Position numbers and translations under genes: made by a program. A DNA stretch of 37,181 nucleotides, taken from contig NZ_BCRE01000087.1 of NCBI RefSeq assembly GCF_001552435.1, forward strand, positions 1 to 37,181, in the 5' to 3' direction. Of the stretch, positions 1-37,181 are shown piece by piece (positions within the stretch are counted from its first letter, which is position 1; each line of letters opens with the position of its first letter). Origin of the DNA: Kribbia dieselivorans NBRC 106261 (lineage in GTDB: Bacteria > Actinomycetota > Actinomycetes > Actinomycetales > Dermatophilaceae). The notes beneath the pieces are model-generated. The model worked only from the letters and a program-made list of their open reading frames with translations. It was not told the origin of the DNA and ran no database searches.

Positions 1-135
1 CTCCATGCAATCTCAGGCACCCGACCACAACAAGAGCCACGCACAAACCTGTGGACAACCCCTGGGACAACCCCCGCGACACCCCCCTGACCAGCCCCCT
101 CACGCGTGGCCTGCATCTCGACTTCCCCACCCCAC

Positions 136-165
136 TTCGACCACCCCCCCGAGCCCATGTATCTT
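136..165 (+). promoter_or_regulatory. Predicted cydA promoter
   Basis: A TTCGAC -35-like element (136-141) is separated by 18 bp from a TATCTT -10-like element (160-165). This would start transcription near 172, about 40 nt before cydA, inside the dyad at 167-183. Elements were assigned by eye. The rest of 1-135 is C-rich and I see no gene in it. Confidence 0.5.
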
Positions 166-166
166 C

Positions 167-183
167 TACTACGTCATGTAGTA
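167..183. promoter_or_regulatory. Dyad operator candidate at the cydA start point
   Basis: TACTACGTCATGTAGTA is an inverted repeat with 6-bp perfect arms and a 5-bp centre, immediately downstream of the predicted -10. BlaI/MecI/CopY-family repressors are known to bind TACA/TGTA-type dyads. A BlaI-like gene lies at the end of this same gene string, so it is the obvious candidate ligand. The link is inference. Confidence 0.5.
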
Positions 184-211
184 CTTCGCCTGCCCCTCGG
201 GAGCCCCGCTC

Positions 212-1660
212 ATGGACGTCCTGGAATTGGCACGGTGGCAGTTCGCCATCACAACCGTGTACCACTTCTTCTTCGTGCCGATCACCATCGGCATGTCAAT
301 GCTGGTTGCCTGGTTCCACACGTCCTGGTTGCGCACGCGCAACCCCGACGACCTGCGCCTGGCCAAGTTCTTCGGAAAGCTCTTCACGATCAACTTCGCC
401 CTCGGTCTCGTGACCGGCATCGTGCAGGAGTTCCAGTTCGGCATGAACTGGTCCGACTACTCCCGCTTCGTCGGTGACATCTTCGGCGCGCCACTCGCCT
501 TCGAAGCGCTCCTCGCCTTCTTCCTCGAGTCGACCTTCCTCGGCCTGTGGATCTTCGGTTGGGGCCGCATCCCCGAGAAGCTCCACGTCATGTGCATCTG
601 GCTGGTGCACATCGGCACGGTGCTCAGCGCCTACTTCATCCTCGCGGCCAACTCGTTCATGCAGCACCCGGTCGGCTACCGCTACAACGCCGAGACCGGC
701 CGCGCCGAAATGACCGACTTCGTCGCCGTGCTCCTGAACAAGGTGCAACTCGTCACCTTCCCGCACGTCGTCACCGCCGCCTACATGACCGGCGCCACCT
801 TCGTCATGTGCGTCGCGCTCTACAAGATGCGCAAGGCCCACCGCAACGCCGACTCCGGCGGCGGCGAGCTCGCGGCCGACGTTCCCATGTGGAAGCGCGC
901 CTCCCGACTGGGCGCCATCGTCACCCTCGTCGCCTCCCTCGGCGTCATCGTCTCCGGTGACTTCCAGGGCAAGATCATGACCGAGGTCCAGCCCATGAAG
1001 ATGGCCGCGGCGGAGGCGCTGTACCACACCTCCGACAGCTGCGCTCCGTTCTCCGTGCTCACCGTTGCCGACCTCGGTGGCGCCAACCCCAAGCACGTCA
1101 TCGAGGTGCCCTGCCTGCTCAGCTACCTCGGCACCGGCGACTTCAACGGCCGCGTCGAGGGCATCACCGAACTCGAGGCCCAGTACCAGCAGGAGTACGC
1201 CAACAACCCGCTCACCGCGGCGTCGACGTACATCCCGAACATCCCCATGACGTACTGGAACTTCCGCCTGATGATGGGCGCCGGTTTCTTCACGATGATC
1301 GTCGCGGCCTGGGTTCTGTGGGCCACCCGCAAGAACAACGTGCCGATGGGCACGTGGGTGCACCCGCTGCTGTGGATCACCCCGATCGCCATCATGCTCG
1401 GATCGTCGTTCGGCTGGATCTTCACCGAGATGGGCCGCCAGCCGTGGCTTGTCTTCGGTGAGATGACGACCGCGACCGGTGTCTCCCCGAGCGTGTCCGC
1501 GGCCAGCGTGTGGATCTCGATGATCGTCTACACCCTGCTCTACGGCGTGCTCGCCGTCATCGAGGTCAAATTGTTCCTCGACTACATCAAAAAGGGCCCC
1601 GAGCCCTTCGAGGAGCCTCGCCAGATCGGCGAGGACGAAAAACTCGAGTTCGCGTACTGA
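212..1660 (+). CDS. cydA: Cytochrome bd quinol oxidase subunit I
   Basis: This is the haem-bearing subunit of the cytochrome bd terminal oxidase, which oxidises membrane quinol and reduces O2 to water with high oxygen affinity and resistance to many respiratory poisons. The 482-residue protein has the expected multi-span membrane layout. Visible family marks are the N-terminal haem ligand His18, the start of the quinol-binding loop (QPMKMAAAEAL, from residue 260) and the GRQPW motif (408-412). Its length and short Q-loop fit the short CydA form usual in actinobacteria. The ATG is preceded by GGGAG at 199-203. It is the first gene of the cydABDC string, and cydB follows after 15 nt. Identification is very secure. 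Confidence 0.97.
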   Translation: MDVLELARWQFAITTVYHFFFVPITIGMSMLVAWFHTSWLRTRNPDDLRLAKFFGKLFTINFALGLVTGIVQEFQFGMNWSDYSRFVGDIFGAPLAFEALLAFFLESTFLGLWIFGWGRIPEKLHVMCIWLVHIGTVLSAYFILAANSFMQHPVGYRYNAETGRAEMTDFVAVLLNKVQLVTFPHVVTAAYMTGATFVMCVALYKMRKAHRNADSGGGELAADVPMWKRASRLGAIVTLVASLGVIVSGDFQGKIMTEVQPMKMAAAEALYHTSDSCAPFSVLTVADLGGANPKHVIEVPCLLSYLGTGDFNGRVEGITELEAQYQQEYANNPLTAASTYIPNIPMTYWNFRLMMGAGFFTMIVAAWVLWATRKNNVPMGTWVHPLLWITPIAIMLGSSFGWIFTEMGRQPWLVFGEMTTATGVSPSVSAASVWISMIVYTLLYGVLAVIEVKLFLDYIKKGPEPFEEPRQIGEDEKLEFAY

Positions 1661-1675
1661 TCGGGGACGGAGATC

Positions 1676-2719
1676 ATGGAACTTTCACACTTCTGGTTCA
1701 TCCTCATTGCCGTCCTGTGGACCGGCTACCTGGTGCTCGAGGGCTTCGACTTCGGCGTCGGCATGCTCCTGCCGGTGCTCGACAAGACCGGCGACCCCAA
1801 CGACCCCGACGACACGCCGGAGAAGCGCCGGCGCGTCATGCTCAACACGATCGGCCCGTTCTGGGACGGCAACGAGGTCTGGCTGCTCACCGCGGGCGGA
1901 TCGATGTTCGCGGCCTTCCCGCACTGGTACGCCACGATGTTCTCGGGCATGTACCTCGCCCTGCTGGTGCTCCTTGTCGTCCTGATCCTGCGCAACATGG
2001 GCTTCGAGTACCGCCACAAGCGCGACTCCGACGCCTGGCGCCGCGGCTGGGACTACTGCATCATCGTCGGCTCGTTCGTCGCTCCGCTGCTGGTCGGCGT
2101 GGCCCTGACGAACATCGTCAACGGTCTGCCCATCGACGCGCACATGGAGTTCACCGGCAACCTGCTCACGCTGCTCAACCCGATCAGCCTGCTCGGCGGC
2201 ATCGTCGTGGTCGGCCTCTCGCTGACCCACGGCGCGCACTTCATTGCCCTGAAGACGGCCGGCAAGATCCGCGAGGACGCCCGCGCGGTCGCCACCAAGG
2301 CGGGTGTGGTCACGGCCGTCCTCGCCGTCGTCCTGCTGCTCTGGCTGGGTCTGTCGCGTGACGGATCGCCGTTCTCCTGGGCCACGACGATCCTCGCCGC
2401 GGTCGCGCTGCTCGCCGCGCTGTGGTTCAACCATCAGGGCAAGGAGGGATACGCCTTCACCGCCACCGCGCTGACGATCCTCCTGGCGGTGACGACCTAC
2501 TTCGTGCTGCTCTTCCCGAACGTCATGCCCACGACGCTCGCCGACGGCACGGACCTGACGATCGTCAACGCCGCCAGTTCGACGCTGACATTGAAGATCA
2601 TGACCGGCGCGGCGCTGATCTTCACGCCGATCATGCTGCTGTACACGGCGTGGAACTATTGGGTGTTCCGCCGCCGCATCCGCGTCGAGCAGATCCCCGA
2701 CCCGGTCAAGGTCAGCTGA
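1676..2719 (+). CDS. cydB: Cytochrome bd quinol oxidase subunit II
   Basis: This is the second core membrane subunit of cytochrome bd oxidase, pairing with CydA. The 347-residue protein opens with the family-typical segment containing WTGYLVLEGFDFGVG. It also carries the conserved GPFWDGNEVWLL stretch near residues 60-70, followed by a series of hydrophobic spans. The length is normal for CydB. The ATG has a GGAG-type ribosome binding site just upstream and lies 15 nt after cydA, so the two are almost certainly co-transcribed. A hairpin (2735-2771) separates it from cydD. Confidence 0.97.
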   Translation: MELSHFWFILIAVLWTGYLVLEGFDFGVGMLLPVLDKTGDPNDPDDTPEKRRRVMLNTIGPFWDGNEVWLLTAGGSMFAAFPHWYATMFSGMYLALLVLLVVLILRNMGFEYRHKRDSDAWRRGWDYCIIVGSFVAPLLVGVALTNIVNGLPIDAHMEFTGNLLTLLNPISLLGGIVVVGLSLTHGAHFIALKTAGKIREDARAVATKAGVVTAVLAVVLLLWLGLSRDGSPFSWATTILAAVALLAALWFNHQGKEGYAFTATALTILLAVTTYFVLLFPNVMPTTLADGTDLTIVNAASSTLTLKIMTGAALIFTPIMLLYTAWNYWVFRRRIRVEQIPDPVKVS

Positions 2720-2734
2720 CCTGATGCATCGATC

Positions 2735-2771
2735 CGAGTGGGTCGGGCGGCACCCTCGGCCGACCCGCTCG
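2735..2771 (+). terminator. Hairpin between cydB and cydD
   Basis: CGAGTGGGTCGG (2735-2746) pairs with CCGACCCGCTCG (2760-2771), 11 of 12 positions matching, around a 13-nt GC-rich loop. There is no U-run, so it may be a partial terminator, a processing site or a 3' stabiliser for cydAB mRNA. Its presence argues that cydD starts downstream at 2811 rather than at the ATG at 2724. Confidence 0.45.
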
Positions 2772-2810
2772 ATCATCACCACCCCCACCATCCCCGACCA
2801 GAAGGCCCGC

Positions 2811-4406
2811 GTGAATCCCTTCGACCCTCGCCTCCTCCGCACCGTCCCCGGCGCCCGCCGCCCGGTGCTCCTGCTGGGGGTGCTCGGAGTCCTGCAGGGG
2901 GTCGCCACGGTCGCCACCGCGTTCGCCCTGACCGCCGTCGTCGTGGCCGCCGTGCGCCAGACGGATCTTCGTGAACCCTCGGCCTGGCTGCTGGGCCTCT
3001 TCCTCGTCCGCGCGGTCATCGCCTGGTCCTCCGAACGCATCCAGGCGTGGGCCGGCACCCGCGTGGCCACCGCCCTGCGCGAACAACTGTTGGCCACGTG
3101 GCTCCAGCGCGACGCCGACTCCCGCCCCGACCGTGCGCGGGCCCTGACCCTGGCGACGCAGGGCGCCGCGTCGGTCGAGCCGTACATCGCCAAGTACCTG
3201 CCGGCGCTGCTGGCGGCCGCCGTCGTGCCGCCGCTGGCGATCATCACCCTGTTCGTCGTCGACTGGCCCAGCGCGATCGTGGTCATCCTCACGGTGCCGC
3301 TCCTGCCCCTCTTCGCCGCGCTGATCGGCGTCACCACCCGCGACGACACCCGGACCCGGTGGCAGACCCTGTCCGACCTCGCCGGCCACTTCCTCGACGT
3401 CGTGCGCGGACTGCCCACACTCGTCTCCTACGGTCGCGGCGAACGCCAGGTGGCCACGATTCGGGAGGTCAGCGACAAGCACCGCCTGGCGACGATGCGG
3501 ACGCTGCGACTGGCGTTCCTCTCCTCGGCCGCCCTCGAACTGCTCGCGTCGCTGTCCGTGGCGATCGTCGCGGTGCTCACCGGTCTGCGGCTGACCCACG
3601 GCACGATGGAGCTCGGTGCCGGTCTCGTCGCGATTCTCCTCGCCCCCGAGGCGTACTGGCCGATTCGGCGGGTCGGAGCGGAGTTCCACTCGGCCGCCGA
3701 CGGCGCCGAGGCGCTCGAGGACATCCTCACCGAACTCGAGGCGGCCACGGACGCCGCCACGGACGCGGCCGGTGACAGGGATGACAGGGACAGCCCCGCT
3801 GACCTGATCGCTCGCGATGTCACCTACGCCTACCCCGGCACCGCGACCCCGGTGCTGCGCAACGTCTCCCTGACGGCCACGCGCGGCCTGACGGCCCTGA
3901 CCGGCCCCTCGGGCATCGGCAAGTCGACACTGCTGGAGATCCTCGCCGGCATCCGGCGCCCCACCTCCGGCGCAACGGAGCGCGGTGGCGAGACCCACCT
4001 CGTCAGCCAGCGTCCCTTCCTCGGCGCCGGCAGCGTGCGCGCGAACCTGACGCTGGGCACCACCGCCACCGACGCCGCCGTCGCGGCCGCGGTCGCGCAG
4101 GTCGGACTGACCGACGTCATCGACGCACTGGGCGGGCTCGACGCTCCGCTCGGTGACGACGGCTTCGGTGTGTCGGCCGGGCAGCGTGCCCGCCTCGTGC
4201 TCGCCCGGGCCCTGCTCAGCGACGCTCCGATCGTGCTGCTCGACGAACCCACGGCCCACCTCGACCCCGAGTCGGCGGCGCTGGTCCACCGGATCATCAC
4301 CGATCTCGCCCGCGAGCGCACCGTCGTCGCGGTCACCCACCGCACCGACCTCATGGACCTCGCCGACCAGCGCGTCGACCTGGGCGCCGAGGTGGTGGCC
4401 CGATGA
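2811..4406 (+). CDS. cydD: ABC transporter CydD (cytochrome bd assembly)
   Basis: CydD is one half of the CydDC heterodimeric ABC exporter of thiols and haem-related compounds that is needed for assembly of cytochrome bd. From the GTG at 2811 it is 531 residues: an N-terminal six-span ABC type 1 membrane domain (about 1-310), then a nucleotide-binding domain. That domain has a Walker A GPSGIGKS at 365-372, a signature VSAGQRARLVLARAL and a Walker B IVLLDEP. I chose GTG 2811 because AGAAGG precedes it, homologues usually open at the VNPFDPRLLR-like segment, and the cydB-cydD hairpin would otherwise be coding. An in-frame ATG at 2724 would add 29 unconvincing residues. The gene overlaps cydC by 4 nt. 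Confidence 0.92.
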   Translation: MNPFDPRLLRTVPGARRPVLLLGVLGVLQGVATVATAFALTAVVVAAVRQTDLREPSAWLLGLFLVRAVIAWSSERIQAWAGTRVATALREQLLATWLQRDADSRPDRARALTLATQGAASVEPYIAKYLPALLAAAVVPPLAIITLFVVDWPSAIVVILTVPLLPLFAALIGVTTRDDTRTRWQTLSDLAGHFLDVVRGLPTLVSYGRGERQVATIREVSDKHRLATMRTLRLAFLSSAALELLASLSVAIVAVLTGLRLTHGTMELGAGLVAILLAPEAYWPIRRVGAEFHSAADGAEALEDILTELEAATDAATDAAGDRDDRDSPADLIARDVTYAYPGTATPVLRNVSLTATRGLTALTGPSGIGKSTLLEILAGIRRPTSGATERGGETHLVSQRPFLGAGSVRANLTLGTTATDAAVAAAVAQVGLTDVIDALGGLDAPLGDDGFGVSAGQRARLVLARALLSDAPIVLLDEPTAHLDPESAALVHRIITDLARERTVVAVTHRTDLMDLADQRVDLGAEVVAR

Positions 4407-6070
4407 CCACGGACCGCACCACCACCACGACCACGCGCACCAACCCCCTGACCCTGACCCGCTCGACGATCCTCGGTGGTCTCCTCGGCGGCATCGCCAC
4501 CGCCGCCGGCATCGCCCTGACGGCCACCTCCGGGTGGCTCATCGTCCGCGCCAGCGAACGCCCGCAGATCCTCCTGCTGCTCACCGCGATCGTCGGCGTG
4601 CGCACGTTCGGCCTGGCCCGCCCCGTCTTCCGTTACTGGGAGCGACTCGTCAGCCACGACGGCTCCCTGCGCGACCTCGCGGAGCGCCGTGCGGCGACCT
4701 ACGCCGCGCTCGTCCCCCTGACCCCGGCCCGACTCGGACGGAGACGACGCTCCGATGTGCTCAACGGCATCGTGGACGACCTGACCGATGTCGTCGAGGC
4801 CTCGGTGCGCGTCACCGTCCCGGTGTTCTCGGCCGCCGTGGCCGGCATCATCGCGGCGATCGTGACCGTCCTCTTCAACCCCGGCGTCGGCGCCGTGCTC
4901 GCGGCGATGCTCGTCGCCTGTGCCCTGCTGTTCGTGCTCTCCTGGCGCCTCGAGTGCGCCGCCCAGGACGACCTGCTCGCCGCCCGCGCCGAGGTGACCC
5001 GCGTCAGCACCCTCGTCGCCGACCACGCCGGTGACCTGCAGGCCATCGGTGGCCAGGCCGACGCGCTCTCGTGGGTGTGGCAGGCCGATGCGCGGGTCCG
5101 CACGGCCACGTCGCGTCAGTCCCGCGGGCGCGCCCTGACCGCCGCGCTGCTGCTCGTCATCACCGGCGTCGCGACCATCGCCGCCGCGTACCTGGCGCAG
5201 CGTTCCGGCTCGCACATCGCCATCGTCGCGATGCTCACGCTCATCCCGGTCGCCACCGGAGAAGCGCTCGGCGTGCTCACCGAGGCCACCCGCGCCCTGG
5301 CCCGGGCGCAGGGCAGCGCCCGCCGACTCGACGCGATGCTCGACCAGACCCCGGCCGTGGCCGATCCGGCCGCAACCCCGGGCCTGATTGCGGCCCACCC
5401 CGACGGCCACGACCTCGCCCTGGCCGACGTCACCGCCTCCTGGGACGGCACCGGCGACCACCTGCCGCCGACCTCCCTCGACCTGTCCGCCGGCGACCGG
5501 ATCGCGGTGGTGGGGCCGAACGGGTCGGGCAAGTCGACGCTGTTGGCCGTGCTCGTGCGGCATCTCGACCCGACCGCGGGCCGGTACGCGCTCGGCGGGG
5601 CCGACACCGCGCGGATCCCGCTGGCCCAGGCGCGCGCGGCCTTCGCCCTCGTCGACGACGAACCGCACATCTTCGCGACGTCGGTGCGCAACAACCTCAG
5701 ACTCGCCGATGCCACCCAGGCCGGCGACACGGCGATCCGTGACGCGTTGACCGCGGCTGGCCTGGCCATGTGGCTCGACGGTCTCGACGAGGGCCTCGAC
5801 ACCCGCCTCGGCGCCGGCGGACGCGGTGTCTCCGGCGGCGAGCGGGCACGCTTGGCGGTGGCTCGGGCGGTGCTCTCGGACCGACCGGTGGTCGCCCTCG
5901 ACGAGCCCACGGCCCACCTCGACACCACGACCGCGCGTGCGGTCCTCGCCGATGTGCTCACCGCGACCGCTGGGCGAACCGTGGTGATGGTCACGCATCA
6001 TCACGCCGATCGGGAAGGTTTTGACCGCACACTGGAGTTGAGCAGTACAGAAAGTGGGCGAGCAGAGTGA
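4403..6070 (+). CDS. cydC: ABC transporter CydC (cytochrome bd assembly)
   Basis: CydC is the partner half-transporter of CydD in the thiol/haem ABC exporter required for functional cytochrome bd. The 555-residue protein has an N-terminal membrane domain and a C-terminal ATPase with Walker A GPNGSGKS (371-378), signature VSGGERARLAVARAV and Walker B VVALDEPTAHLD. The ATG overlaps the cydD stop (ATGA), indicating translational coupling. Its own stop overlaps the GTG of the BlaI-like gene, tying the regulator into the same transcript. Confidence 0.94.
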   Translation: MTTDRTTTTTTRTNPLTLTRSTILGGLLGGIATAAGIALTATSGWLIVRASERPQILLLLTAIVGVRTFGLARPVFRYWERLVSHDGSLRDLAERRAATYAALVPLTPARLGRRRRSDVLNGIVDDLTDVVEASVRVTVPVFSAAVAGIIAAIVTVLFNPGVGAVLAAMLVACALLFVLSWRLECAAQDDLLAARAEVTRVSTLVADHAGDLQAIGGQADALSWVWQADARVRTATSRQSRGRALTAALLLVITGVATIAAAYLAQRSGSHIAIVAMLTLIPVATGEALGVLTEATRALARAQGSARRLDAMLDQTPAVADPAATPGLIAAHPDGHDLALADVTASWDGTGDHLPPTSLDLSAGDRIAVVGPNGSGKSTLLAVLVRHLDPTAGRYALGGADTARIPLAQARAAFALVDDEPHIFATSVRNNLRLADATQAGDTAIRDALTAAGLAMWLDGLDEGLDTRLGAGGRGVSGGERARLAVARAVLSDRPVVALDEPTAHLDTTTARAVLADVLTATAGRTVVMVTHHHADREGFDRTLELSSTESGRAE

Positions 6071-6465
6071 ACAAACGAGGACCATCCCTGGGCGAGCTGG
6101 AACGCGCGATCATGGACGTGCTGTGGGAGACCGACGACCCGGCCGGCCTGAACGTGCGTGACGTCATGGCTGCGCTCCCGGAGCGTTCGTTGGCGTACAC
6201 GACGGTCATGACGGTGCTGACCCGCTTGGTGAGCAAGGGGTTCCTCACCCGCAAGCGCGACGGCCGCGCGTGGCGCTACGTCGCCGTCGACACCCGTGAA
6301 GAACTCACCGGCCGGGCCATGCGCGACCCGCTGAGCAACCTGCCCCACGCCGAGCAGCACACGGCGATCCTGCACTTCATCGAGGGCGCCTCGGACGACG
6401 AGCTCGAGGTGCTCAAGGCCGCACTGGCCAAGGTCGAGGCGCGCGGCGGTCGGGGAGTCGCGTAG
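6067..6465 (+). CDS. BlaI/MecI/CopY-family winged-helix repressor
   Basis: A 132-residue transcriptional repressor of the BlaI/MecI/CopY (Penicillinase_R) family. The N-terminal winged helix (about residues 7-75) contains the typical LGELERAIMDVLW and LAYTTVMTVLTRLVSKGFL segments. The C-terminal half is the dimerisation region that M56 proteases cleave in known systems. The GTG start overlaps the cydC stop (GTGA), and an M56 metallopeptidase follows 11 nt downstream, the usual BlaI-BlaR pairing. No beta-lactamase is nearby. The position suggests control of the cyd genes through the dyad at 167-183, which is inference. Confidence 0.9.
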   Translation: MNKRGPSLGELERAIMDVLWETDDPAGLNVRDVMAALPERSLAYTTVMTVLTRLVSKGFLTRKRDGRAWRYVAVDTREELTGRAMRDPLSNLPHAEQHTAILHFIEGASDDELEVLKAALAKVEARGGRGVA

Positions 6466-6476
6466 CGTTTCCCTCG

Positions 6477-7340
6477 ATGTTCGCTGCCCTTCTCGCCCTG
6501 CTCGCCGTCGGATTCATCGCCGTCGCGCCCCGTGTTCTGGCCGGGGCCACGTCGTTGCGTCGCCGACCCCGCGCGGGGCTGTGGCTGTGGCAGACGAGCG
6601 CGTTGGCGGGGGTGTTGTGCGTCGTGGCCACCCCGCTGGTGGCGGTGCACGCGCTGACGAGCCTGCCCGCGTCGCCGGCCAACGATGCCTCCCGGGGGTT
6701 GTCGCTGGCGGCGCTGGCCCTGAGCGCCGTCGTCCTGGCCCGGCTGCTCATCAACGCCCACCTCGTCGGATCGCGGTTGCGCGCGGCCCGGGCGCGGCAC
6801 CGCACCTTGGTCGACCTCGTCGGCACGCATCACTCCAAGCACACGCGCGTGCTGCCGCACACCATGCCGACGGCCTACTGCGTGCCGGGCCTGCGCCACC
6901 GGGTCGTGCTCAGCGAATCCACCTTGGCGCGGCTCAGTGAGGACGAGCTCCAGGCCGTCATCGCCCACGAGCTGGCCCACCTGGGTGAGCGGCACGATCT
7001 GCTGCTCGAGTACTTCGCGGTGGTGCACCGCACGGCGCCGTCGTGGTTGCGCAGCGAGAATGCCGTGCGCGAGGTCGCGTTGCTCATCGAGCGTCTCGCC
7101 GACGAGGCGGCGCGCCACAAGGTCGGGGAGATCCCGTTGGCGCGGGCGATGGTCAGCCTGGCCGGAGCGTCGACACCCGAGGGCGCGTTGGGCATCCGCA
7201 CCCCCGGCGCCACGGCGATCCGCATGGAGATGCTCACCGCCGAGGAGCCGAGCCGGGCCGGGACGCTCGCGGCGTACCTGCTGGGCATCGGCGCGCTCGC
7301 CCTGCCGATCATCATCGTGGTCGCGGCGTTCGTGGCCTGA
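6477..7340 (+). CDS. M56-family (BlaR1-like) membrane metallopeptidase
   Basis: An integral-membrane zinc protease of family M56, the class that cleaves BlaI/MecI repressors after signal perception. The 287-residue protein has about three N-terminal membrane spans (within 1-100), a cytoplasmic domain with the zinc motif HELAH at 164-168, and a last span at the C-terminus (about 262-286). Unlike staphylococcal BlaR1 it ends there: the extracellular penicillin-binding sensor domain is absent, so it should not sense beta-lactams in the classical way. No clear ribosome binding site precedes the ATG, which fits translation from the blaI-like gene 11 nt upstream. The signal is unknown. Confidence 0.88.
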   Translation: MFAALLALLAVGFIAVAPRVLAGATSLRRRPRAGLWLWQTSALAGVLCVVATPLVAVHALTSLPASPANDASRGLSLAALALSAVVLARLLINAHLVGSRLRAARARHRTLVDLVGTHHSKHTRVLPHTMPTAYCVPGLRHRVVLSESTLARLSEDELQAVIAHELAHLGERHDLLLEYFAVVHRTAPSWLRSENAVREVALLIERLADEAARHKVGEIPLARAMVSLAGASTPEGALGIRTPGATAIRMEMLTAEEPSRAGTLAAYLLGIGALALPIIIVVAAFVA

Positions 7341-7367
7341 GGGCCCGCGGCGTTCGCCGGGGGGCCG

Positions 7368-7395
7368 TTGCGCGCCGCCGGTTCGCCCCTAGACT
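7368..7395 (+). promoter_or_regulatory. Predicted promoter of the AIM24 gene
   Basis: TTGCGC (7368-7373), a 16-bp spacer and TAGACT (7390-7395) lie about 46 nt upstream of the ATG at 7442. It was recognised by eye. Confidence 0.4.
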
Positions 7396-7441
7396 GATCG
7401 CTGCCGGTGGCAGGGGGCCACCCGCGGTCGAAAGGTCACGC

Positions 7442-8155
7442 ATGACACTGCACAGCACACTGTTCACCCAGTTCCGTGAGCAGGAGACGACGGATCCGTT
7501 CGCGAAGCAGAACTCGAAGCTCCTCAAGGTGCAGATGGGCTACGGGCCGGTCTGGGCGCGGACCGGTTCGATGGTCGCCTATCAGGGGCAGATCTCGTTC
7601 AAGGACCGCGGCTCGGGCGGGTTGGGCAAGATGTTCAAGTCGGCCGTGACCGGCGAGGGCGTGCCGCTGATGGAGTGCACCGGCAGTGGGGAACTGTTCC
7701 TGGCCAACTCCGCGCGAGAGGTGCAGATCCTCTACCTGGACAACGACTCGATCTCCGTCAACGGCTCGAACGTCCTGGCGTTCAGCCACTCGATCTCGTG
7801 GGACATCCACCGCATCCAGGCGCGCGGCGCGATGATGGCCGGTGACCTGTACAACGTCGTCCTCTCGGGGACCGGGTACGTCGCGCTGACGACCGACGGT
7901 GAGCCGGTGGCCCTCGACATCGCCTCCGCCCCGACCTTCGCCGACGCGCAGGCCGTGGTCATGTGGACCTCCGGAGTGCGGATGGACGTGAAGGTCGACA
8001 CCGGCGGCATCGGCTCGATGCTCCGCGGCGGCACCGGCGAGATGGTGCAGATGGCGTTCTCCGGGCAGGGGCACGTCCTGGTCCAGCCGGCCGAGAACGT
8101 CAGCCACGGCTCGGGCAAATCCGCCGGTGGCGGGCTGGGCGGCATGTTCGACTGA
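7442..8155 (+). CDS. AIM24-family protein
   Basis: A 237-residue protein of the AIM24 / DUF124 family (the TIGR00266-like beta-sandwich family named after yeast mitochondrial Aim24); its bacterial function is not established. Supporting sequence includes the repeated beta-strand/glycine pattern with GTGEMVQMAFSGQGHVLVQP near the C-terminus and the internal GSGELFLANSAREVQILYL segment. The protein ends in a Gly-rich tail (SGKSAGGGLGGMFD), as many bacterial members do. The start was chosen because GAAAGGT lies a few bases before the ATG and a promoter is visible; the longer open frame upstream overlaps the M56 gene and is unlike the family. It is probably monocistronic. Confidence 0.85.
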   Translation: MTLHSTLFTQFREQETTDPFAKQNSKLLKVQMGYGPVWARTGSMVAYQGQISFKDRGSGGLGKMFKSAVTGEGVPLMECTGSGELFLANSAREVQILYLDNDSISVNGSNVLAFSHSISWDIHRIQARGAMMAGDLYNVVLSGTGYVALTTDGEPVALDIASAPTFADAQAVVMWTSGVRMDVKVDTGGIGSMLRGGTGEMVQMAFSGQGHVLVQPAENVSHGSGKSAGGGLGGMFD

Positions 8156-8262
8156 GACGCGCCTAGGTATCCGAACTCACCCGTGACACCCGACCCGTGG
8201 CTAGGCTCGGGACGATCGGGCCCTGCCGACCGGCACCGCCCGTCGGGACGGGAGCGTGCGAC

Positions 8263-9315
8263 ATGGTGCGTCGGCTGCGGATCGCCGTGGTGGGGGCCGG
8301 CCATGTGGGCTGCCACTTGGGCGGGCGCCTCAGCCAGGTCGCCGACGTCTCGCTCATCGGCCGTCCGCGGGTCATCGACCCCATCCGCCGGGACGGGCTG
8401 ACCCTGACCGGTGGCGGTCGCCCGCCGCTGCACGTGGCGCCCGCGCAGGTCACCGCGACGACAGAGGGCTCGGCGGTGGGTGGCGCCGATCTGGTGCTGC
8501 TGACGACGAAGACGACCGCCACCGGTGCGGCGGTCCGCGAGGTGGCGCCCCACCTGCCCACGGACGCGGTGATCGTCACGTTCCAGAACGGGCTGCGCAA
8601 CGGGACCCTGATCAACGACGCGCTGCTCGAGGTCTTCCCCTCGGCGGCCTCCCGCCCACTTGTCCTCGAGGGGATGATCCCGTACAACGTCGCGCAGACG
8701 GCGGCCACGACCTTCCACCAGGCCTCCGCCGGGGTGTTGGTCGTGCGTGACCACCCCCGCGCCGACCCCTTCCTCCAGGCTGCACGAGACTCCGGTCTGG
8801 CCATCCAGCCGCGGGCCGACATGGACGGGATCATCGCGGCCAAGCTGCTGCTCAACCTCAACAACGCCGTGCACGCGCTCTCGGGGCTGTCGCTGATCGA
8901 GGAGTTGCGCGATCGCGACCTGCGCCGCGTCAGTGCGCTGTGCATCGAGGAGGCGTTGGCCGTCTTCCACCGCGCCGGGATTCGGCCGAGTTGGCTGACC
9001 GGGTTGCCGCCGAAGTCCATTCCGTCGCTGCTGCGCTCCCCCACGCCGGTGTTCGCGTCGCTGGCGCGGCAGGTGCTGCAGGTGGACGTGCATGCCACGA
9101 CGTCGATGGCCGACGACTTCGCCCGCGGGGTACCCACGGAGATCGGGGAACTGCAGGGTCGGATCGTCGATCTCGGTCGCGCCCACGGCGTCCCGACCCC
9201 GGTCTGTGCGCGGATCGTCGATCTGGTGCGCAGTGTCGAGGCGTCACCTCCGCCGCACGAACGGTGGAGCGGCGCACGCCTCCTGACCGCGGTGAGCGCG
9301 AGGATGAGTGCATGA
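8263..9315 (+). CDS. Ketopantoate reductase-like oxidoreductase (PanE/ApbA family)
   Basis: A 350-residue NAD(P)H-dependent reductase of the PanE/ApbA family, whose characterised members reduce 2-dehydropantoate to pantoate for coenzyme A synthesis. The N-terminal Rossmann motif GAGHVG (11-16) and the central AAKLLLNLNNAVHAL segment, with the conserved catalytic-Lys and Asn pattern, are visible. The C-terminal helical domain is present. The ATG at 8263 has GGGAG upstream; an open frame beginning at 8197 adds only unlike residues. The stop overlaps the start of the phosphatase gene by 4 nt. Many family members act on other 2-oxo acids, so the substrate is uncertain. Confidence 0.82.
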   Translation: MVRRLRIAVVGAGHVGCHLGGRLSQVADVSLIGRPRVIDPIRRDGLTLTGGGRPPLHVAPAQVTATTEGSAVGGADLVLLTTKTTATGAAVREVAPHLPTDAVIVTFQNGLRNGTLINDALLEVFPSAASRPLVLEGMIPYNVAQTAATTFHQASAGVLVVRDHPRADPFLQAARDSGLAIQPRADMDGIIAAKLLLNLNNAVHALSGLSLIEELRDRDLRRVSALCIEEALAVFHRAGIRPSWLTGLPPKSIPSLLRSPTPVFASLARQVLQVDVHATTSMADDFARGVPTEIGELQGRIVDLGRAHGVPTPVCARIVDLVRSVEASPPPHERWSGARLLTAVSARMSA

Positions 9316-9851
9316 GCACCCCTGCATACCGCATCCACGTCGTCTGCACCGGCAACATCTGCCGTTCCCCGATGGGGGAGTTCCTGCTGCAGGAGGCCTT
9401 CGACGACGCTGGGCTCGGTGACCTGGTCGCGGTCGACTCCTCCGGCACGACGGCGTGGGAGGAGGGCAACCCGGCCGACCCGCGCACGCTGGCCGCGCTC
9501 GCCCGCAACGGGCACCACGCCATCACGGATCGCAGTCACGTCGCCCGCGTCTTCGACCGCACCTGGTTCGGTGATCTGGATCTGGTGCTCGCCGCCGACG
9601 AGGGGCACTACGCGACCCTGCGGCGGTTGGCGCCGACCCCGGGGGACCGGGACAAGGTGGCGATGTTCCGCAGTTTCGAGCCGGGGCTGCCGGTGGGCCG
9701 CCAGTCGATGGACGACCCGTGGTACGGCGACGACGCCGCGTTCGACCGGACCTACGCCGAGATCAGCGCTGCGGTGCCCGGGGTCGTCGAGTTCGTGCGG
9801 GCGGCTCTGGACGTGCCGGGCCCCGACGCTCCGCCGGTGCCCGAGCGCTGA
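9312..9851 (+). CDS. Low-molecular-weight protein tyrosine phosphatase
   Basis: A 179-residue cytoplasmic or secreted phosphatase of the LMW-PTP family. The P-loop VCTGNICRS near the N-terminus gives the CX5R signature (Cys12, Arg18), and the general-acid region appears later as DDPWYG. The start overlaps the upstream reductase (ATGA), so the two are co-translated. The length is close to the actinobacterial PtpA type. The C-terminus is extended by a Pro-rich tail. Its target cannot be inferred from context. Confidence 0.92.
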   Translation: MSTPAYRIHVVCTGNICRSPMGEFLLQEAFDDAGLGDLVAVDSSGTTAWEEGNPADPRTLAALARNGHHAITDRSHVARVFDRTWFGDLDLVLAADEGHYATLRRLAPTPGDRDKVAMFRSFEPGLPVGRQSMDDPWYGDDAAFDRTYAEISAAVPGVVEFVRAALDVPGPDAPPVPER

Positions 9852-9902
9852 CCCGCTTCGCCGCCCCCTCCCCCGCTCCCCGCGTCCCCCGCGGTTCGCC
9901 TC

Positions 9903-9956
9903 CCCCACGGTTCGAGGTAATAGGGACCGTTACAGCGGTCGCTAATACCTCGAACC
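9903..9956. repeat. 54-bp hairpin repeat, copy 1
   Basis: This is the first of two identical 54-bp units. Within it, 9909-9929 pairs with 9936-9956 (21-bp arms, 2 mismatches) around the 6-nt loop TTACAG. It lies between the convergent phosphatase (+) and membrane protein (-) genes, where it could act as a bidirectional terminator. There is no U-run. The next copy follows after 9 nt. Confidence 0.85.
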
Positions 9957-9965
9957 AACTGGGGA

Positions 9966-10019
9966 CCCCACGGTTCGAGGTAATAGGGACCGTTACAGCG
10001 GTCGCTAATACCTCGAACC
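9966..10019. repeat. 54-bp hairpin repeat, copy 2
   Basis: This is an exact duplicate of the preceding unit with a 63-bp period; the stem-loop occupies 9972-10019. Two identical long hairpins side by side could pair within or between copies. They are followed by a run of GGGGCGG-type repeats up to the stop of the gene at 10063. Confidence 0.85.
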
Positions 10020-10062
10020 GGCGCGGGGCGGGGCGGCCGGGGCGGGGCGGCCGGGGCGGGAC

Positions 10063-11010
10063 TCAGCCTCGAAGGGCGCGCTGAATGACGTCGAGCCACG
10101 GGTGGACGTCGGCCTTGGCAGCCGCAGACCCGGCGGCCGACTGGGGCGTCGGGCCGAGGTCGAGCGGGTTGTCCGAGGCCGGAGCCCGGCCACGACGTGA
10201 GCCGTCGGTGGTCGCGGACTCGTCCGCACGCAACTCCGCCAATTCGGCCGCGAGAACCTCGTAGGCCGCCTGCCGCTCGGCCGGGGTGGTCGCGTTCTCG
10301 TTGAGGTACGTCAACGACTTGAGCACCCGCTGCGTCGTCGCCTGCTCGGCCGGCGAGACCCGGTCCCGGTTGATGGAGGTCGAGTGGATCTCGGCCTCCT
10401 CGAGGGCCTGGGCGAAGTGGGCGACGGCCACCGCGTACTCCGACTGGCGCGCCGGCTTCCAGGCGGGCGGACCCGCGTCGCGCAGCCGGTCGCAGGCGAA
10501 CATCGCGTCGAGCGCGGCCGAGGTGTAGGGGTCGGTGACGTCGGCCATGACCGGGTGGGCCACGCGCCGGTCGGTCATGTCGAAGTAGTCGAGCAGGCGT
10601 GTGGTCAACTCGCGATTGCGGGCAACGAGGCCCTCCCAGTCGTGGGGCAGCCCGGCCGTGGTGCGCCAGTGCCCGAGCGACCCGAGCCGCGGCACGGCCT
10701 GGGCGACCGTCCTGGCGCGGCGGGTGACCGGTTCGGAGGTCACGAGCAGGGCCACCGCGAGGACCGCCCAGGCGCTGAAGACGAACCACCCGTAGAAGAG
10801 GAGCAGTGCGACGGTGACCGGGTGGTGCAGCCCGAAGACGAGGAACGTCGGGAAGGCCGCGATCGCTGCTCCGACGTGCGCTGCACCAGCGGCGACCCGC
10901 CGACGCACGTCCCCGGCCTCGCCGCGCAGGTGTCGCCATGACGTCCAGCCGAGCGCTGCCAAACCCATACCGAACCCGGCACAGCCGAGCCAGATCAACA
11001 GAGTGATCAT
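10063..11010 (-). CDS. Hypothetical membrane protein
   Basis: I do not recognise a family. The 315-residue product begins with a hydrophobic span (MITLLIWLGCAGFGMGLAAL), then has two further spans around residues 45-90. A long hydrophilic, mostly helical cytoplasmic region follows, rich in Ala, Glu and Arg, with a low-complexity stretch near residues 275-300. The ATG at 11010 is preceded by a good AAGGA ribosome binding site, which decides the start; an open frame running to 11079 is rejected. The gene is divergent from purB and convergent with the phosphatase gene. Confidence 0.75.
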   Translation of the reverse strand: MITLLIWLGCAGFGMGLAALGWTSWRHLRGEAGDVRRRVAAGAAHVGAAIAAFPTFLVFGLHHPVTVALLLFYGWFVFSAWAVLAVALLVTSEPVTRRARTVAQAVPRLGSLGHWRTTAGLPHDWEGLVARNRELTTRLLDYFDMTDRRVAHPVMADVTDPYTSAALDAMFACDRLRDAGPPAWKPARQSEYAVAVAHFAQALEEAEIHSTSINRDRVSPAEQATTQRVLKSLTYLNENATTPAERQAAYEVLAAELAELRADESATTDGSRRGRAPASDNPLDLGPTPQSAAGSAAAKADVHPWLDVIQRALRG

Positions 11011-11029
11011 GACCGTCCTTCGAATCGCG

Positions 11030-11049
11030 TTGGTACTCCTGTGTACCAA
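11030..11049. promoter_or_regulatory. Operator-like inverted repeat
   Basis: TTGGTAC (11030-11036) and GTACCAA (11043-11049) form a perfect 7-bp dyad with a 6-bp centre. It lies 20 nt upstream of the membrane-protein start on the minus strand and about 108 bp from purB. It is probably a regulator site; the regulator is unknown. Confidence 0.4.
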
Positions 11050-11156
11050 ACGTCCGGGCCCGGAAAACAATCCCACCACGACGATCCCGGGAAGAAATCA
11101 GGGACGACCCCGAGCCGACACCGGGGCTGTCGGTGACCCCTGCAAGAATGCCGGTC

Positions 11157-12566
11157 ATGGCTTCTCTGGCTGACGTCACTCCTCCGATCGCCCTCGGCGC
11201 CCTCGATGGTCGCTACCGCGGGCCCGTCTCGCCGCTCGTCGACTTCCTCTCCGAGCCGGCCCTGAACCGCATGCGGGTCCACGTCGAGATCGAGTGGCTC
11301 ATCCACCTGACCGACCACGGCGTCGTGCCGGGCGTGCGGTCGCTGACCGACGACGAGAAGGCCGCCCTGCGCCGCATCGTCGACGACTTCGGCGCTGCCG
11401 AGATCGCCGAGATGGCCGAGACCGAGAAGGTCACCCAGCACGACGTCAAGGCGGTCGAGTACTTCCTCAAGAAGCGGTTGACGCAGATCGCGCCCGCGCC
11501 GGCCGACGCGGGTCTGGCCGAGCTGATCCACTTCTGCTGCACGAGTGAGGACATCAACAACCTCGCCTACGCCCTCATGGTCCAGGGCGCGGTGCGCGAG
11601 GTGTGGCTGCCGAAGGCGACCGAGATCGTCGAGCAACTCGCGACCATGGCCTCCGATCTGCGCTCCGTGCCGTTGCTGGCGCACACCCACGGCCAGCCGG
11701 CCACGCCCACGACCATGGGCAAGGAGTTGGCCGTGCTCGCGCGACGCCTCCAGCGCCAGCTCGCACGCGTCGGTGAGGCCGAGTTCCTCGGCAAGCTCAA
11801 CGGCGCGACCGGCACGTACGGGGCGCACCTGGCGGCCGTGCCCGGCGCCGACTGGCAGCAGATCAGCGAGGCGTTCGTCGAGGGCCTCGGCCTGACGTGG
11901 AACCCGCTGACCACCCAGATCGAGAGCCACGACTGGCAGGCCGAGCTGTACTCCGACGTCGCCCGGTTCAACCGCATCCTGCACAACCTCTGCACGGACA
12001 CGTGGACCTACATCTCGATGGGGTACTTCGCGCAGGTGCGTGGCCAGGGCACCGTCGGGTCGTCGACGATGCCGCACAAGGTCAACCCGATCCGGTTCGA
12101 GAACGCCGAGGCCAACCTCGAGGTCTCCAACGCGCTGCTCGACGTGCTCGCCACGACCCTGGTGCAGTCGCGCCTGCAGCGTGACCTCACCGACTCCTCG
12201 ATGCAGCGCAACATCGGAGTCGCGCTCGGTCACTCGATCCTTGCGCTCGACAATGTCGGTCGCGGCCTGGCCGGGCTCGACGCGGTCCCCGAGGCGATGG
12301 CCGCCGACCTGGACGCGAACTGGGAGGTGCTCGGCGAGCCGGTGCAGTCGGCGATGCGGGCGCTGGGCGCGCAGGGGGTGCCGGGCATGGAGGAGCCGTA
12401 CGAGCGGCTCAAGGAGCTCACGCGCGGTCGCCGCATCGGTCAGGCCGATCTCGTCGCGTTCATCGCGGGTCTGGGACTGCCCGCCGACGTCGAGGCGCGG
12501 CTGAGCGCGCTGACGCCGGCGACGTACATCGGGCTGGCTCCCGACCTGGTCGACCACCTGAACTGA
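11157..12566 (+). CDS. purB: Adenylosuccinate lyase
   Basis: PurB cleaves SAICAR to AICAR and adenylosuccinate to AMP in purine synthesis, as a cytoplasmic homotetramer. The 469-residue protein shows the fumarase/aspartase-superfamily signature GSSTMPHKVNPIRFE. It also has the catalytic-His region AHTHGQPATPTTMGKE and the opening APPIALGALDGRY-type segment, here PPIALGALDGRY. The ATG at 11157 was preferred over upstream candidates (11133, 11148) because homologues start close to this point. No clear ribosome binding site is visible, and an AAGAAT -10-like box 7 nt before the ATG would allow a leaderless mRNA. Confidence 0.95.
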   Translation: MASLADVTPPIALGALDGRYRGPVSPLVDFLSEPALNRMRVHVEIEWLIHLTDHGVVPGVRSLTDDEKAALRRIVDDFGAAEIAEMAETEKVTQHDVKAVEYFLKKRLTQIAPAPADAGLAELIHFCCTSEDINNLAYALMVQGAVREVWLPKATEIVEQLATMASDLRSVPLLAHTHGQPATPTTMGKELAVLARRLQRQLARVGEAEFLGKLNGATGTYGAHLAAVPGADWQQISEAFVEGLGLTWNPLTTQIESHDWQAELYSDVARFNRILHNLCTDTWTYISMGYFAQVRGQGTVGSSTMPHKVNPIRFENAEANLEVSNALLDVLATTLVQSRLQRDLTDSSMQRNIGVALGHSILALDNVGRGLAGLDAVPEAMAADLDANWEVLGEPVQSAMRALGAQGVPGMEEPYERLKELTRGRRIGQADLVAFIAGLGLPADVEARLSALTPATYIGLAPDLVDHLN

Positions 12567-12572
12567 GGGCCG

Positions 12573-12615
12573 TCACCGGTTCTTCTCCCCACCCGACGGG
12601 GAGTCGAACCGGTGA
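12573..12615 (+). terminator. Terminator hairpin after purB
   Basis: 18-nt arms at 12573-12590 and 12598-12615 match except for two adjacent positions, around a 7-nt loop. The hairpin starts 6 nt after the purB stop. No U-tract follows, as is usual in this window. Confidence 0.7.
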
Positions 12616-12710
12616 TGCCTCAGGGTCGTCCCCCACTGTGCGGAACGCGGCGCGGGCGTACGCTCGTTGGAGTCAGAGAAGACCGCAGCGACCACACCAC
12701 TGGGGGAAAC

Positions 12711-13793
12711 ATGAGCTCGACCACCACCCGCCGACTGGCCTTCGGCGTCATCAGCCTGACTGCTGCCGCGGCGCTTGCGGCCTGTGGCACGAGCACGACG
12801 GGCACGTCGAGTTCGGTCGGCGCTCCGGAGAAGCCCGCCGTCGGCGCCAACGTCAGCGACCCGCAGACGTTCACCACGAACATCGCCACCGCCGTCGGTG
12901 AGCAGAAGAGCGTGCACCTCAACGTCAGCCTGCCGAACGTGCCGCTGGGCACGATGGGCGCCATGGCCCCGTCCGCATCGGGCTCCTCGACGTCGTCGAA
13001 CTCCTCGAGCACCGCTCCGACCACGGGTGAGCTGACCATCACCGGCGACATCGACTTCGGCAACAGCCAGCAGGCCAAGGTCACCCTCACGTCGTCCACC
13101 GAGCCCAAGCTCGCCTCGGAGGCGCGGCTCGTCGACGGTGTCGCCTACGTGCGCGTCGGGGAGTTGACCCAGGGCAAGTTCATCAAGCTCGACTCCGCCC
13201 AGGCGAAGTCCGAGATGGGCATGACCGACCGCCTGCCCACGCAGAAGGACTTCGACGAGGCCTTGACGGCTCTGTCGAAGGACGTCAAGACGGTGACGTA
13301 CCGCGGTGACGAGAACATCACCGACATCGGCACGTGCGCGCACTACACCGTGACCGCCGGCAGCGCCCACTTCGAGAAGTTCGTCGAGGGCAAGGCCGAG
13401 CAGATGCGCACCGAGCACAAGAGCGGCAAGGGTGACCAGGACATGCCCGAGGTGTTCAAGCGCGGCGACGAGGTCGACGGCAACGGCACCCACCACGGGC
13501 CGGGCGGCGCCGACAAGGGCCGCAGCGACAAGGGCAGCAGCGCCACGCACGAGGCGAGCTTCGACCTCTGGCTCGACAACTCCTCGCTGCCCTGCCAGGT
13601 CACCATCAAGGACGGCAAGGACACCGCCACCATGACGGCCTCCAAGTGGGGCGAGGACGTCAAGGTCGAGGTGCCGGCCGCGGGTGACGTCACCGATCTG
13701 TCCCAGTTCTCGAAGATGTTCGAAAGCGAGCACGGCGGCACGGACCACGGCACCATGATGGACCGCGGTTCCAGCGCCGACTCGGGCGCCTGA
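12711..13793 (+). CDS. LppX/LprG-like lipoprotein (tentative)
   Basis: A 360-residue exported lipoprotein. The signal peptide (residues 1-24) ends in a lipobox LAAC with Cys25 as the predicted acylation site. The mature part has the alternating strands and spacing seen in LolA-like actinobacterial lipoproteins of the LppX/LprAFG type, such as a GELTITGDIDF strand and VDGVAYVRVGELTQGKFIKLD. That assignment is tentative. Ser/Thr-rich linkers occupy about residues 25-45 and 85-105, and His/Gly-rich patches occur near 260 and the C-terminus. GGGGGA before the ATG at 12711 decides the start. The gene is flanked by strong hairpins on both sides, so it is monocistronic. Confidence 0.75.
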   Translation: MSSTTTRRLAFGVISLTAAAALAACGTSTTGTSSSVGAPEKPAVGANVSDPQTFTTNIATAVGEQKSVHLNVSLPNVPLGTMGAMAPSASGSSTSSNSSSTAPTTGELTITGDIDFGNSQQAKVTLTSSTEPKLASEARLVDGVAYVRVGELTQGKFIKLDSAQAKSEMGMTDRLPTQKDFDEALTALSKDVKTVTYRGDENITDIGTCAHYTVTAGSAHFEKFVEGKAEQMRTEHKSGKGDQDMPEVFKRGDEVDGNGTHHGPGGADKGRSDKGSSATHEASFDLWLDNSSLPCQVTIKDGKDTATMTASKWGEDVKVEVPAAGDVTDLSQFSKMFESEHGGTDHGTMMDRGSSADSGA

Positions 13794-13812
13794 TCCGCGC
13801 CACCCACCTCCG

Positions 13813-13872
13813 CCGAGTGATGGATCCGCGTGGCCTATCTACCCCGATAGGCCACGCGGATCCATCACTCGG
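13813..13872 (+). terminator. 27-bp perfect-stem hairpin
   Basis: Arms 13813-13839 and 13846-13872 are perfectly complementary over 27 bp with a 6-nt loop (TACCCC). It lies 20 nt after the lipoprotein stop and 70 nt before the oxidoreductase gene. It is most likely the lipoprotein terminator; the stem is unusually long for one. Confidence 0.75.
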
Positions 13873-13942
13873 GTGGGGGTGGGAATGATGCCGGCCCTCG
13901 GCTCGTTGGATGAAACATCAACCATCTAGGCGAGGATTCATC

Positions 13943-14584
13943 ATGCGCGTCGGCATCATCGGAGCAACCGGCATGGCCGGATCGGACATCTACCGCGAGG
14001 CGGTCAGCCGCGGCCACGAGGTGACGGCGATCGTCCGCAACGGTGAGCGAGCCACCGCCGAACTCGGGTCCGGGGCCCAGGTGCTCGCGCGCGACGCCTT
14101 CACCCTGACCGCCGACGACGTGGCCGGGTTCGATGTCCTCGTCAACGCGTTCGCCATCGCCCCCGACGACGCGCATCGGCACGTCGACCTCGCGCAGCAC
14201 CTCGTCTCGATTGCCGGAGCGTCGTCGCCTCGCCTGGTCTTCATCCTCGGGGGTGGGTCGCTGTTCTCCGGTGAGGACAAGCACCTCCACGTCGAGGACA
14301 TCCGGAAGATGCCGGGCGCTGAGGCGTGGGTCAACATCCCGGTGCAGCAGCTCAAGGAGCTCGAGTACCTGCGCACTGTCGAGGACGTCACCTGGGTGGG
14401 CGTCTCGCCGCAGGCGATGTTTGCGGCCGGCCCGGCCACGACGCCGAAACTCGGCACCGACGAGATCATGCTCGCCGCCGACGGTCAGTCGCACACGTCT
14501 TCGGGCACCCTGGCCATTGCCGTGCTCGACGAGATCGAGAACCCGGCCCACCAGAACACCCGCTTCACCGTCAGCGACGCCTGA
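13943..14584 (+). CDS. NAD(P)H-binding oxidoreductase (atypical SDR, YwnB-like)
   Basis: A 213-residue single-domain Rossmann protein of the NAD(P)-binding atypical short-chain dehydrogenase group (NmrA/YwnB/YhfK-like). The dinucleotide motif GATGMAGSDI is at the N-terminus, followed by EVTAIVRN, as in that group. The middle has LVFILGGGSLF, and the C-terminal part carries the LAADGQSHTSSGTLAIAVLDEIENP pattern typical of these proteins. GAGG lies 8 nt before the ATG at 13943. The substrate is unknown; relatives are often annotated as stress-related quinone or flavin reductases. It stands alone between hairpins. Confidence 0.82.
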   Translation: MRVGIIGATGMAGSDIYREAVSRGHEVTAIVRNGERATAELGSGAQVLARDAFTLTADDVAGFDVLVNAFAIAPDDAHRHVDLAQHLVSIAGASSPRLVFILGGGSLFSGEDKHLHVEDIRKMPGAEAWVNIPVQQLKELEYLRTVEDVTWVGVSPQAMFAAGPATTPKLGTDEIMLAADGQSHTSSGTLAIAVLDEIENPAHQNTRFTVSDA

Positions 14585-14605
14585 GGCTTCCCCGCCGGCG
14601 GTCAG

Positions 14606-14671
14606 CACCAACGCCCGGTCCACACCAACGCCCGGTCCACACCAACGCCCGGTCAACACCAACGCCCGGTC
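14606..14671 (+). repeat. Four tandem 17-bp repeats
   Basis: CACCAACGCCCGGTC occurs at 14606, 14623, 14640 and 14657 with a 17-bp period. Each copy is also the left arm of the hairpin whose single right arm is at 14684-14698. The array lies in the 375-bp gap 14585-14959; apart from this array, the 16-bp repeats and the CsoR operator I see no gene or other feature in that gap. Confidence 0.9.
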
Positions 14672-14698
14672 ATCGACATCGATGGCCGGGCGTTGGTG
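14657..14698 (+). terminator. Terminator-like hairpin with amplified left arm
   Basis: The last tandem unit plus ATCGA (14657-14676) pairs with 14679-14698 over 20 bp with one mismatch and a minimal loop. It lies 72 nt after the oxidoreductase stop and is its probable terminator. Confidence 0.65.
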
Positions 14699-14819
14699 CG
14701 TCCGCTCGTCTCTGCACCGTGCCTGGCCGCCCCGCCGACTTTGCTCACCGTACGTGACCTTGGCCCCCACTCCGGGGTGCGCACCAGTGACGCAACCTGA
14801 GCAGAGTGCCGGGTACGAG

Positions 14820-14875
14820 CACTCCACCACGCGGGCACTCCACCACGCGAACACTCCACCACGCGAACACTCCAC
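14820..14875 (+). repeat. 16-bp tandem repeats upstream of the csoR operator
   Basis: CACTCCACCACGCGAA-type units start at 14820 (with GG in place of AA), 14836 and 14852, followed by a half unit at 14868. The array ends 11 bp before the CsoR operator. Its regular spacing resembles protein-binding iterons but it may be simple slippage. Confidence 0.85.
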
Positions 14876-14885
14876 ACTCATCGGA

Positions 14886-14901
14886 ATACCCCAAGGGGGT
14901 A
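14886..14901. promoter_or_regulatory. CsoR operator
   Basis: ATACCCCAAGGGGGTA is the G-tract/C-tract near-palindrome typical of CsoR operators. It lies 58 nt before the csoR ATG and next to a TACGCT -10-like hexamer (14900-14905). Apo-CsoR is expected to repress here, with Cu(I) releasing it. Confidence 0.85.
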
Positions 14902-14959
14902 CGCTGTTGTGCGGATCGACAGCAACGACCACCCCGCGCGAACAGCCCAGGAGGACCCC

Positions 14960-15283
14960 ATGACCGATACCGTCACCACGGGCGCGGCGACCACGAAGGC
15001 CGCCCGCGGCTACACCGGCTCCAAGGACGACTACCTCAAGCGCCTCGCACGCATCGAGGGCCAGGTCCGCGGCATCAAGCGCATGGTCGAGGAGGACACG
15101 TACTGCATCGACATCCTCACTCAGGTCAGCGCCGTGACCAAGGCATTGCAGGCGGTCTCCCTCGGACTGCTTGAGGACCACGTCGGCCACTGCGTCGTCA
15201 ACGCCGCCAAGGAGTCCGACGAGGCCGGCACCGAGAAGGTCCGCGAGGCCGCCGACGCCATCGCCCGCCTCGTGCGCAGCTGA
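14960..15283 (+). CDS. csoR: Copper-sensing transcriptional repressor
   Basis: A 107-residue all-helical CsoR/RcnR-family repressor that releases DNA on binding Cu(I). The copper ligands are in place: Cys49, His74 and Cys78, with the same 25- and 4-residue spacing as Cys36/His61/Cys65 of the M. tuberculosis protein. The core LKRLARIEGQVRGIKRMVEEDTYC is characteristic (split as LKRLARIEGQ and VRGIKRMVEED around Cys49). The ATG at 14960 follows a strong AGGAGGA ribosome binding site; upstream in-frame codons run into the operator region and are rejected. It is the first gene of csoR-copZ-copA and should be autoregulated through 14886-14901. Confidence 0.95.
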   Translation: MTDTVTTGAATTKAARGYTGSKDDYLKRLARIEGQVRGIKRMVEEDTYCIDILTQVSAVTKALQAVSLGLLEDHVGHCVVNAAKESDEAGTEKVREAADAIARLVRS

Positions 15284-15328
15284 TCACCCCCCCCCAGACC
15301 CCAACCGCAACACCCAAGGAGACACCCC

Positions 15329-15547
15329 ATGTCCACCACCGCCATCACTGTCACCGGCATGACCTGCGGCCACTGCACCGCCTCCGTCACCGAGGAGCTC
15401 AAGACGATCCCGGGTGTCACCGACGTCGCGATCGACCTCGTCAAGGGCGGCGACTCCCCCGTGACGATCACCTCCGACGCCGAGCTGAGCCAGGACGCCA
15501 TCACCGACGCGGTCACCGAGGCCGGCTACACGGTGACCTTCGCCTGA
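15329..15547 (+). CDS. copZ: Copper chaperone (heavy-metal-associated domain)
   Basis: A 72-residue single HMA-domain protein with the metal-binding motif GMTCGHC (Cys13, Cys16). It is expected to carry Cu(I) in the cytoplasm and hand it to CopA or CsoR. AAGGAG precedes the ATG. Its TGA shares one base with the copA ATG (TGATG), so the chaperone and pump are translationally coupled. Confidence 0.95.
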   Translation: MSTTAITVTGMTCGHCTASVTEELKTIPGVTDVAIDLVKGGDSPVTITSDAELSQDAITDAVTEAGYTVTFA

Positions 15548-17775
15548 TGACCGACCGCGCGCCCAGTACCGTGACCCTCCAGGAACTCCCGATCAAGGAA
15601 GTCGACCTGGACATCACGGGGATGACGTGCGCGTCGTGCTCGGCGCGCATCGAGCGAAAGCTCAACAAGGTCGAGGGCATCGATGCCACCGTCAACCTCG
15701 CCACCGAGAAGGCCCACGTGACCTTCTCCGGCGACCACACCCCCGACGAGATCATCGACATCGTCAAGACCACCGGCTACGGCGCCAGCGTCGCCGTGCC
15801 GCGCCACGCCCGGGGCACCGACCACGATCACGACGTCGCTCCGGCGCAGTCGCTGCTGCGTCGACTCATCGTCAGCGCGATCCTGGCCGTCCCGGTCGTC
15901 ATCCTCGCCATGGTCCCGGGCATGGACTTCACCGCGAACCCGTGGGTGCAGTTCCTCCTCACCACGCCGATCGTCGTGTGGGCGGCCTGGCCGTTCCACC
16001 GTGCGGCCGCGATCAACGCGCGCCACGGAGCGTCGACGATGGACACCCTCGTGTCCGTCGGCGTGTTCGCGGCGTACGGCTGGTCGACGGTCTCCCTCAT
16101 CGGGCAGACCGTGCGTGGCGACCTGGGCATGGGGATGGGTCACTACTACTTCGAGACCGCGGCCGTCATCACGACGTTCCTGTTGTTCGGTCGCTGGCTC
16201 GAGGCCCGCGCCAAGGACCGGGGCCGCTCGGCCATGACCACGCTCATGGAGCTCGGTGCGAAGGATGTCGCCGTCCAGCGCATCGACGCCACCACCCGCG
16301 TGACCACCGAGATCCGCATCCCGATCGAGCAGTTGCGCGTCGGCGAGCACTTCGTCGTCCGCCCCGGCGAGAAGGTCGCCACCGACGGGGTCGTCACCGA
16401 TGGCACGTCGGCGATCGACTCCTCCCTCGTCACGGGCGAGTCGGTGCCCGTCGACGTGGGCCCCGGCACGGCCGTCACCGGGGGCACGCTCAACACGACC
16501 GGACGCCTGGTCGTCGAGGCCACGCAGGTCGGCGAGCACACCGTGCTGGCCGGCATCACCCGCCTGGTCGAACAGGCCCAGACCGGCAAGGCCGACGTGC
16601 AGCGCCTGGCCGATCGCGTCTCCGCCGTGTTCGTGCCGGTCGTGCTCGTGCTCGCCCTGCTGACCTTCGTCGGCTGGTGGATCGGCACGGGCGACGCGTC
16701 GACCGCCCTGTCTGTCGCCGTGGCCGTGCTCATCATCGCCTGCCCCTGTGCGCTCGGTCTGGCCACGCCGACGGCGATGGTCGCCGGCACCGGCCGCGGA
16801 GCGCAGCTCGGTGTCCTCATCAAGGGCCCCCAGGTCCTCGAGGACACCCGTCGCATCGACACCGTGCTCCTCGACAAGACGGGCACCGTGACCACCGGCC
16901 GCCCCGTCCTGACCCACGTCGTCACCAGCGGCAACCTGACCGAGGAGTCGGCGTTGCAGACGGCGGCGGCCGTCGAGTCCGGCAGCGAGCACCCCATCGC
17001 CCGGGCCATCGTCGACGCCGCGGAGGAGCGTGGCCTCGAGATCCCGCAGATCCGCGACTTCCAGGCCCTGCCCGGCACCGGCGCCCGCGCGCTGATCAAG
17101 GACACCGGCGTGTCCGTCGGCCGGGCGTCGCTGTTCGGCACCGTGCCCGAGGAGCTCACGAACCTCGACCACCCCGGCACGACCGTCTACGTCGGTTGGG
17201 GCGACAAGGCCCGCGCGGCCCTGACGGTGGCCGACGACGTGCGGGACACCTCGGCGCAGGCGATCGCCGACCTGCACGCCCAGGGTCTGGCCGTCTACCT
17301 GCTCACCGGTGACGCGCAGGCACCGGCCACGGCGGTCGCCGCCGAGGTCGGGATCCCGGCCGACCGGGTGTTCGCCGGGGTGCGCCCCGAGGACAAGCAC
17401 GCCGTCGTGGCGAAGCTCCAGTCCGAGGGACACGTCGTGGCGATGGTCGGAGACGGCATCAACGACGCTCCGGCCCTGGCCCAGGCCGACCTGGGTGTGG
17501 CCATGGGTGGTGGCACCGACGCAGCGATGGCCTCGGCGGACATCGTGCTCATGCGTTCGGAGCTGCCGGCCGTCGTCGACGCCATCGGTCTGTCGCGCCG
17601 CACGCTGTCGATCATCAAGCAGAACCTGGTCTGGGCGTTCGGCTACAACACCGCGGCGATCCCGCTGGCGATGGCCGGGCTGCTCAACCCGATGATCGCC
17701 GGTGCGGCCATGGCGATGAGCAGCGTGCTCGTCGTGACCAACAGCCTGCGCCTGCGCGGCTACGGTCGCCGCTGA
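15547..17775 (+). CDS. copA: Cu(I)-exporting P1B-type ATPase
   Basis: This membrane pump exports Cu(I) at the cost of ATP. The 742-residue protein has one N-terminal HMA domain (GMTCASC, Cys28/Cys31), eight membrane spans, and the actuator motif TGES (296-299). The transmembrane metal site is CPC (399-401), the phosphorylation loop DKTGT has Asp443, the nucleotide-domain His is in SEHP (His482), and the hinge is GDGIND (635-640). All motifs are intact. CPC together with the copZ/csoR context supports Cu(I) as substrate. It is the last gene of the copper operon, followed by a 29-bp hairpin. Confidence 0.96.
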   Translation: MTDRAPSTVTLQELPIKEVDLDITGMTCASCSARIERKLNKVEGIDATVNLATEKAHVTFSGDHTPDEIIDIVKTTGYGASVAVPRHARGTDHDHDVAPAQSLLRRLIVSAILAVPVVILAMVPGMDFTANPWVQFLLTTPIVVWAAWPFHRAAAINARHGASTMDTLVSVGVFAAYGWSTVSLIGQTVRGDLGMGMGHYYFETAAVITTFLLFGRWLEARAKDRGRSAMTTLMELGAKDVAVQRIDATTRVTTEIRIPIEQLRVGEHFVVRPGEKVATDGVVTDGTSAIDSSLVTGESVPVDVGPGTAVTGGTLNTTGRLVVEATQVGEHTVLAGITRLVEQAQTGKADVQRLADRVSAVFVPVVLVLALLTFVGWWIGTGDASTALSVAVAVLIIACPCALGLATPTAMVAGTGRGAQLGVLIKGPQVLEDTRRIDTVLLDKTGTVTTGRPVLTHVVTSGNLTEESALQTAAAVESGSEHPIARAIVDAAEERGLEIPQIRDFQALPGTGARALIKDTGVSVGRASLFGTVPEELTNLDHPGTTVYVGWGDKARAALTVADDVRDTSAQAIADLHAQGLAVYLLTGDAQAPATAVAAEVGIPADRVFAGVRPEDKHAVVAKLQSEGHVVAMVGDGINDAPALAQADLGVAMGGGTDAAMASADIVLMRSELPAVVDAIGLSRRTLSIIKQNLVWAFGYNTAAIPLAMAGLLNPMIAGAAMAMSSVLVVTNSLRLRGYGRR

Positions 17776-17795
17776 TCCTAGGGCCGCTGACCCCA

Positions 17796-17858
17796 CGCCG
17801 AGGGAACAATCGAGGCGACGTAACGCGCAGTTACGTCGCCTCGATTGTTCCCTCGGCG
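17796..17858. terminator. 29-bp perfect-stem bidirectional terminator
   Basis: Arms 17796-17824 and 17830-17858 are perfectly complementary with a 5-nt loop. The hairpin lies between convergent copA (+) and the VOC gene (-), 20 and 16 nt from their stops. It shares the blocks CCGAGGGAACA and GGCGACGTAA with the hairpin at 23780-23844. Confidence 0.8.
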
Positions 17859-17874
17859 CAGGTGGCGGACGGAG

Positions 17875-18519
17875 TCAGATGGTGACCGGACCGTTCGGGG
17901 TGTTGAACACGACCGACAACAGGCCCGGAGTGCCGTGCGGCGCCATGAAGTTGAACGAGATGACGCTCGAGGTGTCAGTGGCAGCGCGACCGAGCCAGTC
18001 CCGCACCCGGGACTCCTCGCCGGCGAGGTTGAGGGAGTCGATCGTCACCTCGGTGTTCGCGTCCATCGAGGGGTGCGGGGAGCTCGGGTCCCAGTGGATG
18101 AAGTACGGCAACTGCGGGTCGGTCAGCGTGCCGAGGATGCCGATCTGCTGCCACGAGAACACCCGCCCGTCGGGCATGCGCCGCACGCCCTCGACGGCCT
18201 GGCGGCCCAGGTGCTCCTCGACGGCCTGCATCTCGGAGGGGTTCTGCAACCGGACGACCCAGAAGATCCAGCCGCCACCGGCCTCGGACCGGGCTCGCAC
18301 GGCCTTGCCGAACGGGGCCTTCTCGGCGCTGGGGTGGTCGAGCACCTCGACCACCTCGACGTAACGCTCGTGGCTCAGCGGCAGGATCATCGCCCGCGTG
18401 CCGAAGCGGGCATGGATACCGCCATCGACGGCCTCGACACCGAGTTTCTCGGACAACCGGGCCGCCGTGGCCGCCAGGCCGTCACGCTCGGCAGCGAACG
18501 AAACGTGGTCTACGCGCAT
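17875..18519 (-). CDS. VOC-family (glyoxalase-like) protein
   Basis: A 214-residue protein of the vicinal oxygen chelate superfamily, resembling the Glyoxalase_3 type (DUF of the VOC fold). It opens MRVDHVSFAAERDGLAATAARLSEKLG, with the metal-ligand His5 position, and continues with a YVEVVEVLDHP strand and a second beta-alpha-beta half containing YFIHWDPSSPHP. No reaction can be assigned. The ATG at 18519 starts the family-like sequence; no good ribosome binding site is visible, and an in-frame extension of 13 residues (to 18558) is unlike the family. It is separated from the upstream methyltransferase by about 150 bp. Confidence 0.75.
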   Translation of the reverse strand: MRVDHVSFAAERDGLAATAARLSEKLGVEAVDGGIHARFGTRAMILPLSHERYVEVVEVLDHPSAEKAPFGKAVRARSEAGGGWIFWVVRLQNPSEMQAVEEHLGRQAVEGVRRMPDGRVFSWQQIGILGTLTDPQLPYFIHWDPSSPHPSMDANTEVTIDSLNLAGEESRVRDWLGRAATDTSSVISFNFMAPHGTPGLLSVVFNTPNGPVTI

Positions 18520-18557
18520 ATGTTCATCGTGGCACAGGATGAGGGGGCCGCTGACCA

Positions 18558-18584
18558 CCCCCCAGTGGCGCCGGCGCTGGGGGG
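18558..18584 (-). terminator. GC hairpin downstream of the RNA methyltransferase
   Basis: CCCCCCAG (18558-18565) pairs with CTGGGGGG (18577-18584) around an 11-nt loop, between the methyltransferase stop and the VOC gene start. It is a plausible terminator without a U-run. Confidence 0.35.
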
Positions 18585-18605
18585 ATGTGATTCAATGGTC
18601 AAATC

Positions 18606-18620
18606 TGTGCAAAATGCACA
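18606..18620. promoter_or_regulatory. Dyad TGTGCA-N3-TGCACA
   Basis: A perfect 6-bp inverted repeat within an AT-richer patch (about 18590-18630), 87 bp upstream of the VOC gene start. It could be an operator for that gene or part of the methyltransferase 3' region. Confidence 0.3.
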
Positions 18621-18667
18621 TTGCTGGATCTGCAGCGCCAGGATCCTCAGCGCCACGCTCCACAGCG

Positions 18668-19495
18668 TCAGGAACGGCGACCTCCGGAGCGCTGCCGCAC
18701 GGCCTCGTAGATGATGATCGCCGCGGACGTGGCGACGTTGAGCGAGTTGGCCTTTCCCACCATCGGGATGCGCACGCGGTGCGCGGCGCGGGCCATGAGG
18801 TCGTCGGTCAGGCCGTACTTCTCCGACCCCACGGCGATGGCGACGGGCCCGGTCAGGTCGACGCCGGTGTGCTCGGTCGAGGTGTCCGGCGTGGCCGCGA
18901 CGAGGCTGACACCGCGCTCCCGCAACCACCCGAGGGTTTCGTCGGTCGTACCCGAGGCCACCGGCACGGAGAAGACCGTGCCCTTGCTCGAGCGCACGAG
19001 GTTCGGGTTGCCCCAGTCGGTCACCGGGTCACAGGCGACCACCGCCGCCACGCCCGCAGCATCGGCGGTGCGGAGCATCGCACCGAGATTTCCCGGCTTC
19101 TCCACCCCTTGGCAGATGAGCACCAGCGCGTTCGGCGGGAGTTCCAGCTCGCGCGGCGACCGAGTCACCGACGCGACGACGGCGAGAAACCCGTCCGGGC
19201 CCTCGCGGTAGGCCACCTTCTCGAACGCCGCCCGCCCCAGGCGGTAGACCTCGGCGCCGCCGGCGCGCACGGCGTCGATGACGGCCAACCGGTTCGCCGG
19301 GTCGAGCATGAGGTCGGGGCAATAGAACACCGCCTTGGGAGCGACCCCCGCCGTCAACGCCAGTTCAAGCTCCTCGAACCCCTCGATGAGCGTGAGCCCC
19401 GACTCTTCGCGCTGACGTCGGCGTCGCAGCCCGACCAGGGACTTCAGCCGCGGGTTGGCGGCCGAGGTGATGAGCAACTCCTCCACCCGGCACAT
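18668..19495 (-). CDS. TrmH/SpoU-family RNA 2'-O-methyltransferase
   Basis: A 275-residue SPOUT methyltransferase that transfers methyl from S-adenosylmethionine to a ribose 2'-OH of rRNA or tRNA. An N-terminal substrate-binding domain (about 1-100, with NPRLKSLVGLRRRRQREESG) precedes the knotted catalytic domain. The three SpoU motifs are visible: EKPGNLGAMLRTADAAG, IAVGSEKYGLTDDL and RIPMVGKANSLNVATSAAI. It is similar in layout to TsnR/RlmB-type enzymes; the target nucleotide cannot be told. The start at 19495 (MCRVEELLITS) fits family N-termini; further upstream codons enter the tetR control region. Confidence 0.87.
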   Translation of the reverse strand: MCRVEELLITSAANPRLKSLVGLRRRRQREESGLTLIEGFEELELALTAGVAPKAVFYCPDLMLDPANRLAVIDAVRAGGAEVYRLGRAAFEKVAYREGPDGFLAVVASVTRSPRELELPPNALVLICQGVEKPGNLGAMLRTADAAGVAAVVACDPVTDWGNPNLVRSSKGTVFSVPVASGTTDETLGWLRERGVSLVAATPDTSTEHTGVDLTGPVAIAVGSEKYGLTDDLMARAAHRVRIPMVGKANSLNVATSAAIIIYEAVRQRSGGRRS

Positions 19496-19603
19496 GTTCG
19501 CATGCGCGCGCCACGAAGGGGCACTCGCCGTGGGAACACGCGGCCAACACGCAAGGTGACGCATCTCGCGGTGGCATAAAACGCACCTCCGGATCGCCCA
19601 AAC

Positions 19604-19640
19604 TTGCCCTGCGTGCACTTTCGATTTGCCCTCAGTGCAA
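19604..19640. promoter_or_regulatory. Paired TetR operator candidate
   Basis: TTGCCCTGCGTGCAC (19604-19618) and TTGCCCTCAGTGCAA (19626-19640) are near-identical sites offset by 22 bp, about two helical turns. The second is a TTGC/GCAA dyad and overlaps the -35 of tetR. This arrangement suits two TetR dimers on the same DNA face. Confidence 0.5.
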
Positions 19641-19655
19641 CTTTGGTTCTACGCT
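19626..19655 (+). promoter_or_regulatory. Predicted leaderless promoter of the tetR-mmpL operon
   Basis: TTGCCC (19626-19631), an 18-bp spacer and TACGCT (19650-19655) are followed 7 nt later by the GTG start at 19663. The distance implies that transcription begins at or next to the start codon. Confidence 0.5.
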
Positions 19656-19662
19656 GCTCGTC

Positions 19663-20343
19663 GTGTCCATCACCAGACCAGGCCGACGGGTGGCCAACAA
19701 GGAGCGCACCCGCCTGGCGATCATCGACTCCACCATCGCCCTCGTGGCCGCACGCGGCCTGTCCGCGGTCACGGCCCAGGACGTGGCCGACGCCGCCGAC
19801 ATCTCCCGACGGACGTTCTTCAACTACTACTCCTCCATCGAGGCCGTCATGGCCGACAAGGCCACCCGCCTGCTCGGCACCATGAGCGACGCCCTGGAAG
19901 CCCGACCCGCGGGCGAGCCGCTCTTCGAGAGCATCGACCACGTCATCGCCGGTGCCTTTGACCGGGACCTCGTGGAGCACAGCTCCGTCGTCTGGAATGC
20001 GGCCCGCCACGACGTCCCCACCGCCCGGCACATCGCCTACCAGCTGCAGTGCGTCAGCCAGCAGCTCACCGACGTGCTCCAGCAGCGGATCACGCGCACC
20101 GGGGCGACCCCGGACGCCATCTCCGTCGCCACGCTCGCCGGCGCCCTGACGGCGGCCTTCACCGCCACGCAGCAGGCCTGGTTCGAGCGCACCGGCGGTG
20201 ACCTCGACGATGAGTCGCTGACGACGTTCACCGCGCTCTTCCGTGGCGCCGTCGCCCGACTCGGCACCGGATTCGCCGATCTCGAGGCCCCGAGCGCATC
20301 CACCCACACCGATCCCTTCGGCCACCGCCGAGAAGGAGCCTGA
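19663..20343 (+). CDS. TetR-family repressor of the adjacent exporter
   Basis: A 226-residue TetR-type regulator. The N-terminal DNA-binding domain has the usual helices, with the helix-turn-helix around residues 36-57 (VTAQDVADAADISRRTFFNYY). The C-terminal half is the variable ligand/dimer domain. The GTG at 19663 lies 7 nt after a -10 box, so a leaderless transcript is likely. Its stop is one base from the exporter GTG, so it is expected to control its own operon via the paired sites at 19604-19640. The inducer is unknown. Confidence 0.9.
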   Translation: MSITRPGRRVANKERTRLAIIDSTIALVAARGLSAVTAQDVADAADISRRTFFNYYSSIEAVMADKATRLLGTMSDALEARPAGEPLFESIDHVIAGAFDRDLVEHSSVVWNAARHDVPTARHIAYQLQCVSQQLTDVLQQRITRTGATPDAISVATLAGALTAAFTATQQAWFERTGGDLDDESLTTFTALFRGAVARLGTGFADLEAPSASTHTDPFGHRREGA

Positions 20344-20344
20344 C

Positions 20345-22978
20345 GTGTCCACGTACCTCTATCGACTCGGGCGGTGGTGCGCCACCCACGCCTGGGCGAC
20401 GATCCTCGCCTGGGTACTGATCATCGCCGGAGCGGGCGGAGCCATGGCCACGCTGGCCACCCCCCTGTCCACCGAGTTCTCCATCCCGGGTACCGAGTTC
20501 CAGCGCGTGCTGGCGAACCTCAAGTCCGAGATCCCCGAGGCGGCCGGTGGCACGGGCACGGTGACGTTCCAGAGCACCGACGGCAAGGCCTTCACGCCGG
20601 AGCAGCGCAAGGCCATCAGCGGCGTCGTCAAGGAATGGGACCAGGTCGACGGGGTCATGACCGCGATCGACCCGTTCGCCATGCAGCGCCAGATCGACGG
20701 CGGCCCCGACCAGATCGCCGACGGGCAGAAGCAGATCAACGACGGTCGCGCCAAGATCGCCGCGGCCCAGAAGAGGATCGACGCCGGGCAGAAGCAGATC
20801 GACGACGCCCTCGCCTCGGGCATTGAGAAGAAGTACGTCTACCTCGCGTCGACCGAACTGCAGAAGGGCCGCGACGAGATCTTCGTCAACACGCAGAAGC
20901 TGGACGCCGCGCAGGCTCGACTCGAGGTCGGCCGGCGCAACCAGGACGCCAGCCACGGCATGCGCTTCGTCACCCAGCGGGGCGATGTCGCCTTCGGGCA
21001 GGTCATCTTCACCGACGCCATCGACAGCGTGCCCCCGGCCACCAAGCAGAAGATCCCCGCCCTCGGCGCCTCCTTGGCCGACCAGGGCATCGAGGTCAAC
21101 TACTCCTCGGACCTGACCTCCGACTTCTCCAGCATCATCGGCCCCGGCGAGATCCTCGGCCTGGTCATCGCCGCCATCGTCCTGCTCGTCATGCTCGGAT
21201 CGCTGCTCGCCGCCGGGCTCCCGCTCCTCACCGCGCTCGTCGGTGTCGCCGTGGGTCTCATGGCCGCCCTGTCGCTCTCCCACTGGGTGACGATGAACGA
21301 CATCACCCCGGCGCTGGCGCTCATGCTGGGCCTGGCCGTCGGCATCGACTACTCCCTGTTCCTCGTCCACCGGCACCGCCAGAACCTCGCCCACGGACTC
21401 CCCCTGATCGAGTCGATCGGTCGGGCCGTGGGCACGTCGGGCAACGCGGTCGTCGTCGCCGGCATGACGGTCTTCGTCGCGCTGGCCGCCCTCGTCGTCA
21501 CCGGGATCCCCTTCCTCGGCACGATGGGTCTGGTCGCCGCCGCCACCGTCGCCATCGCCGTGCTCGTCGCGCTGACCCTGACGCCGGCGCTGCTCACACT
21601 CCTCGGGCACCGGGTTCTCTCGCGTCGGAGCCGTCGCAGGCTGGCCGCGGCCATCGAGAACGACGAGCACACCGAGGCCATGGTCGGCGGCGGGCTGCCC
21701 GGCAGCGCCAACGCCGACGCGAAGGGCTGGGGCGGCCTCATCACCACGCACCCCCACATCGTGCTCGCCACGACGACGGTGCTCCTGCTCCTCCTGTCGC
21801 TGCCCTTGCCGAACCTGCGCCTGGGCCTGCCCGACGGCAGCACCCAACCGGCCGCCTCGACCGGCTACAAGTCGTACGCCACGATCAACGACAACTTCGG
21901 CCCCGGCGCCAACGGGGCGATCATCGCGGTCGGGACACTCGACGCTCCAACCGGCACGGACGACCTGAACGCCAAGGGCGCCGCGGTCGCGCAACGCCTC
22001 TCCGACCTGCCCGGCGTGGCCTACGTCGTGCCGGTGGGCAGCAGCGCCGATCGGGACACGATCGCGTATCAGATCGTGCCGACGACCGGCCCCTCCGAGC
22101 AGGCGACGGTCGACCTCGTCAATCGGCTTCGCAGCTCCGCTGCGCAACTGGCCGGCGCCACCGGGCTCGACCTCGGGTTCACCGGCAAGACCGTGGCCAA
22201 CATCGACATCTCGGCCACCCTGGCCAGCGCCCTGCCGAGGTATCTCGCGATCGTCGTCGGCATCTCGATGATCCTGCTGCTCCTGGTGTTCCGATCGATC
22301 CTCGTGCCGCTCATCGCGACCGGCGGGTTCCTGCTGTCGCTGACCGCGTCGTTCGGTGCGGTGGTGGCGGTCTACCAATGGGGCTGGCTCGGTCCGGTCT
22401 TCGGCGTCGAGCACCCCGGTCCGGTGCTGTCGTTCCTGCCGATCATCGTCACCGGCGTGCTCTTCGGGCTCGCGATGGACTACCAGATGTTCCTCGTCAC
22501 CGGCATGCGGGAGGCGTGGGCGCACGGCCAACCGGCCAAGCACGCCGTGCGCACCGGCTTCCGGCATGGGGCCGGGGTCGTCACCGCGGCGGCGCTGATC
22601 ATGGCGGCCGTGTTCGCCGGGTTCATCCACGCCCAGCTGACGATGATCCGCCCGATCGGGTTCGCCCTGGCCACCGGCGTGCTCATCGACGCCTTCCTCG
22701 TGCGGATGACCGCGACGCCGGCGGCGATGTACATCCTGGGCGAGAAGGCCTGGTACCTCCCACGCTGGCTCGACCGGATCCTGCCCGACCTCGACGTCGA
22801 AGGCGCCAAGCTGCAGGCCGAGCGTGAGCGCGCCATGGCCGCCGACGCGGGCCGGAGCGCCGATGGGCCCAGCGACGCGGGGACGACCGGTGATCCGGAT
22901 ACGTCCGGCGAATCGAGCGAGCCGCAGCCCGCGGACGCCGATCAGAGTCTGGCGAACCTGGCCCGCACGACGCAGTAG
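20345..22978 (+). CDS. MMPL/RND-family exporter
   Basis: An 877-residue inner-membrane transporter of the MMPL branch of the RND superfamily, probably exporting lipids or hydrophobic drugs by proton antiport. There are two repeats, each with a single span, a large external porter loop and five further spans. The proton-relay Asp-Tyr pairs lie in GLAVGIDYSLF (Asp335) and GLAMDYQMF (Asp712). The first external loop contains a heptad-rich, Gln/Asp/Lys segment of about 80 residues (from about 120) that should form a coiled-coil hairpin. GTG 20345 follows AAGGAG and the tetR stop. A hydrophilic tail ends the protein. The final 37 bp overlap the tail of the opposite DUF1206 gene. Confidence 0.9.
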   Translation: MSTYLYRLGRWCATHAWATILAWVLIIAGAGGAMATLATPLSTEFSIPGTEFQRVLANLKSEIPEAAGGTGTVTFQSTDGKAFTPEQRKAISGVVKEWDQVDGVMTAIDPFAMQRQIDGGPDQIADGQKQINDGRAKIAAAQKRIDAGQKQIDDALASGIEKKYVYLASTELQKGRDEIFVNTQKLDAAQARLEVGRRNQDASHGMRFVTQRGDVAFGQVIFTDAIDSVPPATKQKIPALGASLADQGIEVNYSSDLTSDFSSIIGPGEILGLVIAAIVLLVMLGSLLAAGLPLLTALVGVAVGLMAALSLSHWVTMNDITPALALMLGLAVGIDYSLFLVHRHRQNLAHGLPLIESIGRAVGTSGNAVVVAGMTVFVALAALVVTGIPFLGTMGLVAAATVAIAVLVALTLTPALLTLLGHRVLSRRSRRRLAAAIENDEHTEAMVGGGLPGSANADAKGWGGLITTHPHIVLATTTVLLLLLSLPLPNLRLGLPDGSTQPAASTGYKSYATINDNFGPGANGAIIAVGTLDAPTGTDDLNAKGAAVAQRLSDLPGVAYVVPVGSSADRDTIAYQIVPTTGPSEQATVDLVNRLRSSAAQLAGATGLDLGFTGKTVANIDISATLASALPRYLAIVVGISMILLLLVFRSILVPLIATGGFLLSLTASFGAVVAVYQWGWLGPVFGVEHPGPVLSFLPIIVTGVLFGLAMDYQMFLVTGMREAWAHGQPAKHAVRTGFRHGAGVVTAAALIMAAVFAGFIHAQLTMIRPIGFALATGVLIDAFLVRMTATPAAMYILGEKAWYLPRWLDRILPDLDVEGAKLQAERERAMAADAGRSADGPSDAGTTGDPDTSGESSEPQPADADQSLANLARTTQ

Positions 22979-23739
22979 AGCGCGAACGCGAGCAGTCCGA
23001 GCGCGACCAGGCTCAGCAGCCACGGCCCCAGCGGCGTGGCGAGCAGGGCGCGCAACCCCCCGTCGAGACCCGTCGCCTCGGCGGGGTCGGACTGCGCCGC
23101 GGCGACGACGAACAGCACCCCGACGAGGGCGAGCGCGATGCCCTTGGCGACGTAGCCGATGATCCCGGCCCAGGTTCCCACCGGGCCGGGGTCACGCGTC
23201 AGGTCGTCGCGGAACCGGCGCGTCGCACCCTTGTACACGTGGTAGGCGCCGACCACGACGACGCCCACACCGACCGCCCCGACGATGACGGCGCCCAGCG
23301 GCAGCTCCATCAGCGTGCGGGTGATGTCGACGGACGACTCCTTGCTGTCGTCGTTGCTGCCGCCGCCGGTGGCGAAGCGGGCCGCGGTGAACGCGAGCGC
23401 GGCGTAGACGATCGCCTTGGCCCCGCCCTTGACGCGGTCCTTGAGATCGGCGCCGTACCCGACCGCGGAGATGAGCATGACCAGGGCCAGCGCGGCCAGC
23501 CCGACCGCGGCCGCCCACAGGATAAGCGCGCCACCGGGGCTGGCACCGAGCTGTTCGAGCGCGCCGGCCTGGTCAACGGACTCCCCCGACGAGCCCCACG
23601 CCAGGCGCAGCGCCAGCCACGCGATGAGCGCATGCACGAGACCGTTGACGAGGAAACCGGTGCGGGCCAGTCGCTCGACGGCGGGATGGTCCGCGGCCCG
23701 GACCGCGGCGTCACGGACGTCACTGGGATCGATGCTCAC
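22942..23739 (-). CDS. DUF1206 membrane protein
   Basis: A 265-residue membrane protein of the DUF1206 family, built from three repeats of about 70 residues, each with two spans. Matching openings such as LARTGFLVNGLVHALIAWLAL, KAIVYAALAFTAARFA and GYVAKGIALALVGVLFVVAA (here given singly) mark the three repeats. Function is unknown for the whole family. The GTG at 23739 is preceded by AGGA. Its last 37 bp lie antisense to the end of the exporter gene, so their transcripts are complementary at the 3' ends. Confidence 0.85.
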   Translation of the reverse strand: MSIDPSDVRDAAVRAADHPAVERLARTGFLVNGLVHALIAWLALRLAWGSSGESVDQAGALEQLGASPGGALILWAAAVGLAALALVMLISAVGYGADLKDRVKGGAKAIVYAALAFTAARFATGGGSNDDSKESSVDITRTLMELPLGAVIVGAVGVGVVVVGAYHVYKGATRRFRDDLTRDPGPVGTWAGIIGYVAKGIALALVGVLFVVAAAQSDPAEATGLDGGLRALLATPLGPWLLSLVALGLLAFALYCVVRARFARL

Positions 23740-23779
23740 ACCGCGATCCTGCCAAACGAACCGATCCGGCTCACCCGAT

Positions 23780-23844
23780 CCGCCGAGGGAACATTTCTGG
23801 CGACGTAAGCCCGCCTTACGTCGCCAGAAATGTTTCCTCGGCGG
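23780..23844. terminator. 30-bp stem hairpin, same family as 17796-17858
   Basis: Arms 23780-23809 and 23815-23844 match over 30 bp with one mismatch and the loop CCCGC. It lies just after the HAD gene stop on the minus strand and upstream of the DUF1206 gene. CCGAGGGAACA and GGCGACGTAA recur from the copA hairpin; the five bases between the blocks differ. Confidence 0.8.
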
Positions 23845-23854
23845 CGTTGTCGGC

Positions 23855-24724
23855 TCAGAACAGCGGCACGGACCGCAACACGAGCGCCAGGCCGTCGTCC
23901 TCGACCGGGGCGGTCACCTCGTCGGCGGCGGCCTTGACCTCGTCGGGCGCCTGCCCCATGGCCACCCCGCGGGCGGCCCAGCGCAGCATCTCCAGGTCGT
24001 TGCGCTGGTCGCCGACGGCGACGGTGTCGCCGGGCTCGATCTGCAGCGCGCGGCGCACCTGCTCCAGGGCGGAGGCCTTCGAGACTCCCTCGGGCGTCAG
24101 GTCGAGCCACGCGGTGTAGCCGACCGCGTAGTTGACTCCGTGCAGACCGATGTGTTCGACGAGGTGCTCGAACTCGGCGCTCGTCGCGGTGGTGTCGCGC
24201 ACGCACACACGCGTGACCGGATCGCGGATCAGGTCGTCCCACGAGACCTCCCGCAGTTCGCCCTGCAGTTCGCCGTCGGGGAAGCGGCCGTTCATCCGGA
24301 AGCCGACGCCCATCTCCTCGACCGCGATGACGGCGTTGGGGAACTTCTCGCGCACGACGGTCAACGCCGGAGCAGGGTCGAACGCGACGGTCTCGACGAT
24401 CTCGTAGCCGCCGGCCCGGCTGGGGTCGAGCCTGACGGTGACGGCGCCGTTCGAGCAGACCGCGTACCCCTCGTGGATCCCGAGCAGGTCGGCGATCGGG
24501 GTCGTGGCGATGACCGACCGACCCGTGGCGAGGACGACGACATGCCCGGCCGCACGGACCTCCTGCACGGCGTCGTAGACGTTCTCGGAGAGGTGCCCGT
24601 CGTGATGCACGGTGGTGCCGTCGATGTCGAGGCAGATCATCGCGCGGCGGCGGAAGTCGACCGCGCCGACCCCACCGATCTCGCTGGTGGCGCCGGCCTG
24701 GTCCAGGCTCTCCGAGTGCGTCAT
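23855..24724 (-). CDS. Cof-type HAD-superfamily phosphatase
   Basis: A 289-residue hydrolase of the Cof/IIB branch of the HAD superfamily, whose members dephosphorylate sugar phosphates and related metabolites. Motif I is [12 protein letters not shown] with the nucleophile Asp. Motif II (VLATGRS), a conserved Lys (GVSKASAL) and motif IV ([12 protein letters not shown]) follow in order, with a type II cap between. The ATG overlaps the serS stop (ATGA), so it is translated after serS. The substrate is not predictable. Confidence 0.9.
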
Positions 24725-26034
24725 GGCGTCAGGACCTCCAACCCGACGTACGGCTGCAGCGCGGCCGGCACCCGCACCGACCCGTCGGCCTGCTGATGGT
24801 TCTCGAGGATCGCGACGAGCCACCGCGTCGTGGCGAGCGTGCCGTTGAGCGTCGCCGCGACCTGGGTCTTGCCGTCGCCGTCCTTGTACCGCGTGCCGAG
24901 GCGGCGCGCCTGGAACGTCGTGCAGTTCGACGTCGACGTCAGTTCGCGGTAGCGACCCTGCGTGGGCACCCACGCCTCGCAGTCGAACTTGCGCGCGGCC
25001 GGGCCGCCGAGGTCGCCGGCGGCGGTGTCGATGACGCGGAACGGCAGTTCGCAGCGGGTCAGCATCTCGCGCTCGAAGCCGAGCAGCTTCTCGTGTTCGG
25101 CCGTCGCGGTCGCCGGGTCGCAGTAGACGAACATCTCGAGCTTGTTGAACTGGTGCACGCGGATGATGCCGCGGGTGTCCTTGCCGTATGAACCCGCCTC
25201 GCGCCGGTAGCAGGTCGACCACCCGGCGTAGCGCAGCGGCCCGTCGGACAGGTCGATGATCTCGTCGGCGTGGTATCCGGCCAGCGCCACCTCGGAGGTG
25301 CCGGTCAGGTAGAGGTCGTCGGCCTCGAGGCGGTACACCTCGTCGGCGTGCTGGTCGAGGAACCCGGCACCGGCCATGGTCTGCGGCAGCACGAGCGTCG
25401 GCGTGATCGCCGGGGTGAAACCGTTCTCGATCGCCAACTGCAGACCCATGTTGAGCAGGCCGAGTTCGAGGCGGGCCCCGGCGCCGGTGAGGAAGTAGAA
25501 CCGCGACCCGGCGACCTTCGCACCGCGACCCATGTCGATCGCGCCGAGGGACTCGCCGATCTCGAGGTGGTCCTTGGGCTCGAAGTCGAACTGCGGCAGC
25601 TCGCCGACGGTGTCGATGACGACGTAGTCGTCCTCACCGCCGGAGGGCACGCCCGGCTCGATGATGTTGCCGATGCGGCGCACGAGGGTGTCGAGGTGCT
25701 CCTGCGCGGCGCCGGCCTGGGCGTCGAGGGCCTTGACGTCGTCGGCCATCGTGGCGCCCTGCGCCTTGAGCGCCTCGGCCTGCGCCTCGAGCTCGGCGAT
25801 CTGTGCGGCGTCGCCGCCGCCCTTGCGCGCCTTGGTCAGCCGGCCCATGACCGGGCCGAGCTGCTTGCTGGCCGCCTTCTGCTCGGCGCGACGGGCCTCG
25901 AACGCGGCGATCGCGCTGCGGCGCGCGTCGTCGGCGGCGAGCACCTCGTCGACGATCGCGTCGTCCTCGCCTCGGGCGTGCTGGCTGGCGCGCACGGCCT
26001 CAGGGTTCTCGCGCAGAAACTTGATGTCGATCAC
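24721..26034 (-). CDS. serS: Seryl-tRNA synthetase
   Basis: This enzyme charges tRNA-Ser with serine in the cytoplasm. The 437-residue class II synthetase has the N-terminal tRNA-binding coiled coil (about 25-110). It then shows the TSEVAL serine-site segment, motif 2 ([22 protein letters not shown]) and motif 3 ([18 protein letters not shown]), each a family hallmark. I chose GTG at 26034, giving [15 protein letters not shown], because actinobacterial SerRS proteins commonly begin MIDL and GGGTGG lies just upstream. A GTG at 26043 would add three residues. It is followed by the coupled HAD phosphatase gene. Confidence 0.96.
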
Positions 26035-26107
26035 GACCGCCACCCTATCCGTCGGCGCCGACGCACCGGAGCGCCGTTCGGGCGCGTCATCGCGGCCCCA
26101 CCCCTCA

Positions 26108-28327
26108 TCACGCCGGCGGCGCCACGAGGTCGCGCACGATCCGGGTCAGGCCCAGCCACCACTGGTGCTTGGGCCGGCGCTGCTCCCACTCGACGAGTTC
26201 GGGCATGCGGGTGATGGGCGTGGCGTCGAGGTCACCGCGCTGCAACCCGATCATGAGGGCCTCGTCGCCCTTGCCCGCGAACAGTTCACCGATCGCTTCG
26301 ATGCTCCGCGCCGCCATGCGGGTGGCGAGGATGCGGTCGAACGGCGTCGGGTCACCGCCCTGCTGGATGTGCCCGAGCACGACCTTGCGCACGTCGAAGA
26401 CGCCGTTGCCCTCGGCCTCGAAGACCTGCGCGATGACATCGGTCGTGTAGTGCGGGTCGGCGCCCTCGCCGTTGACGACGAGGAAGAGCCGGCGTCCCTC
26501 GGCGAAGCGTGCGTTGATCTGCCCGACGTCCTGGTTCAGCAGGTCGAGGGTGAGGTCCTCCTCGGGCAGGTAGACCTGCTCGGCTCCGGTGGCCAGCGCC
26601 GACATCAGCGCGAGGTACCCGCAGTTGCGGCCCATCGTCTCGATGACGAAGACCCGCCGGGCCGCCATCGCCGACTGCTTGACCCGATCGACGGACTCGA
26701 CGATGAGGTCCAGGGCGGTGTTCGCCCCGATGGACAGTTCGGTGGCCGGCAGGTTGTTGTCGATGCTCGCCGGCAGGCAGACCATCGGGATGCGCAGCGC
26801 CGGGTACCGGTCACGTTCGGTCCACAGGCGGTGCACGCTCTCATAGGCATCGAATCCCCCGATGACGAGCAACGCGTCGATGCCGTACCGCTCGATCTCG
26901 CGCGAGATGTCGTAGAGGTGGTCCAGCGGCACGACGCCACGGCGGGAGCCGAGTTCGGCCCCGCCCTCGCCGACCAGGCCCTCGGCGTCGCGCAGGGTCA
27001 GTTCGCGCACTCGCCCGGTGCGCAGCCCGCCGAACCCGCCGGTGACGCCGAGCATCGTGTGGCCGGCGTCGTGCCCGAGCCGCACCGCCGCGCGCATGGC
27101 GGTGTTCATGCCCGGCGCCAACCCGCCACCGTGGAGGATGGCGATGCGCGTGGGCTGCGCACGACTCTCCTCCGGCTTGGGTTGGGCCAGGGCCGCCTGG
27201 ATCTGGTGGAGGTTCGTGAAGCTCGCGCCGCGGGCCTTCATGGCCGCGTCGTACTGCCCCGAGTCGACCAACGTGGCGATCGCCCGGTTCTGCGTGACCA
27301 TCCGCATCAATGGGCCGACCCAGACGCGGTTGTGGCGCAACGCGATCAGCTGGCCCTCCTGGTGGGCCTGGGCCGAGAGCAGCTCCTGCACCGCGGCGTA
27401 GCCCATCATCGTCGCCATCGATCGATCGAACGCGCCCGGAGCGCCGCCGCGCTGCACGTGCCCGAGGATCGTCACCCGCGCGTCGTCGCCGCGCTTCTCG
27501 GCGATGACGTCGCGCACCATGTCCGCGGTGATCGGGTTGCCCTGACGGTCCCGGGCCCCCTCGGCGACGAGGACGATGCTGGAGCGCCCGCCCAGGGAGC
27601 GGCCGAACTCGAGCGCTTCGCACAGGGCGTCCTCCCAACCGTCCGGCGGCGGGTTCTCCGGGATGAACGCGTAGTCACAGCCGCCGGCGATGGCGGCGGC
27701 CAGGGCGAGATACCCGCAGTGCCGACCCATGACCTCGACGACGAAGGAGCGCTGATGGCTCGCCGCGGTCGAGGCGAGCGCGTCGATGGCCTCGACGATG
27801 CGGTGCAGGGCCGAGTCGGCGCCGATGGTCATGTCCGTGCCGACCATGTCGTTGTCGATCGAGCCGACGATGCCGGTGACCATGAGCGCGGGGTGCTCGT
27901 CGGCCTGGTCACGGGCCAGGTCGCCGGCCTCGACGAGTTCGTCGAGCAGCCCGCTCCAGAGCTGGGACAGTTCGTCGACCCCGGCCAGCGAACCGTCGCC
28001 GCCGATGCAGACGATGCGGTCGATGCCGACCCGGACGAGGTTGAGCGCCGCTCGCCGCAGCCCCGCACGCTCGCGGAACAGGGCCGAGCGGGCGGTGCCG
28101 ATGACGGTGCCGCCGCGGTGCTGGATGCCGCCGACGTCGTCCCAACCCAACTGGGTGATGTGGTCACCACCCTCAACGAGGCCGTGGAACCCCTCCCGGA
28201 TGGCGAACACCTCGGCCCCGAACCGGACTCCGGTGCGAGTCACCGCGCGCACCGCGGCATTCATCCCCTGGGCGTCCCCACCGGAGGTCAGCACGGCGAT
28301 CCGACGAGGCTTGGTCTGCGACACCAT
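26108..28327 (-). CDS. Two-domain 6-phosphofructokinase of eukaryotic type
   Basis: This enzyme phosphorylates fructose 6-phosphate to the 1,6-bisphosphate, the committed glycolytic step. At 739 residues it holds two tandem PFK domains joined near residues 380-392, against about 320 for bacterial PfkA. The N-half has intact catalytic parts: GGDAQGMN (17-24), the ATP-type GGDGS (109-113), SIDND with catalytic Asp158, and MGRHCG (200-205). In the C-half the ATP loop is GGFDAY (490-495), and the catalytic loop reads SIDNN (521-525), so it is probably regulatory. Both halves read like animal/fungal PFK, whose C-half also has GGFEAY. The ATG lies divergent to the lipid kinase operon. Confidence 0.9.
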
Positions 28328-28387
28328 GAACCCATCCTGCCCAAGGGTTCACCGGACCGCTCGGCGAGGTTGAGGTAGCGTCATCGT

Positions 28388-28579
28388 GTGCAAGGCTCAT
28401 GGACCTTTCTGGCGCTCATCGTCGTCGTGGTGGGGCTGCTCGTCGCCCTCAATCTGTGGCTCGCCCGGCGCGGCTCGGCCGGCGCGTCCGCGCGGCTCGC
28501 GGCGGGACCCGTCGTCGGCCCTGAAACCGGCGCTGAATCCGGCGCTGAAACCGGCCCCGAGGCGGGCACCGATGGCTGA
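28388..28579 (+). CDS. Small single-span membrane protein
   Basis: A 63-residue protein with one strong membrane span (about residues 5-26, WTFLALIVVVVGLLVALNLW) and an arginine-bearing stop-transfer region. A low-complexity Gly/Glu/Ala/Thr tail follows, built from short repeats. A TAGCGT -10-like box at 28376-28381 puts the start point close to the GTG at 28388, suggesting a leaderless mRNA. It overlaps the lipid kinase start by 8 nt, implying coupled translation. I know no family for it; it may help anchor or regulate the kinase. Confidence 0.6.
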   Translation: MQGSWTFLALIVVVVGLLVALNLWLARRGSAGASARLAAGPVVGPETGAESGAETGPEAGTDG

Positions 28580-29546
28580 TCGGCGCGCCACCACGCGCCC
28601 CCATCGTTCCTTCTTCACCCGCCGCACGCCGCAGGCCGCCCAAGCGGAGTCTCGTGCGCGCCGGGCCGCGGTCATCGTCAACCCGACGAAGGTCGGCGTC
28701 GACGACACGCGCACCCGCCTGACGATCATGTCCCAGCGTCTGGGGTGGGGCGACCCGCTCATCCTCGAGACCACCGAGGACGACCCGGGCGAGGGTCAGG
28801 TCGCCGAGGCGCTCGAGGCCGGCGTGGACCTGATCTGCCCGCTGGGTGGGGACGGGACCGTACGCGCTGTCGCGACCGGGCTGGCCGGCACGTCGACGCC
28901 GATGGGTCTGCTGCCCGGCGGCACCGGCAACCTGCTGGCGCGCAACCTCGGTCTGCCGATCGACTCGGTCGATGACGCCTTCGAGGTCGCCTGCACCGGA
29001 CGCAACAAGAAGATCGACATCCTGCGCATCACGGCCGATCACGGCGCTCCCGAGGTCGGTCTGGTCATGGCCGGAGTCGGGTTCGACGCCACGGTCATGG
29101 CGGACACGAACGAGAACCTCAAGGGCGCGATCGGGTGGCCCGCCTACATCGTCTCCGGTATGAAGCACGTCATCGGTCATCGGTTCAACGTGCGCATCTC
29201 GATGACCGGATCGCTGCCGCGGCCCAAGCGGGTGCGCAGCGTCATCATCGGCAACTGCGGTGAACTGCAGGGCGGGATCCCGTTCCTGCCCGACGCGCAG
29301 GTCGATGACGGGATCCTCGACGTGGCGGTGCTGTCACCGCGCACGACGTTCGAGTGGGTCAAGGTCATCGGCGCGGTGCTGACCCGCTCGACCGAGCGTC
29401 GGCTCGAGCGGTTCACCGGAGCGGTGTGCACCATCGACCTGGAGGAGCCGCACCACTTCCAGATCGACGGCGACGCGGTCGGCGAGGTGTCGCACGTCGA
29501 GGTCGAGGTCGACCCGGCGTCGCTGATCGTGCGCGTACCGAACTGA
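28572..29546 (+). CDS. Diacylglycerol kinase-family lipid kinase
   Basis: A 324-residue member of the DAGK/YegS/BmrU lipid kinase family, which phosphorylates diacylglycerol or a similar lipid at the membrane with ATP. The N-terminal fold begins AAVIVNPTKVGVDD, followed by the nucleotide-binding GGDGT (92-96). Next comes the LPGGTGNLLARNLGLP signature, a GVGFDATVM segment and the C-terminal beta-sandwich with FQIDGDAVGE. The ATG at 28572 is inside the end of the small membrane protein gene; an open frame starting at 28386 is antisensical and rejected. The natural lipid is unknown. Confidence 0.9.
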   Translation: MADRRATTRPHRSFFTRRTPQAAQAESRARRAAVIVNPTKVGVDDTRTRLTIMSQRLGWGDPLILETTEDDPGEGQVAEALEAGVDLICPLGGDGTVRAVATGLAGTSTPMGLLPGGTGNLLARNLGLPIDSVDDAFEVACTGRNKKIDILRITADHGAPEVGLVMAGVGFDATVMADTNENLKGAIGWPAYIVSGMKHVIGHRFNVRISMTGSLPRPKRVRSVIIGNCGELQGGIPFLPDAQVDDGILDVAVLSPRTTFEWVKVIGAVLTRSTERRLERFTGAVCTIDLEEPHHFQIDGDAVGEVSHVEVEVDPASLIVRVPN

Positions 29547-29549
29547 CGC

Positions 29550-30821
29550 TCAGCCGAACAGCTGCCGACCCCAATCCTCCCCGCCGCGCAGGCCGGGCGG
29601 GCAGAGGAAGATCGCCGATCCGGTGTGCTCGATGTACTCGTTCAACCGGTCGGCACGGGCGAGCGCGCGCTGCATCGGCACGAACTGGCCGTGGGCGTCC
29701 CGGCAGAAGGCGATGAACAGCAGCCCGGCGTCCAGGTGTCCGAGGTCGTCGCTGCCGTCGGTGAAGTTGTAGCCACGGCGCAGGATCTTGATGCCGCCGA
29801 GGTGGTCCGCGTGGGCCAGGCGCACGTGCGATCGCGCGTCGATGTGCGCAGCGCCGTCGAGCGCGGTGGCGTGGAAGTCGGGCGCGTCGAACTCCCGGGC
29901 CTGCCCCAACGGCGCTCCTTCGCGCTTGGTTCGCCCGAACACGAGCTCTTGCTCCTGGAGGTTGGTCCGGTCCCAGATCTCGATCCGCATGCGGATGCGG
30001 CGCACGACCTGGTACGTGCCACCGGCCCAGCGGGCGGTGGCGGAGCGCAGATCGGCCGGGTCGATCCACACGTGCTCGGCCAGGGCGGCCGGGTCCTCGG
30101 CCTTGAGATTGGCGGTGCCGTCCTTGAAACCGAAGAGGTTGCGGGGGGTCGGCTGGCTCGTCGAGGTGGCGGAGGTGCGGCCGAAGCCGAGTTGGCTCCA
30201 GCGCACCTGCACGACCCCGAAGCCCATCCGCACGAGGTTGCGCACGGCGTGGACGGCGACCTGGGGGTCGTTCGCGCAGGCCTGGATACACAGGTCACCA
30301 CCGGAGCGCCGTGGGTCGAGTCGATCGCCGGCGAACGGCGGGAGGTCGCGCAGCCCGCTCGGTCGCCGGTCGGCCAGGCCGAAGCGGTCGTCGAACAGGT
30401 CGGGGCCGTACCCAATGGTGATGGTCAGGCCATGCGGCGCGAGGTCGAGCGCCTCTCCGGTGTCCTTGGGCACGCCGTACGGGCCGCCGCCGTCGACTCC
30501 ACCGGCAACCGCCTCGCTGCCCTGGGTCATGCGTTCGGCGGCGTCGGTCCACGCGGTGAGCAGGTCGCGCAGGGCATCGGCGTCGGTCGTCACGACGTCG
30601 AGGGCCACGAGGTGGAGCGACTCCTGCGTCTCGGTGACGATGCCGGCCTGGTGCTCGCCGCGGAAGTCGTACGTCAGGTCGGCCGGGTTTGCCCCGTCGC
30701 CGGCCGTGCCGAATGCGCCCGCGGCGGCCGGCCCCGATCCACCCTGGGTGGCGGCCAACCCGCCGGCCAACAGCGCTCCGGCCCCCAGGCCGACCATGCT
30801 GCGGCGGGAGACACCGGACAT
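29550..30821 (-). CDS. efeB: Dyp-type haem peroxidase EfeB
   Basis: A 423-residue exported haem peroxidase of the EfeB/DyP family, which works with EfeO in iron acquisition (Fe(II) oxidation or release of iron from haem has been proposed). The N-terminus carries a twin-arginine signal (SRRSMVGLGAG, Arg6-Arg7), so it is exported folded with haem. The DyP motif GxxDG appears in FGFKDGTANL, and the proximal His region in HIDARSHVRLAHADH. The ATG shares one base with the efeO stop (TGATG). Expression is expected under iron limitation from the promoter before efeO. Confidence 0.93.
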   Translation of the reverse strand: MSGVSRRSMVGLGAGALLAGGLAATQGGSGPAAAGAFGTAGDGANPADLTYDFRGEHQAGIVTETQESLHLVALDVVTTDADALRDLLTAWTDAAERMTQGSEAVAGGVDGGGPYGVPKDTGEALDLAPHGLTITIGYGPDLFDDRFGLADRRPSGLRDLPPFAGDRLDPRRSGGDLCIQACANDPQVAVHAVRNLVRMGFGVVQVRWSQLGFGRTSATSTSQPTPRNLFGFKDGTANLKAEDPAALAEHVWIDPADLRSATARWAGGTYQVVRRIRMRIEIWDRTNLQEQELVFGRTKREGAPLGQAREFDAPDFHATALDGAAHIDARSHVRLAHADHLGGIKILRRGYNFTDGSDDLGHLDAGLLFIAFCRDAHGQFVPMQRALARADRLNEYIEHTGSAIFLCPPGLRGGEDWGRQLFG

Positions 30822-31741
30822 CAGGCGACCGCGGCCGCCGCCTGGGCGGCCGCCTCGCTGTAGGCGTCCAGCGCGGCCGAGAGTTCCTTGACGTCGCGGT
30901 CGGTCAACGCCGTGTAGGACTGCCACCCGTCGCGGCCGGTGCGGTGCTGCGCGAGCACCTTTTCGAGGGCCTTCTGCCGGTCGGCGATCGTGGCGGCCAG
31001 CGTCGGGTCACTCGCGGTGATCATCGGGGTGAGCGCGGCGAGCGCGGTCGTGCAGCCGTCCAGGTTGGCGGCGAAGTCGTACAGATCGGTGTGGGAGTAG
31101 CGCTCCTCCTCGCCGGTGACCTTGCCGCTGGCCATCTCGTCGAGGAGCGCCTTCGACCCGTTGGCCAGGTCGATGGGCTGGAACGTCGCGCCCTGGGCCT
31201 CCTTGGCCAGGAGTTCGACGTCGGCGAGCAGTTGGTCGGCGACCCTGCTGGACTCCGCGGTCAGGCCGGTGCGCCAGAGGTCCTTCTCCAACCGGTGGTA
31301 GCCGCCGAACGTCTCGCCTTCCTCCAGTCCGTCCTCACGCCCGTCGATGCGCGGGTCGAGGTCGCCGAAGGAGGCCGCGACCGGCTCGATGCGCTCGAAG
31401 TGGGAGCGTGCGGTCGGGTACAGCGCCTTCGCGCGGCTCGTGTCCCCGGCCTTGACCGCAGCGACGAACTGCTCCGTGCCGGTGACCAGGGCAGCCGCCT
31501 CGGCCTTGACGTAGCGCTGGTAGGTCGAGGTCGCCTTCCGGGCCTGGGCGCTCTGGGTCGGGCCGGCGGTCGTGCCCGACGCCGAGGGGGCGGGGTTCGG
31601 GTCGGCGCTCGAGGTCGAGCAGGCGCTCAGCAGAGCAGCACCGGCCATCGTGGCGGTGGCCACCACGGCCAGACGACGCGAAGCGAGACGGCGCGAAGCG
31701 AGACGACGAGGGGTGACACGGCGAGCGGGGAGCAGCGGCAT
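30821..31741 (-). CDS. efeO: EfeO/EfeM-type iron-binding lipoprotein (M75 imelysin domain)
   Basis: A 306-residue lipoprotein of the EfeO family. The signal peptide has repeated Arg-rich segments (RRLASRRLASRRLA) before its hydrophobic core, and the lipobox LSAC gives the acylated Cys. The mature protein is the imelysin/M75 four-helix domain with the metal-binding HxxE in GYHRLEKDLW. The N-terminal cupredoxin domain of classical EfeO is missing, making it EfeM-like. The ATG at 31741 has AGGA upstream. It is controlled by the iron box at 31802-31826 and coupled to efeB. No EfeU permease gene is adjacent. Confidence 0.9.
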   Translation of the reverse strand: MPLLPARRVTPRRLASRRLASRRLAVVATATMAGAALLSACSTSSADPNPAPSASGTTAGPTQSAQARKATSTYQRYVKAEAAALVTGTEQFVAAVKAGDTSRAKALYPTARSHFERIEPVAASFGDLDPRIDGREDGLEEGETFGGYHRLEKDLWRTGLTAESSRVADQLLADVELLAKEAQGATFQPIDLANGSKALLDEMASGKVTGEEERYSHTDLYDFAANLDGCTTALAALTPMITASDPTLAATIADRQKALEKVLAQHRTGRDGWQSYTALTDRDVKELSAALDAYSEAAAQAAAAVA

Positions 31742-31801
31742 GGGGGGTCCTGTTCGGTCACGACGATCAGATGAGGCGGCGACCGACAACTCGGGGCCAA
31801 T

Positions 31802-31826
31802 CCGTAAGGTAAGGCTTACCTTACGG
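31802..31826. promoter_or_regulatory. IdeR/DtxR iron box
   Basis: A perfect 25-bp palindrome (12-bp arms, one central base) contains TAAGGTAAGGCTTACCTTA. This closely matches the 19-bp DtxR/IdeR consensus TTAGGTTAGGCTAACCTAA. It lies over the -10 and spacer of the efeO promoter, so iron-loaded IdeR/DtxR should block transcription. Confidence 0.88.
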
Positions 31827-31834
31827 ACCGTCAA
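31806..31834 (-). promoter_or_regulatory. Predicted efeO promoter
   Basis: On the minus strand, TTGACG (-35, 31829-31834) is followed after 17 bp by TACCTT (-10, 31806-31811). The -35 overlaps the stop codon of the upstream gene. The leader to the efeO ATG is about 60 nt. Confidence 0.65.
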
Positions 31835-32856
31835 TTCGAGCCGTCGTCCTCTTCTCCCGACGCCGCCTCCATGTAGTCGAACAGGGCGTCGGCCATCGGG
31901 GTGTTGTGATCGTGGCGCAGGGCGCCGGAGCCTCGGCGCATCAGGTCCAGGACGAGCAGACGCACGCCGAGCAGGACGTCGGGTTCCTCGAGCAGCAGCA
32001 GGACCGCCTCGTCCGAGGACTCGACAGGCAGGCGCAGCGCCTCCGTCGGGCCGGCATCGCCGCCGTCGAGGACCACGGGTTCGACCCGATCGGCCAGCGC
32101 CCGTGGCACCTGGGTCCCGGCCGCGAGGAACAGGTCCCCGTCCGCGCGCGGACCCACCGAGGTCGAGACGGCTGACAGCCCGAAGACCTCGGTGCCGCCC
32201 ACGCGCACGGACACCAGCCGGGGCTGCGTCGGGCCAACCGCGGACTCGGGGAGCACTGCCAGGCTCCACCAACGCTCCTCCGTTTGGTCGGCGGCGGGGA
32301 GCGCCACATCGACGAATGTGGCCGCGGCGAGGAACACGTGGGGGAACGTCTCCGACTCGGCCAACCGTCCGTAGGCCAGCACCTGATCGGTGCCGTAGTC
32401 GTCGCCGGCCGATCGGTGCGCCGACAGCGCGGCCCGGTCGGCCGGATCGAGAAGGACCATTTCCCCGAGCAGCCACCCGACCTGCGCCACCGGATCGACC
32501 GTGCGGTCGAAGAGCACCGGACTGGCCGCGAGCCCGTCGAGAAGCACGTTGCGCACGCGCGAGCCGTGCCCCCGCAGCGCTGTGACGATCGTGTCCTGCG
32601 CGTGCGCCATCTCGTGCACCAGGGCCGGCACGTACTCGATCGCCTCGATGTCCTCCGGCCACCGGCGACGCATGGCGGAGAAGGAGTGCGGCAGGTCGAC
32701 CGTTCGGCCCACCCACGCGTCTCCGTTGGCGAAGTGGATGACGTAGAGCCCCGGCCGGGCCATGACCGGATCGACCTGCCGAGCCAAGGACGTGAGCTCC
32801 GTGATCTTCCAGCGGATCACGCCTTCGGCGTCGGCAGGGTCGATCGGTTCACTCAT
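31831..32856 (-). CDS. Hypothetical protein with GIY-YIG-like N-terminus
   Basis: The family is not firmly recognised. The 341-residue acidic protein has an N-terminal segment (about 35-100) with GLY at 36-38 and WVG at 48-50, followed by Arg-rich residues, recalling the GIY-YIG nuclease fold. The same region contains HEMAH (81-85), which fits the zinc-protease HExxH pattern but may be chance. The rest (100-341) is Ala/Val/Leu/Asp-rich with no motif known to me. The ATG overlaps the stop of the PhaC-like hydrolase (ATGA), so it is translated as the last gene of the PHA string. Its role there is unknown. Confidence 0.7.
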   Translation of the reverse strand: MSEPIDPADAEGVIRWKITELTSLARQVDPVMARPGLYVIHFANGDAWVGRTVDLPHSFSAMRRRWPEDIEAIEYVPALVHEMAHAQDTIVTALRGHGSRVRNVLLDGLAASPVLFDRTVDPVAQVGWLLGEMVLLDPADRAALSAHRSAGDDYGTDQVLAYGRLAESETFPHVFLAAATFVDVALPAADQTEERWWSLAVLPESAVGPTQPRLVSVRVGGTEVFGLSAVSTSVGPRADGDLFLAAGTQVPRALADRVEPVVLDGGDAGPTEALRLPVESSDEAVLLLLEEPDVLLGVRLLVLDLMRRGSGALRHDHNTPMADALFDYMEAASGEEDDGSN

Positions 32857-34346
32857 GGGGTCAGTGTGTCAGCCCCGCCCTCGCCCGCCTCGGGAGCCGT
32901 CTTCGGCGGCGTGGTCTTGGCCGGCGGCGCGGCCTTGACCGGCGCGGCTGTCTTTGCCGGCGCGGCCTTCTTCGCGGTGACCTTCTTGACCGGCGTCGAC
33001 TTCTTGGCCGGGGCTGCCTCCGTCACGACCGGCGCTGCCTCCGTCACGACCGGAGCCGTGCGCGCCTCCGTCTCGGCCGCACGCGCCTGCGCCTCGCGGT
33101 TGAGCAGTCGCTCGTTCTCCCCGGCGATGTCGGCGAAGATCGGCGCCCAGTGCTCCACCAACGGACGGCTGCCCATGAACAGCCCCAGGTGGCCCGCCTC
33201 GAAGAACCGGCCGTGCACGTGCTCGCGCGGGGTGCCGGCGTACTCGGCCAGCGCCCACACCTGCTCCGGCGGGGTGATGTGGTCGCGCGTGCCGGCCAGC
33301 AGGTACAGCGGCACCGTGATCCGACCCAGGTCAACCTTCTCGCCGCCGACCTCCAACGTGCCCTGAATGAGTTCGTTGTTGACGAACAGGTGCTCGACGG
33401 TCCACAGGTAGAACGCCCCGGGCATCGCCTGCGGCGTCTCGAACCAGGCGACGAAGTCGAGGTAGCGCTCGACATAGCTTTCGTTGCCGATGTTGCCCCA
33501 CAGGTCGGCGAACCGCTCGGCCTCGCCGGCCGGCTCCATCATCTTGAAGCCGGTGATCTGGTTCTCGCCGCGGTGCACGCCGTGACCGCCCTTGACCAGC
33601 GCCTTGTAGACCGCCATCGGGTCAGGCATCATGCCGAAACGCTCCACCCAGTCGTGGATCGAGGCATTGCCGGCCTGGAAGTCGATGGGCGCGGCACCGA
33701 TCGTCAGCGTCGTGACGGCCTGGGGTCGCAGCGCGGCGTAGATCGTGGCCAGCCACCCGCCCTGGCAGTCGCCGACGAGGTTGACCCGGCCGCCCAGTGC
33801 GGCCACGGCCTCGTCCATGATCGCGATGTAGTCCTCGATCCGGGTGTTCTTCGTCTCCTCGGTGGCGCCGAGCCACTCGAGCACGTAGACCTGCTCCAGG
33901 CTGCGCAGCGCGAACCGCACCTGACTCTGCTGCGGGCTGTAGTCGACGATCGTCGAGGCGTGACCGGCCTGGGGCGGCAGCAGCAGCGTCGGGATGCCCC
34001 CAGTGCCGTCGGAGAAGTCGAGCAGTCGCGCGACGGGCCACTGCGCGGCGACCCGGTGCTCGGTGACCCACTTCGGGTTCGGCCGCGCGGTCACCGTGGA
34101 CCAGAACCGGACCACGTCCGAGGCCACGTCCAGCGGCGTCGCGCGGCGCTTCATCGCCCGGGTCCAGTAGTCGACCCAGTTGGTCGCCCACACGGCGGCG
34201 GCATCGAACGGGGCGAAGAGCCACTGGGTGGACTGCTTCTCCATCACGTGCTCGAGGTGCGCCCCGACAATGGGCTCGAACGGCACGGCAGGCTTCGCGG
34301 CGGCGCCGTTGCCGCGGCCTCGGGTGTCATGGGTCGTCACGGCCAT
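32853..34346 (-). CDS. PhaC/PhaZ-like alpha/beta hydrolase with H1-like tail
   Basis: A 497-residue alpha/beta hydrolase related to PHA synthases and intracellular PHA depolymerases. The nucleophile elbow is GDCQGG with Cys194 (the GxCxG form of these families). Asp355 (GTRDHITPP) and His386 (EAGHLGLF) complete a likely triad. Residues about 445-485 form a Lys/Ala/Pro-rich tail (AKKSTPVKKVTAKKAAPAK) like the histone-H1-type tails of PhaF and PhaM. A duplicated APVVTEA precedes it. ATG 34346 follows GAGGAAGGA. Whether it makes, breaks or acylates PHA is undecided. The gene lies downstream of the phasin past two hairpins. Confidence 0.8.
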   Translation of the reverse strand: MAVTTHDTRGRGNGAAAKPAVPFEPIVGAHLEHVMEKQSTQWLFAPFDAAAVWATNWVDYWTRAMKRRATPLDVASDVVRFWSTVTARPNPKWVTEHRVAAQWPVARLLDFSDGTGGIPTLLLPPQAGHASTIVDYSPQQSQVRFALRSLEQVYVLEWLGATEETKNTRIEDYIAIMDEAVAALGGRVNLVGDCQGGWLATIYAALRPQAVTTLTIGAAPIDFQAGNASIHDWVERFGMMPDPMAVYKALVKGGHGVHRGENQITGFKMMEPAGEAERFADLWGNIGNESYVERYLDFVAWFETPQAMPGAFYLWTVEHLFVNNELIQGTLEVGGEKVDLGRITVPLYLLAGTRDHITPPEQVWALAEYAGTPREHVHGRFFEAGHLGLFMGSRPLVEHWAPIFADIAGENERLLNREAQARAAETEARTAPVVTEAAPVVTEAAPAKKSTPVKKVTAKKAAPAKTAAPVKAAPPAKTTPPKTAPEAGEGGADTLTP

Positions 34347-34387
34347 GCCGCGTCCTTCCTCACAGGGTGGATCGTTCCGGGCAGAGG

Positions 34388-34423
34388 ACTGGCCTGCCGC
34401 CCAAGGGAGGGCAGCAGGCCAGT
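34388..34423 (-). terminator. Hairpin between phasin and hydrolase genes (second)
   Basis: 15-nt arms at 34388-34402 and 34409-34423 match with one mismatch around a 6-nt loop. It lies 42 nt before the hydrolase start and may be a partial terminator or attenuator. Confidence 0.5.
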
Positions 34424-34433
34424 GCTGCGTCAT

Positions 34434-34467
34434 CGCCTCCTCGGGATCGTAACCCCGAGGAGAGGCG
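34434..34467 (-). terminator. Terminator hairpin directly after the phasin gene
   Basis: CCTCGGG (34439-34445) pairs with CCCGAGG (34454-34460), extended by CGCCT/AGGCG with a 2-nt bulge. It begins 3 nt past the phasin stop on the minus strand. Confidence 0.55.
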
Positions 34468-34469
34468 AA

Positions 34470-34757
34470 TCACTTGAGGATGTCGCGCGCGGCGTTGGTC
34501 CAGGCCTTGGTCACGTCGGTGATGTAGTTGACGTGAGCGGTGGTGATCGCCTTGATCAGGTCGACCTGGGTGGCGTCGGCGGCCTGCTGCGAGAACTGCA
34601 GGACGTCGGTGAGGGTCTTCTCGTAGAAGTCGAGCGAAGCGGTGCCGTTGTTCTTGGCGGCCTCGATGATCTTCTCGTTGAGGTCGCGGACGCGACCGGC
34701 AGCCTGCTCGAAGTCGGGGGTCATGTTCTCGGCCATCTTGGTGAACTCCTCGTTCAT
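34470..34757 (-). CDS. Phasin-family PHA granule protein
   Basis: A 95-residue, all-helical amphipathic protein of the phasin family, expected to coat PHA granules and control their size. The sequence is dominated by helices with the pattern FEQAAGRVRDLNEKIIEAAKNNG followed by a second helix (FYEKTLTDVLQFSQQAADATQ), typical of short actinobacterial phasins. TAGGAGCG precedes the ATG strongly. It has its own promoter and operator-like dyad (34788-34825) and is insulated downstream by two hairpins, consistent with high expression relative to its neighbours. Confidence 0.85.
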   Translation of the reverse strand: MNEEFTKMAENMTPDFEQAAGRVRDLNEKIIEAAKNNGTASLDFYEKTLTDVLQFSQQAADATQVDLIKAITTAHVNYITDVTKAWTNAARDILK

Positions 34758-34787
34758 GATGCGCTCCTAAATGTTGGGGGGTCGTGC

Positions 34788-34819
34788 TGTTAGCAAGGTT
34801 AACACGTCGCCTGCTAACA
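34788..34819. promoter_or_regulatory. Inverted repeat around the phasin -10
   Basis: TGTTAGCA (34788-34795) and TGCTAACA (34812-34819) are perfect 8-bp arms that flank the -10 region of the phasin promoter. PHA-responsive repressors (PhaR/PhaQ types) commonly control phasins, but no regulator gene is in view. Confidence 0.5.
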
Positions 34820-34825
34820 CGACAA
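34796..34825 (-). promoter_or_regulatory. Predicted phasin promoter
   Basis: On the minus strand TTGTCG (-35, 34820-34825), an 18-bp spacer and TAACCT (-10, 34796-34801) lie about 40 nt before the phasin ATG. Confidence 0.55.
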
Positions 34826-34860
34826 CCCCCGCGCACGGAGCTCCGTACGCAGAGGTTGTC
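34821..34860 (-). terminator. Hairpin after phaC
   Basis: Outer arms GACAACC (34821-34827) and GGTTGTC (34854-34860) enclose the perfect 12-bp palindrome ACGGAGCTCCGT. It lies 24 nt past the phaC stop and is a probable terminator; it touches the -35 of the phasin promoter. Confidence 0.55.
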
Positions 34861-34883
34861 GGGCGACCCACCACGCCCGGGGC

Positions 34884-36686
34884 TCACCCCCCGTGCACGT
34901 ACCGCCCCGGTGCCTCGCCGAGGATCCGATGGGTGTCGCTGCCCATCGACGGCGGGTCGATCAACGCCCCGGCCCGCTCGCTGCTCCACACGGCCCAGTC
35001 CTCCCACCAGCTGTGACCCTTGTGTCGTTCCACCGAGGCCTTCCACGCGTCGGAGTCGGCCGGGCTGCCGGCATCCTTGCCCGGCTCGAGGGCCTCATAC
35101 CAGGCCTTCGGCCCGGGCGGGTTGACCACACCGGCGATGTGCCCGCCGCTGGAGAGGACGTACCGGACCGTGCCACCCTGGAGGCGCACCGCCTGGAACG
35201 AGGACGTCCACGGCACGATGTGATCGTTGATCGCCCCGACGACATAGCCATCGATCTTGATCTGCGAGAGATCCAGCTTGACGCCGCCGATGACGTACTC
35301 GCCCTTGGCCAACAGGTTCTCCCCATAGAGGGAGTGCAGGTACGAGGCGTGCATGTCGGCCGGCATCCGCACGGCGTCGACGTTCCAGGCGAGCACGTCG
35401 AACGCCGGAGACTCCTCACCCATGAGCCACCGCGTCGGGATGTACCGGAAGATCAGGTCGCGCGGCCGGAGGACGTCGAACGCCGTGGCCATGTCCTTGG
35501 CCGGCAGCACGCCACCCTTGGCGTCCATGCGTACCTGGAGGCGCTCCAACGTGGCGTCGTCGACCATGATGCCGAGCTCGCCCGGGTTGGAGTAGTCGAG
35601 CAGGCTGTTCATCGTCGTGAGCGAGTTGACCCGGTCATCCCCGCGAGCGACCAGGTGAGCGGTGGCCATCGTGACCATCGCCCCGCCCAGACACAGCCCG
35701 AGGAGGTCGATCTTCTCGTGGCCGGTGATGTCCCGGACCACGTCGATGGCCGTGAGAACACCCTGTTCGAGGTAGTCGTCCATCCCCAGGTGCTGCATCG
35801 ACTCGTCCGGGTCGCGGTAGCTGATCATGAAGACCGTGCGCTGGTGGCGAATCGCCCACTCGACCAGGCTGCGCTCCGGCGCGAGGTCCATGACGTAGTA
35901 CTTGTTGATCCACGGCGGGCTGAACAGCAGCGGGATCTCGTGCACCTGCTCGGTCTGGGGGGTGTACTGCAGGACCTCCATCAGGTCGTTGCGATAGACG
36001 ACCTTGCCCGGCGTGCACGCGAGGTTCCCGCCGACGGTGAAACCGGAGTCGTCGACCTGCGAGGGCAACCCGCCGCGCTCCATCAGGTCCTCGACGAAGA
36101 ACTTGGCCCCACGGACCAGGGAGAGCCCGCCGGTCTCGATCGCCCGCGTCAGCACATCCGGATTGGTGAGCGGGAAGTTCGTGGGCGACAACCCCTCGAC
36201 CGCCAGGCGGGCACCGAAGGCCGCCTTGCGATCGTGGACGTCATCGTCGTTGTTGCCCGCGGCGAGTACCTCGTCGACCAGGTTGCAGGTCAACGCGTAC
36301 ATCTGCTGGATGGCGAAGTATCCGGCGTTGTCCTTCCACGCCCGGTTGCCGAAGCGGCGGTCCTTCGGGTCGTCGGGGACAATCGCCGTGGTCTCCACCC
36401 CCGCAGCCCGAGCGGCCGCGGCCAGGCCGGCCTGCACCACTCCGGTGGAGAACCTCGTGGTGGCCGCCGTCAGGGCGACCGGGTTCTTCAGGGCCCGGCC
36501 CAGCACCTGCTTGGTCGCCGGCAGCAAACCGAGGGGGTCATACTTCGCGGTCGCCTCCAACGCGGCGCGACGGGCCGCGTCGACCGGCATCGGCGGCCAT
36601 TGGACCCGCGGCTGCGGGCCATGCGCCTCGGGTACGGCCGAGGGTGTGATCGGGTCGCCGGCATCGGGCCGGTTGTGCTCTGTCAT
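34884..36686 (-). CDS. phaC: Class I poly(3-hydroxyalkanoate) synthase
   Basis: PhaC polymerises (R)-3-hydroxyacyl-CoA into polyhydroxyalkanoate on granules. The 600-residue protein has the class I size. Its catalytic triad is Cys332 in GLCLGG, Asp488 in INDHIVPW and His516 in SSGGHIAGVVNPP. The spacing (156 and 28 residues) is close to Cys319/Asp480/His508 of the Ralstonia enzyme. The N-terminal region (1-230) includes the PhaC_N domain (DRRFGNRAWKDN). The ATG overlaps the MaoC stop by 4 nt, linking monomer supply to polymerisation; the in-frame extension beyond 36686 is rejected. The phasin follows with its own promoter. Confidence 0.95.
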   Translation of the reverse strand: MTEHNRPDAGDPITPSAVPEAHGPQPRVQWPPMPVDAARRAALEATAKYDPLGLLPATKQVLGRALKNPVALTAATTRFSTGVVQAGLAAAARAAGVETTAIVPDDPKDRRFGNRAWKDNAGYFAIQQMYALTCNLVDEVLAAGNNDDDVHDRKAAFGARLAVEGLSPTNFPLTNPDVLTRAIETGGLSLVRGAKFFVEDLMERGGLPSQVDDSGFTVGGNLACTPGKVVYRNDLMEVLQYTPQTEQVHEIPLLFSPPWINKYYVMDLAPERSLVEWAIRHQRTVFMISYRDPDESMQHLGMDDYLEQGVLTAIDVVRDITGHEKIDLLGLCLGGAMVTMATAHLVARGDDRVNSLTTMNSLLDYSNPGELGIMVDDATLERLQVRMDAKGGVLPAKDMATAFDVLRPRDLIFRYIPTRWLMGEESPAFDVLAWNVDAVRMPADMHASYLHSLYGENLLAKGEYVIGGVKLDLSQIKIDGYVVGAINDHIVPWTSSFQAVRLQGGTVRYVLSSGGHIAGVVNPPGPKAWYEALEPGKDAGSPADSDAWKASVERHKGHSWWEDWAVWSSERAGALIDPPSMGSDTHRILGEAPGRYVHGG

Positions 36687-37147
36687 GGGTTCCCCCCTGT
36701 GTAACGGAAGATCGGCTGGGCCACGCATGCGGGACGCGCGGCCCCCGGCTCGGTGAGTTCCCACGTGGAGGTGACATTCGCTCCTCCGGGAATCGCCTTG
36801 ACCTCGTTCACAGTGGCATACATGACGAGTTCTCGCCCGACGGGGAGCGGTGCTGGGAAGCGCACCTTCTCGAGGCCGTAATTGATGATGGCCTCGGCGT
36901 CGGTGACGTCGAGGAGTTCCCAGAAGAAGTGGATCGCGAGCGACAGGGTCAAATACCCGTGGGCAATGGTCGAGCCAAACGTGCTCTGGGCCGCGCGCTG
37001 CGGATCCACGTGAATCCACTGACGATCTCGCGTCACGTCGGCGAACGAGTCGATCATGTCCTGATCGATCTTCACCGGGTCGGTGGGGCCGAGGCGCTGA
37101 CCCACCAGAGAGGTCAGGTCGGCGATGACGACGTTGTGCAAGGCCAT
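36683..37147 (-). CDS. MaoC-family (R)-enoyl-CoA hydratase-like protein
   Basis: A 154-residue single hot-dog-domain protein of the MaoC/NodN group. It has the hydratase pattern DRQWIHVDPQRAA followed by FGSTIAHGYLTLSL, which includes the catalytic-type Asp and His. Relatives (PhaJ) convert trans-2-enoyl-CoA from fatty-acid oxidation to (R)-3-hydroxyacyl-CoA, the PhaC substrate, and the 4-nt overlap with phaC fits that role. A NodN-like protein of other function remains possible. GGGAG precedes the ATG at 37147. The last 34 bp of the window hold no identifiable feature. Confidence 0.87.
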   Translation of the reverse strand: MALHNVVIADLTSLVGQRLGPTDPVKIDQDMIDSFADVTRDRQWIHVDPQRAAQSTFGSTIAHGYLTLSLAIHFFWELLDVTDAEAIINYGLEKVRFPAPLPVGRELVMYATVNEVKAIPGGANVTSTWELTEPGAARPACVAQPIFRYTGGNP

Positions 37148-37181
37148 GTCTGCTCCCATCAGAGGCGAAACGTGGTCATAA

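Follow-up and report, generated by a model that had tools for sequence, protein, structure and literature searches.

The closest described relatives of the system reported here pair a DNA-binding repressor with a membrane zinc protease. In Staphylococcus aureus, the BlaI-BlaR1 and MecI-MecR1 pairs likewise consist of a Penicillinase_R repressor and a membrane gluzincin with HExxH and ExxxD motifs, and residues H201 and E242 of BlaR1 lie 41 residues apart (PMC9834060). The corresponding pair in Mycobacterium tuberculosis is BlaI-BlaR (Rv1846c-Rv1845c). Three papers (PMC5473688, PMC5874750, PMC12565901), which cite Sala et al. (2009), report M. tuberculosis BlaI on the promoters of cyd (cytochrome bd), atp (ATP synthase) and blaC, and describe a BlaR that has no sensor. 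Binding of BlaI to the Rv1303-atp promoter was seen by EMSA (PMC12565901). The locus described here carries a repressor and a protease of this kind together with the genes for cytochrome bd. With blaI and the protease gene inside the cyd operon and the repressor's predicted DNA site conserved ahead of the oxidase genes, respiration in this actinobacterium and most of its family is very probably under the control of a switch best known for its part in antibiotic resistance.

The window (the whole stretch of DNA analysed, 37,181 nt) contains at 212-7340 six tightly packed genes in one direction, namely cydABDC, blaI and the gene for an M56-type protease. Cytochrome bd is a high-affinity terminal oxidase that helps bacteria, tuberculosis bacilli included, to survive respiratory inhibitors. 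The genes and the predicted operator in front of them are as follows:

167-183, no strand assigned: predicted BlaI operator dyad, TACTACGTCATGTAGTA; exact 6-5-6 dyad, kept in relatives
212-1660, + strand: cydA, cytochrome bd oxidase subunit I; Pfam PF01654 (Cyt_bd_oxida_I), E 4e-157
1676-2719, + strand: cydB, cytochrome bd oxidase subunit II; Pfam PF02322 (Cyt_bd_oxida_II), E 2e-107, and TIGR00203 above cut-off
2724-4406, + strand: cydD, thiol-reductant ABC exporter subunit; TIGR02857, 482 bits, above cut-off
4403-6070, + strand: cydC, thiol-reductant ABC exporter subunit; TIGR02868, 426 bits, above cut-off
6067-6465, + strand: blaI, BlaI/MecI-family repressor of 132 aa with a GTG start; PF03965 (Penicillinase_R), E 1.6e-26
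6477-7340, + strand: M56-type membrane zinc protease of 287 aa without penicillin-binding sensor; HExxH/ExxxD residues and predicted fold

Genes overlap by 4 nt at cydD/cydC and again at cydC/blaI, and 11 nt separate the blaI stop from the protease gene. The sequence-only reading had treated these genes as one coupled unit with a dyad at the promoter; their common direction, the overlaps, the short gap and the presence of the dyad before cydA all bear out tight coupling. The sequence-only reading had also placed the dyad over the predicted cydA start point; a sigma-70 promoter scan of window positions 1-400 returned no usable promoter, which leaves that placement putative. Further along the window, at 9910-10019, two convergent genes are separated by a region with two copies of an imperfect inverted-repeat unit of ~48 nt (GGTTCGAGGTAATAGGGACCGTTACAGCGGTCGCTAATACCTCGAACC), spaced ~64 nt from each other. 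The same genome has another cydA-like gene at C47:29401-30513, a distant one with 39% identity over the N-terminal 200 residues.

The window BlaI is a Penicillinase_R protein, with residues 8-121, the winged-helix domain, matching PF03965 at 93.3 bits (cut-off 22.6), and it is the only member of this family in its genome. Its closest PDB match, and thus its nearest solved relative, is 2g9w (E 1.2e-22), which we take to be the structure of M. tuberculosis BlaI. The CopY/TcrY copper repressors share the same winged-helix family. However, the NCBIfam CopY model matches the window BlaI only weakly, at 44 bits, far under its cut-off of 122, and no copper transport gene adjoins blaI, which has a protease gene alongside instead.

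The dyad TACTACN5GTAGTA occupies -45 to -29 relative to the cydA ATG, that is, 28-29 nt before the ATG; the earlier reading had named the TACA/TGTA type for BlaI/MecI/CopY repressors, from which this TACTAC/GTAGTA operator differs. The window has no other exact 6-5-6 site, and the whole 3.29-Mb genome has just one more. This second site (C130, L002 1501-1517) lies 54 nt before the gene for a two-helix membrane protein of 183 aa (1572-2123). The same genome holds two beta-lactamase-like matches, both weak (PF13354), and neither has a dyad near it; a beta-lactamase was rejected as the local target on this ground. This distribution of exact sites supports the earlier suggestion that the BlaI pair is tied to the bd oxidase rather than to a beta-lactamase. 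The ATP-synthase operon of the window genome (L262) was also ruled out as a second target, as it has no dyad, its best site showing 4 mismatches.

Conservation of the arrangement was followed in 119 genomes of the window's family. Both cydA and a BlaI match are present in 83 of them, and in 71 of these 83 blaI lies close to cydA on the same strand. The start of blaI is 5.7-6.5 kb downstream of cydA in 67 of the 71, the place expected after cydABDC, and blaI lies directly upstream of cydA in three (G046, G079, G118); within the linked set, cydA of G081 is a fragment only. For the operator, the 400 nt upstream of cydA were searched in ~100 family genomes, a dyad being called at two mismatches or fewer, and one record (L010, Janibacter melonis), taken as the same as G036:C2, was left out of the dyad and BlaI counts. 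A dyad is found 38-99 nt before cydA in all 71 genomes with a BlaI ortholog, whereas 27 of the 28 genomes without one have nothing better than 4 mismatches upstream of cydA (71/71 versus 1/28, Fisher P = 2e-23; by genus, 36 versus 11). In the lone BlaI-negative genome with a dyad, G045, the contig stops before the blaI position. Conservation of the dyad wherever cyd and blaI stay together had been set beforehand as a test of the proposal, which passed it on these counts.

Operator and repressor are gained and lost together. The cydA tree implies ~6 changes of BlaI state, which the dyad tracks, and the co-variation is therefore not one ancestral accident. Within genus g26, for example, BlaI and the dyad are both missing from G095 and both present in G025 and G068. 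G067, which consists of one contig, carries blaI at a distance from cydA and retains the dyad upstream of cydA. Two dyads occur at 45 of 69 loci, with a spacing of exactly 19 nt in 24 of those 45, and the dyad core CxAC/GTxG is nearly invariant, with flanks that are not conserved. A chance origin of the dyad is ruled out by its co-variation with BlaI, by dinucleotide shuffles, in which 2 mismatches were reached in 0.08% of trials, and by a reversed-pattern control, which gave chance-like results upstream of cydA.

Such a site could in principle serve another factor, with blaI and the protease gene as mere passengers behind the cyd genes. That reading is hard to reconcile with the family-wide co-variation of dyad and BlaI, which extends to G067, with its unlinked blaI, and to G095, which lacks blaI. 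Moreover, the dyad accompanies BlaI outside the cyd context. Ten Pseudonocardiales blaI-M56 loci without cyd (e.g., L018 11234-11644) carry it between the M56 gene and a gene for a 115-aa membrane protein, 10-11 nt before the start of the latter in 10/10 loci, and it also precedes blaI in G033 and, in the Mycobacterium-type genus described below, the genes reported as BlaI targets. Another regulator at this site is thus extremely improbable, and BlaI remains the preferred candidate for binding the dyad.

Other families of the class show the same association in a different gene order. In 11 genomes (G195, G208, G206, G192, G137, G176, G159, G144, G181, G120, G210), blaI is divergent from cydA, and the shared intergenic region holds dyads or close variants (TTCTACN5GTAGAA). 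No BlaI-negative genome of the class-wide sample has a dyad (two mismatches or fewer) upstream of cydA. Some BlaI-positive families, such as f21, show no dyad at cydA, and the BlaI proteins there are more distant. A more distant type of cydA (~30% identity) also adjoins blaI in G189, G173, G156 and G204 (L311-L314), with the variant dyad TTCTACN5GTAGAA at three of these four loci. One genus is treated here as Mycobacterium-type because its CydA aligns over nearly the full length with 7nkz, the structure of M. tuberculosis CydA. It serves as a positive control: the dyad precedes cydA in 22/22 genomes and, in 30/30, lies close to the atp operon at a distance of several hundred nt upstream of atpB. 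The dyad is very probably the operator of the window's BlaI lineage, because this control agrees with the reported BlaI targets and 2g9w is the nearest structure. On these sequence comparisons, BlaI very probably controls cyd through the dyad.

The second protein of the pair requires closer classification. It scores 28.2 bits against the M56 profile (PF05569), just under the cut-off of 31, and 38.1 bits against the M48 profile (cut-off 20.3, E 1.8e-9); its predicted structure and its partner gene favour assignment to M56/BlaR1. The AlphaFold model (pLDDT 90) combines a membrane-helix scaffold with a zinc-protease fold, and its best structural match is S. aureus BlaR1 residues 3-291 (Z 11.6, 214 aligned, rmsd 4.8); Foldseek alone gave weak E-values only. 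Residues H164, E165 and H168 (HExxH) and E205 and D209 (ExxxD) are invariant in 33 aligned relatives, with the same 41-residue spacing as in BlaR1. The modelled protein thus holds a cytosolic gluzincin site of the BlaR1/MecR1 type (HExxH...ExxxD) in a four-helix membrane domain. The chain stops at residue 287, just past the last long helix, and has no counterpart of the penicillin-binding domain. The protease may act in the manner of BlaR1, but it is no beta-lactam sensor of the BlaR1 kind. The earlier statement that the protease had lost its sensor is right as to the absence of the domain, but "never had" is preferable to "lost" because all 33 aligned actinobacterial relatives are of sensorless length.

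An M56 protease with HExxH is encoded at 58 of 69 linked loci, and 0/18 BlaI-less genomes contain an M56 match. Protease and repressor are thus acquired and lost jointly, apart from a few genomes that have BlaI only. Nine loci that are uncut by a contig end have no protease beside blaI. For six of them an M56 gene lies elsewhere in the genome, and in the other three (G025, G042, G048), which have BlaI and the dyad, none was found anywhere in the genome. Because of these three genomes, M56 may not always be needed to release BlaI, or another protease may act. These nine cases, together with the absence of a sensor domain, leave room for a reading in which BlaI represses cyd through the dyad and responds to some other input (a direct ligand, redox state, phosphorylation or dilution), the protease having a separate or auxiliary role at the membrane. 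Inputs through a kinase (PknB) and WhiB4 have been proposed for M. tuberculosis (PMC9834060; PMC5473688). However, the joint gain and loss of M56 and BlaI and the BlaR1-like zinc site, including the spacing to its third ligand, make that reading rather unlikely, and the protease probably provides the release step.

Dyads elsewhere in the genomes indicate what else BlaI may control. Exact dyads number 123 in the 83 BlaI-positive genomes and 1 in the 36 BlaI-negative genomes, compared with 30 and 28, respectively, for the reversed pattern. Genes beside the non-cydA dyads were called from ORF length and third-position GC rather than with annotation software. Most of these dyads lie 20-130 nt before members of a recurrent gene set. 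Pyruvate phosphate dikinase (PPDK) is preceded by a dyad, 20-85 nt upstream, at seven loci (L205, L206, L208, L210, L217-L219), which links BlaI to PEP/pyrophosphate energy metabolism. The gene for a two-helix protein of ~190 aa, often divergent from htpX, is preceded by a dyad at nine loci, including the window genome's own C130 site (183 aa) and eight others. Further dyads lie upstream of genes for a DoxX-like membrane protein (seven loci; the name is our own reading, with no profile match), a PNPOx-like protein (five loci), and NarK-like transporters, universal stress protein (USP), sulfide-quinone reductase (SQR) and a glutamate-synthase-like oxidoreductase (two loci each). Pfam and NCBIfam gave no name for the two-helix, the DoxX-like or the 115-aa Pseudonocardiales proteins. 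Judged by gene identities, the dyad-bearing genes look like a respiratory and low-energy regulon.

The system might nevertheless still be mainly a beta-lactam or envelope-stress response, in which cytochrome bd would be induced to cope with cell-wall antibiotics. In M. tuberculosis, treatment with a beta-lactam plus clavulanate induces blaI-blaR along with cydAB, and blaC is reportedly under BlaI control too (PMC5473688). In contrast, most of the putative targets across the window's family have roles in respiration, redox or low-energy metabolism rather than in the cell wall. With a protease devoid of a penicillin-binding sensor and no dyad near either beta-lactamase-like match of the window genome, a primary role in antibiotic defence is improbable here, and a switch serving respiration is preferred.

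In the proposed mechanism, the cyd operon would carry its own repressor gene. BlaI, acting as a winged-helix dimer, would bind TACTAC-N5-GTAGTA before cydA and block transcription of cydABDC-blaI-M56. Because blaI and the protease gene share this operon, BlaI would presumably also limit the production of both proteins. The M56 protease would be anchored by its membrane helices, with the zinc site on the cytosolic side, and a disturbance of the membrane or of the main route of respiration would activate it. The activated protease would then cleave or otherwise disable BlaI, allowing cytochrome bd and the CydDC exporter to be made, and newly made BlaI and protease would reset the switch. The same repressor could act in trans, through the same dyad, on a few other genes, here that of the ~183-aa membrane protein and in relatives also those of PPDK, NarK-like, USP, SQR, PNPOx-like and DoxX-like proteins, in what would be a respiratory or low-energy response and not beta-lactam resistance. 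Repression, dimer binding and proteolytic inactivation are proposed here by analogy with the repressor family. We assign a probability of about 0.78 to the whole proposal, comprising BlaI-dyad repression of the cyd operon, proteolytic release by M56 and the trans regulon. More tentatively, and with the odds somewhat against it, the sensorless M56-BlaI pair may be of old actinobacterial origin and serve to sense when respiration or membrane energy fails, relieving the repression of cytochrome bd and of a low-energy regulon through proteolysis; mycobacterial beta-lactamase control would then be a side branch, and in the window's family the pair would have become hard-wired in the cyd operon as a module that resets itself.

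The presence of a BlaI operator at cydA through much of the class, with joint gain and loss, makes a general regulatory link of what was a side note on a single pathogen. The form within the operon, which occurs in harmless bacteria, also offers a clean system for asking what a sensorless BlaR1-type protease senses, a question posed in PMC9834060 and PMC5473688.

Relative to S. aureus BlaR1 and MecR1, the window protease lacks the extracellular penicillin-binding domain, and the predicted target of the pair is a terminal oxidase. The M. tuberculosis-type regulon is matched at cydA in the window (167-183), as in the Mycobacterium-type genus; it is not simply transferred, because the window genome's own atp operon lacks the dyad that this genus has. 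In the window's family, moreover, no beta-lactamase target is seen, the targets include PPDK, NarK-like, USP, SQR and PNPOx-like genes, and blaI-M56 lies inside the cyd operon itself. The sequence-only reading had called a proteolytic switch on a terminal oxidase unusual. The arrangement is not unprecedented, because PMC5473688, citing Sala et al. (2009), reports M. tuberculosis BlaI on the cyd and atp promoters and a sensorless BlaR; the BlaI-cyd link and the sensorless BlaR are thus already reported, and the wiring within the operon is not. What is new is that across a family the repressor and protease genes belong to the cyd operon, that operator and repressor co-vary strictly, that the association is conserved class-wide under differing gene orders, and that the dyads mark what looks like a respiratory regulon.

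Follow-up and report, generated by a model that had tools for sequence, protein, structure and literature searches.

Repetitive extragenic palindromes (REPs) of the GTAG and CGTC types are described as 20-40 bp long with stems of 5-13 bp, and G-T pairing is reported to be frequent in the GTAG repeats (PMC3733652). Stem-loop sequence families have been catalogued across 40 bacterial genomes (PMC2267715), and a spaced palindromic pair of Bradyrhizobium japonicum, GAATCCAT(N)23ATGGATTC, is given as present in 52 copies with its function left open (PMC5217627). For the high-GC actinobacteria, in which few terminators carry a U-tract, the manner in which transcripts end is presented as a matter of debate (PMC12288462); these statements, like the comparisons made below, hold for the parts of the four accounts that are drawn on here. 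No published description of the palindrome family that we report was found in a search outside which most of the subscription literature lies, and the matches listed were unrelated by title.

The window, by which we mean the whole analysed stretch of 37,181 nucleotides from Kribbia dieselivorans NBRC 106261, contains two 54-nt stretches, 9903-9956 and 9966-10019, which a repeat search of the window found to be 100% identical, with their starts 63 bp apart and a gap of 9 bp. The exact duplication of a 54-bp hairpin unit described in an earlier sequence-only reading is thereby confirmed, and so is the stem-loop with arms of about 21 bp that it had proposed: within each stretch, arms of 21-22 nt are 90-91% complementary and enclose a 6-nt loop. 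A single window hairpin folds strongly on both strands (+ strand, -35.1 kcal/mol, z -8.9, 0 of 200 shuffles equal; - strand, -31.7 kcal/mol, z -5.0, 1 of 200 shuffles equal). What is conserved is a 48-bp palindrome, GGTTCGAGGTAATAGGGACCGTTACAGCGGTCGCTAATACCTCGAACC, located at 9909-9956 and 9972-10019, and the six nucleotides 5' of it that are common to both copies, CCCCAC, are the end of a C-rich flank. The pair sits in a convergent intergenic region with the following features.

9312..9851, + strand: low-molecular-weight protein tyrosine phosphatase gene (PF01451, E 9.2e-34), ending 57 bp ahead of copy 1
9899..9908, no strand: C-rich flank 5' of copy 1, counted into the unit (from sequence and flank statistics)
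9909..9956, no strand: 48-bp palindrome, copy 1, of the pattern GGTTCGAGGT-N28-ACCTCGAACC (from sequence and repeat search)
9957..9971, no strand: 15-nt spacer, consisting of the G-rich tail of copy 1 (AACTGGGGA) and then the C-rich lead of copy 2 (CCCCAC)
9972..10019, no strand: 48-bp palindrome, copy 2, same sequence as copy 1 (from sequence and repeat search)
10020..10030, no strand: G-rich flank 3' of copy 2 (from sequence and flank statistics)
10063..11010, - strand: convergent gene, named a membrane protein by the earlier reading only (compared with Pfam), ending 43 bp past copy 2

The phosphatase (PF01451) and the convergent setting (from gene calls, which in the window, the genome and the relatives alike come from our own codon-usage caller) agree with that reading, and the product of 10063-11010, which it labelled a membrane protein, has no Pfam match at E 0.001. 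Rfam at gathering score gave no match in 9700-10300, where two miRNA models stayed below threshold (36.6/197 and 18.4/90 bits). As for conservation of the window's own site, at 29 purB-anchored loci of relatives, defined by purB alone and compared in a way that detects arm variants only if they are strongly palindromic, no GGTTCGAGGT unit adjoins purB, save for one weak intragenic match.

The unit is not unique to this locus. At up to two mismatches, 96 sites of GGTTCGAGGT-N28-ACCTCGAACC are present in the window's genome (G000; 3.29 Mb in 310 contigs), and the reversed-pattern control gave 0 matches there. The ends of four contigs (L079, L087, L116 and L117) share the same 16 letters of the unit arm; these contigs end inside the unit, and 96 is therefore an underestimate, as the repeats seem to break the assembly. 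With at most one mismatch per arm and over a range of 30-89 bp, 59 cases in the examined stretches have an arm-to-arm length of 48 bp and one has 47 bp, and single values of 33, 63 and 66 are read as pairings of neighbouring copies.

In the family Dermatophilaceae of GTDB, which we take to be the Intrasporangiaceae, 61 of 186 genomes (that of the window included) have a match to the pattern and 30 have at least three. We counted genomes with three or more sites because single matches within the family are often of a chance type, with two mismatches and an unpaired core. The repeat is absent from many relatives, since a covariance model built from 93 copies finds it at E 0.001 in 76 of the 186 genomes, among which are those used for training, and in 27 of 53 genera; the filters applied are strict, and the counts per genome, being capped, are at-least values. 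Copy number is uneven among relatives (50 in G088 and 1 in G089; 29 in G193 and 0 in G192), and the named carriers include Terrabacter aerolatus with 6 sites, Intrasporangium flavum with 9, and Humibacillus sp. DSM 29435, in which the 250 letters surrounding the unit recur verbatim in G016. Other genera of the family have 48-bp palindromes with different arms, GGTTCGATGT, GGGTCGAGGT and GGTTCGGGGT. In a class-wide sample of 394 genomes the covariance model gave 4 matches at E 0.0001, all within the same family. Outside the family, the pattern occurs at 21 sites in Desertihabitans aurantiacus (Propionibacteriaceae). An isolated site in a planctomycete, Gemmata sp. (L131:4083-4130), has 15 complementary outer bases and reflects either chance or transfer. 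Members in other families of the order were considered and dropped, the matches listed there being two-mismatch sites with unpaired cores, which we read as chance coding matches, and a viral origin was likewise rejected with 0 exact matches in viral_contigs.

An ungapped alignment over 48 columns, GGTTCGAGGTATTnnnCGnCGnnnnnnCGnCGnnnAATACCTCGAACC, accommodates 93 copies from 10 genomes (96 reference copies less four, plus the window copy; rows L213:7015 and L132:4974 were kept though they resemble chance coding matches). Its consensus, GGTTCGAGGT..ACCTCGAACC, is paired out to its ends, and 87.2% of the 2046 alignment cells pair. Sixteen of the 22 base pairs are changed on both sides, in 359 cells, where shuffling gives a mean of 149 and slid partners give no more than 152; cells here count sequences rather than events, and the copies are related. 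The outer arms are conserved across genera, and the cores vary yet mostly pair, with an inner stem that is nearly perfect in G000 and cores that are only partly paired in G015, G087, G016 and G069. G.U and A.C mismatches are equally frequent: 46 copies in tandem context, drawn from nine genomes and oriented along the upstream gene, show 31 of each, or 62 events in total. Since a preference for G.U would be expected of an RNA hairpin, this equality argues against a constraint on RNA pairing alone and points to one on DNA or on both strands.

The short conserved arm and the inverted pairs at gene 3' ends would also suit DNA uptake signals of the Neisseria/Haemophilus type, whose pairs form gene-end hairpins. 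However, the arm hardly ever stands alone: 111 exact arms in the examined stretches lie in palindromes and 12 outside them, and we read the latter as four units cut by contig ends, one truncated copy at a contig end, two arms of the 47-bp copy and five plain singles. The scarcity of single arms largely refutes an uptake signal, which we regard as very improbable.

The palindrome is bordered by characteristic tracts. Oriented by the neighbouring gene, the hairpin has 67% C in the 5 nt that precede it and 67% G in the 5 nt that follow. At least five G occur in the 8 nt after the hairpin in 75 of 89 flanks, compared with 6/68 other intergenic hairpins and 5/20 members of a second palindrome family, and at least four T occur in 1/89, 6/68 and 2/20, respectively; the other hairpins of the genome have 29% T in the first 5 nt after the hairpin. 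Tandem copies have 66% C and 68% G over 10 nt, and divergent copies carry the same tracts. In the right-hand 10 nt the G content is 47% in G087, 53% in G016, 52% in G069, 52% in G088 and 61% in Desertihabitans, and G015 has a weak tail, at 33% G; this set, which also serves for the doublets, includes at least one coding match of G000. The flanks are not an extension of the stem, their complementarity in G000 being 315/600 with a shuffle mean of 311. Because C and G tracts flank the hairpin, the unit is about 64 bp long and comprises a C-rich lead, the 48-bp hairpin and a G-rich tail, and the spacing of doublets (63-65 bp) agrees with this length.

That second palindrome family is itself present in the window, at 13811-13874, 17796-17858 and 23781-23843. 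Its members are of near-constant length (63 or 64 bp) with an outer arm CGYCGAG[TG]G and several alternative middle arms, and the examined stretches hold 22 intergenic copies, 10 of them convergent, and one coding match. Long palindromes with a recurring arm GAACGYGTGTGAAC.. occur in genus g2 (L164 and L170, from G188 and G185), further ones of the form TATGCCGC..GCGGCATA recur in several genera (L174, L175, L187, L191, L216 and L226), and another, GAACTACCGGAT.., recurs in G175 (L220). To judge from these sequences, the bacterial family seems rich in long palindromic repeats.

We placed 60 units relative to genes in the window and in 40 stretches of G000, which had been selected, as were those of relatives, for holding units (63 sites minus three with four arm mismatches, two of these intragenic and one at an edge). 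Thirty-four are convergent, 20 tandem and 4 divergent, these 58 being intergenic with both neighbours known, and 2 lie at stretch edges; intergenic regions of at least 60 bp in the same stretches number 53 convergent, 161 tandem and 88 divergent. Tandem units are mostly closer to the 3' end of the upstream gene (18/20), and by our own count the remaining intergenic DNA sums to 60 bp or less in 19 of the 34 convergent cases. In four copies the stop codon of a flanking gene lies inside the arm, in one of them that of both genes, and stop codons inside the arm also occur in G015 and G016. The ten-genome set of 158 copies, which includes at least one coding match of G000, has 71 convergent, 58 tandem and 14 divergent copies, 7 at edges and 8 inside genes called by our own caller, some of the last being chance matches; in G069 one of four tandem copies is closer to the upstream 3' end.

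The unit is thus terminator-like by place, a hairpin shortly past the stop codon (49 of 54 convergent or tandem copies lie no more than 50 bp from a gene 3' end), and it is without a U-tract. For the doubled bidirectional terminator that had been suggested at this locus, the gene-end position fits, and the absence of a U-tract, together with a simple terminator scan of 9700-10200 that found none, does not. That absence is less telling than it seems, as other hairpins of the genome seldom have a U-tract. A G-rich tail strengthens the RNA-DNA hybrid. The repeat could nevertheless be a non-canonical intrinsic terminator of the 'I-shaped' kind, whose RNA hairpin, with no U-tract, stops transcription on both strands and whose arms would resemble one another only through descent of the copies from each other. 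Proximity to stop codons, enrichment between convergent genes, the great stability of the RNA hairpin and the rarity of U-tracts after other hairpins of the genome (6/68) are all consistent with this, and in mycobacteria, hairpins that lack a tail and lie within 50 bp of stop codons are said to predominate (PMC12288462). Against it stand the strengthened hybrid that the G-rich tail would give, the lack of a preference for G.U, and the fixed length and fixed arms, neither of which is required of a terminator, and we hold this account to be rather unlikely.

Close doublets have a regular arrangement. Of 16 neighbouring pairs in G000 and G088, 14 are in direct orientation at a distance of 63-65 bp, the exceptions being at 74 and 171 bp, and four neighbouring pairs of Desertihabitans are 72-82 bp apart. 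All 20 neighbouring pairs listed (sets from 7 genomes, with pairs in 3) have higher identity in direct than in inverted orientation, by a small margin in five of them, namely the G000 pair at 171 bp and the four of Desertihabitans. G088 also has a nine-copy tandem array with an exact period of 63 bp (L218:1796-2347, starts 1796 to 2300), eight copies of which are identical. Because close doublets are direct and regularly spaced in this way, local duplication fits the window's pair and is its likely origin on the sequence evidence. The recent duplication proposed earlier is likely to that extent; identity between the window copies is confined to the 48-bp palindrome and the 6 nt that precede it, and given this limit the two palindromes may have been homogenised after duplication.

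The history of individual sites could be followed in eight syntenic pairs from two genera (three G087/G015 and five G069/G016), retained from 12 aligned candidates after excluding one wrong partner, two with flank identity of about 0.3 and the misregistered L211:7963, of which a one-base-shorter relative is visible in G016. These pairs keep 152/176 arm letters and 130/208 core letters, and of the 47 core pairs that changed, only 6 did so on both sides with pairing preserved. Syntenic cores are alike at 16.3 of 26 positions, compared with 15.9 and 14.0 for any cross pair in the better orientation. Core likeness within G000 is 15.4 of 26 (better orientation), between G000 and other genera 7.7-10.7, and for random palindromic cores in one orientation 6.9. 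Since the syntenic cores diverge roughly like nearby DNA, gene conversion of cores at fixed sites does not appear to be needed; given that these cores are scarcely closer to each other than cross pairs are, it may still occur. One site is common to three genera (G088, G015 and G016), is doubled in G088 and is missing in G089, where a decayed copy persists at another of the shared sites, and a site with a unit in G087 is empty in G015. At the G089 counterpart of a G088 unit site (L232), the unit is gone and the region is filled by an unrelated-looking short repeat in tandem, TCGACAGTGCA-like. We read these patterns as probably reflecting old, partly inherited sites with lineage-specific gain, local duplication and loss.

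Symmetry of this kind could in principle be a functionless mutational by-product of template switching, in which one arm is corrected from the other. Paired changes would then be explained without selection, and the divergence of syntenic cores to about the extent of nearby DNA is compatible with it. Such a process leaves unexplained the conservation of the arms across genera as well as the near-constant length of 48 bp, the C and G flanks and the position at gene 3' ends, and we consider it improbable.

The suggestion of a REP-like element holds broadly, in that the unit is palindromic, extragenic, present at 96 sites and shared with relatives, and the mobile-element idea attached to it is not refuted by the copy count. 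In the narrower sense the repeat is not a GTAG/CGTC REP. RAYT (PF01797) was not found in the window's genome, and the four of 186 family genomes that have it are all without the unit; RAYT-driven REPs were rejected on the absence of PF01797 from the window's genome and from every carrier among the 186. Eighteen of 27 listed proteins encoded between neighbouring units were scanned, and none matched a transposase above the cut-off. An autonomous element between units was also rejected, the matches being to AraC regulators, OsmC, glyoxalase, acyl-CoA enzymes and similar proteins, with two proteins having no match. A selfish, non-autonomous palindrome that is tolerated at gene ends and moved in trans by a putative enzyme would account for the patchy copy numbers (such as 50 against 1 and 29 against 0 in the genome pairs above), the many sites in distant Desertihabitans, the four copies with stop codons inside the arm, the site filled in G087 and empty in G015, and cores that resemble each other more within one genome than across genera. 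It is opposed by the absence of the Y1 transposase from the window's genome and all carriers in the family set (outside which Desertihabitans lies), by the lack of a transposase among the proteins scanned between units, by sites common to several species and genera, and by the fact that no clean insertion junction was observed; in our judgement it is a doubtful explanation.

The reading that we prefer, and to which we give an even chance of being correct, is that the window's two hairpins are adjacent members of a REP-like repeat specific to the lineage, which sits a few bases past stop codons, acts as a two-sided gene-end element and is, at least in part, recognised as DNA. Its fixed length and conserved arms and the lack of a preference for G.U suggest that the palindrome is recognised as DNA by a putative symmetric, probably dimeric protein. 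The unit would serve as a boundary to restrict read-through coming from each of the two flanking genes, with the candidate protein on the palindrome forming a roadblock or docking site, perhaps acting together with Rho and the hairpin itself. Rho of M. tuberculosis is described as favouring purine-rich RNA (PMC12288462), a preference that counts against loading of Rho on the C-rich lead. Also at odds with the preferred reading are the small number of events (62) behind the G.U comparison, the weak G tail of G015, the 4 divergent copies among 58 classified, the tandem copies of G069, the 8 of 158 copies inside called genes, the many relatives that lack the repeat and the few double changes in syntenic cores. 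New copies would arise by local tandem duplication, of which the window's pair would be one instance, and by a putative dispersal route. A wider form of this reading, possible and put forward tentatively, is that the Intrasporangiaceae/Dermatophilaceae have a dedicated gene-end boundary system, in which a putative DNA-binding factor measures the 48-bp palindrome between C and G tracts by its outer arm and, roughly a helical turn inward of that, a CG step, stops or insulates transcription on both sides, and coevolves with the genus-specific arms (GGTTCGAGGT, GGTTCGATGT, GGGTCGAGGT and GGTTCGGGGT); the second family of 63/64 bp would be of the same design.

The fixed length and genus-specific arms predict a specific binding protein, and about 100 closely similar G-tailed units offer a clean test set for transcript ending in actinobacteria. 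The family also provides a countable case of REP-like gene-end palindromes without tag or transposase, which are terminator-like and lack a U-tract.

Among described systems, the families of the stem-loop catalogue are multi-copy structured repeats of the same general kind, and the high-GC Gram-positives seen for it are Corynebacterium and Mycobacterium, with none of the Intrasporangiaceae seen in that part of the account (PMC2267715). The spaced pair of B. japonicum resembles the present repeat as an inverted pair of fixed spacing near gene 3' ends, and differs in sequence, length and phylum and in that its account, as drawn on here, gives no covariation, flank or ortholog data (PMC5217627). 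The repeat is REP-like by place, number and dynamics, and not by tag, size, transposase or dimers. Like REPs as described, it is extragenic, palindromic and numerous, and its copies lie mostly in convergent or unidirectional settings and hug 3' ends; some copies supply stop codons, sub-families differ by alternative, complementary bases in the stem, and the spread among relatives is uneven (PMC3733652). Unlike them, its palindrome is 48 bp long with arms of 21-22 bp, it has C and G flanks in place of an unpaired GTAG/CGTC tag, its close doublets are direct whereas REP dimers are mainly opposite, head-to-head, and, in contrast to what is reported of GTAG repeats, RAYT was not found with it and its palindromes show no preference for G.U (PMC3733652). 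With the mycobacterial 'I-shaped' terminators and the TRIT terminators, as described, it shares a hairpin close to the stop codon, without a U-tail and of actinobacterial origin, and it is set apart from them as a family of one recurring sequence and length with a G-rich tail (PMC12288462, PMC3526491).
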